NCBI RefSeq assembly: GCF_900108585.1
Contig: NZ_UESZ01000001.1
Coordinates: forward strand, 2,728,001 to 2,792,000
DNA from: Branchiibius hedensis
GTDB lineage: Bacteria > Actinomycetota > Actinomycetes > Actinomycetales > Dermatophilaceae
Direction: 5' to 3'
Length of the DNA stretch: 64,000 bases
The position numbers were made by a program, and so were the translations under genes. Numbering within the stretch: position 1 is the stretch's first letter; each line of letters starts with the position of its first letter. The notes below the pieces were generated by a model. The model saw only the letters and a program-made list of their open reading frames with translations, made no database searches and had not been told where the DNA came from. Shown here piece after piece: positions 1 through 64,000 of the stretch.

Positions 1-465
1 ACGGGGGCCGACGTGCTGATGTCGACGACCGCCGATCCGGGATTTGCGCCGCTGCTCAGGAGGATTCGGCCGCGCACCTCCGTCTTCACCGCGAACATCT
101 GGGGCATCGCACAACGGCAGGGTGCCTACGTGCTGGACATGTGGAACCTGCGGGTGCTGCGCGATCCGCGCCTGTGGGCCACCGACCGCCTACACCTGAC
201 CACGGAGGGCCACCAGCGGGTCGCCGCCCAGGCCGCATGGGCGCTCGGAGACCGGGACACCGAACGCGACTGGGCGATACCGTTGCCGCCAGCACCCCCA
301 CTGTCGCGGATTGCCGCCGTTCGTGGACACGCAGAATGGGCCCAGGAATACCTTGGACCCTGGGTGCACCGACGGCTCACCGGCCGCAGCAGTGGCGACA
401 ACCTATTGCCGAAACGACCCGAGCTCGCCCCCATCGATCCGACACCCCCAGGAGACACCGCATGA
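1..465 (+). CDS. SGNH/GDSL-type hydrolase, C-terminal part (5' end outside window)
   Basis: The reading frame is open from the first base, so the gene begins upstream of the window. The visible 150 or so residues carry DRLHLTTEGH, the Asp-x-x-His block (block V) that supplies the catalytic Asp and His in SGNH hydrolases. The nucleophile Ser block would lie upstream and cannot be seen. The tail after the His block is basic and proline-rich with no recognisable domain. The stop overlaps the modA start in ATGA, so it may be co-transcribed with the molybdate operon, though the functions look unrelated. Substrate unknown; SGNH enzymes include esterases and lipases. Confidence 0.6.
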   Translation, partial: TGADVLMSTTADPGFAPLLRRIRPRTSVFTANIWGIAQRQGAYVLDMWNLRVLRDPRLWATDRLHLTTEGHQRVAAQAAWALGDRDTERDWAIPLPPAPPLSRIAAVRGHAEWAQEYLGPWVHRRLTGRSSGDNLLPKRPELAPIDPTPPGDTA

Positions 466-1259
466 GCTACCTGCCCACCCGTATCGCGGCGGCCGCTGCC
501 GCTGGCACCGTCCTGCTCGCTGGCTGCAGTTCGACCTCGTCGTCGCCGTCCGCCACGACCGGCACTGGCACCAGCACGTCGAGTGCGACCGGCAAGAAGA
601 CCGTCACGATCCTCGCGGCTGCATCCCTGACGGAGGCCTTCAAGAAGATTGCCGCCGAGGTGATGAAGGAGCACCCGGACCTGGACATCAAGATCAGTTT
701 CGGTGCCAGCTCGACGCTCGCGACCCAGTTGAACAACGGTGTCGACGCCGACATCATCGCGCTGGCCGACGAGAAGTCGAAGACGACGATCACGCCGTCC
801 CTGATCGAGGGCAAGCCGACGCAGCTCTTCGCGACGAACCGGTTGGAGATCGCCACTCCCGCAGGCAACCCGGCGCACGTGACCGGCCTTGCGTCGCTGA
901 GCAATTCGTCGATCGACACCGTGCTCTGCGCCAAGCAGGTGCCCTGTGGCCGCGCCGCTCAGACCGTCCTGGCCAAGGCCGACGTGACCCCGCACGTGAT
1001 CAGCTTCGAGTCCGACGTGAAGGCCACGCTGGCCAAGGTGAAGACCGGTGACGCCGACGCAGCGATCGTCTACCAGACCGACGTCTCCTCGGCCGGCTCG
1101 ACCGTCACGGGTGTCGTGATCCCCGAGGACCAGAACACCGTCACCAAGCTGCCCATCGTGCAACTGACCAACACCGAGGGTGCCAAGGAGTTCTACGAGG
1201 CTGTCACCTCCAGCGAGGGTCAGGACATCCTGAAGAGCCTGGGCTTCGGGCAGGTCTGA
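462..1259 (+). CDS. modA: Molybdate-binding lipoprotein ModA
   Basis: Periplasmic-type solute-binding protein that captures molybdate (or tungstate) for the ModBC transporter. It starts with a short basic region, an Ala-rich hydrophobic stretch and the lipobox LAGC, with Cys near residue 22, so the protein should be lipid-anchored. A Ser/Thr linker follows, then VTILAAASLTEAFKKI, the typical ModA opening in which the early Ser contacts the oxyanion, and later FGASSTLATQL. At 265 residues it has the normal family length. The ATG at 462 was chosen because it puts the signal peptide at the N-terminus. modB and modC follow directly, which supports the assignment. Confidence 0.9.
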   Translation: MSYLPTRIAAAAAAGTVLLAGCSSTSSSPSATTGTGTSTSSATGKKTVTILAAASLTEAFKKIAAEVMKEHPDLDIKISFGASSTLATQLNNGVDADIIALADEKSKTTITPSLIEGKPTQLFATNRLEIATPAGNPAHVTGLASLSNSSIDTVLCAKQVPCGRAAQTVLAKADVTPHVISFESDVKATLAKVKTGDADAAIVYQTDVSSAGSTVTGVVIPEDQNTVTKLPIVQLTNTEGAKEFYEAVTSSEGQDILKSLGFGQV

Positions 1260-1268
1260 CCTGCCGCT

Positions 1269-2060
1269 GTGGCTGGCAGCCACGGGCGCAGCCCCCTTCG
1301 CAGCCCACTAGCGCTTCTGGCGCTAGTGGGCTTGGCGTTGCTGGCTATTCCATTGGCGTCACTGCTGATCCGCGTCTCCTGGACGAGCCTGGGACCCGAT
1401 CTGCAGACCGCCGGCGCCAAGGACGCGATCTGGTTGTCGATCCGCACCACGTTGACGACCGTGGTGCTCTGCCTGCTCTTAGGTACGCCGCTCGCTTGGG
1501 TTCTCGCGCGTAGCGAGGGTCGGTGGGTGCCCTGGGTCCGCGCTGTCGTCACGGTGCCGTTGGTGCTGCCACCGGCCGTGGGCGGTGTCGCGTTGCTGCT
1601 GGCCTGGGGACGGACCGGGGTGATCGGCGGTCCGCTCTACGACTGGTTCGGCTGGCGGCTGCCCTACAACTGGACGCGGGTCGTCATCGCCGAGGTCTTC
1701 GTGGCGCTGCCGTTCTTCGTCCTCGCGGTGGAGGGTGCCATGCGGTCCCTCGACCCGCGCTACGACGACATCGCCTCAACGCTGGGCGCTACTCCGACAA
1801 GGACATTCAGTCGGGTCGTCATCCCGCAGGTGCTGCCGGGCATCGCGGCGGGGGCCATGCTCGCCTGGGCGCGCGCGCTGGGTGAGTTCGGCGCCACGAT
1901 CACCTTTGCGGGCTCCTTCCCCGGCACGACACAGACCGCTCCGCTCGCGGTCTACCAGGCGCTCGACATCGATCAGAACGCCGCGACCGCCCTGGCCGTG
2001 ATCATGTTGCTGGTGTGCGTGGTCGTGCTGGCCGCGCTGCGCGGGAAGTGGCTGCGGTGA
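1269..2060 (+). CDS. modB: Molybdate ABC transporter permease ModB
   Basis: Membrane subunit of the molybdate importer, 263 residues with about five to six hydrophobic segments. The cytoplasmic EAA-type coupling loop is visible around residues 175-200 (LGATPTRTFSRVVIPQVLPG, then ARALGEFGAT), which docks on ModC. The GTG at 1269, ten bases after the modA stop, was taken as the start; no strong ribosome site is seen. That GTG is the first base of a short 6-bp hairpin (1269-1283), and a 13-bp hairpin lies in codons 12-22, so translation initiation may be structurally restrained. It overlaps modC by 4 bases. Confidence 0.88.
   Translation: MAGSHGRSPLRSPLALLALVGLALLAIPLASLLIRVSWTSLGPDLQTAGAKDAIWLSIRTTLTTVVLCLLLGTPLAWVLARSEGRWVPWVRAVVTVPLVLPPAVGGVALLLAWGRTGVIGGPLYDWFGWRLPYNWTRVVIAEVFVALPFFVLAVEGAMRSLDPRYDDIASTLGATPTRTFSRVVIPQVLPGIAAGAMLAWARALGEFGATITFAGSFPGTTQTAPLAVYQALDIDQNAATALAVIMLLVCVVVLAALRGKWLR
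1302..1332 (+). promoter_or_regulatory. Perfect 13-bp hairpin inside the start of modB
   Basis: AGCCCACTAGCGC (1302-1314) is followed by five bases and its exact reverse complement (1320-1332). It lies just after the modA stop and inside modB codons. There is no T-run, so it is not a standard terminator. Such intra-operon stems commonly stabilise the upstream transcript so the binding protein is made in excess; that role is inferred. Confidence 0.6.
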
Positions 2061-3094
2061 GCGCGCTTTTCGACGGCCGCGTTGAACAGGGCAGCTTCAC
2101 CCTCGAGGTGTCGCTCTCCTTCGAATCCGGCACAGTGACAGGCATTCTCGGTCCGAATGGGTCCGGCAAAACCACGTTGCTCCGCGCAATCGCCGGGCTC
2201 ACCCCGCTTAGCAGTGGCTCGCTGACGGTCGATGACTCCGACTGGACTTCGTTTGCGCCGCAGGATCGTTCGGTGGGTCTGGTGCTCGCTGATCCGGTCC
2301 TCTTCCCGCACCTGAGTGCCACCGACAACGTGGCGTTCGGGCCGCGCTCGCGTGGAGTGGCCGCCTCGGCTGCGGGACAGCGCGCGTTGGAGGAACTCGA
2401 CGCCCTCGGTATCGGCGAACTCGCGTCCCGCAAACCCAAAGCACTGTCGACCGGACAAGCACAGCGCGTCGCCCTAGCCCGGGCCCTCGCGACCGATCCC
2501 GCGGTCCTCCTTCTGGACGAGTCCCTCGCCGGACTGGATCCACAGACGCGGACCTCCGTGCGCGGCGTACTCGCCTCTCGCCTGGCGCATTTCGACGGAA
2601 CAACGATCATGGTCACCCACGATCCCGTCGACGCATTGACCCTGGCGGATGAGTTGGTGTTCCTGGAGGACGGGCGCCTGACCCAGCGCGGCACTCCGGT
2701 GCAGGTGTCGGCTGCTCCGCGATCGGCGTACGCCGCGACGCTGGTCGGTCTGAATCTACTGCCTGGTCACGCGACGGGTGACGGTCTCGTGGCCACGGGT
2801 CTCGGTGAGGTCCGCACCGCCTCGGAGGTCGAAGGCGAGTGCTGGGTGAGCATCCGACCCAACGCAGTGTCGCTGTGGCGCTCGCCCCCGGACGGCTCGC
2901 CGCGCAACACCTGGCAGCTGACCGTGACCGGGGTCGAAGTGCTTGGTCAGACCGCGCGAATCATGCTGTCTGCCAATGACTCCCGCCTCGTCGCTGAGGT
3001 GACCACGCTCGCCGTCAACGAGTTGGGGCTGGTCGCCGGGGCGCAAGCGTGGGCGAGCGTGAAGGCCACCGAGATCGACTGCTACCCGCGTTAG
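2057..3094 (+). CDS. modC: Molybdate ABC transporter ATP-binding protein ModC
   Basis: ATPase subunit of the importer, 345 residues. Walker A is GPNGSGKTT near residue 37, the signature is LSTGQAQRVALARAL, Walker B is VLLLDESLAGLD, and the switch His is in VTHDP. The last 100 residues resemble a TOBE/MOP regulatory domain that binds oxyanion, usual for ModC. The GTG at 2057 overlaps the modB stop (GTGA), so translation is coupled. Longer in-frame extensions upstream lie inside modB and were rejected. The stop overlaps the stop of the convergent deacetylase gene (TTAG), leaving no room for an intergenic terminator. Confidence 0.9.
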   Translation: MSALFDGRVEQGSFTLEVSLSFESGTVTGILGPNGSGKTTLLRAIAGLTPLSSGSLTVDDSDWTSFAPQDRSVGLVLADPVLFPHLSATDNVAFGPRSRGVAASAAGQRALEELDALGIGELASRKPKALSTGQAQRVALARALATDPAVLLLDESLAGLDPQTRTSVRGVLASRLAHFDGTTIMVTHDPVDALTLADELVFLEDGRLTQRGTPVQVSAAPRSAYAATLVGLNLLPGHATGDGLVATGLGEVRTASEVEGECWVSIRPNAVSLWRSPPDGSPRNTWQLTVTGVEVLGQTARIMLSANDSRLVAEVTTLAVNELGLVAGAQAWASVKATEIDCYPR

Positions 3095-3909
3095 CCGCCC
3101 AACGGCAGGCGGGTGACCGAGAACCCCTTGGCGCGCAATTGCGGCAGGAGCCAACTGATCGCGTCGAGTTCGGCATCGTTCACCGACGAGCGGCCGTCGT
3201 GGGACAGGATGACCATCCCTGACGAGAGACGGTCGAGGACCGATTGGGCTTCCTGGCGGCTGCCACCGGTGCGGTGCGACCACAGGACGACTTCTTCGAG
3301 TCCCGCCTGGTGCGCAGACCACAGGACCGGGGCATCCAGCCGCCCGTACGGCGGTCGCATCCTGGTCGGGGCGACTCCCGTGATGCTCGTGATGGCTTCC
3401 CGGGTCTCACTCAGGACCTTCGCCAACGCGTCCGGCTCAAGGGTCGTCATGTCGGTGTGGTCGCCGCCGTGGACCCCGATCTCGTGGCCGGCCACGTGCA
3501 CCTGAGCGACCACGTCGGGGTGGCCCTTGATGAACTCGTCCAGCATGAAGAAGGTGGCAGTCGCGTCGTTGCGGTGCAGGATGTCCAGGACCTTCGGCGT
3601 CCACACCGGTGACGGACCATCGTCGAAGGTCAGGTGCGCGGTCTGCGCCGCCGGCGCCTCCGCATGCCAGGTGACCCGCACACTCATCGGCGAGGTGACC
3701 GTGTCCGGCATCGGCGAGACCCGGTAGGTCGGCGAGCGGTACGTCACGACTTCATCGGTCGCGGCCGCCGTGCCGGCGGCGGTCACGACAGCAATACCGG
3801 TGCCACCGAGGATGGCCGCGCGTCGGCTCAACCCCGGTCTGCGGCCCCTCAGCCTCCGGCGTGCTTTCCACCCGCGCAGAATATGCCTGCGATCGCAAAG
3901 CCCGCGCAC
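3091..3909 (-). CDS. Tat-exported polysaccharide deacetylase (NodB/CE4 family)
   Basis: Likely secreted or cell-wall deacetylase of peptidoglycan or another N-acetylated glycan. The N-terminus has an Arg-rich region then LSRRAAIL and a hydrophobic Ala/Gly stretch, fitting a twin-arginine signal. The NodB domain starts at about residue 90 with TFDDGPSP (catalytic and metal Asp), continues with GVHGGDHTDM, where the metal-binding His pair sits but in a variant form of the usual HxxxH, RPPYGR (motif 3), and ILSHDG near the C-terminus (motif 5). The start is GTG at 3909 preceded by AGGG; a shorter start is possible. 272 residues. Substrate is not determined by sequence. Confidence 0.8.
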   Translation of the reverse strand: MRGLCDRRHILRGWKARRRLRGRRPGLSRRAAILGGTGIAVVTAAGTAAATDEVVTYRSPTYRVSPMPDTVTSPMSVRVTWHAEAPAAQTAHLTFDDGPSPVWTPKVLDILHRNDATATFFMLDEFIKGHPDVVAQVHVAGHEIGVHGGDHTDMTTLEPDALAKVLSETREAITSITGVAPTRMRPPYGRLDAPVLWSAHQAGLEEVVLWSHRTGGSRQEAQSVLDRLSSGMVILSHDGRSSVNDAELDAISWLLPQLRAKGFSVTRLPLGG

Positions 3910-3942
3910 AGGTTTCCCTTAACTGCGCGCCGCACCCGCCAG

Positions 3943-3997
3943 CTTTGGGATTGGTTGTCCCATTGAGGCGAGAATCGTGGGTCAACCAGTCCCAAAG
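3943..3997. repeat. 15-bp inverted repeat between deacetylase and aldolase genes
   Basis: CTTTGGGATTGGTTG (3943-3957) faces CAACCAGTCCCAAAG (3983-3997), pairing over 15 positions with one G-T pair and a 25-base spacer. It begins 10 bases past the threonine aldolase stop and lies 34 bases before the deacetylase start. It could be a transcript end for the aldolase operon or an operator for the deacetylase; no T-run favours the first less. Confidence 0.5.
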
Positions 3998-4006
3998 TCG
4001 AGCGAA

Positions 4007-5053
4007 CTACGCGCCCGCCAGCGCGTCTCGGATCGCGGCAGCGAAGGTGTCGACGTCTTCTTCGGTGGTATCCCAGGCGCACATCCACCGGACCTCGCCG
4101 GTGGTCTCGTCCCAGAAGTAGAACCGGAAGGTCTCCATCAGCTTCAGCGACACCTCGCGCGGCAGGATCGCGAAGACCGCGTTCGCCTGCGTGGGGCGGG
4201 GCAGCGTGACGACATCAGCGACAGCGTCCGCCAGCCGCGCAGCCATCGCGTTCGCGTGCCCGGCGGAGGTCAGGTAGAGGTCATCCGACAGCAGCGCGAG
4301 CAACTGCGCCGACAGGAAGCGCATCTTGGACGCCAGCTGCATCGACTGCTTACGCAGGAAGACGATTCCGTGCACCGCAGCAGGATTCAGCACTACGACG
4401 GCCTCCGCGCCGAGTACGCCGTTCTTGGTGCCACCGAAGGACAGGATGTCCACGCCGGTGTCCGTGATCAGTTCCGCCAACGAGACTCCGAGCGAAACCA
4501 CCGCATTGCTGATCCGCGACCCGTCGACGTGCAGCACCAGCTCATGCGCGTGCGCCCAGGCAGCGAGCTGCCGGATCTCCTCGACCGTGTACGCCGTTCC
4601 CAGCTCGGTGGTCTGGGTGATCGACACCGCACCGACCGGCGCGGCGTGTTCGTCGCCCACCCGCAGCGGGAATGCGTCGAGCAACTCCGGAGTCAGCTTC
4701 CCGTCAACAGTGGGGATGGTCTTGAGCTTCAGGTGCCCGACACTCTCCGGCGCGGCCCCTTCGTCGACGTTGATGTGTGCCGTCTCCGCACAGACCACCG
4801 ACTCCCAGCGCTGCGTGACCGACTGCAGCGCAATGACATTCGCACCGGTGCCGTTGAAAACGGGGAACACCTCGACCGGTGCCTCGAACAACTCCGACAT
4901 CCGCTCGCGCAAGGCAGCCGTGTAGTCGTCCTCACCGTAGGCGACCTGATGGCCGCCGTTCGCCGCGGCCACGGCATCGAGCACCGAAGGATGGACACCG
5001 GCGTAGTTGTCACTGGCGAAACCGCGCGCCGACACGTCGTGCAAGGAAGTCAT
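4007..5053 (-). CDS. Threonine aldolase family PLP enzyme
   Basis: Fold-type I PLP lyase of the beta-eliminating lyase/low-specificity threonine aldolase family, which cleaves L-threonine or allo-threonine to glycine and acetaldehyde. The N-terminal FASDNYAGVHPSVL is the usual opening, NGTGANV binds the cofactor phosphate, HVDGSRISNA provides the Asp and Arg near PLP, and SFGGTKNG carries the Schiff-base Lys. 348 residues, normal length. The ATG at 5053 was chosen because the family starts just before FxSDN; upstream in-frame codons overlap the SDR gene. Last gene of a three-gene leftward operon, 10 bases after the SDR. Confidence 0.82.
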   Translation of the reverse strand: MTSLHDVSARGFASDNYAGVHPSVLDAVAAANGGHQVAYGEDDYTAALRERMSELFEAPVEVFPVFNGTGANVIALQSVTQRWESVVCAETAHINVDEGAAPESVGHLKLKTIPTVDGKLTPELLDAFPLRVGDEHAAPVGAVSITQTTELGTAYTVEEIRQLAAWAHAHELVLHVDGSRISNAVVSLGVSLAELITDTGVDILSFGGTKNGVLGAEAVVVLNPAAVHGIVFLRKQSMQLASKMRFLSAQLLALLSDDLYLTSAGHANAMAARLADAVADVVTLPRPTQANAVFAILPREVSLKLMETFRFYFWDETTGEVRWMCAWDTTEEDVDTFAAAIRDALAGA

Positions 5054-5063
5054 GAAGACAAGG

Positions 5064-5756
5064 TCACCACACGGCGCCGTTGATCTCGGCAGCGGGCCGG
5101 TCCCACAACCCCACCAGTTCCGCGGCCAGGTCATCCACGTCAGTGAAGTTGCGATACGCCTTCGACGGATTCGCCTCGCGCATCTGCGGAGTCACCAACG
5201 CCATGATCCGAATCACCGATGCTGCCGCCGCCGGATCGTCGGAGGAGTGCGCGAACGAGTCGGCCACCGACCGAGTCCAGGATTCGGCGGCCGCCTTCGC
5301 CGCGGCGTACGGCGCATTGGTCGCCGTGGGCTTGGCCACCGAGGTCGATGACACTATCGCCAGGCGCCCGCGCGGACTAGCGACCAACGCGTCATGCAGC
5401 GCCCGCGAGGTGTGCTGCAGCGTGCGAATCAGATTCTCGTGCAACCAATCCCAGTCGGCCAGGTCGGTCTCGACGATGCCCTTGCCGCCGCGCCAACCGC
5501 CCACCAGGTGCAGCAGACCGTCGACGTGACCGTAGGTCTCAACCAGTTCGTGCCCCCACGCCAGGGTGGCGGCCTCGTCGGTGAGATCCACGACTGACGG
5601 TACGACGCCCGGCCCTTCCAGCGCAGCGAGGCGTTCCTCTGAGCGCCCGACCGCGACGACCGTCGCGCCAGAAGCGGCCGCGGCCCGCGTCGTCGCACGA
5701 CCAAGATCACCGGCCGCGCCGGCAACGACGACGACCAGACCGGACAGGTCCGTCAC
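5064..5756 (-). CDS. SDR family oxidoreductase
   Basis: Classical short-chain dehydrogenase of 230 residues. The dinucleotide site is VVVAGAAGDLGRATT at residues 8-22 and the active site has SSTS followed by YAAAK (Tyr and Lys catalytic pair) around residues 140-160. Arg in VAVGRSEER after strand 2 suggests NADP(H). Substrate unknown. The ATG start overlaps the stop of the upstream DUF6421-like gene by 4 bases and the aldolase gene follows closely, so the three are translated together. Confidence 0.8.
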   Translation of the reverse strand: MTDLSGLVVVVAGAAGDLGRATTRAAAASGATVVAVGRSEERLAALEGPGVVPSVVDLTDEAATLAWGHELVETYGHVDGLLHLVGGWRGGKGIVETDLADWDWLHENLIRTLQHTSRALHDALVASPRGRLAIVSSTSVAKPTATNAPYAAAKAAAESWTRSVADSFAHSSDDPAAAASVIRIMALVTPQMREANPSKAYRNFTDVDDLAAELVGLWDRPAAEINGAVW

Positions 5757-7879
5757 GCCGCGACAACCTGCGGGGCCGGGCTGACACCAGTGATGCCACG
5801 GGTCGAATCGATCACCGGCGCCATCTTCTTGCGCAGCGACTCGTAGAAGACGTTGAGCGGGAACTCATCGGGCTGGACCAGGTCGACCAGCGCTTTGACC
5901 GGACCGTCGAGCGGCAGGTTGGCAGCGCCCTTGGCCCATGCGGACGCGGGGTGCGGTGCGACGTACGCCATGACGAACTCGTACGACGCCAGCCAGTGGC
6001 CGACACGCGAGCGGTCGATCCCGGTGCGGTAGAGCGTCTCGACCTCTTCACACAACTGCACGATCACCGACGGCACCCGGCGCCAGTCGAAGGACAGCCG
6101 GTTGTCGGTCCAGCGCAGTGCGTCGTTCTTGTGCAGGTAGGCGAACATCAACTGGCCGCCCAGTCCGTCGTAGTTGCGGACGCGGTCCCCGGTGATGGGG
6201 AAACGGAACAGACGGTCGAAAAGCACTGCCAGCTGGACGAATCGGGCGTAGGGCTGACCCTCTTCCTCCAGGATGACCGCTTGGCGGAAGGTGTTCAGGT
6301 CGCAGCGCAGTTCTTCCAGCGCGTACATCCAGAACGGCATCCGCTGCTTGATCATGAACGGGTCGAAGGGCAGGTCGCCGTGACTGTGCGTGCGGTCGTG
6401 GATCAGGTCCCACATCGCGAAGGTCTCCTGCGCTAGGGACTGCGACGCGAGCAACCGCTCGGCGTCCGGCGGCAGGTCCAGCGACAGCAGGGACGATGCC
6501 GCGGTGACGACCTCGCGGAAGCGCGCACCCTCGCGGTCGCAGAAGATCGCGCCCCAGTGGAACTTCGGAACCTCCCGCACCGCAACAGTTTCGGGGAAGA
6601 GCACCGCTGAGTTGGTGTCGTAGCCGGGTGTGAAGTCGATGAAGTTGACCGGCAGGAACATCGTGTTGTCGTAGGTCGCCTCGACCTGCGCCAGCCAGTC
6701 CGGCCACATGACCTTGATCAGCAGCGCCTCGAACACCCGGTCGGGGTTGCCGTTCTGCGTGTACATCGGGAAGAGCACCAGGTGTTCGATCCCGTCCTCG
6801 CGGCACAGGTCCGGGCGGAAGAGCACGAGGGAGTCCAGGAAGTCCGGCTTGCCGAATCCCTCGTCACGCCAACGGGACAGGTCACCCGGCAGGGCCGCCA
6901 GGTAGTCCGCGTCGTGCGGGAACTGCGGCGCGAGTTCACCCACCCGGTCGATCATGACCTGGACGAGCTCGGCCGCCCGGGACACGTCGTACGTCGATGA
7001 ATCGATCGAACCGTCCTTGGCCTGCATCAGGCGCAACTCCTCGACCGCGTCTTTCAACGCGAACCACGCTGGCGATGAAGCGATTTCACTGTGCGCGACG
7101 GTCGCAGCGGGCGCGCGGCCAGCGGCCGATGCCCAGGTGACGACGTTGCTCCAGAACCGCTTGTGGTCCAACTCGGCGATGCTGTCGTCACCGACCAGGT
7201 CCGAGTCGGCCAGGACGACCACCCGACCCGCGTCGACCCGTGCGGCAACCGCGAGCGCCTCACCTGCGGGGTACGCCGAGGCGCTGGTCCGTGCCAGAAC
7301 CGTCACGTCCGCGTCGGCGGAGGTTTCGATCACCCCGGACCGGTAGAAGCACAACTCGCCGACCCCGGCCAGCAGCCCCTGGCCAAGTCCCCCGGCGACT
7401 TCGCCGAGCACCCAGGTCGCGTTGCTCTGGTGGCGGCGGCCACCGTCCGCGCTCTCGTGCACCAGCGTGCTGCGGACGTGCAGACCAAATCGGGCCAGCA
7501 AGTCGTTGACGTTGTTGCCGTGGGTGTCCTGATCGCACTCGGCGAGCACGACCAGGCCACCGCCGGCGCGGACGAACGACTCGATGGCGTCCAACTCAGC
7601 GGGATCGAAGACCGGGGACAGCGCACCGGCGACACGCTCCGAGGCGGCCTGCGCCGGGTGGGCAATCACGTAGACGTCGGCAACCCGCAGTTGGTCGGCA
7701 GTGACTGCGCCACCCTCGCGCGGTACGACCTGCAGGCCGCGGGCGCGCAGGGCATCAGCGGCCAGATGCAAGGAGGCGTCGGCGGGATTGGCCGGGTTCA
7801 TCGCGGCGGCCTGGGTGCGGTCCAGCGCCCAGGCGCTGCTGTGGGCCTGCTCGACCAGAACAGTGGGGAACTCAGTCAT
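5753..7879 (-). CDS. DUF6421-like protein with N-terminal GATase-like domain
   Basis: 708 residues, no established function. Residues 1-250 look like a class I glutaminase/ThuA-type Rossmann domain (VYVIAHPAQ, FVRAGGGLVVLAECDQD, VVVLADSDLVGDD) without an obvious catalytic Cys. From about residue 270 the protein matches my memory of DUF6421 proteins (AKDGSIDSSTYD, PMYTQNGNPDRV, FIDFTPGYDTNSA). Around residue 494 is HDRTHSHGDLPFDP, and 25 residues after His498 comes EELRCD, an ExxxD pattern. This mimics a gluzincin metallopeptidase site with Asp for Glu, though that is inference. First gene of the operon with the SDR and aldolase. Confidence 0.6.
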   Translation of the reverse strand: MTEFPTVLVEQAHSSAWALDRTQAAAMNPANPADASLHLAADALRARGLQVVPREGGAVTADQLRVADVYVIAHPAQAASERVAGALSPVFDPAELDAIESFVRAGGGLVVLAECDQDTHGNNVNDLLARFGLHVRSTLVHESADGGRRHQSNATWVLGEVAGGLGQGLLAGVGELCFYRSGVIETSADADVTVLARTSASAYPAGEALAVAARVDAGRVVVLADSDLVGDDSIAELDHKRFWSNVVTWASAAGRAPAATVAHSEIASSPAWFALKDAVEELRLMQAKDGSIDSSTYDVSRAAELVQVMIDRVGELAPQFPHDADYLAALPGDLSRWRDEGFGKPDFLDSLVLFRPDLCREDGIEHLVLFPMYTQNGNPDRVFEALLIKVMWPDWLAQVEATYDNTMFLPVNFIDFTPGYDTNSAVLFPETVAVREVPKFHWGAIFCDREGARFREVVTAASSLLSLDLPPDAERLLASQSLAQETFAMWDLIHDRTHSHGDLPFDPFMIKQRMPFWMYALEELRCDLNTFRQAVILEEEGQPYARFVQLAVLFDRLFRFPITGDRVRNYDGLGGQLMFAYLHKNDALRWTDNRLSFDWRRVPSVIVQLCEEVETLYRTGIDRSRVGHWLASYEFVMAYVAPHPASAWAKGAANLPLDGPVKALVDLVQPDEFPLNVFYESLRKKMAPVIDSTRGITGVSPAPQVVAA

Positions 7880-8081
7880 GACGACCTCCGGGGTTGACGA
7901 CGGCTGGCGACTCGCGCCACGACGCGCGGAGAATTTGCGGTAGAGACCAGGTTACCCAGAAAGACTTACGGATTGCTAACGCTGAACTAACACAATCTGT
8001 CCATTCGCCCGATGTACCAACGGGAGGAGGTCACAAACAATGACGCCCTATGGATTCTCCGGCGACCCCTAGACTGGACCC

Positions 8082-8647
8082 ATGTCTTTGAACGTTCTAC
8101 AAGTTGTCAGGTCAGCACCCGCCCCGGCCGCATCGGCGGACCCATCGCCGACTGGTTCGTCGAGGCAGCTCGCGAGCAAGGCGGGTTCGAGGTGGACCCG
8201 GTCGACCTGGCCGAGCTGGACCTGCCGATGATGAACGAGCCCAACCACCCCCGGCTGCAGCAGTACACCCACGACCACACCAAGGCGTGGGCGGCGCGGG
8301 TCGAGCACGCGGACGCATTCGTCTTCGTGACGCCGGAGTACAACTTCGGCATGACCGCGCCGCTGAAGAACGCGCTGGACTACCTGCAGAAGGAATGGGC
8401 CTACAAGCCGGCGTCCTTTGTCAGCTACGGCGGCGTCTCCGGTGGCCTGCGCGCAGTGCAGATGGCCAAGCAGGTCATCACGACCCTGGGCATGTACGCC
8501 ACTCCGCAGCAGGTGATCATCCCGTTCGCGATGAAGCAGGTCGAGGGCGGCGTCTTCACGCCGAACGACGAGCAGGCCGCCTCAGCGACGATCGTGCTCG
8601 ATGAACTCCTGAAGCTGACCGACGCCCTGAAGCCGCTGCGCAGCTAA
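8082..8647 (+). pseudogene. NADPH-dependent FMN reductase family, disrupted by a single-base frameshift
   Basis: Flavodoxin-like quinone/FMN reductase. The natural start is ATG at 8082 (MSLNVLQVV), but that frame leaves the gene at about 8107-8113, and the conserved continuation STRPGRIGGPIADWF is read in another frame from 8114 to the stop at 8647. Inserting one base gives 188 residues, the normal size, with the phosphate loop at GSTRPGR, FVTPEYNFGMTAPLKNA (flavin binding) and FVSYGGVSGG intact. The downstream frame has an upstream ATG at 8012, but its N-terminus there is noncoding-like. Either a recent null allele or a sequencing error. Transcribed toward the aldo/keto reductase gene on the other strand. 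Confidence 0.75.
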
Positions 8648-8656
8648 TGCGGGCAC

Positions 8657-9694
8657 TCAGGCGCGGGACGACGTACGCCAGAGGTTGATGCCGGCGTCGA
8701 CCGCGTGCTGGTCGATCTGGGCCAGCTCGTCCGGCCCGAAGTCCAGGTTGTCCAGCGCGCCCAGGTTGTCCTCCAACTGCTCGACACTCGAGGCGCCGAC
8801 CAGCACCGAGGTCACCCGGTCATCGCGCAACGCCCAGGCCAGCGCCATCTGGGCAAGGGACTGGCCCCGCGCCTGCGCCATCTTGTTCAGCGCCTTCACG
8901 TGCTTCAGCGACTCCGGCTTCAACAGCTTGGGGTCCAACGACTTGCCCTGTGCGGCCCTGGACCCCTCCGGGATCCCCTTGAGGTATTTGTCCGTCAACA
9001 TCCCCTGCGCCAACGGCGAGAACGCAATGCAGCCAACGCCGTTGGCGCCGAGCACATCCAGCAGGTCCTCCTCGATCCACCGGTTCAACATCGAGTACGA
9101 CGGCTGGTGGATCAGCAGCGGAGTGCCCAGTTCGCGCAGGATCGCCAGCGCTTCGCGGGTGCGGTCTCCGGAGTAGGACGAGATCCCGATGTAGAGCGCT
9201 TTGCCGGAGCGAACCGCCGAATCCAGTGCGCCAAGAGTCTCTTCCAGCGGCGTGTCCGCATCGAAGCGGTGGCTGTAGAAGATGTCGACGTAGTCCACGC
9301 CCATCCGTTGCAACGACTGGTCCAGCGAGGCGAGCAGATACTTGCGCGAGCCGCCGCCCTGGCCGTACGGACCGGGCCACATGTCATAGCCAGCCTTGGT
9401 CGACAGGATCAACTCGTCGCGGTAGCGCTTGAAGTCCTGCGCGTAGATCGTGCCGAAGTTGCGCTCGGCGCTGCCGTAGGGCGGCCCGTAGTTGTTGGCC
9501 AGATCGAAGTGCGTCACTCCGAGGTCGAACGCGCGCCGCAACGTCGCCCGTTGCCGATCCAGCGGGACGTCGTCGCCGAAGTTGTGCCACAACCCGAGCG
9601 AGACTGCCGGCAGTTGCAGACCACTACGTCCGCACCGCCGGTAGGTCATCTGGTCGTAGCGTCCGCGAAGCGCCTGGTAGTCGTCACTGTGCAT
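8657..9694 (-). CDS. Aldo/keto reductase, YghZ/L-glyceraldehyde 3-phosphate reductase type
   Basis: NADPH-dependent reductase of the AKR14/YghZ group that reduces L-glyceraldehyde 3-phosphate and methylglyoxal-like aldehydes in the characterised E. coli member. Family features: LSLGLWHNFG near the N-terminus, FDLANNYGPPYGSAE with the catalytic Asp and Tyr, STKAGY with Lys, and HRFD in place of the usual active-site His segment. The C-terminal GASSVEQLEDNLGAL and a typical ending are present. 345 residues from ATG 9694; a GTG two codons upstream is equally possible. It ends 9 bases from the convergent FMN reductase stop. Confidence 0.82.
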   Translation of the reverse strand: MHSDDYQALRGRYDQMTYRRCGRSGLQLPAVSLGLWHNFGDDVPLDRQRATLRRAFDLGVTHFDLANNYGPPYGSAERNFGTIYAQDFKRYRDELILSTKAGYDMWPGPYGQGGGSRKYLLASLDQSLQRMGVDYVDIFYSHRFDADTPLEETLGALDSAVRSGKALYIGISSYSGDRTREALAILRELGTPLLIHQPSYSMLNRWIEEDLLDVLGANGVGCIAFSPLAQGMLTDKYLKGIPEGSRAAQGKSLDPKLLKPESLKHVKALNKMAQARGQSLAQMALAWALRDDRVTSVLVGASSVEQLEDNLGALDNLDFGPDELAQIDQHAVDAGINLWRTSSRA

Positions 9695-9764
9695 GGTCAC
9701 GGTTGCCAGTCTGCCCTCTCCCGGACAGGACTAACATCGGAGGTGTCGACCGAAGGAGTCAGCA

Positions 9765-10190
9765 ATGGATGAGAACCCGATTGCCCCGATGAGCGACGAC
9801 GAGGCGTGGGAGGTGCTGCGCCAGCACGAGTTCGGTCGCTTGGCCTTCCACCTGCTCGACGAGGTGCACATCGTCCCGATCAACTACGCCGTCGATGCGA
9901 ATAAGCGCATCATCTTCCGGACCGCCGAGGGTTCGAAACTGCTTGGCATGGCGATGAATTCGGACGTCGCCTTCGAGATCGACCAGTACGACGAGGAGAC
10001 GGCTCTCAGCGTCATCGCGCGTGGCCGCGCTGTCACCCTCGAGGGCAGCGCGGCGTACGTCGCCGATGACCTTCCGCTGCGACCGTGGGTGCCTACGGCG
10101 AAGTTCAACGTCGTCGCTATCGAGGTCAGCGAGATCAGCGGGCGGCGCTTCCACTTGGACAAACCCTGGACTCACATGCACCTCAATTGA
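9765..10190 (+). CDS. Pyridoxamine 5'-phosphate oxidase family flavin-binding protein
   Basis: 141-residue split-barrel protein of the PPOX/nitroimidazole-resistance-like family. SDDEAWEVLRQHEFGRLAF, HIVPINYAVD and RTAEGSKLLGM are the recurrent motifs of this group, which binds FMN, F420 or haem. The exact substrate cannot be predicted. It starts at ATG 9765 with a clear GAAGGAG ribosome site. Monocistronic; about 90 bases separate it from the next operon. Confidence 0.72.
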   Translation: MDENPIAPMSDDEAWEVLRQHEFGRLAFHLLDEVHIVPINYAVDANKRIIFRTAEGSKLLGMAMNSDVAFEIDQYDEETALSVIARGRAVTLEGSAAYVADDLPLRPWVPTAKFNVVAIEVSEISGRRFHLDKPWTHMHLN

Positions 10191-10250
10191 GACGGAAAGG
10201 CTCACCGGCGAGCCGACGGTTGGGTAGGTCGAACGCGCGGGCGTAGTCTT

Positions 10251-10264
10251 TCTACAGATGTAGA
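10251..10264. promoter_or_regulatory. 14-bp perfect palindrome before the hydratase operon
   Basis: TCTACA-GA-TGTAGA, immediately before the ribosome site of the following gene. Position suggests an operator of a dimeric repressor; the regulator is not obvious nearby. Confidence 0.45.
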
Positions 10265-10279
10265 GAAGGAGGCGTCACC

Positions 10280-11152
10280 ATGACGCAGTCAGCACCCACC
10301 ACCAGTTCCATCGAGCGGGTCACGGTCCTGGGCACCGGAGTCCTCGGAGCGCAGATCGCTTTCCAGTCCGCCTACTCCGGAAAGCAGGTCACCGCCTACG
10401 ACATCTCGGAGGAAGCCCTCGACAAAGCGCGAGGTACCTTCGACGGTCTGGTCGCGACGTACGCCAAGGAAGTGCCCGGCGCCGCGGACGGAAAAGCCCA
10501 GGCAGCCCGCGACTCACTCACCCTCACTGCGGACCTGCAGGCGGCGGTGGCAGACGCGGATCTGGTGATCGAGGCAATCCCGGAGGTCGTGGATCTCAAA
10601 CGCGGGACATTCGCCAAGATCAACGAATTCGCCCCCGCCGCAACGATTTTCGCCACCAACTCCTCCACGCTGCTGCCCAGCGCGATCAGCGACGCCAGCG
10701 GCCGCGAGGACCGTTTCCTGGCGTTGCACTTCGCCAACCAGATCTGGCGGGCCAACACCGCCGAGGTGATGGGGACGCCGAAGACCGATCCGGCCGTCTT
10801 CGACCGCGTGGTCCAGTTCGCCAGCGAGATCGGCATGGTGCCGGTGCCGATCCACAAGGAGAAGGCCGGCTACGTCCTGAACTCCCTGCTGGTGCCGTTC
10901 CTGGGCGCGGCCCTCGAACTGGCCGCTGGAGGGTATGCCGAACCCAAGGACGTCGATAACGTGTGGCGCATCGGCACGGGCGCACCCCTGGGCCCGTTCC
11001 AGCTCTACGACATCATCGGCCTGGTCACGCCGTACAACATCATGAGCCACGGTGACGCGGATGCCCGCAAGCTCGCCGAATGGCTGAAGGTCAACTACAT
11101 CGACAAGGGCAAGACGGGTCTCGCCGCCGGCGAGGGCTTCTATCAGTACTGA
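10280..11152 (+). CDS. 3-hydroxyacyl-CoA dehydrogenase family protein
   Basis: NAD-dependent dehydrogenase of the 3-hydroxybutyryl-CoA dehydrogenase family, 290 residues. VTVLGTGVLGAQIA (residues 10-23) is the NAD-binding loop, NSSTLLPSAI and the catalytic HFANQIW (His in place of HFFNP) follow, and the C-terminal helical domain has GYVLNSLLVPFL. The HF(A)N variation suggests a substrate other than short acyl-CoA. It is the first gene of a two-gene operon with oleate hydratase (19-base gap), so oxidation of the 10-hydroxy fatty acid made by that enzyme is a plausible alternative. Start ATG 10280 has an excellent AAGGAGG site. Confidence 0.75.
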   Translation: MTQSAPTTSSIERVTVLGTGVLGAQIAFQSAYSGKQVTAYDISEEALDKARGTFDGLVATYAKEVPGAADGKAQAARDSLTLTADLQAAVADADLVIEAIPEVVDLKRGTFAKINEFAPAATIFATNSSTLLPSAISDASGREDRFLALHFANQIWRANTAEVMGTPKTDPAVFDRVVQFASEIGMVPVPIHKEKAGYVLNSLLVPFLGAALELAAGGYAEPKDVDNVWRIGTGAPLGPFQLYDIIGLVTPYNIMSHGDADARKLAEWLKVNYIDKGKTGLAAGEGFYQY

Positions 11153-11171
11153 TACGAAGGAGTTTCGGCAG

Positions 11172-12935
11172 ATGTACTACAGCAGCGGTAACTATGAAGC
11201 CTTTGCCCGCCCGCGCAAGCCGGAGGGGGTGGACGACAAGACCGCCTGGTTCGTCGGCGCCGGCCTGGCCTCCCTGTCGGGCGCGGCCTTCCTGATCCGC
11301 GACGGTCAGATGGATGGTTCGAAGATCACCATCCTGGAAGAGCTCAAGCTCCCTGGTGGCGCGCTCGATGGGATCAAGGAGCCCAAGAAGGGTTTCGTGA
11401 TCCGCGGTGGCCGCGAGATGGAGAACCACTTCGAGTGCCTCTGGGACCTCTTCCGCAGCATCCCCTCGATCGAGGTCGAGGGCGCCAGCGTCCTGGATGA
11501 GTTCTACTGGCTGAACAAGGACGACCCGAACTTCTCCCTCGAACGCGCCACGATGGACCGCGGGCAGAGCGCGCACACCGACAACAAGTTCATGATGTCG
11601 CAGAAGGCGCAGAACGAACTGGTCAAGCTCTTCATGGCCACGCGGAAGGAGATGGAGAACAAGCGGATCGACGAGGTCTTCACCGACGAGTTCTTCAAGA
11701 GCAACTTCTGGCTCTACTGGCAGACGATGTTCGCCTTCGAGAAGTGGCACTCGGCGCTGGAGATGAAGCTCTACGTGCACCGCTTCATCCACCACATCGG
11801 CGGCCTGCCGGACTTCAGTGCACTGAAGTTCACCAAGTACAACCAGTACGAGTCCCTGGTGCTGCCTCTCTACAAGTGGCTGCTGGACCACGGGGTGACC
11901 TTCCACTTCGACACCACGGTCACCGATGTCGACTTCGACCTCAGTGACCCGGAAAAGAAGAAGGCGACCTACATCCACTGGATCAAGGATGGCGCCGAAG
12001 GTGGTGTCGACCTGGGTGAGAACGACCTGGTCTTCATGACCATCGGCTCACTGACCGAGAACTCCGACGAGGGCGACCAGCACACCCCGGCCAAGCTCAA
12101 CACCGGGCCGGCTCCGGCCTGGGATCTGTGGCGCAAGATCTCTGCAAAGCACGAATCCTTCGGCCATCCGGACGTTTTCGCCGGTGACATCGAGAAGTCC
12201 AAGTGGGAATCAGCCACGGTGACCACGCTGGACCACCGGATCCCGGAGTACATCCAGAAAATCACCAAACGGGACCCGTTCAGCGGAAAGGTCGTCACCG
12301 GCGGCATCGTCACCGTCAAGGACTCTTCCTGGTTCATGAGCTGGACCGTCAACCGGCAGCCGCACTTCAAGCAGCAGCCCAAGGATCAGATCGTGGTCTG
12401 GGTCTACGCCCTGAACAGCGACACTCCCGGTGACTACACCAAGAAGTCGATCCAGGAGTGCACCGGTGAGGAGATCGCGGCCGAGTGGCTCTACCATCTG
12501 GGCGTGCCCGAGTCCGACATCCCCGAGTTGGCCGCGAACGGCGCGAAGACAGTGCCGTGCATGATGCCCTACGTCACGGCGTTCTTCATGCCGCGCCAGG
12601 CCGGCGACCGGCCAGACGTCGTGCCCGAAGGATCGGTCAACTTCGCCTTCATCGGCCAGTTCGCCGAGTCCAAGGAGCGTGACTGCATCTTCACGACCGA
12701 GTACTCCGTGCGGACCCCGATGGAAGCGGTCTACACCCTGCTCGACATCGAGCGAGGTGTCCCCGAAGTCTTCAACTCGACGTACGACGTGCGCAGCCTG
12801 CTCACCGCGACCAGCCGGTTGCGCGACGGCAAGGAACTGACACTGCCCGGTCTGAAGTTCGCCCAGCCGTGGATGAAGACCAAGGTGACCAAGAACGAAG
12901 TCGGCGAGTTGCTGGCCAAGTACGGCGTCATCTGA
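11172..12935 (+). CDS. ohyA: Oleate hydratase
   Basis: FAD-dependent fatty-acid hydratase that adds water to the cis-9 double bond of oleate or linoleate, giving 10-hydroxy acids. 587 residues, usual length. The FAD Rossmann region is AWFVGAGLASLSGAAFL (residues 25-42) with ILEELKLPGGALDG, GGREMENHFECLWDL near residue 80 contains the catalytic Glu region, and KYNQYESLVLPL carries the conserved active-site Tyr. Other hallmarks are SSWFMSWTVNRQPHF and GQFAESKERDCIFTTEYSVR. Cytosolic or membrane-associated. A GAAGGAG site precedes the ATG. In the same operon as the dehydrogenase upstream; a strong hairpin follows the stop. Confidence 0.93.
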   Translation: MYYSSGNYEAFARPRKPEGVDDKTAWFVGAGLASLSGAAFLIRDGQMDGSKITILEELKLPGGALDGIKEPKKGFVIRGGREMENHFECLWDLFRSIPSIEVEGASVLDEFYWLNKDDPNFSLERATMDRGQSAHTDNKFMMSQKAQNELVKLFMATRKEMENKRIDEVFTDEFFKSNFWLYWQTMFAFEKWHSALEMKLYVHRFIHHIGGLPDFSALKFTKYNQYESLVLPLYKWLLDHGVTFHFDTTVTDVDFDLSDPEKKKATYIHWIKDGAEGGVDLGENDLVFMTIGSLTENSDEGDQHTPAKLNTGPAPAWDLWRKISAKHESFGHPDVFAGDIEKSKWESATVTTLDHRIPEYIQKITKRDPFSGKVVTGGIVTVKDSSWFMSWTVNRQPHFKQQPKDQIVVWVYALNSDTPGDYTKKSIQECTGEEIAAEWLYHLGVPESDIPELAANGAKTVPCMMPYVTAFFMPRQAGDRPDVVPEGSVNFAFIGQFAESKERDCIFTTEYSVRTPMEAVYTLLDIERGVPEVFNSTYDVRSLLTATSRLRDGKELTLPGLKFAQPWMKTKVTKNEVGELLAKYGVI

Positions 12936-12954
12936 TCGGCACCCGCTCAGACCT

Positions 12955-12980
12955 GCGCCCCGGCCCCTCGGCCGGGGCGC
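12955..12980 (+). terminator. Strong hairpin after oleate hydratase
   Basis: GCGCCCCGGCC (12955-12965), loop of four bases, exact complement (12970-12980). It lies 20 bases after the stop. No T-run follows, which is common in high-GC actinobacteria. Confidence 0.65.
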
Positions 12981-13119
12981 AAGTCGTTCAGGTTTCGTTC
13001 GGCTAGCCACCAGTGTCCTGGGAGTTTGGTGCGTCGCAGCGCCTATGCGGCAGCTGTGTGTCATGGTGTGCCTGCCGACATTGCGCCGGTTAGGTTCGAG
13101 CGACCTCGGGGGTCGAAAC

Positions 13120-15324
13120 GTGAATACACCACGACAGGCGATGGCCGCGTCCGCCGCGGCCCTCCTCGCCGTTGCCGCCTTCAGCGTGAATACCGCTGCG
13201 AGCGCTCGTAATTCGACGACCAGTGTGCACCAGAACGCCCCGCGAACAGCGGCGCCTGCACCCAGGGTGGTCCGGCTGATCACCGGCGAAACGGTGGTGC
13301 AGCGGCAGGTGTCGGGCCGCGCGGTCACCACGGTCATCCCGGCTGCGGGCGAGCGCGGCGGCATGGTGCGGATGGGTGGCCCCCAACAGTCGCTCCTGGT
13401 CCCTACCGCCGCCCTGCCCTACCTCGGCGGCGCCTTGGACCCGGCCCTGTTCGAGGTGTCGAAGGTCTCCTCCGCCGTGTCGGTGCACGTCACCGGTCCG
13501 AAACTGTCGGCGGTCAAGGTTCCTGGTCTGCACGTCACCACGCGCACGTCGACCCAGATCACGGGGACCTTCGACCGGAAGGGCAGCGCCGCGTTCGGTG
13601 CCGCGCTGCGCAGGCAGGCGGCGGCTGATCGCGCTGCCCACCGAACGAGCAGCACCCTGTTCGGAGCCAGTCGCATCAGCGTGACCGCGGGACCGCGAAA
13701 CGTCGTCAAACCCGCGTTCGCTCAGGTCACGTCCCGGTTCACCGTCCTGGACCGCAGCGGGCGGCCGGCGCAGTTCGCCGGACTCTTCCTGCTCAACCTC
13801 GATGACCCGAGCAGGTTCGCCAACCAGGCACTGGTGATGAACGGCCAGGCCCGGGCCAGCCTGCCGAAGGGCCGGTACAGCGTGTTCGCCGTGATCAGCG
13901 ACGATGCCTCCGACTCGGTGGTCACGCTCCCGCTGATCCGGGCCGAGAGCAACCTGCAGAAGTTCACCATCGACGCCCGGCGCGCGACGGCGAAGGTCAC
14001 CCTGGTCACCCCGCGACCAACCGCCGCTGCCTACGAGCTCACCTCGCTCGACGTACTGCAGACGGTGACGTTCGAAGGCGACGGCTGGGTCGGCGAGTCC
14101 TTCAGCGACAACGGGGTCCTGGAGTTCGGGCGACACGATCTGTATGTCTCCCCCAGCGCCGCGCCGCCTACGGGTACGCAGACCCTGAGCACCAGTTTCC
14201 TGTTCGGCAACGACCAGAGCACTGCCGCATCGCCCTATTCCTACACCGCGACGTACCAGGCGACCGGCGCCATCGCGCCGTCCCAGCGGCACGTCGTCAG
14301 CGATGTCGCCACCCTCGCCATGAGCTACTACCGCAGCGCACCCGGCGTGGTTGACGGGATCAGCCACGAGGCTCTGCCCACCGGCGACGCACCCACGTCG
14401 TCGTTCGGGTGGGCAACCCCACCGGGCGGCCATGGCACCGACTATCTGGTGTCGCCCAAGGGAACCCTGTGGCAGGACGACTACCTGCCCTCGATGGACC
14501 CGACGGCCAAAGCCCAAGCCGATGTGCAGGACGTGCCCCGCACGAGGCTGGCCGGACAGACCTACCCGGTCGACTACCTGCGCGGGCCGCTGGCCCCGGG
14601 CCTACCGGCGGCACAAGGCGGTTCGGGGTTCGTCTGCTACTCCTGCCGGTCCGATGACCAATTGTTTGTCGGAATCGTGCCGTTCACCGACTCCGTACCG
14701 GGTCACTTCGGCGCTATCGGACTGGGTGATGACAGTACGACGGTCGCCAAGTTCCAGGTGTGGAAGAACGGAAAGCTCATCGACAGTGAGACCAACGGTT
14801 CCGGGCTGACGCTCACGGTGCCGACGACCGCAACGACCGTCCGGGCGCGGCTCGAGACCTGGTTGGGGATCGCCGGCTTCACCCGCTCCACCCACTCGGT
14901 CACCGACCTGACGTTCCACACCTCTGCCAAGGATGCGGTCGCCCCGGCGACGTGGGACTGCGGCGACGACCCGTGGGGCGAACCGACCATCTGCCGCGTC
15001 CCGAGCGAACTGACGACGTCCGTGCCGCTGCCGACCGCCCTGGACAGCACGATGAGCGTGGGCGCCCACCCCTTCACCTTCTCGATCGCACCCATCATCG
15101 GAAAGGCGGCGGTGACCGCGACCCTGCAGATCAGCCTGGACCGTGGGCGCACGTTCACCGATGTGCCCGTGACCGCCCTCGGCGGCAATCGGTTCCTCGC
15201 CGCACTCACGAATTCCCCGTCCGCCGTGGGCAAGTCGGTGACCATTCGGGTGAGCGGCCACACCGCGGGCGGCGACGCGATCACGCAAACCACGGACGCG
15301 GCGTACGTCGTGAAGGGAGCCTGA
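13120..15324 (+). CDS. Secreted protein of unknown function, paired with S53 protease
   Basis: About 734 residues from the GTG at 13120, where a typical signal peptide begins (TPRQAMAASAAALLAVAAF, ending near residue 30). An earlier ATG at 13045 adds a doubtful extension. The mature start VVRLITGETVVQRQ resembles the propeptide-like start of actinobacterial subtilase precursors, but no protease catalytic triad follows. The rest is beta-rich, Thr/Ser-rich and has two Cys pairs (FVCYSCRSDD and WDCGDDPWGEPTICR). It ends one base before the S53 gene. A cofactor, inhibitor or scaffold for that protease is inferred only. Confidence 0.6.
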   Translation: MNTPRQAMAASAAALLAVAAFSVNTAASARNSTTSVHQNAPRTAAPAPRVVRLITGETVVQRQVSGRAVTTVIPAAGERGGMVRMGGPQQSLLVPTAALPYLGGALDPALFEVSKVSSAVSVHVTGPKLSAVKVPGLHVTTRTSTQITGTFDRKGSAAFGAALRRQAAADRAAHRTSSTLFGASRISVTAGPRNVVKPAFAQVTSRFTVLDRSGRPAQFAGLFLLNLDDPSRFANQALVMNGQARASLPKGRYSVFAVISDDASDSVVTLPLIRAESNLQKFTIDARRATAKVTLVTPRPTAAAYELTSLDVLQTVTFEGDGWVGESFSDNGVLEFGRHDLYVSPSAAPPTGTQTLSTSFLFGNDQSTAASPYSYTATYQATGAIAPSQRHVVSDVATLAMSYYRSAPGVVDGISHEALPTGDAPTSSFGWATPPGGHGTDYLVSPKGTLWQDDYLPSMDPTAKAQADVQDVPRTRLAGQTYPVDYLRGPLAPGLPAAQGGSGFVCYSCRSDDQLFVGIVPFTDSVPGHFGAIGLGDDSTTVAKFQVWKNGKLIDSETNGSGLTLTVPTTATTVRARLETWLGIAGFTRSTHSVTDLTFHTSAKDAVAPATWDCGDDPWGEPTICRVPSELTTSVPLPTALDSTMSVGAHPFTFSIAPIIGKAAVTATLQISLDRGRTFTDVPVTALGGNRFLAALTNSPSAVGKSVTIRVSGHTAGGDAITQTTDAAYVVKGA

Positions 15325-15325
15325 G

Positions 15326-16531
15326 ATGAACCGCACCGTGCGCCGGTTGCTGGTCCCGCTGCTGTGTCTGGCCCTGGCCAGCCTCGGCGTGCTGGGCGCC
15401 GGGCCCGCGACCGCTGGCCCGTCCCCCTTGCCGGCCAGCGGGGTCCCGCACGCTGCGTGTGCGCCCGTCCCTGCCGGGAAGGTCCGCTGCTTGGCGCAGT
15501 ACCGCACCTCCACCTCCGGACGCAGGGCCTACCTTCCCCAGGTCATCCAGACCCTCGGCCCGTCCCAGATCGCTTCGGCGTACGGGCTGCGCGGCGGAGC
15601 GGTCGGGGTCACGGTGGCGATCGTGGGCGCCTTCAGCAACCCGAACCTGGAGAAGGACCTGGCGGTCTACCGCAAAGTCTCCGGGCTCAGGGCGTGCACC
15701 GTCCGCAACGGTTGCCTGCGGATCGTCAACCAGCGTGGCGCAACCAGCCCGCTGCCCCAAGCCGACCCTGACTGGGGGTTGGAAGCGGCCTTGGACGTGG
15801 ACGCCGTCTCCGCTGCCTGTCCGGCCTGCAAAATCCTGGTCGTGGAGGCCGATGACAACGACACCATGTCACTGGCTGCCGGGGTCAACACCGCGGTCCG
15901 CCTGAACGCGGCCGTCGTCTCCAACAGCTATGGCGGCCCCGAATACACCGCGGTGCCCGGCATCGCGGCCCGCTACTACCGGCACCCGGGAGTGCCCATC
16001 GTTGCCTCCTCCGGCGACGACGGCTTCCAACCGGCCGGATTCCCGGCGAGCTCGACGACCGTGATCTCCGTCGGCGGCACGTCGTTGACCCGCAACCTGC
16101 GCACCGCCCGCGGTTGGAGCGAATCCGCGTGGGACGGCAGCGGTAGCGGTTGTTCCGCGTGGTTCGCCAAACCGGCTTATCAGTCGCGGCGGCTGACGCA
16201 CTGCCCGATGCGCACCAGCACCGACCTTTCAGCGGTGGCCGATCCGTACAGCAACTTCGCGGTCTACGACACGTTCGGCACTCCCACGGATTGGCTGCTG
16301 GTCGGAGGGACCAGTCTGTCCGCCCCGTTGGTCGCGGGGATGATCGCGCGCGCCGGCCATTCGAAGTCCTACGGCACGACGGCGGGCCGGATCTACCGGC
16401 ACCGGTCGTGGTTCCACGACATCAGGTCCGGAAGCAACGGGTACTGCGGCGGTGACTACCTGTGCACCGCCAAGAAGGGGTACGACGCCCCGACCGGAGT
16501 CGGGACGCCGCGCACCTTGGCCGGTCTGTAG
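15326..16531 (+). CDS. Sedolisin-type serine protease (S53 family), secreted
   Basis: 401 residues with a Sec signal peptide (MNRTVRRLLVPLLCLALAS, Ala-rich cleavage region near 30). The catalytic domain starts at about residue 60. LEAALDVDAV carries the Glu and Asp of the sedolisin Ser-Glu-Asp site, VASSGDDG the oxyanion-hole Asp, and GGTSLSAPLVAG the nucleophile Ser. GYDAPTGVGTP at the C-terminus matches the family calcium-site region. The usual long pro-kumamolisin domain is absent or much reduced. Two bases after the preceding secreted protein, so likely one transcript. Extracellular peptide cleavage, perhaps at acidic pH, is expected from the family. Confidence 0.82.
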   Translation: MNRTVRRLLVPLLCLALASLGVLGAGPATAGPSPLPASGVPHAACAPVPAGKVRCLAQYRTSTSGRRAYLPQVIQTLGPSQIASAYGLRGGAVGVTVAIVGAFSNPNLEKDLAVYRKVSGLRACTVRNGCLRIVNQRGATSPLPQADPDWGLEAALDVDAVSAACPACKILVVEADDNDTMSLAAGVNTAVRLNAAVVSNSYGGPEYTAVPGIAARYYRHPGVPIVASSGDDGFQPAGFPASSTTVISVGGTSLTRNLRTARGWSESAWDGSGSGCSAWFAKPAYQSRRLTHCPMRTSTDLSAVADPYSNFAVYDTFGTPTDWLLVGGTSLSAPLVAGMIARAGHSKSYGTTAGRIYRHRSWFHDIRSGSNGYCGGDYLCTAKKGYDAPTGVGTPRTLAGL

Positions 16532-16538
16532 GACCGGG

Positions 16539-17300
16539 TCAGTTCGACCAGACGATCGGGTCGTCGCGGTACTTGTTGTCCGAGTAGTCCTCGTAGTTCC
16601 AGCGGCTGTCGTCGTAGGTTGCCCCGGTGACCGCATCACCCGTGGGAGCCAGGACGATCGTGCAGCCGACGGCGGTCGCGCCGACCGGGATGGTCAGGTT
16701 GTCCCCGCTACCGGTGGCCTTGAAGCTCTTGCTGTCGCACGGGCCCAACTGCCCGAAGACGATCAGGCTCTGCGCCTCGGTGCCGTCCTTCAGCGTGCCG
16801 TCGACACTGGGCACGCTCACACCCAGGTTGGAGGCACCCTTGGTGGACAGCAGCTTGGCGTTGACGGTGATGTAGTACGGCGTCTGCCCCTTGAACTTGG
16901 CGGCGTTCTCCAGCTTGGAAAGGTCCGCCTCCGAACCCTTTTCGATCTTCGCGACGCTCAGCTCGATAGTCGTCTCGTAGTACTTCGGGTCCTTCGGGTC
17001 GTCGCCGCGGTTGGTGTGGATGACGGCCGCCTGACCCACCTTCAGCTTGGTCCCGGGCGGGGTGACGGTGCCCGGCGTACCTTCGGTCGCACCGCCGCCG
17101 GCGGCGGACGTGCTCGGTGCCTCCGCAGCCGCCGACGTGGTCGGCGAGTCCGAGGTGGTGGGAGCGGCGCTGCTGGAGGACGTGGTCGTCGTCCCACCGC
17201 TCGGGGAGGACACACTGACGCTGCTGCCGCAGGCGGCCAGGCCGAGCACCGCGCAGGCGGCTCCGACGGCAATCAGTGGACGGTGGATCGGGCTGCGCAT
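16539..17300 (-). CDS. Putative lipoprotein with Ig-like C-terminal domain
   Basis: 253 residues from ATG 17300, chosen because the lipoprotein signal starts there: RSPIHRPLIAVG, lipobox LAAC with Cys near residue 22. A Ser/Thr/Ala linker of about 60 residues follows, then a beta-rich domain (KVGQAAVIHTNRGDD, YYITVNAKLLSTKGASNLG) of DUF4352 style. No catalytic residues. Upstream start codons would place the signal inside. Anchored to the outer face of the membrane. Convergent with the protease gene, with 7 bases between stops. Confidence 0.62.
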   Translation of the reverse strand: MRSPIHRPLIAVGAACAVLGLAACGSSVSVSSPSGGTTTTSSSSAAPTTSDSPTTSAAAEAPSTSAAGGGATEGTPGTVTPPGTKLKVGQAAVIHTNRGDDPKDPKYYETTIELSVAKIEKGSEADLSKLENAAKFKGQTPYYITVNAKLLSTKGASNLGVSVPSVDGTLKDGTEAQSLIVFGQLGPCDSKSFKATGSGDNLTIPVGATAVGCTIVLAPTGDAVTGATYDDSRWNYEDYSDNKYRDDPIVWSN

Positions 17301-17395
17301 GGTGTCCCCTTCGGACGAATCTGCTGATCGGATACGTTCTCGATACAAACAGAACCACCCAGGGAACTCACAGCTGAAAATGTGGGGAGTTCCCC

Positions 17396-18232
17396 CTACT
17401 TGCTGCTGCCGGCCAATGGGCCGAAGCTGGCTACGGCTGTCGTCCGTCCCGCGCGGTCGCGCACCTGACGAGTCCCTGCTGCGTCACGAGTCCCTGCTGC
17501 GTCCCCCGGGCCGACGACCAGACCCTGGAAGTCGAAGAGCGGCGAGACCAGCCGATAGTCGCATGTCGTCCCTACGGTGGTGTCGATCCCGTCCCGGCGA
17601 GCGCTCTCGGCCATCATCAGCGCCTGCAGCGGACCGTGGGTCAACAGTCCGGGGTAGCCCTCGACCACTGTGGCGTACTCACGGTCGTAGTGGATCCGGT
17701 GCCCGTTGTACGTCAGCGCCGAGAAGCGGAACAACAGGGTCGGGGTGATCTCCAGCGACCACTCCCCTGGCCCGGCGGGTTGGTCGTCGCCGATCTGCGC
17801 GATCGGCTCAGCGGCGACCATGTCCCGGTAGACGACATCCTGCCGCTCGTCGACGCACAGCGTGTCACCTTGGGTGATCTGGTGGCGGACGCTGACGAAC
17901 GTCAATCGTCCACTGCGACCGTGCTTTTCGACCGTGTCGATGATGTGCGTACGCCGCGTGGCCACCTGTCCGAGCCGCAACGGGGCCAGGGTGCGCACCT
18001 GACCACCCGCCCACATTCGCCGCCGGCCCGGCTCCGGTGGGGCGGGTAGGACGCCACGCAACGGATGGCCGTCCGGGCCGAGATCGACCTGTGCCGGGCG
18101 GTCCAGCAGATAGACCCAGTGCCACATCATCGGCAGTGCGTCACCGGGTGCGGCCACGCCGATCAGTCCGGCGAGCGCCTCGGCCGGCCCGGGATTCAGG
18201 ATCTCGGAGCGTTCGATGACCTCCGACGTCAT
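17396..18232 (-). CDS. FAS1-like/MaoC dehydratase; itaconyl-CoA or mesaconyl-C4-CoA hydratase candidate
   Basis: 278 residues of the FAS1-like dehydratase family. LTYNGHRIHYDREYA and GYPGLLTHGPLQALMM near residues 170-205 are the hydratase hot-dog motif with the catalytic Asp/His region, typical of mesaconyl-C4-CoA and itaconyl-CoA hydratases. Hydration would give citramalyl-CoA. The CaiB transferase overlaps it by 4 bases and the CitE lyase follows, fitting an itaconate or mesaconate route. The C-terminus has a perfect 18-bp tandem duplication giving DAAGTR twice. Hydratase of another branched acyl-CoA cannot be excluded. Confidence 0.65.
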   Translation of the reverse strand: MTSEVIERSEILNPGPAEALAGLIGVAAPGDALPMMWHWVYLLDRPAQVDLGPDGHPLRGVLPAPPEPGRRRMWAGGQVRTLAPLRLGQVATRRTHIIDTVEKHGRSGRLTFVSVRHQITQGDTLCVDERQDVVYRDMVAAEPIAQIGDDQPAGPGEWSLEITPTLLFRFSALTYNGHRIHYDREYATVVEGYPGLLTHGPLQALMMAESARRDGIDTTVGTTCDYRLVSPLFDFQGLVVGPGDAAGTRDAAGTRQVRDRAGRTTAVASFGPLAGSSK

Positions 18233-19386
18233 GCGAGCACCCTTGCCATTCGGGCGAATTCGGCGCGTAGTGACTCGTTGTGCGAGCCCAACGACGGGAC
18301 GTCACCCATCGCGGGAGCCGCGTCGGACAGCACCACCGGCGGCAGCAGTGCATCGATCGCCTGCCCACCCGGGGTCATGACACTGCGCCAACGGTCGCGG
18401 GCCTGCAACTGGGGGTGCTCGTGGAACTGGGCGGGAGTGCGCATCCGGGCGCACGCAATCCCGACCTCGTCCAGCCGATCGACCAGGTCGTCCGCGTCGT
18501 AGGCCGCGAACGCCTTCTCCAACAGGACAGTGACCTCGGCATCGTGCTCGACCCGCTCGGTGTTGTGCACGAAACGCGGGTCGTCGATCAGTGCCGTGTC
18601 GCCAATCACCCTGCGACACAGCCCTTCCCACTCCCGATCGTTCTGCACGCTGAGGAAGACCGTGTTGCCGTCACCGGCGCGATAGGGACCGTACGGCGCA
18701 ATCGAGGCGTGCTTGGCGCCGGTGCGGACGGTCGGCCGATCGCCGTACACCGCGTAGTAGGTCGGCTGCATCATCCACTCACCCAGCGCGTCGAGCATCG
18801 CGACCTCCACGGTGGCCCCCTCACCGCTGCGGAAGCGGCGCAGCAGCGCCGAGAGGACCCCCGAGTAGGCGTACATCCCGGTGGCGATATCGGCCACCGA
18901 TACCCCGACCTTGGCCGGCTCGTCGGGCGATCCGGTGGTGGCCAGCAGTCCGGCTTCGCACTGCACCAGTAGGTCGTAGGCCTTCTTGGACCGAAACGGG
19001 CCGTCGGGTCCGTAGCCGGAGATGGAGCAGTAGACCAGTTCGGGGCGAGCGGCGCGCAGCGTGGCCGCATCCAGGCCGAGCCGTTCGACGGCGCCCGGGA
19101 TGAGGTTCTGCACGACGACGTCCGCCTGGGCGATCATCGCGTCAAGGACCGCCCGGTCAGCGGTGTCTTTGATGTCCAGCTCGATGGACTCCTTGCCGCG
19201 GTTGAGCCACACGAAGTAGCTGGAGTCACCGTGCACCGTGCGGTCGTATTCTCGGGCGAAATCGCCGACGTCGGGACGTTCGACCTTGATGACCCGCGCG
19301 CCGAGGTCGGCCAGTTGTCGCGTGGCGAACGGGGCGGCGACCGCCTGTTCGAGGGACACCACCGTGATGCCGTCAAGGGGAAGCAT
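18229..19386 (-). CDS. CaiB/BaiF family CoA transferase (itaconate CoA transferase candidate)
   Basis: 385 residues of class III CoA transferase, starting LPLDGITVVSLEQAVAAPFA (normal family opening) at the ATG preceded by GTAGGAGGACC. The conserved AARPELVYCSISGYG and YAYSGVLSALLRR are present, and the active-site Asp lies in the WLNRGKESIELDIKD region typical of FldA/CaiB proteins. It moves CoA from succinyl-CoA or acetyl-CoA to a dicarboxylate. The neighbours, lyase and dehydratase, match the transferase slot of an itaconate/mesaconate pathway. Substrate is inferred from context. Confidence 0.72.
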   Translation of the reverse strand: MLPLDGITVVSLEQAVAAPFATRQLADLGARVIKVERPDVGDFAREYDRTVHGDSSYFVWLNRGKESIELDIKDTADRAVLDAMIAQADVVVQNLIPGAVERLGLDAATLRAARPELVYCSISGYGPDGPFRSKKAYDLLVQCEAGLLATTGSPDEPAKVGVSVADIATGMYAYSGVLSALLRRFRSGEGATVEVAMLDALGEWMMQPTYYAVYGDRPTVRTGAKHASIAPYGPYRAGDGNTVFLSVQNDREWEGLCRRVIGDTALIDDPRFVHNTERVEHDAEVTVLLEKAFAAYDADDLVDRLDEVGIACARMRTPAQFHEHPQLQARDRWRSVMTPGGQAIDALLPPVVLSDAAPAMGDVPSLGSHNESLRAEFARMARVLA

Positions 19387-19396
19387 GTCGGTCCTC

Positions 19397-20272
19397 CTAC
19401 AGATCGTTGATGGCGTGCCGTTGCAGGATCCGGCGAGCTCGCAGCACGACCGGTCGATCGACCATCTGACCGTCCACCTGCAGCGCGGTGGACAGGTCGT
19501 CCTCGTCGAGACGTTCGACCCCACCGATCGCGTGCGCGATGCGCAGCGCCCAGTCCAACTGCTCCGCCGAGGGAGCGAAGCCCAGGTTGACCGGCACGAC
19601 CTGCGAAGGGTGGATGCACAGCTTCCCGCCGAAGCCGAGCGCTCGGGCGGCCGCTGCGTCGCGACCGGCTTGTTCGGGGTCACTCACCGCGGTGCTGACT
19701 CCGTCGATCGGACCGGTGAGTCCCGCGGCCCGGGCCGCCAGAACCAGCGCACTGCGGGCGAACAGCATTGTTTCCCAGGTCTCCTCAGCGTCGACATCGA
19801 CCGCGAAGTCGATCGACCCGAAGGCCAGGGCCACGACACCGTCGGACCGTGCGATCCGGTCGGCCTCCTGCAGCCCGACCGCTGACTCGACCAGGGCGAT
19901 CAGGGGCAGGTCGCCGCCCAGGTCTTGGCGCGCCGTACGCACACCATCGGCGGTGGCCTTGGGCACCATGACCCCCAGCGCACCGGAACCTTTGACGGCC
20001 GCCACGTCCTCGGCATACGCCGCGCTGCCCGGTGCGTTGACCCGCACCCAGGCGTCCCGCCCGTCGCCGACCCAGTTGGTCACGGCCTGCCGAGCGACCG
20101 GCTTCGTCGCGACGGACACCGCGTCCTCCAGATCGAGGATGACCTGGTGCGCGCCGGCCGCGTGCGCCTTGGCGAAGCGCTCGGGACGGTCGCCGGGTAC
20201 GAACAGCCAGGACGACGAGGCGTCAACCGGGACGGCGCGGCCGGTGCGAGGTTCCATCAGGTCAGTCTGCAT
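19397..20272 (-). CDS. CitE-like lyase (citramalyl-CoA lyase candidate)
   Basis: 291 residues of the HpcH/HpaI/CitE family. LFVPGDRPERFAKAHAAGA is the standard N-terminal motif, HQVILDLEDAVSV holds the acidic metal ligands, and LVES and LAFGSIDFAVDVD supply the remaining substrate and Mg2+ ligands. The C-terminal GKLCIHPSQVVPVN is a family landmark. In the itaconate route this enzyme splits (S)-citramalyl-CoA to acetyl-CoA and pyruvate; malyl-CoA lyase activity is the main alternative. Start ATG 20272; 10-base gap to the CaiB gene. Confidence 0.7.
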   Translation of the reverse strand: MQTDLMEPRTGRAVPVDASSSWLFVPGDRPERFAKAHAAGAHQVILDLEDAVSVATKPVARQAVTNWVGDGRDAWVRVNAPGSAAYAEDVAAVKGSGALGVMVPKATADGVRTARQDLGGDLPLIALVESAVGLQEADRIARSDGVVALAFGSIDFAVDVDAEETWETMLFARSALVLAARAAGLTGPIDGVSTAVSDPEQAGRDAAAARALGFGGKLCIHPSQVVPVNLGFAPSAEQLDWALRIAHAIGGVERLDEDDLSTALQVDGQMVDRPVVLRARRILQRHAINDL

Positions 20273-20285
20273 GCCACAGCGCCGT

Positions 20286-21458
20286 TCAGCGCGCTACCGG
20301 GTTGCGTTTGACCAACTGACGGGCGATCACGCCGCGCTGGATCTCGTTGGTGCCTTCGCCGACGATCATCAACGGGGCGTCACGGAAGTAGCGTTCGACG
20401 TCGAACTCGGTGGAGTACCCGTAGCCGCCGTGCACCCGGATCGCATCGAGGGCGACCTTCATCGCGGTCTCGGAGGCGAACAGTTTGGCCATGCCGGCCT
20501 CCATGTCCGCCCGCTGCCCGGTCTCGTAGCGCCGCGCGGCGTACTGCACCAGCTGACGAGCGGCCATCAGCTGGGTGGCCATGTCCGCCAACAGATTCCC
20601 CACGGACTGGTGCTGCCAGATCTGCTTGCCGAAGCTCGCCCGCTCCTGCGTATAACGCACCGCATCCTCCAGCGCGGCCTGACCGACGCCCAGCGCACGC
20701 GACGCTACCTGGATGCGGCCGATCTCCAGACCGCGCATCATCTGCGAAAAGCCCTGTCCCTCAGTGCCGCCCAGCAGACTGGTCTGGGGGGTCCGGAAGT
20801 CGCTGAAGCTCAGCTCGCAGCTCTCGACGCCCTTGTAACCCAACTTGGGCAGATCGCGGGAGACCTCAAAACCCGGGCCGTGCTCGATCAGCAGAATGCT
20901 GATCCCCTTGTGCGCGGGCTGGGCCTCGGGGTCGGTGCGGCACAGCAGCGCGATCAGCTGCGAGCGCCGAGCGTTGGTGATCCAGGTCTTGCCCCCGTTG
21001 ATCACGTAGTCGTCGCCGTCCTTGCGAGCGGTCGTGCGCATGGCCTGCAGGTCGGAGCCGCCGCCGGGCTCGGTCAGTGCCATCGTGGCGCGGATCTCGC
21101 CGGTGGCCATCTTCGGCAGGTAGCGGTCCTGCTGCTCCTGCGTGCCGTAGTTGACCAGTAGCTTGGCCACGACGCTGTGCCCGCCCATCGCTCCGGCCAG
21201 GCTCATCCAGCCGCGGGCCAGTTCCTCGTTCACCGCTGCGTAGCAGGGTACGGAGACGCCGGCGTCGTTCCATGGCTCGGGGATCGCCAGACCGTAGATG
21301 CCCAGCTGCTTCATCTGCTCGATGAGGTCCTCGGGGTAGGTGTTGGCGTGCTCCAACTCCTGCACCACGGGTTTGACCTCGGCATCGACCCAGTCACGGA
21401 CCAGCTTGACGATGGCGGACTCTTCGGCGTTCAGTTCGTAGGCGGTCAGCTCAGACAT
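20286..21458 (-). CDS. Acyl-CoA dehydrogenase of the dicarboxylate operon
   Basis: 390 residues, full-length FAD-dependent dehydrogenase. ALTEPGGGSDLQAMRT and WITNARRSQLIALL contact FAD and substrate. The catalytic base lies in HGGYGYSTEFDVERYFRDAP and IVGEGTNEIQRGVIARQLVK ends the domain. ATG 21458 has an AGAAGGAGA site and overlaps the transporter stop by 8 bases. The P. aeruginosa itaconate cluster also carries such a gene of unclear role; 2-methylsuccinyl-CoA oxidation to mesaconyl-CoA would fit, but is inferred. Confidence 0.78.
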   Translation of the reverse strand: MSELTAYELNAEESAIVKLVRDWVDAEVKPVVQELEHANTYPEDLIEQMKQLGIYGLAIPEPWNDAGVSVPCYAAVNEELARGWMSLAGAMGGHSVVAKLLVNYGTQEQQDRYLPKMATGEIRATMALTEPGGGSDLQAMRTTARKDGDDYVINGGKTWITNARRSQLIALLCRTDPEAQPAHKGISILLIEHGPGFEVSRDLPKLGYKGVESCELSFSDFRTPQTSLLGGTEGQGFSQMMRGLEIGRIQVASRALGVGQAALEDAVRYTQERASFGKQIWQHQSVGNLLADMATQLMAARQLVQYAARRYETGQRADMEAGMAKLFASETAMKVALDAIRVHGGYGYSTEFDVERYFRDAPLMIVGEGTNEIQRGVIARQLVKRNPVAR

Positions 21459-22896
21459 GGACAGTCTCCTTCTCTTCCGTTCCATCGTGCTTTGTGATGG
21501 TGGCCACCGTCGAATGCTGATCTGTGATGCCCCCATCAGCGGGGCTGACCGTAGGGTCCTGGGCCTCCAGCGTGGAGTTCCGCGAGGTCTCCGGGATCAG
21601 CAGGATCGCGACCAGAGTGAGGGCGACGCAGCCGATCACCCAGTAGAAGAAGGCCGACTCGTGCCCGGCGTTCTTCAGGGACAGCGCGACGGTTTCGGTC
21701 GTCCCACCGAAGACGGCCGCCACCAAGGCGTGCGGGACACCGACGCCGATGGCCCGGATCTTGGTCGGGAACAGCTCGGCCTTCACGATTGCCGCCAGTG
21801 CGGTGTAGCCCGACAGGAACACCAGGCCGATCATCATCCCGGCGAAGGCGACCAGTCCGCTGTGGGTGTGGCCCACGATGGTGAAGATCGGAACGGTGCT
21901 GATCATGATGCCCAGGGCGAAGAACAGCATGACGGGCTTACGGCCGAAGCGGTCGGACAGCATGCCGGTCAGCGGCTGCAGGACCATGAAGATCAGCAGC
22001 GCGATGAAGCTGATGACCGATGCCATGCTCTTGGGCAGACCGGCGGAGTTGACCATGTACTTCGTGAAGTAGGTCGTGAAGGTGTAGAACGCGACCGTTC
22101 CACCGATGGCCAGGGCGAAGACCGCCGCCATCTGCTTGGGGTACTCGGTCAGCAGCGACTTCAGGCCACGCTTCTCGATCTGCTCGCCCTCGCGGAAGGT
22201 CGCCGCCTTGTGCGCTTCCTTCTGGGCCTGGTCGGCCTTGAAGTGGTCGGTCTCGTCCATCGTGCGCCGCAGGTAGAGCACCACCAGGCCGAGGATCGCG
22301 CCGATGACGAAGGGGATCCGCCAGGCCCACGCGGTGATGGTCGAGTCGGAGAAGATCTGCTGCATCACGATCATCACGATCAGCGCGAGCAGCTGGCCAA
22401 GGACGATCGAGACGTATTGGAAGCTGGAGAAGAAGCCGCGCCGCTTCGGAGTGGCGATCTCGCTCAGATACGTTGCGCTGGAGCCGAACTCACCGCCGAC
22501 CGACAGACCCTGGACCAGACGTACGACGAGCAGCAGGATGGGTGCCGCCAGGCCGATGCTCGCGTAGCTGGGGATCAGCGCGATCGCCAGGGAGCCACCG
22601 CTCATCAGCAGCACCGACAAGGTGAGCGCTGCGCGCCGGCCCTTCCAATCGGCGTACGCCCCAAGGAGCCAGCCGCCCAGGGGGCGCATCAGGAAGCCGA
22701 CGGCGAAGACCGCGGAACTGGCCAGCAATTGGGCAGTGGGGCTTTCACCCGGGAAGAAGCTGGCGGCGAAGTAGAGGCTGAACGTGGCGTAGACGAACCA
22801 GTCGAACCACTCGATCGTGTTGCCGAGACAACCACGGATGACGTTCGCAGCCACGCCGTGCCGGCGCGGGGCGATAGTAGGGGTCTGCACGCTCAT
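21451..22896 (-). CDS. MFS metabolite:H+ symporter (dicarboxylate importer candidate)
   Basis: 481 residues, 12 hydrophobic segments, of the metabolite:H+ symporter group (ShiA/ProP/KgtP-like): GNTIEWFDWFVYATFSLYFA at the start of TM1, RPLGGWLLGAYADWKGRR in loop 2-3, and GGEFGSSATYLSEI. The ATG at 22896 has GGAAGGAGC. First gene of the catabolic operon, next to a divergent LysR gene, so import of the substrate (itaconate, mesaconate or similar) is expected. Large hydrophilic C-terminus of about 40 residues. Confidence 0.78.
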   Translation of the reverse strand: MSVQTPTIAPRRHGVAANVIRGCLGNTIEWFDWFVYATFSLYFAASFFPGESPTAQLLASSAVFAVGFLMRPLGGWLLGAYADWKGRRAALTLSVLLMSGGSLAIALIPSYASIGLAAPILLLVVRLVQGLSVGGEFGSSATYLSEIATPKRRGFFSSFQYVSIVLGQLLALIVMIVMQQIFSDSTITAWAWRIPFVIGAILGLVVLYLRRTMDETDHFKADQAQKEAHKAATFREGEQIEKRGLKSLLTEYPKQMAAVFALAIGGTVAFYTFTTYFTKYMVNSAGLPKSMASVISFIALLIFMVLQPLTGMLSDRFGRKPVMLFFALGIMISTVPIFTIVGHTHSGLVAFAGMMIGLVFLSGYTALAAIVKAELFPTKIRAIGVGVPHALVAAVFGGTTETVALSLKNAGHESAFFYWVIGCVALTLVAILLIPETSRNSTLEAQDPTVSPADGGITDQHSTVATITKHDGTEEKETVHV

Positions 22897-22946
22897 GAGG
22901 TGCTCCTTCCGGGGCGGGATTGTGAGCCGGGCCACACATCATGGGC

Positions 22947-23002
22947 TGTGATCTAGCACTCCATGTAATACTTCCTGGTGATAGATGGATAGCCCGATCA
23001 CA
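22947..23002. promoter_or_regulatory. Divergent LysR control region
   Basis: The 117-base gap between the transporter and LysR genes has TGTGATC (22947-22953) matched by its complement GATCACA (22996-23002). LysR proteins usually bind dyads in the shared promoter, so this pair is a candidate binding region; the 42-base spacing is unusual. Confidence 0.4.
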
Positions 23003-23013
23003 TAAGGGTCTCT

Positions 23014-23940
23014 ATGGATCTCAAGCAACTCACCGCTTTGGTGACGGTCAGCGAGGTTGGCAGTGTCACCAAGGCCGCGCAGGTCCTGCACATCGTGCAG
23101 CCAGCGGTCACTCGCCAAATCCGTTCTCTCGAGGAGGAATTCGGCGTCACCCTGTTCGAGCGAAGCCGCCAGGGTATGACGCTCACCGCCGAGGGCGAAG
23201 TTCTCGTCGAGCGAGCCCGGCGGGCGCTGCAGGAATTGGACCGGGCCCGCGCCGAACTGCGGCCCAGCCCGACCTCGGTCCGTGGCATCGTCACGATCGG
23301 CATCCTGGAGAGCACTCTCGACCTCTTGGCGCAGCCCCTGGCGGACGCGGTGCGGTCGCACTACCCGGACATCGAACTGCGCATCCTGTCGGCGTACTCC
23401 GGACATCTGCAGCAGTGGCTGGATGCCGGCGATGTGGACCTGTCGCTGTTGTACAACCTGGCCTCGACGCCGTCGATCTCGGTGTCACCCCTGGTGAGCG
23501 AACCACTGTGGGCGGTGGCACCGGCGTCGGCCGGCCTGAGCGCCGACCGGCCGATCCCGTGGTCGCGGGTGTGGCAGGAAGATCTGGTGCTCCCGGTCGC
23601 GGGGCACGGCCTGCGGATCCTGATCGACCAAGCGATCGCGCAGTCGGGTGCGACTCCGCACGTGACAATGCAGACCAACTCGATGCACGTGCAAAAGCAG
23701 TTGGTCACAGCCGGCTACGGGTGGACTGTGCTTCCTGCTGCCGGCATCGCCACCGAGTTGGGCGATGGGCAGTTGAGCGCGGCGCCCCTGGTCGAGCCGT
23801 CGATCAAGCGCTCCATGGTGCTGGGTCTGCAACGCGCCGGTCGGATCCCACCGCACGTGGAGGCTGTGGCGACCGAGGCGGTACGCGTCGTACGCCGAGT
23901 GGTACGTGATGGCTCCTGGCCGAGCGCGCAACTAGCCTGA
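23014..23940 (+). CDS. LysR-type regulator of the adjacent catabolic operon
   Basis: 308 residues. Helix-turn-helix at residues 1-60: MDLKQLTALVTVSEVGSVTK, then AQVLHIVQPAVTRQIRSLEE and TLFERSRQGMTLTAEG. The effector domain starts near 90. It is divergent from the five-gene operon with 117 bases between, the standard layout for a LysR activator and its target. An inducer such as itaconate is plausible from the context. Confidence 0.82.
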   Translation: MDLKQLTALVTVSEVGSVTKAAQVLHIVQPAVTRQIRSLEEEFGVTLFERSRQGMTLTAEGEVLVERARRALQELDRARAELRPSPTSVRGIVTIGILESTLDLLAQPLADAVRSHYPDIELRILSAYSGHLQQWLDAGDVDLSLLYNLASTPSISVSPLVSEPLWAVAPASAGLSADRPIPWSRVWQEDLVLPVAGHGLRILIDQAIAQSGATPHVTMQTNSMHVQKQLVTAGYGWTVLPAAGIATELGDGQLSAAPLVEPSIKRSMVLGLQRAGRIPPHVEAVATEAVRVVRRVVRDGSWPSAQLA

Positions 23941-23945
23941 ACGGC

Positions 23946-24332
23946 ATGACCACACCGGCTGCCGTCAGCGACTGGCACGCGTTCGTCACGGATCCCACCC
24001 CCGCCGCACTGCGCGCGTTGCTCGCCGACGATGCGGTGTTCCGCTCGCCCGCGGTGCACACCCCCCAGGAAGGTGCGGAGCTGACCTACGCCTACCTGTG
24101 GGCGGCCGCGAAGGTGCTCGGCCCGACGTTGACCTACCGCCACGAGTGGTATGACGAGCGATCGGCGGTGCTGCGCTTCAACGCCACCGTTGACGGGTTG
24201 GACGTTGACGGGGTGGACATCATCACATGGAACGACGACGACGAGATCACCGAGTTCACTGTGATGACTAGGCCATTCAAGGGTTTGCAAGCCCTGATCC
24301 AAGCGATGGGCGCGGCCCTGTCGACGTCCTGA
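23946..24332 (+). CDS. NTF2/SnoaL-like small protein
   Basis: 128 residues with the cone-shaped NTF2-like pattern: WHAFVTDPTPAALRALLADDAVFRSPAV, VDGLDVDGVDIITWNDDDEITEFTVMTRP. No clear catalytic residues, so it may be an isomerase, hydrolase or a non-enzymatic binding protein. It follows LysR by 5 bases and precedes an aldo/keto reductase by 20 bases, so it might be translated with one of them. Confidence 0.62.
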   Translation: MTTPAAVSDWHAFVTDPTPAALRALLADDAVFRSPAVHTPQEGAELTYAYLWAAAKVLGPTLTYRHEWYDERSAVLRFNATVDGLDVDGVDIITWNDDDEITEFTVMTRPFKGLQALIQAMGAALSTS

Positions 24333-24352
24333 ACCGCAGCAAGGAGATCCGC

Positions 24353-25237
24353 ATGAGCGTGCCTGACCTGGAGTTGAACAACGGCGTCACCATCCCCGCA
24401 GTGGGATTCGGCGTGTTCCAGACGCCGCCGGACCAGACCCGGCAGGCGGTGCGTGAAGCGCTGGGCGCCGGTTACCGCCACATCGACACGGCGGCGGCGT
24501 ACGGCAATGAACGCGAGGTCGGCCAGGCCATCGCGGATTCCGGTGTGCCGCGTGACGAGATCTTCATCGAGACCAAGGTCTGGATCAATGACTTCGGCTA
24601 CGACGCGACCATCCACGCTTTCGAAAAGAGCGCCGCCAAGCTCGGCGTCGAGCAGATCGATCTGTTGATCCTGCACCAGGCCCTCCCCAGCGAGTTCAAT
24701 CTGACCGTCGCCTCCTACGAAGCGCTCCAGGTGCTGTTGGGTAAGGGCAAGGTCCGGGCTATCGGCGTCAGCAACTTCATGCCCCTGCATCTTGACCGTT
24801 TGACCTCGGCCACCCAGGTCGCGCCGGCGGTGAACCAGATCGAGGTGCACCCCTACTTCCAGCAACCTCAGGCGCAGGCCGCGAACTTCCGCAACAGCGT
24901 GCTGACCCAGGCGTGGTCGCCCATCGGCGGCATCACCTTCTACCGGGACAGCGGCCACCGCTCGACGCTGGCGGATCCAACGATCGCGCAGATCGCGCAG
25001 GAGCACGGCAAGTCCCCGGCTCAGGTGATGCTGCGCTGGCACGTGCAGGAGGGCCGACAGGTCATCCCCAAGTCGACGAACCCGCAGCGCATGGCCGAGA
25101 ACATCGACATCTTCGACTTCGAGCTCACTGCAGCACAACTGGCGCAGATCGACGCGTTGGACACCGACCAGCGGGGTGGCCCCGAGCCGGAGGAGATCAC
25201 CGTGGAGTCGTTCGGCCGGGAGATTCCCGAGGCCTGA
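24353..25237 (+). CDS. Aldo/keto reductase (2,5-diketo-D-gluconate reductase type)
   Basis: 294 residues, AKR5-like. GFGVFQTPPDQT, then GYRHIDTAAAYGNEREVGQAI with the catalytic Asp and Tyr, FIETKVW with Lys, and LILHQALPS where the usual His lies. IGVSNFMPLHLDRL and RWHVQEGRQVIPKSTNPQRM complete the NADPH site. Start ATG 24353 with AAGGAG. Convergent with the next LysR gene with only 4 bases between stops. Confidence 0.82.
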   Translation: MSVPDLELNNGVTIPAVGFGVFQTPPDQTRQAVREALGAGYRHIDTAAAYGNEREVGQAIADSGVPRDEIFIETKVWINDFGYDATIHAFEKSAAKLGVEQIDLLILHQALPSEFNLTVASYEALQVLLGKGKVRAIGVSNFMPLHLDRLTSATQVAPAVNQIEVHPYFQQPQAQAANFRNSVLTQAWSPIGGITFYRDSGHRSTLADPTIAQIAQEHGKSPAQVMLRWHVQEGRQVIPKSTNPQRMAENIDIFDFELTAAQLAQIDALDTDQRGGPEPEEITVESFGREIPEA

Positions 25238-25241
25238 TCGG

Positions 25242-26132
25242 TCAGGCGCGGGCGAGGTCTTTCAAGGCCGCCAACATCGGCGCCACCATCGGTGCCTGGG
25301 CGGCCGACGGCGCCGTGACTGCGAACAGTGTCCGCGAGGGCGCACCACGCACCCGACGCACGTGCACGCCACGGGTCGGATGGCACGCCGTACGGGGAAT
25401 CAACGCCACCCCCATCCCGGCGGCGACCAGCGACAGGGCCACTTCGTAGGACTCGCTCTGATACGCGACCCGCGGCACGAAGCCGGCCACCTTCGCCAAC
25501 TCGTCCAACTGCGTGCGGTGCCGACGCCCGGGTGCCCCGCTGACCCAATCTTCGCCCGCGAGACCGCCCAAACTGATCGGCGCGTCGCCACGTGCGAGGC
25601 GGTGGTCATCGGGTACGGCGACCATCAGCCGATCGCGCATCAACCGGTGCAACTGGACCGAGTCAGCGGCCAGCGGCTCGGCGTACTCCGCCACGATCGC
25701 CACGTCGAATTCGTCCCGGCGAACCCCGAGAATGGCCTCCTGCGAACCGATTTCGACCACTGACGGCTCCACCACGGGGTGCCGCAGCCGCACGTTGGCT
25801 AGGGCGTCCGCGACCAGCGGTCGCACCGCCGAAGCCAAGGCACCGACGCGCAACCGCCGGGACCGTTGGCCCAAGTAGGTCTCCGCGCGCGCTTGGGCCC
25901 GGCTGACCAGAGCCGACACCTCGGCGGCCTGCTCGGCGATCAACCGACCCAGATCGGTCAGCCGCGCACCACGCGGACCGCGATCGACCAGCGGCGCACC
26001 GACTTTCGCCTCCAGCCGGGCCAGGCGCTGGGTGACCGCCGCGGGCGTCACCGCCGTTCGGTGTGCCACCGCAGCGAGACTGCCGGTGGACGCGATGGCG
26101 TCCAGCAACTCCAGATCGGCCGCTTCCAGCAT
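25242..26132 (-). CDS. LysR-type transcriptional regulator
   Basis: 296 residues. Winged helix at residues 1-62: LLDAIASTGSLAAVAHRT, TPAAVTQRLARLEAKVGAPLV, RGARLTDLG. The effector-binding domain runs from about 88. It is divergent from the TPP decarboxylase operon with a 50-base, AT-rich gap, so it probably controls that operon. Confidence 0.82.
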   Translation of the reverse strand: MLEAADLELLDAIASTGSLAAVAHRTAVTPAAVTQRLARLEAKVGAPLVDRGPRGARLTDLGRLIAEQAAEVSALVSRAQARAETYLGQRSRRLRVGALASAVRPLVADALANVRLRHPVVEPSVVEIGSQEAILGVRRDEFDVAIVAEYAEPLAADSVQLHRLMRDRLMVAVPDDHRLARGDAPISLGGLAGEDWVSGAPGRRHRTQLDELAKVAGFVPRVAYQSESYEVALSLVAAGMGVALIPRTACHPTRGVHVRRVRGAPSRTLFAVTAPSAAQAPMVAPMLAALKDLARA

Positions 26133-26170
26133 TCATTCATCTTAATTCTGTGCTCATCAAAGACCTCTTC

Positions 26171-26183
26171 TATTAACTCCCGA
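26171..26183 (+). promoter_or_regulatory. Possible leaderless promoter of decarboxylase operon
   Basis: TATTAA at 26171 resembles a -10 element and lies 6 bases before the ATG at 26183. No ribosome site is visible, so a leaderless transcript starting at the ATG is possible. Confidence 0.35.
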
Positions 26184-26749
26184 TGGCGGACACGATCATC
26201 CCCATGACCGTGACAGACCAGACCTATCTGGCCGGCAGCAGCTGGCAGGACACCGTGTCCCGCGTTTTGCGGGAGGGCGGCATTCAGCAGATCGTCTACG
26301 TGCCCGATGCCGGGCACGCCGTCGCCATCCGCGACGCGATTGCTGATCCCGACATCACCGACGTCGTCTGCACCACCGAGGAGGAAGGCGTCGGCGTTGT
26401 CAGCGGCGCCTGGCTGGGTGGCCAACGCGCGGCGTTGCTCATGCAAAGCAGCGGAGTCGGCAACTGCATCAACATGTTCTCGCTGCTCACGATGGGCGGC
26501 TTCCCCTTCCTCACCGTGGTGACCATGCGTGGGGAATACGGCGAGTTCAACCCCTGGCAGGCCCCGATGGGCCTGGCCACGCAGAACGCCCTCGAACTGA
26601 TGGGCATCACCGTCTACCGGGTCGATGACCCCTCGGATGTCGAGGAAACCGTGAGCGCTGCTCTGGACACCGCCTTCCTCGCCGGCGGCCGCGTCGCGGT
26701 GCTGCTCGGCCAACGACTGATCGGACGCAAGAAGTGGGAGCGCAACTGA
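26183..26749 (+). CDS. TPP-dependent decarboxylase, alpha (PYR) subunit, ComD-like
   Basis: 188 residues. N-terminal, pyrimidine-binding half of a split thiamine-pyrophosphate 2-oxoacid decarboxylase such as sulfopyruvate or phosphonopyruvate decarboxylase. TTEEEGVGVVSGAWLGG (residues 68-85) holds the Glu that activates the cofactor, and MQSSGVGNCINMFSLL follows. The second subunit is encoded immediately after, overlapping by one base. The first ATG was chosen; 26204 is an alternative. Substrate is unknown. Confidence 0.7.
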   Translation: MADTIIPMTVTDQTYLAGSSWQDTVSRVLREGGIQQIVYVPDAGHAVAIRDAIADPDITDVVCTTEEEGVGVVSGAWLGGQRAALLMQSSGVGNCINMFSLLTMGGFPFLTVVTMRGEYGEFNPWQAPMGLATQNALELMGITVYRVDDPSDVEETVSAALDTAFLAGGRVAVLLGQRLIGRKKWERN

Positions 26750-27354
26750 TGACCGCAACATTGCCCGACACCAGCACCCGCATCGATCGCCGGGCGTTCG
26801 TGACCGACCTGATCGGCCAGTTACCCGACGACGTCCTCATCGTCACCGGCTTGGGCTCCCCCAGCTACGACGTCTTCGCCACCGGTTACCGTCCGCGCAC
26901 CTTCCACCTGTGGGGTGCGATGGGAGCAGCCGTTCCGATGGGGCTGGGACTGGCTCTGGCGCAACGGGATACGCCCGTGGTTGTCATCACCGGTGACGGG
27001 GAGCAGCTGATGGGTGTGGGGGCCCTGGGCACGGTAGCGGTGCAGTCGCCCCCGAACCTGACAATCGTCGTACTGGACAACGGCCACTTCGGCGAGACCG
27101 GGATGCAGCGCAGCCACGCGGGTCTGAACACCGACCTGGCCCAGGTGGCAAGAGGTTTCGGCATTCCGGACGCCGCGACGATCTCATCCGCCGATGAGAC
27201 ACGGGAGCTGGCCGCCCTGATCACAGCCCAGAACGGTACGGCGTTCCGCCGGGTCCTCATCGACGTCACCGAGCCGCCGCGTGCGTTACCCCCGCGCGAC
27301 GGAGTAGCGAACAAGAACGCTGTCCGTGCCGCGCTTGGCTTCGAAACCTTCTGA
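26749..27354 (+). CDS. TPP-dependent decarboxylase, beta (PP) subunit, ComE-like
   Basis: 201 residues, the pyrophosphate-binding half. GLGSPSYDVFATGYRP and the Mg-TPP motif GDGEQLMGVGAL ending in DNGHFGETG (residues 82-117) are clear. The ATG at 26749 overlaps the alpha-subunit stop TGA as TGATG. With the aldehyde dehydrogenase downstream, decarboxylation of a 2-oxo acid followed by oxidation to a carboxylate is inferred. Confidence 0.72.
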   Translation: MTATLPDTSTRIDRRAFVTDLIGQLPDDVLIVTGLGSPSYDVFATGYRPRTFHLWGAMGAAVPMGLGLALAQRDTPVVVITGDGEQLMGVGALGTVAVQSPPNLTIVVLDNGHFGETGMQRSHAGLNTDLAQVARGFGIPDAATISSADETRELAALITAQNGTAFRRVLIDVTEPPRALPPRDGVANKNAVRAALGFETF

Positions 27355-27364
27355 GGAGCCCGAC

Positions 27365-28844
27365 ATGTACGACGTCCCGATGTTCATCGACGGTACCGAG
27401 CACCGCCCGGTCGACGGTGGCTGGTTCGAGAGCGAAGACCCCTACACCGGCAAGCCCTGGGCGCAGGTGGCTGCGGGTTCATCGGCAGACGCCGACCTGG
27501 CTGTTGCGGCCGCCAACGCCGCCCTCGAGGCCGACGAGTGGGGCGGCCTCACGGCGACCGCGAGGGGTGCTTTGCTGGTCCGTCTGGCCGACGTGATCGC
27601 CGAACACGCCGACGAGCTGGCGCAACTGGAGGTCAACGACAAACGGCAAGCTGCTCGCCGAGATGTCCGGCCAGGTCGCCTATCTGCCGCAGTGGTTCCG
27701 CTACTACGGCGGACTCGCCGACAAGATCGAGGGCCGCGTGCTGCCGATCGACAAACCCGGCTACTTCGCCTACACCCGACGCGAACCGGTCGGCGTCACC
27801 GCAATCATCACACCGTGGAACTCACCGCTGCTGCTGCTTGCGTGGAAGCTGGCACCTGCTCTGGCAGCCGGATGCACCGTGGTGGTGAAGCCGTCGGAAT
27901 TCACCTCGGCGTCAACGGTCGCGTTGGCCCGGTTGCTGCACGAAACGGGCTTGCCCAAGGGTGTCTTCAACGTCGTCACCGGTTTCGGCAAGGAGGTCGG
28001 CGCCCCGCTGGTCGAGCACCCTGGTGTCGCCAAGGTGTCCTTCACCGGCTCGGACGCGACCGGTCGCTCGATCGGCGCGTCGGCCGGCGCCGGCATCAAA
28101 CACGTGGCGCTGGAACTCGGCGGCAAGTCGCCGAACATCGTCTTCGCCGACGCCGACCTGCAGTCGGCTGCGAACGGGGTGGTCTCCGGGATCTTCGCTG
28201 CGACCGGGCAGACGTGCATCGCTGGCTCACGGCTGTTGGTCCAGCGCGAGATCCACGACGAACTCGTCTCGCGGGTGGTCGAACTCGCGGCCACTGCCCG
28301 GATGGGCGACCCGCGAGCGGCGGATACTCAGGTCGGCCCGATCACGACCCGGCCGCAGTACCAGAAAGTGTTGTCCTACATCGACGTTGCTCGACAAGAG
28401 GGGGCGACCGTCGCACTCGGTGGCGGTCCAGCCGACCCGGCAGACGTCGGGGACGGCTGGTTCGTGCGCCCCACCATCTTCACCGGCGTCGACAACGGCA
28501 TGCGGATCGCCCAGGAGGAGGTCTTCGGGCCGGTCCTGGCCGTGATCCCGTTCGACGATGAGGCGGACGCGACCCGGATAGCCAACGACTCGGCGTACGG
28601 GCTGGGGGCAGGGGTCTGGACCTCGGACCTGGCCCGGGCGCTGCGGATGGCGGATGCGATCAAAGCCGGCACCGTCTGGGTGAACACCTATCGGGCCGTG
28701 AGCTTCATGGCGCCGTTCGGCGGCTACAAGTCCTCGGGTGTGGGCCGCGAGAACGGCGCCGAGGCGATCGAGGAGTACCTGGAGACCAAGACGGTCTGGA
28801 TCAACAGCGGCGCGCCAGTGGGCAATCCGTTCGTCCTGCGCTAG
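27365..28844 (+). pseudogene. Aldehyde dehydrogenase, frameshifted near residue 92
   Basis: NAD(P)-dependent ALDH superfamily member. The N-terminal part (MFIDGTEHRPVDG to LEVND) is in one frame and the rest, from KLLAEMSGQVAYLPQWFRYY on, in another. A single extra A at 27641-27643 explains it; removing one base gives 492 residues. The rest is intact: SFTGSDATGRSIG, ELGGKSPNI, active-site GQTCIAGSRL (Cys) and EEVFGPVLAV. Either a recently inactivated gene or an error. It follows the TPP decarboxylase by 10 bases, so it may oxidise the aldehyde product. As written, the product is truncated. Confidence 0.78.
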
Positions 28845-28937
28845 CCGTTTTGCGGTCGGCTGTCGTATTCGCGTGGCACCGTTCGTAGAACGAGTGACGG
28901 CACCGCACACGGTGGTGCCGCACGAGAGGAGACCACG

Positions 28938-29318
28938 ATGGCTTTGTACCTGATTGCCTTCAACGACGAGTGGGTGCCGGAGCAGACGCTGGAGCAGTTG
29001 CAGGACAAGAGCAAGGCGAGCAACGCCGTCCTGGATGAGATGAAGGAGCAGGGGGTCTTCGTCTTCGCCGAAGGCGGCATCGACGCGTCCACCGCGATCT
29101 GCAGCGTCGAGCTCGTGGACGGAGCACCGGTCTTCAGCGACGGGCCCTACACCGAGACCAAGGAGCACCTCGGCGGCTTCACGGTGATCGACGTACCCGA
29201 TGACGAGGCGGCTCGCTACTGGGCGGGGCGGATCACCCAGGCCCTGGACTGGCCGCAGGAGGTGCACCGCTTCCCCAGCGACGTCAAGGAGATCACGGAC
29301 CGGCTCGGGTTGAGTTGA
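28938..29318 (+). CDS. YCII/DGPF-domain protein
   Basis: 126 residues with the alpha-beta fold of the YCII-related family. DGPYTETKEHLGGFTVIDVPDD (as DGPY-KEHLGGF) is the recurrent signature found in putative sigma-factor-linked or dioxygenase-like proteins. Function unknown. A GAGGAGA-type ribosome site precedes the ATG. Convergent with the deaminase; 4 bases between stops. Confidence 0.65.
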   Translation: MALYLIAFNDEWVPEQTLEQLQDKSKASNAVLDEMKEQGVFVFAEGGIDASTAICSVELVDGAPVFSDGPYTETKEHLGGFTVIDVPDDEAARYWAGRITQALDWPQEVHRFPSDVKEITDRLGLS

Positions 29319-29322
29319 GGCC

Positions 29323-29769
29323 TCAGTCGACGCCGATGTCCTCGTTCCACAGGTCCGGGTGCTCGGCGATGAACTCGGTCATCATCGCCACGCACTCCGG
29401 GTCGTCCAGCACGACGACCTCGACGCCGTTCTCGGCCAACCAGTCGTGGCCGCCGACGAAGGTCTGCGCCTCGCCGACGACGACCCGGGTGATGCCGAAC
29501 TGACGCACCAGCCCGCTGCAAAACCAGCACGGTGACAGCGTCGTGGCCATCGTGGTGCCGCGATAACTGCGTTGCCGGCCGGCGTTGCGGAAGGCATCCG
29601 TCTCACCGTGCACCGACGGGTCGTCGTCTTGCACCCGGCGGTTGTGGCCACGCCCCAACAGCACACCGTCGGGGTCGAACAGGGCTGCTCCGATGGGGAT
29701 TCCGCCCTCGGCGAGCCCGGCCCGCGCTTCCTCGACAGCGACGGCGAGCATCTCCTGATCGGTGGTCAT
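29323..29769 (-). CDS. Cytosine/nucleoside deaminase
   Basis: 148 residues of the cytidine-deaminase-like superfamily, closest by eye to yeast Fcy1-type cytosine deaminases. Zinc ligands and catalytic Glu: HGETDAF and LSPCWFCSGLV. The GIPIGAALFD opening agrees. It hydrolyses cytosine to uracil and ammonia. The start overlaps the permease stop by 4 bases, so the two are coupled; importer plus deaminase is a cytosine salvage operon of codBA logic with an unrelated deaminase. Confidence 0.82.
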   Translation of the reverse strand: MTTDQEMLAVAVEEARAGLAEGGIPIGAALFDPDGVLLGRGHNRRVQDDDPSVHGETDAFRNAGRQRSYRGTTMATTLSPCWFCSGLVRQFGITRVVVGEAQTFVGGHDWLAENGVEVVVLDDPECVAMMTEFIAEHPDLWNEDIGVD

Positions 29770-31166
29770 GGCACCAGTGTGCTCGACTTCGGCGGCAGCA
29801 CCCGGCGCAGGCCGGCGTAGATTCCGGCGGACAACAGGAATCCGACGAGATACGTGATGTCACCGACCTGCGGGTGCGCGGACGGGATCGGCCCGGTGTA
29901 GTTGGCCTGGTTGGAGAACAGCCACACCGAGACCACGATGCCGACAAGCATGGCGATCGGGCCGGCCCAGTTCTGCCAACCGCGGTCCTGAGCGATCGCC
30001 GTGAAGTCCGCGCCGCGGTTGAGCCAGCGGTCAGTGAGGACGAAGCCCAGCCAGGGGCCGATCCAGTAGGCGATGACCAGCAGGAAGTTCTCGTAGTTCT
30101 CCCCCGCGTTGTCCATGCCGGCCAGGGCCAGCAGGAAACCGAGGATCCCGAAACCGACGGCCACGAACGCCCTGGCCCGGTGCAGCGTGGTGCGGAAGCC
30201 GATCGCCAGAGCGGACATCGCCCCGGAATAGATGTTCAGCGCGTTGGCGCAGATCGCCCCGATCGCAATGCACAGCAAGGTGAGCTTGCCCAACCAGGTG
30301 GGCAACAGGCCGGTGTAGACGCCCGGGTCGACGTTGGCGGCCTTGCCGGCAGCGGACACCATTGCAGCACCGGCGGATTCGAGGATGACACAGGAGATCA
30401 GGATGCCAAGACCGGCGAACAGGCCCGCCTTGGCTCCGTTGCCGCGTGGCTGGTAGCGGGTGTAGTCGCTGGCGTAGGGGTTCCAGCCGCACGCGTAGCC
30501 GAAGGACGCGCCGGCCATCAGCAGGAAGGCGCCGACGGTGGGCGTGCCACCGGTGCCGACGCTGGGGTGCGACTTGCTGAAGACGATGACCGCGCCGATG
30601 GCGAAGACCACCGCGAGGATGGGGAACGCCCACCGCTCGAACGCCTGCACCAGGTTGTGCCCGAGGAAGGCAACCGCCAACTGCAGGAGTACGACGATCG
30701 CGAGCGCCAGTCCCTTGGCGAGCCCTGGGATGAGGGCATGCAGCGCCAACGCCCCACTGATGCTGTTGACCGCGAACCAGCCGATGCCCGCGATGACGGC
30801 GTTCAACCCGGCCGGGAGGATGTTGCCGAGGAACCCGAATCCGGTTCGGGACAGGACCATTTGGCACAGTCCCGACTGCGGGCCCCACGAAGACAGGACG
30901 GCGTGGGTGAGCGAGCCGAGCGCCGTACCCAGGATGATCGCAGCGATCGTCTGCCACAGATTCAGACCCCAGAAGAGCGGTCCGAGGATGCCGACACCGA
31001 TCGTCGCAAACTCCATGTTCGGCGACGTCCAGGTCCACAACAGATCGATCGGGCGGCCGTGCCGCTGATCCTCCGGGATGACGTCCACCCCGCCCGGCTC
31101 GATGGCCAGCAGGTGGTGACCGTAGTCCTCGGCACTGATCGGGTTGATCTCGACGTCTGTACTCAC
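29766..31166 (-). CDS. NCS1 family nucleobase permease (CodB-like)
   Basis: 466 residues, about 12 transmembrane helices. Typical NCS1 segments: WTSPNMEFATIGVG, QSGLCQMVLSRTGFGFLGN, AGIGWFAVNSISGALAL, GYACGWNPYASDYTRY. It imports cytosine or a related base with Na+ or H+. It is followed by the deaminase with a 4-base overlap. Start ATG; the N-terminus of about 55 residues is hydrophilic. Confidence 0.8.
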   Translation of the reverse strand: MSTDVEINPISAEDYGHHLLAIEPGGVDVIPEDQRHGRPIDLLWTWTSPNMEFATIGVGILGPLFWGLNLWQTIAAIILGTALGSLTHAVLSSWGPQSGLCQMVLSRTGFGFLGNILPAGLNAVIAGIGWFAVNSISGALALHALIPGLAKGLALAIVVLLQLAVAFLGHNLVQAFERWAFPILAVVFAIGAVIVFSKSHPSVGTGGTPTVGAFLLMAGASFGYACGWNPYASDYTRYQPRGNGAKAGLFAGLGILISCVILESAGAAMVSAAGKAANVDPGVYTGLLPTWLGKLTLLCIAIGAICANALNIYSGAMSALAIGFRTTLHRARAFVAVGFGILGFLLALAGMDNAGENYENFLLVIAYWIGPWLGFVLTDRWLNRGADFTAIAQDRGWQNWAGPIAMLVGIVVSVWLFSNQANYTGPIPSAHPQVGDITYLVGFLLSAGIYAGLRRVLPPKSSTLVP

Positions 31167-31254
31167 CCGACCAGGATCCCGCCAGCGATCACGCCTCTGG
31201 GTGAGACAGCGTTACACCTGTGTCAAAAGTTGCTGGGAGTTTGCTGGATGCCAC

Positions 31255-32331
31255 TCACAAACCGCGGCCGCTGGGCGACACCAGGATCTTCACCGCGGTC
31301 TCGTTGCGGTTGATCAAGGTGTCGAAACCCTCGTCGATGAGCTGGTCCAGGCCGATCCGACCGGTGATGAACGGACCGAGGTCGACCTTGCCTTCCTCGA
31401 CCAGAGCGATCGTGGCCGGGTGGGAGTTGACGTAGGCGATGGTCCCGCGGACATCCAACTCCTTCAGGACGAGTGCCTGCATGTCGAAGCTGGCGCGCTT
31501 GCCCCAGATCGAGACGTTGACCAGCACCCCGCGCGGCCGCAACGCCTCGACCAGCGTGTCCAACGCCGGTTGCACCGAGGTGCACTCGAATCCGACGTCC
31601 GCCCCGCGGCCGCCGGTCGCCTCGCGGACCCTGGCGACGACGTCGTCGGCACCGGGATCGAGCACGAGCTTGGCCACACCGGTCTGCTCGGCTCGTTCAC
31701 GTCGCAGCGGACTCGGTTCACTGATGATCACGCTCGCCCCCAGAGCGGTCAGCACAGCGGAGGTGAGCAACCCGATCGGCCCGGCTCCGGTCACCAGCGC
31801 GACATCGCCCGCCTGCACGCCCGAGCGCTCAGCAGCGTGATAACCCACCGAAAGGGGTTCGAGCAGCGCGGCCTGGTCGAGCGGCACGTTGTCCGAAACC
31901 TTGTGCGCCCAGCGCCGATTCACCACGATCTTCTCGGCGAGGCCGCCGCCACCGCCGCCCAACCCGATGAAGTTCATGTCCGGCGAGAGGTGGTAGTCGT
32001 CGCTGTCCGGACCCGTGTCGACGTCGTCGTGCACGATGTACGGCTCGACCACGACGTGATCGCCAGGCGAGAGGCCCTCGACACCCTCGCCCACGGCGTA
32101 CACGACGCCGGACATCTCATGGCCCAGGGTGACCGGGGCGGATTCACCGCTGATCGGCTGCGGGTGACCGGATGGCGGGATGAAGATGGGCCCCTCGGCG
32201 TACTCGTGCAGGTCCGTCCCGCAGATGCCACACCACGCGACGTCGATCCCGACCTGCCCCGGGCCCACCTCGGGTTCGGGGACGTCCTCGATCCGGATGT
32301 CGCCCCGGTCGTAGTAGCGCGCTGCTCTCAT
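31255..32331 (-). CDS. Zinc alcohol dehydrogenase, (R,R)-butanediol dehydrogenase-like
   Basis: 358 residues, medium-chain dehydrogenase. Catalytic zinc site: CGICGTDLHEYAEGP with GHEMSGVV. NAD site: VTGAGPIGLLTSAVL. The overall lineup (GPIFIPPSGHPQP before GHE) matches BDH. In the stretch after GDHVVVEP where BDHs bind structural zinc with four Cys, it has an Asp-rich segment (DDVDTGPDSDDYH) with none, so the structural zinc site is lost. It acts on vicinal diols/acetoin or another secondary alcohol. Monocistronic. Confidence 0.78.
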   Translation of the reverse strand: MRAARYYDRGDIRIEDVPEPEVGPGQVGIDVAWCGICGTDLHEYAEGPIFIPPSGHPQPISGESAPVTLGHEMSGVVYAVGEGVEGLSPGDHVVVEPYIVHDDVDTGPDSDDYHLSPDMNFIGLGGGGGGLAEKIVVNRRWAHKVSDNVPLDQAALLEPLSVGYHAAERSGVQAGDVALVTGAGPIGLLTSAVLTALGASVIISEPSPLRRERAEQTGVAKLVLDPGADDVVARVREATGGRGADVGFECTSVQPALDTLVEALRPRGVLVNVSIWGKRASFDMQALVLKELDVRGTIAYVNSHPATIALVEEGKVDLGPFITGRIGLDQLIDEGFDTLINRNETAVKILVSPSGRGL

Positions 32332-32450
32332 CTCGACTCCTTTGTCGCCCTAGCCGGACCCCGATCGGTCCTGATCTCGAGCGTGCTCGCCGCCGGTGCC
32401 GAGCGCCACCGTTGCGGCACGTTGCAGTCCGCATCTTAATTAGCTGTTGC

Positions 32451-32460
32451 GTTATATAAC
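32451..32460. promoter_or_regulatory. AT-rich palindrome before arsR
   Basis: GTTATATAAC is a perfect 10-bp palindrome 21 bases before the ArsR-like gene, in an unusually AT-rich stretch. It suits an autoregulatory operator or -10 region. Confidence 0.4.
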
Positions 32461-32480
32461 TATGCTGCTATTTTAGTGCC

Positions 32481-32801
32481 ATGGACAGCGCCCTCCGTGC
32501 CCTCGCGGACCCGCACCGCCGGGCCGTGCTGGAGCGACTCAGCCAGGGGCCGGCATCGGCCGGCGAACTCGGTGCCCTCCTGCCCATCTCCCAACCCGCT
32601 GCCTCCCGCCACCTCTCGGTGCTGCGGGACGCCGGGCTCGTCGCGGTCGAGCACGACGCCCAGCGCCGGATCTACCGGCTACGCCCTGAACCGATGGCCG
32701 AGATCGGCGATTGGCTCCAGCAACGCCAGCGTGAGTGGGAACACCGCTTCGCCGCGCTGCACACCGAAATTGCCCGAGGCAAGAAAAATAGGAGTTCCTG
32801 A
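32481..32801 (+). CDS. ArsR-family regulator
   Basis: 106 residues with the ArsR winged helix: ALADPHRRAVLERLSQGPAS, SQPAASRHLSVLRDAGLVAVE. No Cys-based metal site, so not a metal sensor. It overlaps the SRPBCC gene by one base (TGATG). In actinobacteria such pairs (ArsR + AHSA1/SRPBCC) form autoregulated operons. Confidence 0.8.
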   Translation: MDSALRALADPHRRAVLERLSQGPASAGELGALLPISQPAASRHLSVLRDAGLVAVEHDAQRRIYRLRPEPMAEIGDWLQQRQREWEHRFAALHTEIARGKKNRSS

Positions 32802-33793
32802 TGAAAACCGCTCCCGCCCTGTTGAGTTCGATCATCGAGTACGGCGATCGCGTGACTATCCGGGTCCACGACGTCTATCCCACGACCATCGAGGACCTGT
32901 GGCAGGCGGTCACCGAACCCGAGCGGCTGGCCCGGTGGATGGGCACGGTCAGCGGTGACCTGCGGGTCGGTGGCGTGATCCACGTGACCTTCACCAGCAG
33001 CTGGGACGGGCCGGCCGTTGTGGAGACCTGTGAGCCGCCGTACGCCTTCTCGCTGCGGATGGACCCGGGGACCGAGCAGGAGACGCGGATCGACGTACGT
33101 CTGCGGGAAGAGGCGGGTGGCACCCGGCTGACCGTGCAGGATTGCGGGCTGCCGCGCGCCGACCAACTCGCCCACGGCGCCGGCTGGCAGGTGCACCTGG
33201 AAGACCTGCGCTCGGCCCTTTCGGGGCAGGACCCTGCGCCGTGGCGGCCACGCTGGGAGGGCTTGATGCCCACGTACGCAAGGGAACTCGGCGAGCCCTC
33301 CGCGCAGCCCCGGCTCCTGGGGACGTTGCACAACGATGGCGCGCGCGGGTCGATCCGCCTGCAGGAGCGCTACGCCACCGACCGTGACGACTTGTGGTCA
33401 GCGCTCACCGAGAAGGACCGGTTGGCCCGCTGGCTGGGCGAGTTCGAAGGGACCCTGGCGGTCGGCCAGACCTACCGATACCGGATGTACGCCAGCGGCG
33501 CAGAGGGCGAGGACACGATCACCGAGTGCGACCCGCCGCACCGCTTCGTGACCACCAGCAGCGACGGCCGGGAGTCGGTCGAGGTGACACTCACGCCGGA
33601 CGGCGAGGACACCGTTCTGACCGTCGAGCACCGCGGCCTGCCCGTCGACATGGTCGGCGGCTACGGCGCCGGCACCCAGATCCATCTGGAAGACCTCGGG
33701 GCGTACGTCGCGGGGCTGGGTCGGTGCGACTCGGACGCTCGGATGTCAGTGCTCTACCCGGCGTACCAGGAACTGCCCGTCACCGCGGACTGA
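32801..33793 (+). CDS. Tandem SRPBCC (AHSA1-type) domain protein
   Basis: 330 residues with two similar START-like domains: residues 10-150 (VYPTTIEDLWQAVTEPERLARW) and 190-325 (YATDRDDLWSALTEKDRLARW). Both have the GLPxD/GxQxHLEDL helix at the end. Hydrophobic ligand binding or Hsp90-ATPase-activator-like roles are known for the family, no catalytic role can be given. Duplication of one ancestral domain is clear. Translated with the ArsR gene. Its end overlaps the convergent TetR gene by 14 bases. Confidence 0.75.
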   Translation: MKTAPALLSSIIEYGDRVTIRVHDVYPTTIEDLWQAVTEPERLARWMGTVSGDLRVGGVIHVTFTSSWDGPAVVETCEPPYAFSLRMDPGTEQETRIDVRLREEAGGTRLTVQDCGLPRADQLAHGAGWQVHLEDLRSALSGQDPAPWRPRWEGLMPTYARELGEPSAQPRLLGTLHNDGARGSIRLQERYATDRDDLWSALTEKDRLARWLGEFEGTLAVGQTYRYRMYASGAEGEDTITECDPPHRFVTTSSDGRESVEVTLTPDGEDTVLTVEHRGLPVDMVGGYGAGTQIHLEDLGAYVAGLGRCDSDARMSVLYPAYQELPVTAD

Positions 33794-34349
33794 CCGCACC
33801 GACGATCAACGCGGCCAGTTGCCGGTAGGCCTCGGCGTCATCCAGCCCGGTGCGCTCGCGCACGTCGCCGGTCTGGATGGATTCCATCGCCCCCGCGGCA
33901 ATCGCGGCGATGAAGTCGGCGTTCACGGCCCGCCGGTGTGGCGCGGCTCCCTGCACGAGTTGCCGCACACGGTCGGCAGCGAAAGCCGTGTTGTGCGAAT
34001 AGATTTCGCGGGCCGGGGCGAACTCCTGCAGGTCGTCGTAGAACGCCCTGGTGGCCGGCTCAAGCGCATGACCGATCGCCGACAGGTAGGCGTCGATCCG
34101 CTGCACGGGGTCGGTCACCGGGGCAAGCTCGGCCTCCACCTGGTCGGTAGCGCGCCGGAAGAACGTCCGTAACACGACCGCGATCAACTGCTCCTTGCTG
34201 TCGGCGAGGTCGTAGAGCGTCGCCTTCGAGCACTGCAACCGTTCGGCGAGGTCCGCCACCGAGAACGCGCCGAATCCCTCGGCCAGGAACAGCTCGATCA
34301 AGCCGTCGAGGATCTGTTCCTGCCGGACGGAACGCTTGCGGATGGCCAC
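33780..34349 (-). CDS. TetR-family regulator of divergent beta-oxidation genes
   Basis: 189 residues. GTG at 34349 gives VAIRKRSVRQEQILDGLIELF, a normal TetR start; the helix-turn-helix is FSVADLAERLQCSKATLYDLADSKEQL. A ligand domain of about 130 residues follows. The gene is divergent from an acyl-CoA dehydrogenase and a candidate operator lies between them, so it probably senses an acyl-CoA. An open frame extends far upstream but it overlaps the acyl-CoA dehydrogenase antisense and was not used. Confidence 0.78.
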   Translation of the reverse strand: MAIRKRSVRQEQILDGLIELFLAEGFGAFSVADLAERLQCSKATLYDLADSKEQLIAVVLRTFFRRATDQVEAELAPVTDPVQRIDAYLSAIGHALEPATRAFYDDLQEFAPAREIYSHNTAFAADRVRQLVQGAAPHRRAVNADFIAAIAAGAMESIQTGDVRERTGLDDAEAYRQLAALIVGAVSPR

Positions 34350-34357
34350 GATCTGAA

Positions 34358-34385
34358 GTGTACTGTGATGAGAACCTGAGTACAC
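34358..34385. promoter_or_regulatory. Candidate TetR operator
   Basis: GTGTACT (34358-34364) and its complement AGTACAC (34379-34385) with 14 bases between lie in the 60-base gap between the divergent TetR and acyl-CoA dehydrogenase starts. Fits a TetR-type dyad. Confidence 0.6.
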
Positions 34386-34409
34386 CTTGTCGAACTGCGT
34401 GGAGGACCC

Positions 34410-35543
34410 GTGCCCGTCGAACGCCTCTTGGATGACGACGCGGCGGACCTGGTTGCGCTGACCCGGGACATCGCGGCCAAGGAGTTGGCGCCGTACGTCG
34501 ATGAGGCCGAGCGGGAGGCGACGTTTCCTCGCGAGCGGTTCCGGACGTTGGGGCGTGCGGGCCTGTTGGGCTTGCCCTATCCGGAGGAGTTCGGCGGTGG
34601 CGGCCAGCCGTACGAGGTGTACCTGCAGGTGGTGGAGGAGATTGCCACGGCGTGGGCGGCGGTCGGGGTCGGCGTCAGTGTGCACGCGCTCAGTTGCTTC
34701 GGCCTCTTCCACGCGGGAACCGAAGACCAGAAGCAGCGTTGGTTGCCCGACATGCTGGGTGGCGAATTGCTCGGCGCCTATTGCCTTTCCGAAGCTCACG
34801 CCGGCTCCGACCCGGCGGCGATGCGCACGACCGCACGTCGTGAGGGCGACGACTACGTCATCAACGGCGCGAAGGCGTGGACGACGCACGGCGGCGAGGC
34901 CGACTACTACAAGGTGATGGCCCGCGCAGACGAGGGCATCACCTGCTTCCTGGTTCCTGCGTCGGCTGAGGGTCTGGTTGCCGACCCGCCGGAGAAGAAG
35001 ATGGGCCTGATGAGTTCGACGACCGCGACGATGCGGTTCGAGCAGGTGCGGGTGCCGGTCGAGCGGCGACTCGGCGCTGAGGGACAGGGGCTGTCGATCG
35101 CCCTCGCTGGGCTGGACAGCGGGCGGCTCGGGATCGCCGCTGTCGCAACGGGTGTCGCGCAGGCGGCGCTCGACGTGGCCGTCGCCTACGCCAAGGATCG
35201 TGCGGCGTTCGGTGTGCCGATCATCGACCATCAAGGACTCTCGTTCCTGCTCGCGGACATGGCGGCGGCCGTCGAATCGGCCCGCGCGACGTACCTTTTC
35301 GCTGCCCGCCTGCGTGACGCGGGTCGGCCGTTCTCCCGCCAGGCGTCGATCGCCAAGCTGGTCGCGACGGACAACGCGATGCGGGTCACGACGGATGCGG
35401 TCCAGGTGCTCGGGGGTGCGGGCTACACCAAGGACTTCCCGGTCGAGCGCTTCATGCGCGAGACCAAGGTGATGCAGATTTTCGAAGGAACCAACCAGAT
35501 CCAGCGCCTGGTGATCGGGCGCGACCTCAAGAAGAAGGGCTGA
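34410..35543 (+). CDS. Acyl-CoA dehydrogenase
   Basis: 377 residues, FAD-dependent. PYPEEFGGGGQPYEVYLQV, CLSEAHAGSDPAAMRTTAR and AWTTHGGEADYYKVMA are the FAD/substrate sites, with LGGAGYTKDFPVERFMRE and IFEGTNQIQR carrying the general base region. The start is GTG 34410 with GGAGG at 34401. It is under the TetR operator and followed at 2 bases by the SDR: oxidation of an acyl-CoA, then of a 3-hydroxyacyl-CoA. Confidence 0.85.
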   Translation: MPVERLLDDDAADLVALTRDIAAKELAPYVDEAEREATFPRERFRTLGRAGLLGLPYPEEFGGGGQPYEVYLQVVEEIATAWAAVGVGVSVHALSCFGLFHAGTEDQKQRWLPDMLGGELLGAYCLSEAHAGSDPAAMRTTARREGDDYVINGAKAWTTHGGEADYYKVMARADEGITCFLVPASAEGLVADPPEKKMGLMSSTTATMRFEQVRVPVERRLGAEGQGLSIALAGLDSGRLGIAAVATGVAQAALDVAVAYAKDRAAFGVPIIDHQGLSFLLADMAAAVESARATYLFAARLRDAGRPFSRQASIAKLVATDNAMRVTTDAVQVLGGAGYTKDFPVERFMRETKVMQIFEGTNQIQRLVIGRDLKKKG

Positions 35544-35545
35544 GC

Positions 35546-36301
35546 ATGGAGCTTCAAGGTACGTCGGCAATCGTGTCCGGTGGCGCATCCGGACTGGGCG
35601 CGGCGACCGCCGCCGCTCTGGCCGCACGGGGGGCCGCGGTCTTTGCGCTCGACCTGGCGCCGTCCATTGAGAAGGCTTCGCCGGCATCGGGCGTGACCCT
35701 TCTCGAGGCCGACGTGACGAACCCGGAGCAGGTGCGACAGGTGATCGCCTCGGCTGCTGAGTTCGCGCCACTGCGGACGGCCGTCTCGTGCGCCGGCATC
35801 GGGCCGCCGAAGCGGATCCTCAACCGGGAGGGTGTAGCCGACCTAGACCTGTTCTCCCGGATCGTCACTATCAACCTGGTGGGCACCTACACCGTCCTTG
35901 CTCTTGCGGCAGAGGCGATTTCAAAGACTGCTGAGCTCGAGCACGGCCAGCGCGGCGTCATCGTCAACACCGCGTCGGTTGCCGCGTTCGAAGGTCAGAT
36001 CGGGCAGGTCGCCTACTCCGCCTCCAAGGGCGGCGTGGTCGGGCTGACGCTGCCGGCCGCGCGGGATCTGGCGCAGTACGGCATCCGGGTCAACACTATT
36101 GCCCCCGGGATCATCGACACTCCCCTGCTCGCGAGTCTCGGCGAAGAGGTGCGCTCATCACTCGCGGCCAACGTGCCCTTCCCGCACCGCCTCGGCCAGC
36201 CCGAGGAGTACGCCCGCCTGGTGACGATGATCGTCGAGCACGACTACCTCAACGGCGAGACGATCCGGATGGACGGCGCGCTGCGGATGGCGCCACGCTG
36301 A
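35546..36301 (+). CDS. SDR 3-hydroxyacyl-CoA dehydrogenase (HSD10-like)
   Basis: 251 residues. SGGASGLGAATAAALAARG binds NAD, Asp after strand 2 (FALDLAPS) favours NAD(H), and the active site has NTASVAAFEGQIGQVAYSASK. The C-terminus (MDGALRMAPR) and length match type-2 3-hydroxyacyl-CoA dehydrogenase. Co-transcribed with the acyl-CoA dehydrogenase. Confidence 0.8.
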   Translation: MELQGTSAIVSGGASGLGAATAAALAARGAAVFALDLAPSIEKASPASGVTLLEADVTNPEQVRQVIASAAEFAPLRTAVSCAGIGPPKRILNREGVADLDLFSRIVTINLVGTYTVLALAAEAISKTAELEHGQRGVIVNTASVAAFEGQIGQVAYSASKGGVVGLTLPAARDLAQYGIRVNTIAPGIIDTPLLASLGEEVRSSLAANVPFPHRLGQPEEYARLVTMIVEHDYLNGETIRMDGALRMAPR

Positions 36302-36314
36302 TCGAGGCGAAGCA

Positions 36315-37019
36315 ATGAGTGCGGTGGATGACGCTCGCGCGGTGTTGCGAGGGCTGTCCGGAAGCGAGCGACTCGCCTACCTGCGCACACACTCAGGACT
36401 GCCCGGCCCGCGTGCAAACCTCACCCTCGCAGCGGCATTCGCGGAAGTGGCCCGCGATGACGAGGTGCGATCGTTGCTTACCAGCGATGAGGAGTATCTG
36501 CGGTTCTGCGGCACCGTCGCACTGGGCCCATGCCTCGCTGAAGCCCCCTCACCCGAGGTGCTCGCCCAACTGCGCAGCGACGCCACCGATGACCGCTGGC
36601 GCATCCGCGAAGGGGTCGCGATAGCCCTGCAACGAGTAGGCGATGACGACCCCGATCGGCTGCGCTCGATTGTCCTGGATTGGGCATTCGACCCCGATCC
36701 CCTGGTCCTGCGCGCGGCGGCTGCCGCTATTTGCGAGCCGCGGTTGATCACCGATCCCGCGGGTGCCGCCGTTGCGCTCGAGGTGTGCCGACGGGCGACC
36801 GCAACTGTGGCATCGTGGCCGGCAACCCAGCGCCGCGATCCGAAGCTGCGGGTGTTGCGCCAGGGACTGGGCTATTGCTGGAGCGTGGCCGTAGCGGCTG
36901 ACCCTCAGCAGGGGTTGCCTGCGTTCGCGCAGTTGGAGCAGCAGGCCGCCACCGACGCAGACGTGGCGTGGATCGTGCGGGAGAACCGCCGCAAAAAGCG
37001 GCTGGCCCGATTGTTGTAG
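36315..37019 (+). CDS. Helical-repeat (HEAT-like) protein
   Basis: 234 residues, almost all helical, with repeats of the type LRSDATDDRWRIREGVAIAL then VLDWAFDPDPLVLRAAAAAI, as in HEAT/PBS lyase repeats and DNA alkylation-repair-like proteins. No enzymatic motif. The N-terminal 40 residues and the basic end (ENRRKKRLARLL) suggest a nucleic-acid or protein interaction, inferred. It follows the SDR by 13 bases and may be part of the same transcript. Confidence 0.55.
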   Translation: MSAVDDARAVLRGLSGSERLAYLRTHSGLPGPRANLTLAAAFAEVARDDEVRSLLTSDEEYLRFCGTVALGPCLAEAPSPEVLAQLRSDATDDRWRIREGVAIALQRVGDDDPDRLRSIVLDWAFDPDPLVLRAAAAAICEPRLITDPAGAAVALEVCRRATATVASWPATQRRDPKLRVLRQGLGYCWSVAVAADPQQGLPAFAQLEQQAATDADVAWIVRENRRKKRLARLL

Positions 37020-37023
37020 GCAA

Positions 37024-37521
37024 TCAGGACGTCAGGGAACCTAGGACCATGACGGGGATGCGCCGCCCACCGGTGCGATCGGCGTACTTTGCCCGGGGCG
37101 GGTAGGTCTCGAGATCCAACTGCCACAGACGTTCTCGTTCGTCGCCTGTCGCCTCGTAGGCGACCACCGGGACCGATTCGCCGGCGTGCGTGACGGTGCA
37201 TTCGGGGTGGGCGCGCAGGTTGTAGTACCAGGCCGGGTTCTGGTGCTGGCCGAAGTTGGAGGCCAGGACCACCAGCCGATCCCCATCGGGTACGGCGACG
37301 AGCGGCATCGTGCGCGGCCGACCGGACCGTGCACCGATGGTGGTCAGCTCGATGATGGGCAGTCCGGTGAGGAGGCCTGTGACGGAGGTCTTGCCGCCGG
37401 TGCGCTTCAGCAGCGGGTTGTCGACACGGTACAGGACGCGGGCGAAAACCCAGGCCATTGGCTTGATTCCGCCAAGTTGCCGGCAGGCCTTCTGTACCGC
37501 GTTAGCCTCGTCGAAACGCAT
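37024..37521 (-). CDS. Deazaflavin (F420)-dependent nitroreductase family (Ddn-like)
   Basis: 165 residues from ATG 37521 (TTG at 37551 adds ten). Split-barrel Ddn fold: IIELTTIGARSGRPRTMPLVAVPDGDRL, ASNFGQHQNPAWYYNLRAHPE, VAYEATGDERERLW. It binds F420 in this family and reduces quinones or nitro compounds. An F420-type enzyme supports an actinobacterial origin. Divergent from the DUF2500-like gene with 46 bases between starts. Confidence 0.78.
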   Translation of the reverse strand: MRFDEANAVQKACRQLGGIKPMAWVFARVLYRVDNPLLKRTGGKTSVTGLLTGLPIIELTTIGARSGRPRTMPLVAVPDGDRLVVLASNFGQHQNPAWYYNLRAHPECTVTHAGESVPVVAYEATGDERERLWQLDLETYPPRAKYADRTGGRRIPVMVLGSLTS

Positions 37522-37567
37522 CTGCTCACGGTAGACCGATCGCGATGCCAACGGGACAGGGAACTAG

Positions 37568-38059
37568 ATGAACAACACCGGCCTGCCGACCGACCCGGTC
37601 GCTACCTTCGGCTCGCCGCTTGACCCGAGCACCGATTCCTTCGGTGGTTTCGGCATCCCCGGATGGTTCGCCGCGGTCTTCGCCTTGATCGCTGCGTGCA
37701 TCGTCGTGGTGGTCGTGCTTATGGTGATTCGGGGCGTCAAGGAAGCGTCCGCCCCACGCATCATCGGGCAAGGTCGCGTTGTCGCCAAACGGATGCGGGT
37801 CAGCGGCGGCAGCTCCGGCACCGTCGTGGGCGGCGGGATGCCGATCGGCGGGGTCGCGGGTGGTCCGGTCACGACCGGCATGACGGTAGGCGGCACCAGC
37901 GCGTCGACGTGGTACTACGTGACGATTGAGGATCAGTCCGGCGGACGCAAGGAGTGGCATGTCTCGGGCCAGATGTATGGCCTTGTGGCTGAGGGCGATT
38001 GGGGCCGGACGGTGACCAAGGGCACCCGGCTGATCGAGTTCGACCGCAGCGCCCGCTGA
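37568..38059 (+). CDS. DUF2500-like membrane protein
   Basis: 163 residues. One TM helix (WFAAVFALIAACIVVVVVLMVI, residues 32-54), then a beta domain with GQGRVVAKRMRVSG, a Gly-rich insert and TWYYVTIEDQSGGRKEW, YGLVAEGDWGRTVTKGTRLIEF, which is the DUF2500 pattern. Function unknown. The N-terminus of about 30 residues is Pro/Ser-rich and probably extracellular or disordered. Confidence 0.62.
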   Translation: MNNTGLPTDPVATFGSPLDPSTDSFGGFGIPGWFAAVFALIAACIVVVVVLMVIRGVKEASAPRIIGQGRVVAKRMRVSGGSSGTVVGGGMPIGGVAGGPVTTGMTVGGTSASTWYYVTIEDQSGGRKEWHVSGQMYGLVAEGDWGRTVTKGTRLIEFDRSAR

Positions 38060-38186
38060 GCGGCTGGCCAACCTGCGGTCCCGACGCGTCGGATCGGTGA
38101 CGCGGTAGGACCTCTCAGCCGCGGGTTGCTCGGTGCGTTGGTACCCGAGCCTGGGCCGACACGCTTGCTTGAATGCGATTCCGAAC

Positions 38187-38212
38187 TGTATCAATGTGTA
38201 CACATTGATACA
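38187..38212. promoter_or_regulatory. Perfect 26-bp palindrome before phd-like antitoxin
   Basis: TGTATCAATGTGT followed directly by its exact complement, ending 13 bases before the ATG at 38226. A likely operator for the antitoxin it precedes (Phd/YefM proteins autoregulate). Confidence 0.7.
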
Positions 38213-38225
38213 CAGAGGGAGAGCC

Positions 38226-38477
38226 ATGGTTGCGACGGTAGGGATCCGGGAGTTCAGGGCAGGGTTGGCGGAATACATTGACTCGGCCGAGCCAGTGGCG
38301 GTGACCCGTCATGGTCAGACGGTCGGGTGGTTCATCCCGACCCCGGTGGATCGTGAGGCTGAAGCCGCTTCGTTGCGGTCGGCGGCGGCGAAGCTGGATG
38401 CGATGCTGTCCGAGCGCGGTGTGGACCCGGACGAGGTGGTCGCGGACTTCAAGGCTGCCCGCCGCTCGTGCCGCTGA
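38226..38477 (+). CDS. Phd/YefM-family antitoxin, orphan
   Basis: 83 residues starting VATVGIREFRAGLAEYIDSA, the N-terminal DNA-binding part of Phd-type antitoxins. A GGGAGAGCC ribosome site precedes the ATG. The C-terminal residues (LDAMLSERGVDPDEVVADFKAARR) form the toxin-binding region. No PIN or other toxin follows: the next 67 bases hold no frame of toxin-like size, and the next gene is unrelated in appearance. It is orphaned, or its toxin is elsewhere. Confidence 0.75.
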   Translation: MVATVGIREFRAGLAEYIDSAEPVAVTRHGQTVGWFIPTPVDREAEAASLRSAAAKLDAMLSERGVDPDEVVADFKAARRSCR

Positions 38478-38544
38478 CAAAGGCGTTCGACCTCGGAGTC
38501 AAATTCCTGCCGAGGTCAGTGCTTCCAACTGACAGGATGCTGAC

Positions 38545-38997
38545 GTGTCAGTAGACCGTGAGGGCCTTGTCGAGATCGCTGAGCAGTGCGTGGGATTGGT
38601 CGCTGAGCAGTTCGACGAGAGGCTTGACTGGACCGTTGAGAGCCTCCCCCGGCTAGACGAAGTTTGCGCGCGTCTGCTTGCTGATGGCCCCCTCTCCGAG
38701 GAGCGCCTCGACCTGTGGTGGACGCTGATCGGCGCCTATGTCGGGGAGGTGACGATCCGCGAGTACGGCGGCGACTGGATTGAACACGAGCAAGCGGGCG
38801 GCGCGTACGCCATCCGTGTCCTTGGCATGACCGGGTTCCCGTTTACAACGACTGCTCGGGTGCTGCAGGGCGAGGATTTCAAGAGTCTGGCCTCGTTCGC
38901 ACATTCCGTCCCGGCTATCGCCGCACGCTCTACCACGGCCGAGCAGGCCCGCTCGACGCGAGGGCGTCGCTGGCGCTGGTCACGCAAGCTCCGTTAG
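38545..38997 (+). CDS. Hypothetical protein
   Basis: 150 residues from GTG 38545. Mostly helical and acidic (DREGLVEIAEQCVGLVAEQFDERL), a central DLWWTLIGAYVGEVTIREYGGDW and a basic Arg-rich tail (RGRRWRWSRKLR). No domain recognised. It sits between two antitoxin systems, so an immunity or defence role is possible but not shown. Confidence 0.5.
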   Translation: MSVDREGLVEIAEQCVGLVAEQFDERLDWTVESLPRLDEVCARLLADGPLSEERLDLWWTLIGAYVGEVTIREYGGDWIEHEQAGGAYAIRVLGMTGFPFTTTARVLQGEDFKSLASFAHSVPAIAARSTTAEQARSTRGRRWRWSRKLR

Positions 38998-39051
38998 CTC
39001 ACGAGCACGGACGCGTCCGATCGGTGGCGCGGTTGGTAACCTGAGAATGGC

Positions 39052-39076
39052 GGATAGCGTACGTGATAGCGTACGC
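39052..39076. promoter_or_regulatory. Tandem CGTACG operator before yefM
   Basis: GATAGCGTACGTGATAGCGT then ACGC: two copies of GATAGCGTACG, each with the self-complementary CGTACG core, directly before the ribosome site. Typical of an autoregulated YefM-YoeB operator. Confidence 0.55.
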
Positions 39077-39097
39077 TTTGGTCAGGAGGTGATCACC

Positions 39098-39340
39098 TTG
39101 ACAGCCGTGAGCGCGACCAACGCACGAGCGAATCTCTACCGTTTGATCGACCAGGTGAACGAGAACTCTGAGCCATTGACTATTACCGGGCAGCGCGGAA
39201 ACGCCGTCCTGATCAGCGAGTCCGACTGGCACGCCATCCAAGAGACCTTGGCCCTGGAGTCCGTGCCCGGGATGGCAGAGTCCATCCGTCGAGCCCGCGA
39301 AGACGGAATCGACGCCGGTTCGACCGAACTCGACTGGTGA
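39098..39340 (+). CDS. yefM: YefM-family antitoxin
   Basis: 80 residues from TTG 39098. This start was preferred because AGGAGGTGAT lies 7 bases before it and the family begins with T/SAVSATNARANLYRLIDQV. It binds DNA and neutralises YoeB. ITGQRGNAVLISESDW is the usual middle and the acidic end binds the toxin. The stop overlaps the toxin start by 4 bases. Confidence 0.85.
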   Translation: MTAVSATNARANLYRLIDQVNENSEPLTITGQRGNAVLISESDWHAIQETLALESVPGMAESIRRAREDGIDAGSTELDW

Positions 39341-39609
39341 ACACGCAGGACTGGACACTGGTCTACTCGCGCGCCGCGCAGAAGGACGCCAAGAAACTGG
39401 CGGCTTCCGGGCTGAAACCGAAGGCGCAGCAACTGCTGGACGTCCTGCGGGAGGATCCGTTTGCCACGACCCCGCGCTACGAGAAGCTGGTTGGCGATCT
39501 GGCGGGCTGCTACTCCAGGCGTATCAACATCCAGCACCGAATGGTCTACGAGATCCTGCCCGACGAGCGGACCGTCCACATCCTGCGCATGTGGACGCAC
39601 TACGAATAG
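39337..39609 (+). CDS. yoeB: Txe/YoeB toxin (ribosome-dependent RNase)
   Basis: 90 residues with the YoeB fold: WTLVYSRAAQKDAKKLAASG, PRYEKLVGDLAGCYSRRIN, QHRMVYEI and the C-terminal HILRMWTHYE. Glu/Arg/His/Tyr catalytic residues at the expected places. It cleaves mRNA at the ribosomal A site. GTG start inside the antitoxin's end. Its stop lies two bases before a remnant of an IS256 end. Confidence 0.87.
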   Translation: MNTQDWTLVYSRAAQKDAKKLAASGLKPKAQQLLDVLREDPFATTPRYEKLVGDLAGCYSRRINIQHRMVYEILPDERTVHILRMWTHYE

Positions 39610-39611
39610 CC

Positions 39612-39658
39612 GAAGCCAACGACGTCACGCCAAGCCAGTTACACAAAGTGACGGACAC
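39612..39658 (-). mobile_element. Remnant of an IS256-family right end
   Basis: GACGTCACGCCAAGCCA and TTACACAAAGT in 39621-39649 match the right end of the two IS256 copies here (for example 46621-46650), with a few changes in the outermost bases. No transposase is attached. It abuts the yoeB stop, so a third element was once here, or the end was captured by recombination. Confidence 0.65.
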
Positions 39659-39825
39659 GCTATGACGAGGAGGACCGAGCGCTAAAGATGACCGCTCATG
39701 GAGGCCTGTTCGCGAAACTCGCTGACCTCGCCGTTCGGCACCGGCCCGCGGGACTGATCCCATCGAAGTCCGCTAGGCATCCCATTACGGGCCCTGCGTT
39801 TTCCCGCTCATGGCTCCTCTCTATG

Positions 39826-41013
39826 TCAAGACGCTGCGGGGAGGGGCCTCGTAGGGTGGGTGGTGGCGGGTCCGGGAAGTGGCTTGTCCGAAGAGCCGGT
39901 GGTGGGTTGTGAGCCGGTCGCGCTGGAGTCAGAGTCGTCACCTGGTTGCCCTCCCGGGCCCGTCGTCGCCGGCTGGGTCAGGTCGGTCAGCATGGTGCGG
40001 TAGACGATGTCGGACAGTCGCCGTTTGAGGCAGCGCATCGCTTCCATGGAGGATTTCCCGTCGGCTTTCTTGCGGTCGTAGTACGCCCGGCCTTGGGTGG
40101 GGTTGCGTAGTTGGACGGTGGCCATGGTGTGGAGCACCCGGTTGATCTGACGGTTCCCGCCGCGGGACAGGCGGTGCCGGACGGTGTCGCCGGAGGAGGC
40201 GTCGATGGGTGCGGTGCCGGTCCAGGACGCGAAGTGGTTGTGGTCGGGGAAGCGGGTGATGTCTTCGACTTCGACCAGCAGCATCGCTGCCCCGGTGGGC
40301 CCGATGCCGTGCAGCTCGGTCAGGTGGGTGCCGGTTTCGGCCAACGCGGCGAGGAGGTCTTTGTCGGCTTGTTTGGTGCGGGTGTAGACCTTCTCCAGGT
40401 CGGTGATCAACTCCATGGCCAGCTGTTTACGGGCTTTGCCGGCGGGGTCTTTGGGGCGCACCGGGGACAGCAGTGTGCGGGCTTGGCGGGCGGACAGGTA
40501 GATCTTCGCCCCGCCCGGGATCAGTTCCAGCAGTAGGCGATGCACTTGGGAGATCTTGCGGGTGTGTTCTTCTCCGAGCATCCGGCGCCGATCGACCAGC
40601 ACCCGCAACAACTCGATCTGCTCGTTGCTGACCACGGGGCGTAGCCCGGTGACGCGGACCCCGATCAGGGCGATGGAGTGCGCGTCGGTGTCATCGGTCT
40701 TGCGTCCGTTGCCGGCGGTCAGCAACCGCACCCGGTAGGACAGTTTCGCCGGGACATCCACCACGGTCTCGCCGGCGGCGACCAGTCGGGCGGCGACGTG
40801 CCGGCCGATCCCGGCGCACCCTTCGATCGCCCACACCCGATCCGGGTAGGAAGCAACGTGGGTCAGCATGCGGGTGAAACCGTCACTGTCGGTGTCGAAC
40901 CGGCCACCATCCAACACTTGCTCGCCGGCGTTCATCACTTCGATGGTGACCGAGCGTTTGTGCGGGTCCATCCCGATCACCACCGCGCCCGGTGGGGGTG
41001 AGCTGTTCTGCAT
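39826..41013 (-). CDS. IS110-family transposase
   Basis: 395 residues. N-terminal DEDD RuvC-like domain (VVIGMDPHKRSVTIEV; AGNGRKTDDTDAHSIAL) and C-terminal Tnp domain (ELHGIGPTGAAMLLVEVED, FASWTGTAPIDASSGDTVRH, RLSRGGNRQINRVLHTMA, with the catalytic Ser). ATG 41013 was chosen; longer frames upstream are noncoding-like. The tail is Pro/Thr/Ser-rich. The upstream gap is where IS110-group elements encode a bridge RNA. Ends of the element are not defined. Confidence 0.85.
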   Translation of the reverse strand: MQNSSPPPGAVVIGMDPHKRSVTIEVMNAGEQVLDGGRFDTDSDGFTRMLTHVASYPDRVWAIEGCAGIGRHVAARLVAAGETVVDVPAKLSYRVRLLTAGNGRKTDDTDAHSIALIGVRVTGLRPVVSNEQIELLRVLVDRRRMLGEEHTRKISQVHRLLLELIPGGAKIYLSARQARTLLSPVRPKDPAGKARKQLAMELITDLEKVYTRTKQADKDLLAALAETGTHLTELHGIGPTGAAMLLVEVEDITRFPDHNHFASWTGTAPIDASSGDTVRHRLSRGGNRQINRVLHTMATVQLRNPTQGRAYYDRKKADGKSSMEAMRCLKRRLSDIVYRTMLTDLTQPATTGPGGQPGDDSDSSATGSQPTTGSSDKPLPGPATTHPTRPLPAAS

Positions 41014-41288
41014 CGTTGTTGCTCCCGTTCTCGAGTACCGGATCGGTGGTCGAGCGCAGGAGGGCATTGCTACTTCCGGCAGCGCATTCCTCTCTTGAGC
41101 CTCTCCCGGCCCTGGCGGTGCCCGGGGATGCGCAGGCCAAATGAGAGCCACACCACAACGGTGAGCAGCCGAAAAGAGAGCGACAACCCCGGACACCTGA
41201 ATCCTGCTCCGGCCAGAGCAGGACCTACCCCAGATTCTCTAAGTAGCCGCTGGGAGGACGGCTACGCTCGTCCGGTCGTGCCGCGATC
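41014..41288. other. Noncoding left flank of IS110 transposase
   Basis: 275 bases with no convincing gene. On the minus strand this is the upstream part of the IS110 element where group members encode the guide (bridge) RNA. I see short GC-rich stems (CCCGG/CCGGG near 41110-41125) but cannot fold it reliably. Confidence 0.35.
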
Positions 41289-41318
41289 GGAGCCGGTGAC
41301 AAGAGTCGAACCCGTCAC
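41289..41318 (-). repeat. Partial tRNA 3' end (candidate attachment site)
   Basis: Thirty bases starting GGAGCCGGTGACAAGAG match 26 of 30 positions with the 3' end of the tRNA-Thr gene at 46890-46919, same strand: T-arm with GGTTCGA, acceptor 3' strand and CC. No other tRNA parts follow. Such fragments mark the far end of a tRNA-integrated element. Confidence 0.55.
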
Positions 41319-41729
41319 CGAGACTGCCTGATGCCGTTCTGATCTGCCGCAATACCACTCATGCGGGCCTCCGTGCCCTTCGCGTGCCCTACGGGACCAG
41401 TCCCCACAGCACGTGTCCGAGAGCGGGCCCAGGTCACCTCGGGATTCATGGCAGTCGCACATCACCGATGGCTCCCTCAAATGAAGCGGCCAGGCTGGCG
41501 ATCCCCTCGACGAGGCGGTAGCCCACGAACGGCCCCAGCGTGCGTGTCGTCGTCATTCGCGTCGTCGATGGACCCGCCGTCAACCAACTTCAGAAACGCG
41601 ACACTAGGTAGCCCAACGTGAGGACTTTGCGCGCTTGCCAAATAAAATGTCGGAATCCTTGAATGCGATCGTCTTGCTCGCTCTCTACTCTGATTTCTCG
41701 AATGAATTTTTATTTGTAGAATCGCCTAA
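41319..41729. other. Stretch without a gene
   Basis: No convincing coding frame. 41636-41729 is distinctly AT-rich (AATAAAATG, TTTTTATTTGTAG), unlike the rest of the window. GCCTAA just before the IS1634 end is a possible target-site copy. Confidence 0.5.
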
Positions 41730-43428
41730 CCTGACTCGTGCCACCGGGGTGTGTCATTTCGAGTTGGCTTGAAGGGCGTCGAGGATCTCTGCTGCGGCTG
41801 GGGTGAGTTGGTCTTGGGCGATGACCTCATGTCCGGCGATCCGGACGGTGATTTGCTGTAGCGGTCGTAGGGTTCGCACGATCTTGCGGATGCTGAGCCC
41901 GGTCTGCTGCTGCAGGTGCCGGCTCAGCGCGAGGGCGGCGAATACGATGGTCAGGTGGGCTTCGATGGCGTCGCGGTCGTGGTGGGAGATCGGGCGGGCT
42001 CGCAGGTCGGTTTTACTCATCCGGAACGAGGCTTCGACCTGCCACAGGTCGTGGTACTTCGCGATCACCTCCGCGGCGGGCATGGTGGCCTTGGGGATGT
42101 TGGTGACGTAGCCCTTGAGCCCGACCAGGCGGCGAGCCCGTTCCAGTGCTGATTGGTTCAATTCCGTTGTGCCGTCGACGGTTTTGACGAAGCGGGGTTT
42201 CTTGGGTGCCCGTTCCCCATCGACCACGGCCTGGGCCCGCTGCTGCTGGATCGTCAACGTCTTGTTATCGCGGACGGCGCGTTTGCGGGAGTAGGCCCAT
42301 ACCGCCCGCCACGACAACGGATGGTCCTCGCGGTCCCACTCCGGTTCCGCGAACTGGGCTGGGTCGTTCTCCGCTTTCGCAGCAGCGCTGGCCCGGCGTG
42401 GGGTGATGGTGTCGATGACCTGCCCATCAGTGAACGCATCGCCGCGCCACCGGAAGTGCTTAGCCAAGTCCCCCGGTGCCTTCACTACGCGGGAGCCGAC
42501 GATGAACCGCAGGTTCGCCTCATCCAGTGTCGTGAGGTTCTCCGCCGAGAGCATCCCGGCGTCGGCGACCACGACCACGTCGGCCAGCCCGTGGCGCTCT
42601 TGGAACTGGGTGACAATCGGCACGATCGTGGCGGTCTCGGCCTGGTTGCCTCCGTAGCAGCCGATCTCCAACGGGAAGCCGCCCCGGTCCACCAGGAGCC
42701 CGACGACGATCTGTGGGTCGACGCGGCGTTCTTTGGAGTAGCCCACTTTGCGTAGGTCGTCTTCCTTCTCCGCCTCGAAATACAACGTCGTCACGTCGTA
42801 CAGGCACAAGCTGAGATCGCCTGCGACCGTGACGTGTTCGAAGCACGCCGCCGCCAGGGTGTCGCGGTACTCGGCGCTGGCGCACCGCTTCAACGACCGG
42901 AACATCATTGCGCAACGAAGCGTGCGGCACCCCGATCTCTTCCAGCACCCGCACCGTGTCCGCCTTGCTGGTCGGTTCGATGATCCGGGCCAACACCAGC
43001 TCCCGGAACGCGGCATCGCCGAGCGCGTCGAACCCCAGGTCGGCGTACGCCCGCGTGAGCACCTGCCACAACACGGCGCTGGTCTTAGCGGTGATCACCC
43101 CCGGGCGGGTAGCACCGCTCTCATCGTCGAGACCGAGATCTAAGGCCTCCTGCCCTGGCCGTAACCGCTGGCGCGCTTGCTGCATCAGCACCGCCAGCTC
43201 GGCGTCGCTGCGCGCGGTCCCGATGTGCTCCAGCACCACGTCACGTCCTGCCCGGCGCTCGGCGATCTGCACTTTCGTGGCACTGGAACGGCCCGGGACC
43301 TTCCGCACAAACGCCACGACCCCGACGATAGCCAGTAGCGGGGTGTGTCAATCAGCCGAACCGTAACCCGCTGACCAGCACCGATGTCCCATCAAACTCA
43401 ACCGTCAGCTCAAGTGGCACGAGTCAGG
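41730..43428 (-). mobile_element. IS1634-like insertion sequence
   Basis: About 1.7 kb, bounded by perfect 15-bp inverted repeats CCTGACTCGTGCCAC (41730-41744) and its complement (43414-43428). GCCTAA occurs directly before the left end and 6 bases after the right one; an extra copy of AGTCAG lies in between, so this is only a possible 6-bp target duplication. Carries one broken transposase gene. Confidence 0.8.
41754..43317 (-). pseudogene. IS1634-family transposase, frameshifted
   Basis: DDE-type transposase. The N-terminal part (MAFVRKVPGRSSATKVQIAE, HIGTARSDAELAVLM) and the C-terminal part (SLCLYDVTTLYFEAEKEDDL, VVVADAGMLSAENL, DLWQVEASFRMSKTDLR) lie in different frames, joined at about 42905-42912 where one base is in excess. 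Restoring it gives 520 residues. IS1634 elements are not known for programmed frameshifting, so it is probably inactive or an error. Confidence 0.78.
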
Positions 43429-43541
43429 AGTCAGGCCTAAGTCGTAACCGGGGCCTAAATTGCACCGGCGCCGGGGTAGCGGCTGCGTTTTGCTTTCTCG
43501 CCTCGCCCCGGGCTCGGAAACTTGCCCGTTGGGTCCTGACC

Positions 43542-44207
43542 TCAAACGAGCACGAGAGAGTGGAAAGCGAAGAAGCAAGTCCACGCAGCGAGCAGGATTC
43601 CGAGAGCTGGGCTCATTAGGCGCACCCTTGTCTCATACATTAAAGGCAGATTTATCTGATTGTGATCTATCTCATAGCGCCGACTCCCCAGAGCCAGCCG
43701 GAGCAGAATTTCCTCCTGGCTTTCACCCCTTATGATGGTCAGCCCCGTTCGCTCAATCCCAGTACAGACAATTCGCCTGTTACCTTCATACTTCAAGGTG
43801 ACCCTGCCAAGAAAACTCGGTTCACCTATTTCGATTCTGCATCCATTGAAAAGTGCCATGCGATACACCTTCAAAGGATTCCTGATCGTCAGCCGACCAG
43901 GTGATAATTCGATGATCGGTCGTGCGAGCAGCAACTCGGATCCAACTGAAAGCGCTGCTAGTCCAGCGGCGTACAGTAGTGCGCCCACTCCGCGAATCTC
44001 GTCGGATCCTTTGATTGAATCGAAACCACTAATCGAAACGACGGCAACGGCGAGAAGCGCATACGAGACGAAACGTCCGCCAACCAAGGCAGCCGTCACC
44101 CGAAGACGGAGCCGGCCGCAAGTGTCCTCGCCATTGGCTAGGACACACTGATCGGCCTCCTCGGCCGTGGCCGGCCTCCACCGGCCACCCTCACATGGGG
44201 ATTCCAT
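43542..44207 (-). CDS. Membrane protein, candidate immunity partner of RHS toxin
   Basis: 221 residues from ATG 44207 (GTG 44210 also possible). Two hydrophobic segments (VSYALLAVAVVSI, LLYAAGLAALSVG) at 45-100, a soluble PH-like stretch (IIELSPGRLTIRNPLKV) and a C-terminal TM (GILLAAWTCFFAFHSLVLV). The gene is AT-richer than neighbours, suggesting transfer. Its start overlaps the stop of the RHS C-terminal gene, the standard place for an immunity gene. Confidence 0.55.
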   Translation of the reverse strand: MESPCEGGRWRPATAEEADQCVLANGEDTCGRLRLRVTAALVGGRFVSYALLAVAVVSISGFDSIKGSDEIRGVGALLYAAGLAALSVGSELLLARPIIELSPGRLTIRNPLKVYRMALFNGCRIEIGEPSFLGRVTLKYEGNRRIVCTGIERTGLTIIRGESQEEILLRLALGSRRYEIDHNQINLPLMYETRVRLMSPALGILLAAWTCFFAFHSLVLV

Positions 44208-45269
44208 CACATATAATCCGAGAAATACGACTGCATAACGCTTAGCTTGGTCGAATGCACGTAGTACGACGACCTGTATTTCCAGTTCGGCACACGCCGG
44301 TAGTTGGGCCTAACTATCTGCCCCACGCTTCTTGGGACAGCCCGCCTAACCTTATAGGACGAATAGGCTGCACCACGGGTCATCTGATACCCCGACTGGA
44401 GAAGACGGCCGGCTCCGTAACCACCGGCGGTCCAGGCTAAATTCACTCCAAGGGAGCGAGCAAACCCCCAGCTTCGGAAGCGTCCAGCACTAATCCGCGC
44501 ATTTGCAACTGACGCCACAACGCCAACCGCTGCGCAGGTTCCAAGCGTGACGAATGAACATGTGCCGAAGGCGGCTAGTCCGATGGCCTTGGTTGGATTC
44601 TTCTTTACCCAATTCGCTGCCTTTTTGACCCATCGTGGCCATCCGAATTGTCCGGTGGGGTCGCTTGAGTTGATGGGGTCGGTGGGGTAGCCGTAGCTGG
44701 TGTCGTTACCGCCGGGGACGGGGTCGGGGCTGGTGAACCCGCCGGTCGTCCAGTTGTACAAGCGGGCACCCATGAGGGTGAATTGGGCGGTTTGGCCGTT
44801 GGTGGCGCGTTCTTTCCCGCCGAGCCACCCGTACCCCAGGGGTCCGGTGACCGAACTGTCGGCCCAGTGCCAGTTGATCGGCAGCCCGCCGTACTCGTCG
44901 TATCCGGACCAGCCGGTGATCCCGAACGCGGTGGTCGTGCTCGACGAGCTGGCGGGGATGGTGATGGCGGTGACGTTGTTGTCGTGCGGGTCGACCAGGC
45001 TGATCGAGGCGGACCCGTCCTGGGCGATCATCGCCCCCAGGCCACCGTCCAACCCGGGCGTGTACTTGGTCCACGACTCAGCCTGCCCTGGTTTGGCGGT
45101 CACGGACCAGGAGGGGTTGTCGGAGGTGTCGGTGTAGTGCCGGGTCACCACCATCCCGTCGTCCCACCCGCCGGCGGTGGACTGGGTCAGCCGCCGACCC
45201 GCCTCATCCAGGCTGAACGTGGTGCTCATGCCCTGGTTACTAATCGAAGCCACCGAATCATCCACGTAA
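44207..45269 (-). pseudogene. C-terminus of an RHS polymorphic toxin, truncated by IS256
   Basis: The last RHS repeats and the RHS core are visible: LDEAGRRLTQSTAGGWDD, GYGWLGGKERATNG, MGARLYNWTTGGFTSPDP, and the closing YPTDPINSSDPTGQFG. After it comes a 145-residue variable tail (WVKKAANWVKKNPTKAIG, Gly/Ala-rich hydrophobic stretch, Tyr/Arg-rich end), presumably the toxin; family not recognised. All of the protein upstream of 45269 is missing: an IS256 element begins there and beyond it is unrelated DNA. Not secreted or functional as it stands. Confidence 0.8.
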
Positions 45270-46661
45270 GGGTCCGTCTGATTCTTTGTGTAAGTGGCAT
45301 CGGCTAGTTCAGACCTAGGCGGTCGCCGTAGGTCATGGATAGTACGTTCAGGATGTTCTTCCAGCCGGCGATCTGCCCGGTGGGGTTGGGTCGGTTCTTC
45401 TGCCGCTCCAACACCGCGAGGTAGAGCACCTTCAACGCGGATTGCTCGTCCGGGAAATGGCCCCGTCGACGTGTCGCTGCCCGGAACCGGGCGTTCAACG
45501 ACTCGATCCCGTTGGTCGTATAGATCAGTTTGCGGACCTCGACAGGGAAGTCCAGGAACGGGATGAACTCGGTCCAGGAGTTGCGCCACATCCGCACCAT
45601 CGCCGGATACAGCGGTTCCCACTGCTGCGCGAAGGTCTCGAACTCGGTTTCGGCCGCCGCCAGCGACGGGGCGGTGTAGATCCGCTTGAGGTCGCGGGTG
45701 ATGGCCTGCCAGTACTTCTTGGAGGCGTACCGCAGACTGTTGCGGACCAAATGCACCACACACGTTTGCACCGTGGCGGCCGGCCAGGCCGCGGTGATCG
45801 CTTCGGGCAACCCTTTGAGGCCGTCGCAGCACACGATGCACGCATCGAGGATGCCACGATTCTTCAAGTCCGACAGCATGTTCATCCACTGCTTAGCTCC
45901 TTCCCCACCCGAAGGCCCGACCCACAACCCCAGCACATCGCGAAAACCATTGAGGTCTATACCGATTGCGACATACACCGGCCGGTTCGCCACGGTCCCT
46001 TCGCGGACCTTCAACACGATCGCGTCAATCAAGATCACCGGGTAGATCGCATCCAACGGACGCGCCGACCACGCCTTCATCTCACCCAACACCTGGTCGG
46101 TGACCCGCGAGACCAGGTCCCGGGAAACATCGGTGTCGTACACCTGGGACAGGTGAGCGGCGATGTCCCCGGTGGTCATGCCCTTGGCGTACAGCGAAAT
46201 CACGGCCTCATCGAACCCGGCCAGGCGGCGCTGGTGCTTGGGCACGATCTGCGGTTCGAACGTGCCGGCCCGATCCCGCGGAACCTGGATCTGCACATCC
46301 CCGATCTCGGTACGCACCGTCTTAGGACTGGAGCCATTGCGGGAGTTGCCCCCATCACGGCCAGCCACAGCGTGCTTGTCATACCCCAGGTGGGCGCTCA
46401 TCTCGGCCTCCAACGCCGCCTGCAGCACCCGCCGCGTCAGCGTCGTCAACAACCCACCCTCACCGGTCAAAGCGACCTGCCGCTCGACCGCCGAAGCGAC
46501 CAACTGCTGCGCCAGATCATCAACGTCAACCGACTCGGCCGACGACCTCGCCACCAACTCACCATGCGCTTGCTCATCAGACATGACGCGATCTTCCTTC
46601 CGCCCCAGCCAAAGCCATGGACGTCACGCCAAGCCACTTACACAAAGTTCCGGACAGACCC
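45270..46661 (-). mobile_element. IS256-family element, copy 1
   Basis: 1392 bp, with imperfect terminal inverted repeats (25 of 29 positions) starting GGGTCCGTCTGATTC on the left and ending GGACAGACCC on the right. It is 97% or more like copy 2 by eye. Flanks TCCACGTAA and CCGCCTGAG do not match, so there is no target duplication, unlike copy 2. It splits the RHS gene from its missing 5' part. Confidence 0.88.
45304..46584 (-). CDS. IS256-family transposase (copy 1)
   Basis: 426 residues, Transposase_mut family. Conserved YAKGMTTGDIAAHLSQVY, VILIDAIVLKVREG (first Asp), CDGLKGLPEAI (second Asp) and YTTNGIESLNARFRAATRR with the catalytic Glu further on. Starts ATG 46584. Intact, presumably active. 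A second, nearly identical copy is at 58517. Confidence 0.92.
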   Translation of the reverse strand: MSDEQAHGELVARSSAESVDVDDLAQQLVASAVERQVALTGEGGLLTTLTRRVLQAALEAEMSAHLGYDKHAVAGRDGGNSRNGSSPKTVRTEIGDVQIQVPRDRAGTFEPQIVPKHQRRLAGFDEAVISLYAKGMTTGDIAAHLSQVYDTDVSRDLVSRVTDQVLGEMKAWSARPLDAIYPVILIDAIVLKVREGTVANRPVYVAIGIDLNGFRDVLGLWVGPSGGEGAKQWMNMLSDLKNRGILDACIVCCDGLKGLPEAITAAWPAATVQTCVVHLVRNSLRYASKKYWQAITRDLKRIYTAPSLAAAETEFETFAQQWEPLYPAMVRMWRNSWTEFIPFLDFPVEVRKLIYTTNGIESLNARFRAATRRRGHFPDEQSALKVLYLAVLERQKNRPNPTGQIAGWKNILNVLSMTYGDRLGLN

Positions 46662-46888
46662 CCGCCTGAGCGACCCATCGACCGGAGAACAACCCTCCGG
46701 TCAACCAGCATGCCCAGCAACGACTTCCGGATGATTCGACCGTCCGCGGAGCCCATTTGCCCGGACCCCAGCCCAGCAGAACCACGCCCGCAACCCCGCG
46801 TCCGCGGGCCCAACCAACGCCACCCACGCCCAGCCCCGCCTCCACACCGGTTTCGCAAACACAACCACCACGAAACGCGAACACCCCA
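46662..46888. other. Gap between IS256 and tRNA-Thr
   Basis: No gene seen. A 7-bp hairpin, GACCGGA with TCCGGTC, lies at about 46680-46702. The rest is C-rich with nothing recognised. Confidence 0.5.
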
Positions 46889-46964
46889 TGGAGCCGGCGA
46901 CAGGAGTCGAACCCGCGACATCCTCATTACAAGTGAGGCGCTCTACCAACTGAGCTACGCCGGC
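46889..46964 (-). tRNA. tRNA-Thr (anticodon TGT)
   Basis: Reverse strand cloverleaf: acceptor GCCGGCG pairs with CGCCGGC over 7 bp; D arm GCTCAGTTGGTAGAGC; anticodon stem CCTCA/TGAGG with loop CTTGTAA, anticodon TGT; T loop TTCGACT; discriminator T then encoded CCA. It marks the right edge of the accessory region. Confidence 0.95.
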
Positions 46965-47049
46965 GTGCTCACCGAAGCGAGCCCGCCCGATGCTACCTGC
47001 GCGGCCACCTGCGAGGAAAACCGCCGCTGCGCGGGTGCCGTGCCGTCAC

Positions 47050-47125
47050 GATTCTGAGGAGATCGCGCATTCTGAGGGAGCCGGGAGCACACCTGCCCCT
47101 CAAGAACATCCATCTCCTCAGAATC
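47050..47125. repeat. 14-bp inverted repeat with third copy
   Basis: GATTCTGAGGAGAT (47050-47063) and its exact complement (47112-47125); ATTCTGAGG appears again at 47069. It lies in the tRNA-katG gap. Function unknown. Confidence 0.45.
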
Positions 47126-47150
47126 GGTGGTCGCGCCGCCGCAACGCAAA

Positions 47151-47179
47151 CAGCCCGGACCCATCACGGGTCCGGGCTG
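47151..47179 (-). terminator. Terminator of katG
   Basis: CAGCCCGGACCC and its exact complement around a 5-base loop, 17 bases after the katG stop; TTTG follows on the minus strand. Confidence 0.75.
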
Positions 47180-47196
47180 CTGCGTCAGCGATCAGA

Positions 47197-49882
<2,686 letters not shown>

Positions 49883-49906
49883 TGATCGCCCACCCTGCAG
49901 TCTTTT

Positions 49907-49921
49907 CTTGAACAATTCAAG
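49907..49921. promoter_or_regulatory. FurA operator
   Basis: CTTGAA-CAA-TTCAAG, a perfect 6-3-6 inverted repeat 24 bases before furA, in an AT-rich gap. Resembles the FurA/CatR operators of actinobacteria. Confidence 0.7.
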
Positions 49922-49976
49922 TCTAGCTCGAAAGTCGGTCATTCGGTGTCGAATAGCACAAGTGCTACCCTGAGGT

Positions 49977-50228
49977 ATGGCCACCGTTGGACTACGCGAA
50001 CTCCGACAAGACGCATCCCACCTGGTGCGCCGGGTCGAGGACGGCGAGGAGATCACCGTGACCGTCGCCGGACGCCCGAGCGCTCGTCTGGTCCCTGTGT
50101 CTGGTCGCCGTTGGCGCGCGTGGACCGATCTGGAAGATCTGTTCGCGGGGCCAGCCGACACGAATTGGGAGACGGATCGCGATTCCATCGACCACGACGT
50201 CATGCGCGATCCGTGGCTACCTCGGTGA
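49977..50228 (+). CDS. Phd-type antitoxin
   Basis: 83 residues: [41 protein letters not shown] is the Phd/YefM-like start (prevent-host-death). The C-terminal part binds the toxin. Its stop overlaps the start of the PIN gene by 4 bases. Divergent from furA. Confidence 0.8.
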
Positions 50229-50605
50229 GGACCGTCCTCGATACCAGCGTATTGATCGCGCGCGACGTTGCCCCGATCGAGGGCGAACTCGCGATCAGCG
50301 CGGTCAGTGTGGCCGAGTTGCACTTCGGTGTGCTCGTGGCATCGAGCCCCTCCGTGCGCGCCGAGCGACTGCGCCGGTTGTCGCTGCTGCAGCGTCAGTT
50401 TGATGCCCTGCCCGTCGATGACGCGGTTGCCGACAGCTACGGGCAGCTCGCCGCAGCTGTTGTCGCAGTCGGGCGCAAGCCGCGCGCCCGGTCACTCGAC
50501 CTGCTCATCGCAGCCACGGCCCATGCCCACAACTCCCGGCTATGCACCCGCAACCCTGGTGACTTCCGCGGCGTGGAGGACCTCGTCGAGATCCTCCACG
50601 CCTAG
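50225..50605 (+). CDS. vapC: VapC-like PIN-domain toxin
   Basis: 126 residues from GTG 50225. PIN nuclease: [12 protein letters not shown] (first Asp), [12 protein letters not shown] (Glu), [12 protein letters not shown] (Asp) and CTRNPGDF (last acidic/Asn). It cleaves RNA in this family. Coupled to the Phd-type antitoxin. Confidence 0.85.
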
Positions 50606-50644
50606 TGCGCTGCGCGCCAAATTGTTTAACGCTTGGGATGCGTG

Positions 50645-50684
50645 AAGGTCCTGGTCAGGGGCGGAGCACCTCGTCCAGGACTTT
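50645..50684. terminator. Hairpin between convergent vapC and SDR
   Basis: AAGGTCCTGG pairs with CCAGGACTTT over 10 positions (one G-T), loop of 20 bases. It may end both genes. Confidence 0.5.
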
Positions 50685-50706
50685 CAGCGCAGCCCACTAG
50701 ATCCGT

Positions 50707-51564
50707 CTAGTGCAGGGAGAAGTTCCCGACGTCGCCCTTGGGCTCCACCCAGAAATCCAACGCGAGATCGGCATCGGTCGCACCTGGCAGCAGGTACTGC
50801 GAGAAATCCGTGACACCAGCGGCTTCCAGCACGTCGTCATCGATCAACAACTGGCCGGTGCGCTCGCGACTGGGGGTCGTCAGGATGACGTACGCCGCGT
50901 CCGCCATGATCTCCGGCGTCCGGCTGCGCTTCTCCTCACCCGGGGCGACGATGTTGCGTACGGCGGCCGTGTCGATCGCCGTACGTGGCCACAGGGAGTT
51001 GACGGCGACGCCGTCTTCGCGCAGCTCCCCGGCCAGACCCAGGGTCACCAGCGACATGCCGTACTTGGCGATCGTGTAGGCGGTGAACCCGTTGAACCAC
51101 TTCTCGTCCAACAGGATTGGCGGCGAGAGGGTCAGGATGTGCGGGTTGTCCGACTTCTTCAGATGCGGGATGGCGCACCGCGACAGCAGGAACGCGCCGC
51201 GGGTGTTGATCTGCGTCATCAGGTCGTACTTCTTCATCGGGATCGACTCGCTGTCGGTCAGGTCGATCGCCGACGCGTTGTTGACCACGATGTCGATCCC
51301 GCCGAACTTCTCCGCGGTCTGGGCGACGGCGGAGGCCACGAACTCGTCGTCGCGCACGTCGCCGACCAGGGGCAGTGCCTGACCACCGGCCTTCTCGATC
51401 GCCTCGGCCGCGGTGTAGATCGTGCCCGGCAGCTTCGGATGCGGCTGCCTGGTCTTGGCCAGCAGCGCCACGTTCGCACCGTCTGCGGCAGCCCGCAGAG
51501 CAATGGACTCGCCGATCCCGCGGCTCCCGCCGGACATGATGATGGTCTTGCCCTGCAATGACAT
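50707..51564 (-). CDS. SDR oxidoreductase (HSDL2-like)
   Basis: 285 residues. IIMSGGSRGIGESIALRAAADGA, then LLAKTRQPHPKLPGTIYTAAEAIE, an insertion typical of hydroxysteroid dehydrogenase-like 2. NNASAIDLTDS, YTIAKYGMSLV (Tyr/Lys). The C-terminal PLL-like DALAL-DFWVEP. The SCP2 domain of eukaryotic HSDL2 is lacking. Substrate unknown. Separate from purL by 35 bases. Confidence 0.8.
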   Translation of the reverse strand: MSLQGKTIIMSGGSRGIGESIALRAAADGANVALLAKTRQPHPKLPGTIYTAAEAIEKAGGQALPLVGDVRDDEFVASAVAQTAEKFGGIDIVVNNASAIDLTDSESIPMKKYDLMTQINTRGAFLLSRCAIPHLKKSDNPHILTLSPPILLDEKWFNGFTAYTIAKYGMSLVTLGLAGELREDGVAVNSLWPRTAIDTAAVRNIVAPGEEKRSRTPEIMADAAYVILTTPSRERTGQLLIDDDVLEAAGVTDFSQYLLPGATDADLALDFWVEPKGDVGNFSLH

Positions 51565-51599
51565 TCGGACTCCTTTGTCGTGTGCCTAACGCGTCGAAA

Positions 51600-54500
51600 C
51601 TAGCCAACGAACACCCGGGCGTTGCGGAAGATCCGCAGCCAGGGACTTTCTTGCTCCACCGGACCCGAGGTCCACGACATCTGCACGTTGCGGCTGACCC
51701 GCTCCGGGTGCGGCATCATCGCGGTGAACCGGCCGTCGTCGGTGGTCACCGCGGTCAGCCCCTGCGGCGAACCGTTCGGGTTGTGCGGGTACGTCGTGGC
51801 GATGCCGCCAACGTGGTCGACGAACCGCACTGCCTGGTGGACGTTCTCAAGCGAACCGCGCGCCGAGAAGTTCGCGAACCCCTCACCGTGCGCGACCGCA
51901 ATGGGGATGCGGCTGCCGGCCATCCCTGCGAAGAGCACGGAGGGTGAGTCGAGGACCTCGACCTGGGTCAGCCGGGCTTCGTACTGCTCCGAGACGTTGC
52001 GGGTGAACGACGGCCACGCCTCAGCCCCTGGAATCAGATCGGCCAGGGCGGCGAACATCTGACAACCGTTGCAGATCCCGAGACCGAACGTCCCACTGCG
52101 GTGGAAGAATTCGCGGAACTGGTCGGTGAGTTCGGGGTGGAAGAGCACCGAGCGCGCCCAGCCCTCCCCCGCTCCCAGCGTGTCGCCGTAGGAGAAACCA
52201 CCGGCGGCGACCAGGCCGGTGAACTCATCCAGCGCGATCCGGCCGCTCTGCAGATCGGTCATGTGCACGTCGTACGCGTCGAAACCGGCCCGGTCGAACA
52301 TGAACGCGGTCTCGACGTGCGAATTGACGCCCTGCTCGCGCAGGACCGCCAGTTTGGGCCGGACGCCCTTCGCAACGTACGGCGCGGCCACGTCGTCGCT
52401 CGGATCGAACGTCGGCGCCACCACCAACCCAGGGTCGTCGTCCGCGGCGAACGCTGCGTGCTCCTGGTCGGCGCACTCCGGGTTGTCCCGCAACCGGGCG
52501 ATCCGCCAGGACACTTCGTCCCACACCTGGCCCAGATCGCGCAGCGACTCATCCAGGGTGGGAGCGCCATCAACCGAAACCGTCACGCGGCGTGTCGAAT
52601 TCGGCGCACCGACCACCGAGAACGACAGCCCGCGCGACCGCAGCACACCGGAAGCCGACTCCAGGGAGTCAGCCGGCACCTCCAGGAGTACCCCGAGCTC
52701 CTCGGTGAATAGCGCTGCCACTGAGGGCACCTCGAGAGAGACACCGGTCGCTCCCGCGAAGGCCATCTCGCACGCCGCCGCCCACAGACCGCCATCGGAG
52801 CGGTCGTGATAGGCCGTGACCAGGTCCGCCGACCGCAACTCGGCCAGCGCATCCGCAAGGGCCAGCACCTGATCCGGATCGTCCAGATCCGGCACCTCGG
52901 ATCCGAACCCACCCGACACCTGCGCCAGCATGGAACCGCCGAGCCGGTTCTTCCCGGCCCCGAGGTCGACCAGAACCAACTTTGAATCACCCTGCAGCGC
53001 AGGGGTCCACGTGCCACGAACGTCCGGCAGAGAGGCGAACGCGGTCACCACCAACGACACCGGCGAGGTCACCTGCTTCGTGACGCCATCCTCAGACCAG
53101 CGCGTGCGCATCGACAGCGAGTCCTTGCCCACCGGCACCGAGATGCCCAGGGCCGGGCACAACTCCATCGCGACCGCGGACACCGTGTCGTAGAGTGCGG
53201 CGTCCTCGCCCGGTTCACCACAGGCTGCCATCCAGTTGCAGGACAATTTCACCCGCGACAGCGAGGGGACCGGCGCGGCCAGTAGGTTCGTCAGCGCCTC
53301 ACCGACCGCCATCCGACCCGAGGCCGGAGCATCCTTGGCCGCCAATGGAGTTCGCTCGCCACTGGCCATCGCCTCACCGGCGAAGCCAACGTGGTCGGCC
53401 AGCGTCACCGCGACGTCAGCGACCGGCACCTGCCACGGACCGACCATCTGATCGCGATGCGTCAGACCGCCCACCGTGCGGTCGGCGATCGTGATCAGGA
53501 ACCGCTTGCTGGCCACCGAGGGGTGACGCAACACGGCATACGCCGCTTCCCGTACGTCGATCGCGGACTCGTCAAAGTCCGTTCCGTTCCGCACGACCCG
53601 GGTGACGTCCCGGGTCATCCGCGGCGGCTTACCTAGGAGCACCTGCATCGGCATGTCGATGGGGGTGTCCGCGGGCGTGTCGTCGGCCGAGGAGGTCACG
53701 ACCAACTCACCGTCGTCGGCGGCGACTCCGACCACGGCGTACGGGCATCGCTCACGCTCGCACAATGCTCTGAACTGGGGCAGTGACGACGGGGCGATCG
53801 CCACGACGTACCGCTCCTGTGACTCGTTGCACCAGATCTCCTTGGGTGCCAGGCCTGATTCCTCCAACGGCACTGCGGACAGGTCGAATCGGGCGCCCAG
53901 ACCGGCATCGTCGACCAACTCCGGGAAGGCATTGGACAGCCCACCCGCGCCCACGTCGTGGATCGCCAGGATCGGGTTCTCCTGCGGACCGAGCGACCAG
54001 CAGTGGTTGATGACTTCCTGCGCGCGACGCTCGATCTCGGGGTTGCCGCGTTGGACCGAATCGAAGTCGAGCGAGGCGGCGTTGGTGCCGGCCGCCATCG
54101 ACGATGCAGCTCCGCCGCCCATCCCGATCCGCATCCCCGGGCCGCCGAGCTGGATCAGCAATGTGCCGGCGGGGAAAGGAATCTTCTCGACCAGATCGGC
54201 ACTGATCGTGCCCAGGCCACCCGCGCTCATGATCGGTTTGTGGTAGCCGCGGCGCACACCGTCGACGGTCTGCTCGTAGACCCGGAAGAAGCCGCCCAGG
54301 CCCGGCCGACCGAACTCGTTGTTGAACGCGGCTGCACCGATAGGCCCCTCGATCATGATCTCCAGCGGTGACGCGATGTGCGACGGTGCGCCGTATTGCT
54401 CTGTCTCCCAGGACTCCTCGGTGTCCGGAAGGTGGAGGTTCGACACCACGAAACCCGTCAGGCCGGCCTTGGGTGCCGAGCCCCGACCGGTCGCACCCTC

Positions 54501-55478
54501 ATCGCGGATCTCACCGCCGGCACCGGTCGCGGCGCCGGGGAACGGGCTGATGGCCGTCGGGTGGTTGTGCGTCTCGACCTTCATCAGGACGTGTACGTCG
54601 TCCTCGCGACCGCGGTAGGCCGAGGGGCCGTCGGCTGCAGACGGCAGGAAGCGCGTGCGGCTTCCGCCTTCCATCACCGACGCGTTGTCCTTGTAGGCGA
54701 CGACCGTGCCCGCACCTGCGACCTGCTCGGTGTGCCGGATCATCCCGAACAGGGACCGCGTCTCGGCCTGTCCGTCGACGATGAAGTCGGCATTGAAGAT
54801 CTTGTGTCGGCAATGCTCGGAGTTGGCCTGCGCGAACATCATCAGCTCGACGTCGGTGGGGTTGCGCTGCAGGCCGGTGAAGGACTCCACCAGGTAGTCG
54901 ATCTCGTCGTCGGACAGGGCCAGGCCGAGGTCGCGGTTGGCTTCTTCCAGCGCCGAACGGCCATGCCGCAGGATGTCGATGTGCTCCATCGGCTCGGGGT
55001 CGCGCTCGGCGAACAGCGCCGCGGCGTCGTCGCGCGCTGGGAACGCCACCTCGATCATCCGGTCGTGCAGCACGTCGGCGCACGCTGCCCAGTCGGCTTG
55101 CGTCAACGGCGCGGACGAGGCCACGGTGAACTCGGTGACCCGTTCGATGCGCTGCACTTCGACACCGCAGTTGTGCGCGATGTCCGTGGCCTTGGACGCC
55201 CACGGCGAGATCGTGCCAAGGCGCGGAGCCACCACGACGAGAGCTCCGGTTGCGCCGGGAACCCAGGGGTCGCCGTACGTCAAGAGCCGCTCGACCGTCT
55301 CGTGGACCTCTGGTGAGAGCGGCGCGGCGCTGGCCACCCAATGCACGTAGCGGGCGCTGACCGCGGTGACGGTCGGGACGACGGCCTGCAGGCGCGTGAC
55401 CAGCCCGGCTGCGCGGAACGGGGAGAGGGCATTGCCTCCGGGGACGACGGTGAGCACGTGATCGTGCGCAGCGGGCAT
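51600..55478 (-). CDS. purL: Phosphoribosylformylglycinamidine synthase, single-chain PurL
   Basis: 1292 residues, makes FGAM from FGAR, glutamine and ATP in purine synthesis. Residues 1-140 PurS-like; middle PurL domains ([75 protein letters not shown]); C-terminal glutaminase with [27 protein letters not shown] (Cys about residue 1136) and IAVAHGEG. This is the E. coli/Salmonella-type architecture; most actinobacteria have separate PurS, PurQ and PurL. The start is ATG 55478. It ends with [15 protein letters not shown] as usual. Confidence 0.93.
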
Positions 55479-55552
55479 GCGTGGGTCTCCCGGGGTTACG
55501 CGGCGGTGTTCACCCTCAGGCTACCGGTGGCCGGGGCTGCTAGCGTCATGCG

Positions 55553-56641
55553 GTGCTCAGCGCCCACGAGGTGCTCGATCTTGCGGCACGGGTCGGGCCG
55601 GTGCTCGTCTTCCTGGTCGCTATCACAGTGGTCGCCGAAATCGCTTCGATCGCGGGCGTGTTCGACGTTGCGGCGCACTGGGCAGCGCGAGCCGGTGGTC
55701 GCCGTACCTGGCGATTGTGGCTCTTGATCGTGGCGCTGGCCTGCGTGAGCACCATCGTGTTGAGCCTGGACACCACCGCGGTGCTCCTGACCCCGGTCGC
55801 GATCACGGTCGCCGCCCAGGTGGGGGTCTCGCCGGTGCCGTTCGCGATGACGACGCTGTGGCTGGCGAACACCGCCTCGCTGCTGCTGCCGGTCTCGAAC
55901 CTGACCAATCTGTTGGCGCTGCACCACGTCGCGTCCACGAGCGCCTACCTGCGGTTGTCCTGGGCGCCCGCGCTGGCCGCGATCGCGGCGACCGTGCTCG
56001 TGCTGGCTCTGCGCCATCGTCGGGTTCTGAGGGGAACGTACGACGTGCCGTCGCCTCCGTCGCCGCACGACCGGGTCCTGCTGTGGTCGGCCGGGTGCGT
56101 GTGTGTGCTGCTGGGGCCGCTCTTCGTGACCGGGCTGGTGCCTGCTGTGCCGGCCACGGTTGCGGCGGTATTCCTGGCCGTCGTGCTCTTCGTGCGCGAC
56201 CGGTCCCGGCTGCGGGAGATCGCCGTGCCGTGGCGGCTGGTGGTCGGTGTGGTCGTGTTGTTCCTCGTGGTGCAACTGGCACTCGACCACGGGCTGCGGT
56301 CCTTGCTGGGCTCGGCGGTCGGCTCGGGCGTAGGCACTCTCGATCTCTTCCGGCTGGCGTTCACCGGCGGGGTGTCAGCGAACCTCGTCAATAACCTGCC
56401 GGCCTACCTGGCCCTCGAATCGGTGGCGTCCGACGCGCCCGCCCGGCTGATAGCCCTGCTGATCGGGGTGAACGCGGGTCCGCTGGTCACGGTGTGGGCG
56501 TCGCTGGCGACGTTGCTGTGGCGGCAGCGGTGCCGGGCAGCCGGGCTTTCCATCTCGACGCGCCGACTGGCTCTCGAAGGGTTCGTTGCGGCGGTCGCGT
56601 CCGTCGCGGCGGCAACCGTGGCCCTGGTCGTGGTCGCCTGA
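55553..56641 (+). CDS. SLC13/ArsB-like permease
   Basis: 362 residues, about 10 TM. LSLDTTAVLLTPVAI and LANTASLLLPVSNLTNLLAL in the first half, GGVSANLVNNLPAYLALE in the second, are the anion-transporter repeats of the IT superfamily (ArsB/SLC13). Substrate not known. Starts GTG 55553, divergent from purL (74 bases). Confidence 0.72.
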   Translation: MLSAHEVLDLAARVGPVLVFLVAITVVAEIASIAGVFDVAAHWAARAGGRRTWRLWLLIVALACVSTIVLSLDTTAVLLTPVAITVAAQVGVSPVPFAMTTLWLANTASLLLPVSNLTNLLALHHVASTSAYLRLSWAPALAAIAATVLVLALRHRRVLRGTYDVPSPPSPHDRVLLWSAGCVCVLLGPLFVTGLVPAVPATVAAVFLAVVLFVRDRSRLREIAVPWRLVVGVVVLFLVVQLALDHGLRSLLGSAVGSGVGTLDLFRLAFTGGVSANLVNNLPAYLALESVASDAPARLIALLIGVNAGPLVTVWASLATLLWRQRCRAAGLSISTRRLALEGFVAAVASVAAATVALVVVA

Positions 56642-56870
56642 TCTGATGGTGGCCCGATCTACTGCTCACCGTCTCGACGCGGCTTCGTCGCGGCTGCTTC
56701 GTTCCGGACGGCCGACGGCGCGGCTGTGGACGTCTCGGCTGTGGATAGCCGTGGACGCTGGGCGGTTATCCACACTGGCTGATTTCCTTCTTCTGACTGT
56801 CGGTGCTGGCTCGTAGTCTCTTCTCAGTCCGGTTCGGGTTTCTCGTGGGGACGGGAAGGGGGTGGAGTCA

Positions 56871-58361
56871 ATGGTGGGTGTTGTCACTGGCGGTTCGGTC
56901 ACGGAAAGCACTGTGCCGCCCGGTGTTTCATGGGCGGGCGGGGTGGCCGGGGTGCATGCCGCGGTGGATGCGTTGACCGCCTGCCGCTCAAACGGCGACC
57001 TGGGCAGCGATCCGTCGGTCACCGACGACGATCTGCGCTCGCTCAGTTCGTCGCTGGCCCGGGCGAAAGCCCGGATCGACGCCGCCTTGATGGTGTTGGC
57101 GCGGGGGTTACACGACCGGGACACCGCCCGGACGGTCGGCGCGACCAGCACCGGGCAACTGTTGGCGGCTGATTTCGGGGGTGACCGGCGCGAGGGCAAC
57201 GCCCTGGTCCGTGCCGCGATCCACCTGTCCAACACCCCGGTCGTGGAAGACGCGTTAGCTGAGGGTCGGGTGAATCGGGAACAAGCCGGGATCATCGCCA
57301 AAGCCCTCACCCACCTCCCCGTCGCCGTGGCCACCGAGGACCGGGTCCGCGCCCAAGAATCGCTACTCGATGCGGCCCGGTTGTTGTCGATCCAGGACCT
57401 GGGCCGGGCCGCGACCCGCGCCGCCGACGCCTTCAAGACCCCGGCCGAGGCGGACGAGCACGAAGAGAACCAACTACAAGCCCGGGAACGCCGCGCCGCC
57501 CGGGCGGCCCGGTTCTGGATGCGCGACAACCGCGACGGCACCCACCGCGGCGGCTTCACCGTCCCCGACACCGAAGCCGAAATGCTCCGCACCGCCATCG
57601 AAGCGTTGTCCGCACCCCGGCGCTACCACCTAGAAGACACCGAACCAGCCGAAGCGGCTGAATCAGGTGAGCCGGGTGAGTCGAGGGATGCTGGGTTGCC
57701 GTCGGACCAGGCGCACCGCCAAGGACGCGCGTTCGCGACCATCTGCACCCACCTACCCGCCGACGCCCTACCCAACGCCGGCGGGATCGCCGCCGTGCTC
57801 ACCGTGAACGTCGACTACGACACCCTCACCGGCCAGGTGGGTCCCGGCACGCTGCCCTCCGGGGCCCGGATCTCCGCCAGCAAAGCACGCGAGATCGGCT
57901 GCGGGGCCGGGATCCTGCCCCAAGTCCTCGGCGGCAAGTCACTGCCCCTGGACCTGGGCCAGACGCAACGGTTCTTCAACGCCACCCAACGCCGCGCCCT
58001 GGCCCTGCGAGACCGAGGCTGCGCCTACCCCGGCTGCGACCGCCCACCGCACTGGTGCGAAGGCCACCACTGGCGAAACCCCTGGACACCCCACAACCCC
58101 GAGGACCCCCATGGCGGCACTGATCTGGACAACGGGTGCCTGCTGTGCGCCCACCACCACCGGCTCGTGCACGACCGCCACGTAGAAACAAGGGAGAAAG
58201 ACGGGTACCTGGAATTCCTGGTCCCACCGGTCATCGGACAGAAAACCAGAACCGGGTACGGCGGCGACCTGTTCACCCCCGACAACCCACCCGGCCGATT
58301 GCAATGGCAACGCAACTACCACTGGTCAGCGCACAACCCACCCGACCGCAAAAGCGCCTGA
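56871..58361 (+). CDS. DUF222 / HNH endonuclease (13E12 type)
   Basis: 496 residues. The DUF222 region (ATTGQLLAADF-type, AGIIAKALTHLPVAV) covers 40-360; the HNH is at 385-450 (CAYPGCDRPPHWCEGHHWRNP, GCLLCAHHHRLVHD). In actinobacteria this family is multi-copy and mobile-looking, without settled function. The ATG 56871 is used, a GTG 9 bases earlier is possible. Close to an IS256 element. Confidence 0.83.
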   Translation: MVGVVTGGSVTESTVPPGVSWAGGVAGVHAAVDALTACRSNGDLGSDPSVTDDDLRSLSSSLARAKARIDAALMVLARGLHDRDTARTVGATSTGQLLAADFGGDRREGNALVRAAIHLSNTPVVEDALAEGRVNREQAGIIAKALTHLPVAVATEDRVRAQESLLDAARLLSIQDLGRAATRAADAFKTPAEADEHEENQLQARERRAARAARFWMRDNRDGTHRGGFTVPDTEAEMLRTAIEALSAPRRYHLEDTEPAEAAESGEPGESRDAGLPSDQAHRQGRAFATICTHLPADALPNAGGIAAVLTVNVDYDTLTGQVGPGTLPSGARISASKAREIGCGAGILPQVLGGKSLPLDLGQTQRFFNATQRRALALRDRGCAYPGCDRPPHWCEGHHWRNPWTPHNPEDPHGGTDLDNGCLLCAHHHRLVHDRHVETREKDGYLEFLVPPVIGQKTRTGYGGDLFTPDNPPGRLQWQRNYHWSAHNPPDRKSA

Positions 58362-58482
58362 GGTGGGCTCGCGGGCTCGCAACGTCCGAGATCCGCACTA
58401 TCTCGGAGGTTCGGTTGATCAAACAACCGAGAAGGTGCAGATCTCCTAGACAGTGAGGCGGTCTGGGGATGTAGTCAACTAC

Positions 58483-59874
58483 GGGTCCGTCTGATTCTTT
58501 GTGTAAGTGGCATCGGCTAGTTCAGACCTAGGCGGTCGCCGTAGGTCATGGATAGTACGTTCAGGATGTTCTTCCAGCCGGCGATCTGCCCGGTGGGGTT
58601 GGGTCGGTTCTTCTGCCGCTCCAACACCGCGAGGTAGAGCACCTTCAACGCGGATTGCTCGTCCGGGAAATGGCCCCGTCGACGTGTCGCTGCCCGGAAC
58701 CGGGCGTTCAACGACTCGATCCCGTTGGTCGTATAGATCAGTTTGCGGACCTCGACAGGGAAGTCCAGGAACGGGATGAACTCGGTCCAGGAGTTGCGCC
58801 ACATCCGCACCATCGCCGGATACAGCGGTTCCCACTGCTGCGCGAAGGTCTCGAACTCGGTTTCGGCCGCCGCCAGCGACGGGGCGGTGTAGATCCGCTT
58901 GAGGTCGCGGGTGATGGCCTGCCAGTACTTCTTGGAGGCGTACCGCAGACTGTTGCGGACCAAATGCACCACACACGTTTGCACCGTGGCGGCCGGCCAG
59001 GTCGCCGTGATCGCCTCGGGCAAGCCTTTGAGGCCGTCGCAGCACACGATGCACGCATCGAGGATGCCACGATTCTTCAAGTCCGACAGCATGTTCATCC
59101 ACTGCTTGGCTCCTTCCCCACCCGATGGGCCGACCCACAACCCCAGGACATCGCGGAAACCGTTGAGGTCTATACCGATTGCCACATACACCGGACGGTT
59201 CGCGACCGTCCCTTCGCGGACCTTCAGCACGATCGCGTCGATCAGGATCACCGGGTAGATCGCGTCCAACGGACGCGCCGACCACGCCTTCATGTCACCC
59301 AGGACCTGGTCGGTGACCCGCGAGACCAGGTCCCGGGAAACATCGGTGTCGTACACCTGGGACAGGTGAGCGGCGATGTCCCCGGTGGTCATGCCCTTCG
59401 CGTACAGCGAAATCACGGCCTCATCGAACCCGGCCAGGCGGCGCTGGTGCTTGGGCACGATCTGCGGTTCGAACGTGCCGGCCCGATCCCGCGGAACCTG
59501 GATCTGCACGTCCCCGATCTCGGTGCGCACCGTCTTGGGGCTGGAGCCATTGCGGGAGTTGCCGCCATCGCGGCCGTTGACCGCGTGCTTGTCATACCCC
59601 AGGTGGGCGCTCATCTCGGCCTCCAGGGCTGCCTGCAGGACCCGCCGCGTCAGCGTCGTCAACAACCCACCCTCACCGGTCAAAGCGACCTGCCGCTCGA
59701 CCGCCGAAGCGACCAGCTGCTGCGCCAGATCATCAACGTCAACCGACTCGGCCGACGACCTCGCCACCAACTCACCATGCGCTTGCTCATCAGACATGAC
59801 GCGATCTTCCTTCCGCCCCAGCCAAAGCCAGGGACGTCACGCCAAGCCACTTACACAAAGTTTCGGACAGACCC
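58483..59874 (-). mobile_element. IS256-family element, copy 2
   Basis: 1392 bp, same length and orientation as copy 1. It is flanked by an 8-bp target duplication TCAACTAC (58475-58482 and 59875-59882). It inserted 8 bases before the stop of the acyl-CoA synthetase gene on the minus strand (outside it), so the gene is intact. Recent insertion. Confidence 0.93.
58517..59797 (-). CDS. IS256-family transposase (copy 2)
   Basis: 426 residues, identical in nearly all positions to copy 1 (differences such as AVNGRDGG for AVAGRDGG, GDMKAW for GEMKAW). Transposase_mut with the same Asp-Asp-Glu motifs. Intact. Confidence 0.92.
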   Translation of the reverse strand: MSDEQAHGELVARSSAESVDVDDLAQQLVASAVERQVALTGEGGLLTTLTRRVLQAALEAEMSAHLGYDKHAVNGRDGGNSRNGSSPKTVRTEIGDVQIQVPRDRAGTFEPQIVPKHQRRLAGFDEAVISLYAKGMTTGDIAAHLSQVYDTDVSRDLVSRVTDQVLGDMKAWSARPLDAIYPVILIDAIVLKVREGTVANRPVYVAIGIDLNGFRDVLGLWVGPSGGEGAKQWMNMLSDLKNRGILDACIVCCDGLKGLPEAITATWPAATVQTCVVHLVRNSLRYASKKYWQAITRDLKRIYTAPSLAAAETEFETFAQQWEPLYPAMVRMWRNSWTEFIPFLDFPVEVRKLIYTTNGIESLNARFRAATRRRGHFPDEQSALKVLYLAVLERQKNRPNPTGQIAGWKNILNVLSMTYGDRLGLN

Positions 59875-59882
59875 TCAACTAC

Positions 59883-61490
59883 CTACTCGCGCAGTGCGGC
59901 TCGGACCTCGTGCTTCTGGACTTTGCCGGTGGCGGTCTTCGGCAGCTCGGGCAGGACCGTGACCTGTTTGGGGACCTGGAAGCCGGCGAGTCGCTGCTTC
60001 GCGGCTGCGATCACGTCGTCGGCCAACTGCGCTGGGTCCACGGAGCCGTCGGCGACCACGACCGCGGTGACCGCTTCGCCCCAGCGCTCGTGGGGCACGC
60101 CGACGACGCAGCACTCCGCCACCCCGGGCACCCCGCCGACGACCCGCTCGACGATCACCGACGACACGTTCTCGCCACCAGACTTGATGATGTCCTTGAC
60201 CCGGTCGGTGAACCACACGACCGCGTCCTTGTCGATGTGCCCGACGTCGCCGCTGTGGAACCAGCCACCGGCGAAGGCTGCCGCGTTGGCAGCCGGGTTG
60301 TTCCAGTAGCCGGCGCACACGTTGCCGCCGCGGTAGACGATCTCGCCGGTCTCATCGATCCCGACCACTTCGCCGCCGCCGGGTTGCATGATCCCCACGT
60401 CCAGGGTGGGCACCGCCGAACCCCAGGAGTTCGGAGCACTGTGCCGGTGCTCGGGGAACTGCATCACGGTGGCCGGCACAACCTCCGTCTGGCCCGAGCC
60501 CAGAATGACGTCAGCGTTGGTGAACGTGTCATCGACCGCCGCCAGCAACTCGTCCGGCATCGGCGCCATCGCATAGATCGCCGTGGTCACCCCGCTGACG
60601 TCCCGCGGTTTGGCCTTCTGAGCCGCCAGGGTCGCCGCCCACATCATCGGCAACATCATCGTGTGCGTGACGTTCTCCCGCTCGATGAGGTCGAGAACGG
60701 CGTTCGGATCGAAGGCCGGCAGCAGCACCGCCGTACCGCCGACGGTCAACATCGGCTGGGTCAGCGTGTTCAACGCCGTCGTGTGGAACATCGGCAACAC
60801 CACCAGCATCGTCGGTGACTGCAAGCCCCAGGTCTGCCGGGTCACGATCACATCGGACAACAGCGCGATCTGCAGGGACACATGGCTGACCAACACACCC
60901 TTGGGCCGTGAGGTCGTGCCGGAGGTGTAGAGACACTGCACGATGTCCCGGTCGTCGACGATGACCTCGACCGGCACGTCCGAGACACTCGCCGTCCAGG
61001 CGTCCCAATCCTCCGTCCGGACCCGCTCGAACGGCTCACTTCCACCGACCACGATGACCGTCTCGACCAGCGGCAGGTCCGGCAACAGAGCAGCGACCCG
61101 TGGCGCGAACACCGCATCGACCACGATCACCGTCGCCTGCGCATCGGCCAGGATCCACCGCTGGTCCGCCGCCGTCAGCACGATGTTCACCGGCATCGCA
61201 ACCATCCCGGACTTCGCGCACCCGTAGTAGGTGGCCAGCATCCGCCAGGAGTTCATCATCAGCATCGCCACCGGGCTCTGCGCCGGAAGGCCCAGGTCGA
61301 GCAGAGCGCGAGCGACGTGCTCGGCGGAGTCGTTCAACTCGGCGTACGTCACCCGGTCGGCACCGTCGACCACGGCGACCCGGTCGGGGAACATGCCCGC
61401 CATCCGGCGCAGCGAGTCACCAATGTTGACCCGCGTGGCCAGGTTGTATTCCAGCGGATCGACCTGCGACACATCAGCTTTCATGACCAT
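59883..61490 (-). CDS. Acyl-CoA synthetase (AMP-forming)
   Basis: 535 residues of the ANL superfamily. YTSGTTSRPKGVLVSH is the P-loop, LGSGQTEVVPATV the A5 region, GGWFHSGDVGHID and DRVKDIIKSGGENVSS the A7/A8 hinge, and KTATGKVQKHEVR has the A10 Lys. It activates an unidentified carboxylic or fatty acid. Starts ATG 61490. It follows the second synthetase at 21 bases, in one transcript of two synthetases and an acyl-CoA dehydrogenase. Confidence 0.85.
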   Translation of the reverse strand: MVMKADVSQVDPLEYNLATRVNIGDSLRRMAGMFPDRVAVVDGADRVTYAELNDSAEHVARALLDLGLPAQSPVAMLMMNSWRMLATYYGCAKSGMVAMPVNIVLTAADQRWILADAQATVIVVDAVFAPRVAALLPDLPLVETVIVVGGSEPFERVRTEDWDAWTASVSDVPVEVIVDDRDIVQCLYTSGTTSRPKGVLVSHVSLQIALLSDVIVTRQTWGLQSPTMLVVLPMFHTTALNTLTQPMLTVGGTAVLLPAFDPNAVLDLIERENVTHTMMLPMMWAATLAAQKAKPRDVSGVTTAIYAMAPMPDELLAAVDDTFTNADVILGSGQTEVVPATVMQFPEHRHSAPNSWGSAVPTLDVGIMQPGGGEVVGIDETGEIVYRGGNVCAGYWNNPAANAAAFAGGWFHSGDVGHIDKDAVVWFTDRVKDIIKSGGENVSSVIVERVVGGVPGVAECCVVGVPHERWGEAVTAVVVADGSVDPAQLADDVIAAAKQRLAGFQVPKQVTVLPELPKTATGKVQKHEVRAALRE

Positions 61491-61511
61491 GGTTGCTCCT
61501 TCGTTTGGATG

Positions 61512-63083
61512 TCACCGATTCACGGCACTGGCCGCGCCGCCGTACTCTTCGCGCAGATCCCGTTTGAGCACCTTCCCGGTGGCGGTGCGCGGCAGCGCGT
61601 CGACGAACTCGACCCGTTTTGGCGACTTGAAGTGCGCGACCCGCTCCCGAGTCCACGCCAGCAGGTCCGGCCCGCTCACCTGACCATCCGGTGTCAGCGC
61701 CACCACGGCCACGATCGACTCACCCCATGCGGTGTCCGGTACGCCGATCACAGCCACCTCGTTCACCGCCGGGTGGCGGTACATCACCTGCTCGACTTCG
61801 ATGGGATAGACGTTCTCACCACCGGTGATGATCATGTCCTTCTTGCGGTCGACCAGCGTGTAGAAGCCTGCCTCGTCGCGGCGACCCAGGTCACCGGAAT
61901 GGAACCAGCCGCCACGCATCGCCTCAGCCGTCGCCTCCGGCTTCTTCCAGTACCCGACCATGACGTTCGGCCCCCGGATCACCAACTCGCCGACCGCACC
62001 GACCGGCACATCCTCGCCGGCCTCGTCGACCAACCGGAACTCGACGTGCATCAGCGGCTTGCCGATGGATCCGGCGTGCTCGAGCACCTGGTCGGGCTGC
62101 AAACAGGAAGCGTTCGGTGAGGTCTCGGTCATCCCGAAACCCTCGGTGAACTGCACACCCCTCGCGCGCATCCCCTCGATCACCACGATCGGGCACGGCG
62201 CGCCGCCGCTGACCGCCGTCCGCAAGGAGGACAGATCCCGTTCGGCAAACGATGGCGCGTTCAACACCGCGGCCCACATCGCCGGGACCAGGAACGCGTT
62301 GGTGATCCGGTGCCGTTCGGCCAGTTCGAGCCACGAGTCGGGAGTGAACGCCTCCTGGATCACCGTGCACGCCCCGAGATAGAGGTACGGCGCGGTGTGC
62401 ACCCCGAGGGCACCGATGTGGAACAGCGGCGCACTGGACAACGTGACGTCCCGGCCGTTGTTGCCCTCACCCAGGCCCAGCCCGTTGAAGACGTTCCACT
62501 GGAAGTTGCCGTGGGTCAGCATCGCGCCCTTCGGCGCGCCGGTCGTGCCCGAGGTGTACATCAGCACACACACCTCATCGAGGTCGATGGGCAGGGTGAC
62601 CCGGTCCGGGTTTCCGCTGCGCAGGAAAGCCTCGTACTCACTGTCCGCGGCCCGGTCAGCCGACGTCGGCACGGCGATGCGCTCGCGGACCGCCGTACCC
62701 TCCGAGCAGGCGGCCTCGGCCAGCTTGGACAGGGACGTGGATTCGAACAGCACGGTGGCGCCGCTGTCGGCCAGCACGTACCGGACCTCAGGGGCCGACA
62801 GGCGGAAGTTGACCGGGACGCTGATGGCGCCCAGCTTCGCGACGGCGACGTAGATCTCCATCATCGCCACGCTGTTCAGCGTCAGCATCGCGACACGATC
62901 GCCGCGGCCGATACCGCGGCCCCTGAGCGCATCGGCCAGCTGATCGGTGCGAACCTCGAGTTGGGCGTAGCTGGTCACCTCGCCGGATTCGGCACTGATC
63001 AGCGCCGGGCGTTCCGGGTTGCGCAGCGCGTGTTTGGTGACCCAGTCACCGAAGCCGGCATCGACGCCGAGTGCGTGGTCCAT
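61512..63083 (-). CDS. Acyl-CoA synthetase (long-chain type)
   Basis: 523 residues. MYTSGTTGAPKGAMLTHGN P-loop, EGFGMTETSP A5, GGWFHSGDLGRRDEAG and DRKKDMIITGGENVYP hinge, RTATGKVLKRDLR with the A10 Lys. A typical FadD-like enzyme. It is 3 bases after the acyl-CoA dehydrogenase stop. Two synthetases in tandem imply different acids. Confidence 0.87.
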   Translation of the reverse strand: MDHALGVDAGFGDWVTKHALRNPERPALISAESGEVTSYAQLEVRTDQLADALRGRGIGRGDRVAMLTLNSVAMMEIYVAVAKLGAISVPVNFRLSAPEVRYVLADSGATVLFESTSLSKLAEAACSEGTAVRERIAVPTSADRAADSEYEAFLRSGNPDRVTLPIDLDEVCVLMYTSGTTGAPKGAMLTHGNFQWNVFNGLGLGEGNNGRDVTLSSAPLFHIGALGVHTAPYLYLGACTVIQEAFTPDSWLELAERHRITNAFLVPAMWAAVLNAPSFAERDLSSLRTAVSGGAPCPIVVIEGMRARGVQFTEGFGMTETSPNASCLQPDQVLEHAGSIGKPLMHVEFRLVDEAGEDVPVGAVGELVIRGPNVMVGYWKKPEATAEAMRGGWFHSGDLGRRDEAGFYTLVDRKKDMIITGGENVYPIEVEQVMYRHPAVNEVAVIGVPDTAWGESIVAVVALTPDGQVSGPDLLAWTRERVAHFKSPKRVEFVDALPRTATGKVLKRDLREEYGGAASAVNR

Positions 63084-63086
63084 GGT

Positions 63087-64000
63087 TCAGCTCAACGGGT
63101 AGCCGTCGATGCGGGCGACGACCTGCAACATGACTTCGTCAGCGCCGCCGCCGATGGAGGCGAGCCGGGCGTCGCGGAACATCCGCGCCGTCCAGGTCTC
63201 CTCCATGTAGCCGATACCGCCGTGGAACTGCAGGCACATGTCCGCGACCTCACGCACCAGCCGGCCCGCCTCCCACTTGGCGATCGAAGCCATCCGGGTG
63301 ATGTCCTCCCCCGCGAGCACCGCCTCGCAGACCGCCTGGTTGTGATGCCGCAGCAGGTCGTTGCGCGCCGCGAGCTCGGTCAGCCGGAAGGCGATGTACT
63401 GGTGCTGCGCCAGCGCCTTGCCGAAGGTCTTGCGCTGCAACAGGTAGTCGCGGGTCTTCTCCAGGGCGACATCGACCTGGCCGACGATGGAGTAGGCCGC
63501 GGCCATCCGCTCGATGACGAATTGCTCCATCTGCTGCTGGAAACCGCGACCGATCGTGCCGATCGTGTTCTCGACGGGCACCCGCACCTGGTCCAGGACC
63601 AGTTCGGCGGTGTCGGACGACCGGTTCCCGAGCTTGTCCAGTTTGCGGGCGACCGAGAACCCTTCGGACGCCGTGGGTACGACGATCTGGGACATCCCGC
63701 GGTAGCCACCCTCATCGGAGGTGCGGACCAACAAACAGACCCAGTCGGCCTGCACCCCGTTGGTGATGTAGAGCTTGCGCCCGGTGATCACCCAGTCGTC
63801 GCCATCCCTGGTCGCCCGGGTGCGCAGCGCCGACACATCGGATCCGGTATCCGGCTCGGTCACCCCGATGGCGGCGACCATCTCACCGGCGATCGCCGGT
63901 TTCAGGAACTTCTGCCGCAGTTCGGGCGAACCGTACTTCGCCAGTGAGGGGGTGGCCATGTTCGCCTGCACATTGATCGCCATCGAGACGCCACCGGCGG
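63087..64000 (-). CDS. Acyl-CoA dehydrogenase, partial (5' end outside window)
   Basis: About 304 visible residues, open to the window end. GVTEPDTGSDVSALRTRAT, YITNGVQADWVCLLVRT, GIGYMEETWTARMFRDARL (base region) and GGADEVMLQVVAR at the C-terminus. First gene of the fatty-acid activation operon; its N-terminal domain lies beyond 64000. Confidence 0.85.
   Translation of the reverse strand, partial: AGGVSMAINVQANMATPSLAKYGSPELRQKFLKPAIAGEMVAAIGVTEPDTGSDVSALRTRATRDGDDWVITGRKLYITNGVQADWVCLLVRTSDEGGYRGMSQIVVPTASEGFSVARKLDKLGNRSSDTAELVLDQVRVPVENTIGTIGRGFQQQMEQFVIERMAAAYSIVGQVDVALEKTRDYLLQRKTFGKALAQHQYIAFRLTELAARNDLLRHHNQAVCEAVLAGEDITRMASIAKWEAGRLVREVADMCLQFHGGIGYMEETWTARMFRDARLASIGGGADEVMLQVVARIDGYPLS

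Follow-up and report, generated by a model that had tools for sequence, protein, structure and literature searches.

A conserved DUF6421–SDR–aldolase operon in Actinomycetes and its possible role in tetrahydropterin-dependent amino acid oxidation

The DUF6421 protein encoded in the window (the whole stretch of DNA analysed here, 64,000 nucleotides from Branchiibius hedensis) is very probably a PolE-like non-haem Fe(II), tetrahydropterin-dependent oxygenase, and its gene shares with an SDR gene and a threonine aldolase gene an operon that recurs over much of the class Actinomycetes. The three genes may form one metabolic unit, a reading to which we give slightly less than even weight. The oxygenase, its iron held by H494, H498 and E523, would use O2 and pterin to form an oxidising species directed at the side chain of an amino acid, and would thereby beta-hydroxylate the amino acid. 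The SDR would reduce quinonoid dihydropterin with NAD(P)H, allowing oxygenase turnover, and the threonine aldolase would cleave the hydroxylated product, releasing glycine together with an aldehyde or ketone. A gene without curated function is thus placed in a pathway of three steps that names its cofactor and can be tested. More tentatively, we propose that much of the class has a pathway not yet on record, in which an oxygenase outside the aromatic hydroxylases beta-hydroxylates a common amino acid, relies on the reductase of its own operon and passes its product to the aldolase. If true, bacterial tetrahydropterin-dependent amino acid oxidation would extend beyond the aromatic hydroxylases, and Actinomycetes would possess a way of converting an amino acid to glycine that is not yet on record.

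Table 1. Features of the DUF6421 operon in the window (residue numbers refer to the respective protein).
Feature	Residues	Position	Strand	Basis
PLP-dependent L-threonine aldolase family protein		4007..5053	minus	Beta_elim_lyase E 5e-53; 5vye E 9e-76
SDR, 230 aa, predicted QDPR-like pterin-recycling reductase		5064..5756	minus	adh_short E 3e-23; GGWxG; QDPR profile match
GGWRGG of the SDR, signature common with dihydropteridine reductases	86-91	5484..5501	minus	motif comparison
DUF6421 protein gene, 708 aa		5753..7879	minus	ATG start; Pfam DUF6421 E 5e-212
N-terminal GATase1/GIFT-like domain	~4-255	7115..7870	minus	fold matches, conservation
Catalytic DUF6421 domain	~265-690	5810..7087	minus	AF2 model and PolE fold match
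HDRTH (H494, H498), predicted iron-binding histidines	494-498	6386..6400	minus	conservation, PolE motif mutants
EELRCD (E522, E523, D527), E523 predicted as third iron ligand	522-527	6299..6316	minus	conservation, PolE alignment

The assignment of the DUF6421 protein as an Fe/pterin oxygenase is well supported: homology, fold and a conserved site point to it here, and the cofactor dependence has been seen in PolE. The earlier note on this DNA had described a 708-residue protein with a GATase-like N-terminal domain and a DUF6421 region, and both the reading frame and the two domains are borne out. The gene's ATG is preceded by GGAGG just upstream. Pfam DUF6421 (PF19985) covers residues 270-698 with 704.7 bits against a curated cut-off of 25, spanning positions 2-436 of the 437 in the model. 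By sequence, SmPolE and SnPolE come out as the best PDB matches, with E values down to 2e-13. In an AF2 model with a mean pLDDT of 90.8, the best PDB fold match of residues 265-690 is PolE (9j2r; Z 31.6, rmsd 3.6, 366 residues aligned). The description of the protein as uncharacterised is therefore out of date, as the characterisation and crystal structures of PolE date from 2025 (PDB 9J2E/9J2R/9J3G). The function of the family having been opened in that year, the window protein is not categorically new.

According to the PolE paper (PMC12614342), PolE is the DUF6421 enzyme of the polyoxin pathway, is specific for L-Ile and desaturates this substrate at the C3–C4 bond. Its activity is strictly dependent on Fe(II), O2 and BH4, is raised 2-3 fold by added quinonoid dihydropteridine reductase (QDPR) and is lost in motif mutants; the authors also remark on the colocalisation of DUF6421 genes with those of enzymes that modify amino acids. 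The window protein and PolE have in common the Pfam family, the fold, an HE/DxxH...E site and the counterparts of F140 and Y280, but are only ~18-24% identical over the catalytic domain. PolE has 373 residues and no GATase-like domain, and its partner is PolF, whereas the window gene is accompanied by the SDR and the aldolase. Aromatic amino acid hydroxylases (PF00351) resemble the predicted enzyme in their Fe(II)/tetrahydropterin chemistry and 2-His-1-Glu site; in the window protein, however, Pfam gives DUF6421, not PF00351.

In the N-terminal part of the window protein, Pfam matches DUF4350 at residues 91-246. By fold this domain matches the GIFT domain of IFT52 (Z 26.9), and OST48, ThuA-like and GATase1-like folds are also found. 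In a 41-sequence alignment, no conserved class I glutamine amidotransferase Cys is present at the nucleophile elbow, where the consensus reads LAExxQ, and many DUF6421 homologues lack the domain. For these two reasons the domain is likely to serve in binding or assembly, and we regard it as probably a binding domain.

The earlier note had singled out HDRTH at residues 494-498 and, in EELRCD, E523 and D527 as resembling a metal site of the form HxxxH...E, in which Asp stands where HE motifs have Glu. The alignment of homologues that it suggested bears this out: in 41 sequences, which are 24-76% identical to the window protein and include one PolE-like protein, H494, H498, E522, E523 and D527 are invariant, as is every residue of EELRCD except C526, and D495 is nearly invariant. 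PolE Glu230 aligns with E523, which we predict from this alignment to be the third iron ligand, with E522 as the alternative. The spacing from H498 to E523 is X24, one above the X21-23 quoted for the PolE motif in PMC12614342, and E522 would give X23. Two PolE residues that were mutated in deposited structures, F140 and Y280, have the invariant F428 and Y570 as their counterparts, while PolE Y157 corresponds to H441, a variable position. Because F428 and Y570 are invariant while H441 varies, we infer that the cofactor and metal site are shared with PolE and that the substrate pocket is different.

The conservation of the operon proved stronger than the earlier note, which placed the three families together in other actinobacteria, had claimed. 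In a first survey of 47 loci from public genomes, 43 had a DUF6421 gene and enough downstream sequence; every one of these has the aldolase gene no more than 1.9 kb downstream of DUF6421 and in the same orientation, and the SDR gene lies between the two in 19 of those 43. A second survey used 148 genomes sampled evenly from the Actinomycetes. DUF6421 is present in 33, about a fifth, many large-genome lineages included. Besides the window's own locus, 28 loci were examined (the PolE-like locus was left out, and one apparently duplicates a locus of the first survey); downstream of DUF6421, the SDR is found in 27 and the aldolase in 26, in one of which it is broken into pieces. In the two exceptions, which belong to one genus, the aldolase is ~16-25 kb away. 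An SDR ortholog occurs in 32/33 genomes with DUF6421 vs 4/115 without (Fisher p 7e-27, phylogeny ignored), and a close aldolase in 32/33 vs 8/115 (Fisher p 8e-24, phylogeny likewise ignored). Much of the class carries the operon, which is also kept in small genomes of 1.0-1.5 Mb. Given this class-wide linkage and site residues that are invariant down to 24% identity, neither the three-gene arrangement nor the site is due to chance, and the conservation of the operon points to the shared pathway that the note had thought plausible.

The aldolase is the most constant partner of DUF6421; it also occurs without DUF6421 in some genomes. The only other separate gene recurring across lineages encodes an Lrp/AsnC-type regulator, seen at 8 loci of the linkage survey and in keeping with a pathway for amino acids. 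In several freshwater lineages it lies between DUF6421 and the aldolase, replacing the SDR (L018:6818-7276, L027:10088-10543). Pterin carbinolamine dehydratase (PCD) was looked for in that gap and not found. Beyond the three genes and the regulator, no further gene family recurred across lineages in the linkage survey: the remaining recurrent ORFs were same-region ORFs, taken as shadow frames, or were confined to one lineage. As a test of pterin use, co-occurrence with PCD (PF01329) was uninformative, the family being present in 116/148 genomes regardless and showing no association with DUF6421 (26/33 vs 90/115, p 1.0). One genome carries a second DUF6421–SDR copy in which the aldolase is broken into two ORFs (L083, G002:C17), the other copy (L082) being whole. 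At three loci of one genus (L151, L152, L153), a PF00351 hydroxylase gene lies 10-12 kb from the DUF6421 operon; with several other, unrelated ORFs between, this was treated as coincidence.

In the window, the GTG start of the SDR gene overlaps the DUF6421 gene stop by 4 bases and the aldolase gene comes next, as the earlier note had described. The SDR has in common with QDPR the SDR fold, YxxxK, a GGWxGG motif and a similar C-terminal segment. HLVGGWxG is present in all 17 aligned SDRs, and GGWxG in 75/77 DUF6421-linked SDR rows (some of them duplicate loci) vs 0/39 other SDRs collected; four distinct dihydropteridine reductase sequences from the PDB, when aligned, read GGWAGG or GGWSGG at this position. 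In a QDPR profile search, the DUF6421-adjacent SDR is the genome's top match in 12 of the 21 DUF6421-containing genomes that have the SDR, each of which holds many SDRs. A tree places the QDPRs and the linked SDRs on one side of a branch with support 99/96, the QDPR stem being very long (3.04). Finally, the presence of the SDR tracks DUF6421 and not the aromatic amino acid hydroxylases (PF00351), which are absent from the window's genome.

Pterin recycling is nonetheless contested by a reading that keeps the oxygenase assignment and gives the SDR another task: it would oxidise the beta-hydroxy amino acid to its keto form, or reduce the aldehyde released by the aldolase, while pterin is recycled by an unlinked enzyme. 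The window SDR is ~24% identical to QDPR, and generic SDRs score equal or higher. A profile of the linked SDRs finds QDPR 8b5t with E 1.9e-14 but scores generic SDRs above it (84 vs 57 bits), and in a fold comparison generic SDRs fill the top 50, with QDPR not among the 50 matches listed and many ties. Janibacter and Marihabitans loci (L008-L014, L016, L017, L040), like the freshwater lineages above, keep DUF6421 and the aldolase and have no SDR, a counterpoint to the proposed role. No ortholog was found elsewhere in five Janibacter/Marihabitans genomes tested, where relocation of the gene was rejected on a best score of ~66 bits vs ~150 or more for true members. Conversely, the SDR occurs in four sampled genomes without a DUF6421 match (L139, G040:C22; L140; L141; L142), in L139 still beside the aldolase, and no pterin hydroxylase was recognised among the SDR's neighbouring ORFs in these genomes, judged by eye. 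Against this stand the GGWxG motif, common to QDPR and seen in none of the 39 other SDRs, the grouping in the tree, the top profile match in 12 of 21 genomes and the tracking of DUF6421 instead of aromatic amino acid hydroxylases. On these sequence comparisons we find an alternative role for the SDR rather unlikely and favour pterin recycling, leaning modestly towards a pterin reductase.

The ORF of the aldolase extends as far as 5134, a position within the SDR gene. Homologues and the position of an ATG 10 bases past the SDR stop make 5053 the likely start. The PLP lysine, K237 in ORF numbering, lies in FGGTKNG and is invariant in 40 homologues. Threonine aldolase-type enzymes release glycine and an aldehyde from beta-hydroxy amino acids. 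The aldolase of the window groups with the low-specificity L-threonine aldolases (5VYE, E 9e-76) and belongs to the same PLP-dependent family as 5VYE, 1V72 and hydroxytrimethyllysine aldolase; unlike these, it is encoded beside an Fe/pterin-type oxygenase. Hydroxytrimethyllysine aldolase, itself a threonine aldolase, splits an amino acid that has been hydroxylated during carnitine synthesis (PMC11016064), and is thus a direct precedent for a hydroxylation step with aldol cleavage after it. The guanitoxin GntG papers offer indirect precedent only. The balance tilts slightly towards an aldolase that acts on the product of the oxygenase, and we infer, as the simplest account, the sequence of beta-carbon hydroxylation, pterin recycling by the SDR and aldol cleavage of the hydroxylated product. 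Since PolE desaturates Ile between C3 and C4, it is chemically plausible that the oxidant acts on or close to the beta carbon.

As the one assayed member of the family, PolE also provides the counterpoint to hydroxylation, because it desaturates. The window enzyme could accordingly be a PolE-like desaturase whose unsaturated product enters a specialised metabolite, while the aldolase catalyses synthesis instead of cleavage or belongs to another step. The precedent is the desaturation of L-Ile for polyoxin reported in PMC12614342, and the lack of conservation at PolE Y157 (H441 here) means that the substrate may differ. A specialised cluster would, however, sit poorly with the class-wide spread of the operon and its retention in genomes of 1.0-1.5 Mb, and in the linkage survey no further gene family accompanies the three genes and, in some lineages, the Lrp-type regulator across lineages. 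We consider such a desaturase improbable.

The claim of the earlier note that the DUF6421 protein is metalloprotease-like holds for the fold and fails for the chemistry: a zinc metallopeptidase related to dipeptidyl peptidase III (DPP III, MEROPS M49), its catalytic Glu replaced by Asp, has in its favour a related catalytic-domain fold (6eom, Z 18.4 over 362 residues), pointed out for PolE by its authors, and the likeness of EELRCD to the M49 motif EExxxD/E, but is rejected as very improbable on its homology to PolE, which is far closer and an Fe/pterin oxidase, with HxxxH (HDRTH) in place of the DPP III zinc motif HExxGH, which together with the catalytic His is not conserved according to PMC12614342, and with operon partners that are not peptide-related. 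The metalloprotease look of the DUF6421 protein thus reflects a distant fold relationship to DPP III, not present chemistry.

The DUF6421–SDR–aldolase operon as a unit was not found in the literature searched, which for PMC12614342 comprised passages of its text; these name neither this operon nor the likely role of the SDR. Elsewhere in the window, an MCRA family protein of the oleate hydratase type (E 7e-221) is encoded at 11172-12935 on the plus strand, directly after a 3-hydroxyacyl-CoA dehydrogenase (10280-11152, plus strand). Positions 141-3094 of the plus strand hold an ABC transporter set, possibly of the molybdate type, with a solute-binding protein, a permease and an ATP-binding protein by sequence, the first two confirmed by Pfam.

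Follow-up and report, generated by a model that had tools for sequence, protein, structure and literature searches.

A candidate membrane-directed RHS toxin-immunity cassette without its delivery part beside an IS256-family element in an actinobacterium

The RHS protein Tse5 of Pseudomonas aeruginosa is described as carrying a membrane-targeting C-terminal toxin and as being paired with a membrane-bound immunity protein, Tsi5 (PMC9637101; PMC10684867). EsxX/ExiCD and TspA/TsaI of Staphylococcus aureus are described as membrane-depolarising toxins with membrane immunity proteins (PMC12744356). For the CDI ionophore toxins, the immunity proteins are reported to be highly polymorphic, with about 30% identity within a group (PMC11630599), and SunI is presented as the immunity protein for sublancin (PMC6391423). 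Polymorphic toxins of Gram-positive bacteria are characterized in one account as less studied (PMC12700104). The locus described here, located in a 64,000-nucleotide stretch of DNA that was analysed as a whole (the window), is probably an orphaned actinobacterial RHS toxin-immunity cassette that lacks its delivery part, is functionally like Tse5/Tsi5 and would act on the target membrane.

The RHS remnant and its counterparts at other loci

The RHS remnant was found to be translated without a stop from the border of an IS element to the stop codon at 44207-44209 (Table 1). Of its 353 codons, 206 make up the RHS core as far as a DPTG motif and 147 the tail; the initial annotation had recognized both core and tail, but counted 145 residues for the latter. 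TIGR03696 (Rhs_assc_core) matched the translated piece with 30.6 bits, below the cut-off of 32.5, and scored 33.5 bits, over the cut-off, in a six-frame search. Compared with the RHS protein of a relative, the remnant shows 43% identity over residues 2083-2381 of that protein. Two features of RHS polymorphic toxins were observed: 1) an RHS core that leads through a DPxG-type junction into a variable tail, and 2) a low-GC tail (55.6%) with an adjacent low-GC membrane gene (55.0%) behind a GC-rich core (66.8%; window, 66.3%). RHS repeats and an N-terminal delivery part are absent from the remnant and were not found elsewhere in the genome, and the relative's whole RHS protein, used as query, recovered no RHS sequence in the genome beyond this remnant. 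Transposase ORFs are abundant around it.

Table 1. Positions of the features in the window
Feature	Position	Strand	Basis or remark
Predicted immunity protein (221 aa with the ATG start, 222 aa with the GTG start at 44210)	43542..44207	-	Hydropathy, family alignment, bPH_6 relation, relatives behind tails
RHS remnant (core to DPTG plus tail)	44210..45268	-	No internal stop; TIGR03696 match; identity to a relative's RHS protein
Polymorphic toxin tail	44210..44650	-	Helical model at low confidence
Remaining RHS core	44651..45268	-	Core columns conserved in an alignment of 10 sequences
IS256-family element, copy 1, 1392 bp, mosaic, without target duplication	45270..46661	-	NF033543 match, comparison of copies
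Left part of copy 1 (519 bp), same sequence as the genome's common IS type	45270..45788		Copy alignment
Right part of copy 1 (873 bp), of the variant type, with 40 differences from copy 2	45789..46661		Copy alignment
tRNA-Thr	46889..46964	-	3' end has no second copy in the window
IS copy 2, flanked by an 8-bp duplication of the target, TCAACTAC, at 58475-58482 and 59875-59882	58483..59874	-	Flank comparison

The pairing of a family tail with a downstream relative of the membrane protein recurs at five further loci (six in all): a second IS-bounded locus in the same genome (tail B, L057), one in Kribbella albertanoniae (L116) and three in further genomes. The Kribbella RHS frame is intact, being open for 2,260 codons, matching Pfam RHS_repeat with 66.2 bits and aligning with a relative's RHS protein over residues 15-2185; RHS repeats and the N-terminal delivery part are both present in this gene with a related tail. 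The window tail is identical to the Kribbella tail, a relative and not the same sequence, at 50 of 126 aligned residues (z 12.6), and to tail B at 48 of 138 (z 9.3). A full RHS gene in another strain had been proposed as a test of the initial annotation, and the Kribbella gene, whose tail and partner belong to these same families, does not contradict it.

Pairwise similarity among the immunity proteins is barely there (z 2.1, 4.0 and 5.2), so that the family link rests on profiles; a single-sequence search with the window membrane protein missed both the second locus of its own genome and that of Kribbella. A profile built from six members (the window protein and five orphans, with L057 and L116 left out) was searched among 11,175 ORF stretches in 225 loci and recovered the neighbour of tail B at E 7.4e-23 and that of the Kribbella tail at E 2.7e-16, the latter (59 bits) standing only somewhat above three relatives that have no RHS tail alongside (49-51 bits). 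Among the 29 class-level loci recruited by the immunity profile (L196-L224, own locus excluded), three have a family tail directly upstream, with tail-profile E values of 4.0e-8 at L196, 1.6e-8 at L209 and a weak 4.1e-4 at L208. Neither eleven larger loci that surround orphan relatives (L024, L025, L103-L111) nor 28 order-level loci (L069-L096) gave an RHS core or tail match. Two of 293 genomes of Kribbella's order matched at E 1e-9, namely the genome of L116 itself and G794 (8.8e-10), and the G794 loci contain no RHS core or tail match. A tblastn search of plasmids with the immunity protein found none.

The module may possibly have always been an orphan RHS toxin-immunity cassette, beside which the IS landed or with which it came along, no complete RHS gene being destroyed; this is a minor but real possibility. 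Orphan rhs fragments with linked immunity genes, often downstream of main rhs genes, are described as already known (PMC3967940). In line with this, one genome (G304) has short RHS frames of 691 and 284 aa near a 2,334-aa frame, tail B keeps just 11 core residues, the tail frame at L209 has no preceding RHS core, and L196 carries an additional core fragment after the immunity gene. Short orphan RHS toxin modules are normal according to the same source, and the initial claim that the rest of a full gene was removed here is not established; the module may have arrived without its 5' part. However, the two RHS modules of the genome break off precisely at one and the same IS end, suggesting that the IS did the cutting, and searches of the rest of the genome recovered no main RHS gene. 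An ORF beyond the second IS (L057:13797-14984) was considered as the lost RHS N-terminal part and rejected: tblastn against 12 RHS or immunity loci gave no match, and its relatives lie in many long frames elsewhere, with eight loci containing such relatives showing no RHS core.

The tail and its predicted immunity protein

The tail is strongly basic, with 22 K+R against 1 D+E. It was initially described as being of unfamiliar type, and indeed no Pfam or NCBIfam family matched it; none of 20 tails searched against families had a match at E 0.01. Among solved structures, the tail profile gave weak unrelated matches only (best E 0.078). The structure model is helical and weak (mean pLDDT 61), the C-terminal part being of low confidence, and hydropathy marks one stretch as clearly hydrophobic (best average over 19 residues, 1.89). 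A profile of the C half found no match among 69 tails at E 1e-3 (best 0.025), and the tail family is thus defined by its hydrophobic N half. A membrane ORF follows 11 of the 12 tails that match the N-half profile, versus 27 of 57 other tails (p 0.008), in a count that covers 69 of 80 genome-contig RHS loci, not all independent, and whose cut-off and ORF rule were chosen after an earlier look at the loci.

Delivered by an intact RHS protein, this basic helical tail would insert into and depolarise the target cytoplasmic membrane, like Tse5-CT. Alternatively, the N half would be a translocation (pretoxin) segment, and the last 50-60 residues would be a toxin acting on a membrane-located target without forming a pore, which we regard as unlikely. 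Relatives of the N half also precede C termini that are nuclease-like by eye and that have soluble neighbours (L046, L160 and L173), so the N half may be such a segment; for the DNase effector Tde1, a glycine zipper is described as the means of passage into target cells (PMC10240207), and the unconserved, poorly modelled C-terminal part of the tail is compatible with this arrangement. It is opposed by the lack of a family match in all 20 tails and by the membrane-protein neighbours of 11 of the 12 N-half-profile tails.

The membrane gene had been assigned to the immunity position, and this placement holds: the gene overlaps the toxin stop by 1 base (ATG start) or 4 bases (GTG start), and its relatives lie behind family tails at the five other loci. 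Hydropathy gives the order of two hydrophobic segments, a PH-like region and a C-terminal hydrophobic segment, three segments in total, and the structure model (pLDDT 42) has the order helix-helix-beta-helix. An integral membrane immunity protein, as in the Tse5 system, is predicted here from hydropathy. Against Pfam, the window protein matched no family at E 1 and did not reach the cut-off of bPH_6 (PF10756). Two of five relatives matched bPH_6 below the cut-off (14.8 and 14.6 versus 22); among the relatives linked to RHS, L196 scores above it (29.9) and L208 below (16.1), and the Kribbella relative matched bPH_10 and bPH_8, both below cut-off. Alignment of eight family members with eight aligned proteins by hhalign gave a probability of 97.8 and E 6.5e-13, a comparison that is not independent because the latter eight had been found by the same profile; four of those (L198, L205, L206 and L224) were searched against Pfam, and all pass the bPH_6 cut-off. 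By profile comparison, then, the membrane protein is distantly related to bacterial PH-domain (bPH_6) proteins, in agreement with the PH-like partner originally suggested. The immunity profile gave weak unrelated matches only among solved structures (best E 0.33), and PADLOC found nothing. The three-segment bPH-like protein would block the tail within the membrane, like Tsi5. Judged from these searches, the tail family and the membrane-protein family both look undescribed; the RHS toxin-immunity kind is already known.

The IS256-family element at the border

The IS256 family is defined by a Transposase_mut/IS256 equivalog, terminal inverted repeats and a target duplication of 8-9 bp. The element at the border matched NF033543 with 404 bits (cut-off 150) and has the ends GGGTC...GACCC, and 8-bp duplications are present at three of the 11 full copies in the genome. 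Flank comparison bore out the initial observation that copy 1 has no target duplication and copy 2 has one of 8 bp. The two had also been taken as copies of the same IS; both are IS256, but copy 1 is just 97% identical to copy 2 and is a mosaic with a variant right part. All 40 differences lie within the last 873 bases (520-1392) and none in the first 519 (p 7.9e-9, assuming even placement). This mosaic, of the common type at 1-519 and variant at 520-1392, fits recombination between diverged IS copies. The variant tract is missing from nine of the ten other copies, and L002 carries a short one. Gene conversion could likewise yield a mosaic IS.

In the preferred reading, recombination would have taken place between an IS copy located within or next to the RHS gene and a diverged copy adjacent to tRNA-Thr, and the stretch between the copies, RHS 5' part included, would have been lost. 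The 8-bp flanks of copy 1 matched no end of any of the ten remaining copies within one mismatch, which is what a deletion would leave; on the same result, copy 1 as the reciprocal product of an inversion was rejected. The initial annotation had argued for IS-adjacent deletion or recombination from the missing duplication. Recombination is supported by the mosaic IS, whereas the missing duplication lends no support and is weak as proof of deletion, since eight of 11 copies lack one (five of eight sites when four IS copies with near-identical flanks count once). It is improbable that the 5' part was removed by a transposition-linked deletion adjacent to the IS instead of by homologous recombination. 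IS elements are known to cause adjacent deletions, and copy 1 lacks a duplication, but such an event leaves the type change at base 520 of copy 1 unexplained, with the variant tract missing from nine of ten other copies.

Beyond the IS, tRNA-Thr and katG lie as initially described, the next ORF after the tRNA (47197-49563) matching Pfam peroxidase with 218.9 bits, consistent with katG. The tRNA-Thr was also considered as an island attachment site and rejected, its 3' end occurring just once in the window. That the remnant is functionless debris and the membrane gene an unrelated neighbour is very unlikely, for although the toxin has no visible delivery part and many transposase ORFs lie nearby, both families are paired at six loci, the genes overlap and both frames are open. 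At this locus, the toxin should be undeliverable, and the putative immunity gene could still protect against relatives with an intact toxin.

Comparison with known systems

What would such a cassette mean? The membrane-attacking RHS toxin Tse5 belongs to Gram-negative type VI secretion, and the same logic would operate here in actinobacterial RHS proteins, with an immunity family that is distantly PH-domain-related and also found as orphan genes. We lean slightly towards a broader reading, in which a bPH_6-like actinobacterial PH-domain lineage was recruited as dedicated immunity against new membrane-active RHS toxins, parallel to SunI, and spreads as paired cassettes and orphan immunity genes, IS256 having stranded two cassettes in this genome. 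If the Tse5-like logic is confirmed, actinobacterial RHS genes could be grouped according to whether a membrane protein is encoded directly after the tail, and IS recombination could strand toxin cassettes, with the protective gene staying behind.

The likeness to Tse5/Tsi5, which is one of description, consists of a putative RHS C-terminal toxin, in Tse5 described as having no predicted enzyme activity, and a predicted membrane immunity protein next door. Unlike the window system, Tse5 is described as using type VI delivery in a Gram-negative bacterium, and Tsi5 as having two predicted membrane segments, compared with three plus a PH-like domain in the window protein. A Gram-positive host, predicted membrane immunity and orphan immunity genes (in islands in S. 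aureus) are shared with EsxX/ExiCD and TspA/TsaI as these are described, whereas type VII delivery and the glycine zipper motif are given as features of the staphylococcal systems. The CDI ionophore toxins, according to their description, similarly combine a two-part toxic tail, a membrane target and polymorphic immunity proteins, but differ in the CdiA scaffold, a five-helix ionophore domain and entry domains with named receptors. Like actinobacterial bPH_6 (PF10756) and SunI-like bPH_8 (PF23491) proteins, the window protein has a PH-like domain preceded by hydrophobic segments at the N terminus; all eight bPH_6-type proteins checked have at least one N-terminal hydrophobic segment, and seven have two. 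The window protein is set apart from bPH_6 and bPH_8 proteins by an added third, C-terminal hydrophobic segment and by the RHS tail alongside.

The RHS remnant and its tail

The RHS frame of the window extends from the IS element to its stop codon and is open over 353 codons, comprising 206 codons of RHS core and a 147-residue tail. Against TIGR03696 (cut-off 32.5), the core was scored at 30.6 bits as a translated piece and at 33.5 bits, above the cut-off, in a six-frame search. With the whole RHS protein of a relative (locus L062, 2424 residues) as query, the sole match in the Branchiibius hedensis genome (98.85% complete, four contigs) was the window remnant, at query residues 2083-2381; no counterpart of the first 2,082 residues was found by this one query at E 0.01, by which a strongly divergent RHS gene elsewhere in the genome could be missed. 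The GC content of the tail (55.6%) and of the membrane gene (55.0%) lies below that of the core (66.8%) and of the window (66.3%). A low-GC tail and neighbour behind a GC-rich core are the customary look of an RHS tip cassette. The start of the membrane gene and the toxin stop overlap by 1 or 4 bases.

The tail contains 22 lysine or arginine residues, a single acidic residue, and a hydrophobic stretch around residues 21-55 that includes two cysteines. Its structure model (mean pLDDT 61) has helices at residues 6-17, 19-56, 65-96 and 123-144. The tail had initially been called unfamiliar, and this was borne out: at E 0.01, 0/20 aligned tails matched a family in Pfam or NCBIfam, and no credible match was obtained among solved structures. 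Tails of 19 loci, an initial set out of 26 read, were sorted into groups by eye; a separate small membrane ORF was observed behind 11 of 12 tails of the window look and behind none of seven other tails. The twelfth, in locus L033, is continuous in frame with a membrane protein and may represent a fusion of toxin and immunity protein. A scan of genome contigs, in which the best 80 of 194 relatives were kept, yielded 69 loci after leaving out five duplicating tail-profile rows and six loci with tails outside 100-260 residues. Here, membrane ORFs were found behind 11/12 tails with a match to the profile's N half versus 27/57 other tails, five of these 57 being without a candidate ORF (Fisher p 0.008); this count is support rather than proof, because the ORF rule and the cut-off for hydropathy were set after the loci had been inspected and some loci are closely related. 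With the profile's C half, 0/69 tails were matched at E 1e-3.

Coordinates of the features (window positions unless prefixed; C1, contig of the same assembly; L057, locus of the same genome)
Feature	Position	Remark
RHS remnant	44210-45268, minus	stop at 44207-44209
Membrane gene	43542-44207, minus	221 aa
IS copy 1	45270-46661	IS256-family, 1392 bp
IS copy 2	58483-59874	8-bp target duplication
tRNA-Thr	46889-46964, minus	beyond copy 1
katG-like ORF	47197-49563	
Small pair	49977-50605	resembles antitoxin and PIN-domain toxin; near katG-like gene
IS-end match	39608-39657	isolated, 88% to right end of copy 1's IS; just downstream of transposase-like ORF 39826-41196
Split transposase-like gene	41754-43317	overlapping frames 41754-43016 and 42520-43317; relative L057:8701-10263 in a single frame
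Second cassette	L057:11353-12408 (C1 about 2873352-2874407)	RHS tail B and related membrane gene
Tail B	L057:11974-12408 (placed at C1:2874045-2874446)	
Membrane gene behind tail B	L057:11353-11925	related to window membrane gene
Secreted repeat protein	L057:13797-14984	cut at opposite end of tail B's IS; motif VPVxPTRIxDTR, read by eye
L002 IS copy	C1:3111987-3113377	
Fused tail and membrane protein	L033:784-1776, minus	
Orphan immunity-family members	L024:11478-12101; L103:8148-8684	one genome (G017), about 19 kb apart

The membrane partner and the pair in other genomes

Three hydrophobic segments of the membrane protein lie around residues 37-67, 73-99 and 197-219. The protein matched no Pfam family at E 1, and its PH-like character, proposed in the initial annotation, is supported by relatives. 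An alignment to bPH_6 proteins of Actinobacteria was obtained for the region between the segments (hhalign probability 97.8), a comparison that is not independent because the eight bPH_6 proteins came from the same profile; all four of them run against Pfam exceeded the bPH_6 cut-off. Below-cut-off bPH_6 matches were seen in 2/5 relatives. Among the RHS-linked partners, that of L196 passes the bPH_6 cut-off of 22 at 29.9 and that of L208 falls short at 16.1, and the Kribbella partner matches bPH_10 (E 4.8e-4) and SunI-like bPH_8 (E 0.0078), both below cut-off. SunI shields Bacillus against sublancin (PMC6391423). The partner model, built on two sequences, is poor (pLDDT 42), with the order helix, helix, beta strands, helix.

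A complete RHS locus with a related pair was found in Kribbella albertanoniae JCM 30547. Its tail is identical to the window tail at 50/126 aligned residues (z 12.6) and adjoins a relative of the membrane protein, and its RHS frame is open over 2,260 codons, matches RHS_repeat (66.2 bits) and DUF6531 (29.8) in Pfam, and can be aligned at 35% to the RHS protein of a relative over residues 15-2185. In the B. hedensis genome, tail B shares 48/138 aligned residues with the window tail (z 9.3) and stops after 11 core residues at an IS copy, at the same IS end as the window remnant and likewise without target duplication. Relatives of the secreted repeat protein beyond this IS occur in 10 other genomes among 58 searched, with no RHS link found in eight loci examined.

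An immunity profile of six family members, excluding the partners of tail B and the Kribbella tail, was searched against 11,175 ORF stretches and recovered both of these (E 7.4e-23 and 2.7e-16, respectively). In three genomes of the class, L196, L208 and L209, a tail-profile match (E 4.0e-8, 4.1e-4 and 1.6e-8) lies directly upstream of an immunity-family gene; these are 3/29 class-level loci (L196-L224) from the best places of the search. L196 also carries an additional RHS core fragment after the tail and PH-like membrane gene, and L208 has another frame that shares the linker but ends differently. Neither an RHS core nor a tail of the window family was found in 28 order-level loci (L069-L096) or in 11 larger loci surrounding orphan members (L024, L025, L103-L111); the membrane-protein family thus occurs also as lone genes, some in regions dense in transposases or small genes. 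The surroundings in L024, with many small membrane and soluble ORFs, resemble an immunity island. Three findings count against the pair reading: the immunity proteins are pairwise barely alike (z 2.1, 4.0 and 5.2), single-sequence searches failed to find these immunity relatives, and the Kribbella neighbour scores 59 bits in the profile search, with three lone relatives only somewhat lower at 49-51 bits.

The mosaic IS256-family element

Copy 1 indeed lacks a target duplication, which the initial annotation took as a sign of deletion or recombination. This absence is unremarkable here, because 8/11 full IS copies in the genome lack one and 3/11 have 8-bp duplications; four of the eight have nearly identical flanks, giving three sites with and five without duplication. 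These four (L003, L004, L010 and L011) lie close to the ends of contigs C1 and C4, suggesting a terminal repeat or assembly duplicate.

Recombination fits the mosaic structure instead. Copy 1 does not differ from copy 2 in bases 1-519 and differs at 40 positions in bases 520-1392; it is a mosaic with a common-type RHS-side end and a variant-type tRNA-Thr-side end. No difference from copy 2 is present in six other copies, and a further two show two single-base gaps each. The L002 copy has four variant bases (542, 626, 644 and 647) amid common-type sequence, a short tract that suggests gene conversion. The 8-bp flanks of copy 1 were found at no other of the 11 full copies, with one mismatch allowed. 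Mosaic and non-recurring flanks fit a crossover between two IS copies, in which a common-type copy on the RHS side would have recombined with one of variant type next to the tRNA gene and the intervening DNA would have been lost. Gene conversion and a transposition-linked deletion are possible alternatives to this crossover.

Proposed action and known systems

This type of system is already known; the tail and membrane-protein families look undescribed. Among the literature listed, with subscription journals mostly outside the scope, no description was found of the tail family or of PH-domain proteins giving immunity to RHS toxins; in the polymorphic-toxin catalogue of 2012 (PMC3482391), 'PH domain' and 'pleckstrin' are absent from the first 300,000 of 357,715 characters.

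By analogy with Tse5/Tsi5 (PMC9637101), EsxX and TspA (PMC12744356) and CDI ionophores (PMC11630599), the tail would most likely act as a depolariser of the target membrane, and its partner would block it within that membrane. The hydrophobic half may alternatively serve membrane crossing, a role played in the DNase effector Tde1 by a glycine zipper (PMC10240207). This half also precedes nuclease-like-looking ends with soluble neighbours in L046, L160 and L173, which favours crossing and speaks against a simple pore. The B. hedensis toxin has no visible export part, and its predicted immunity gene may still be protective. The toxin should be silent unless recombined, by likeness to the orphan Rhs toxin of Salmonella (PMC3967940).
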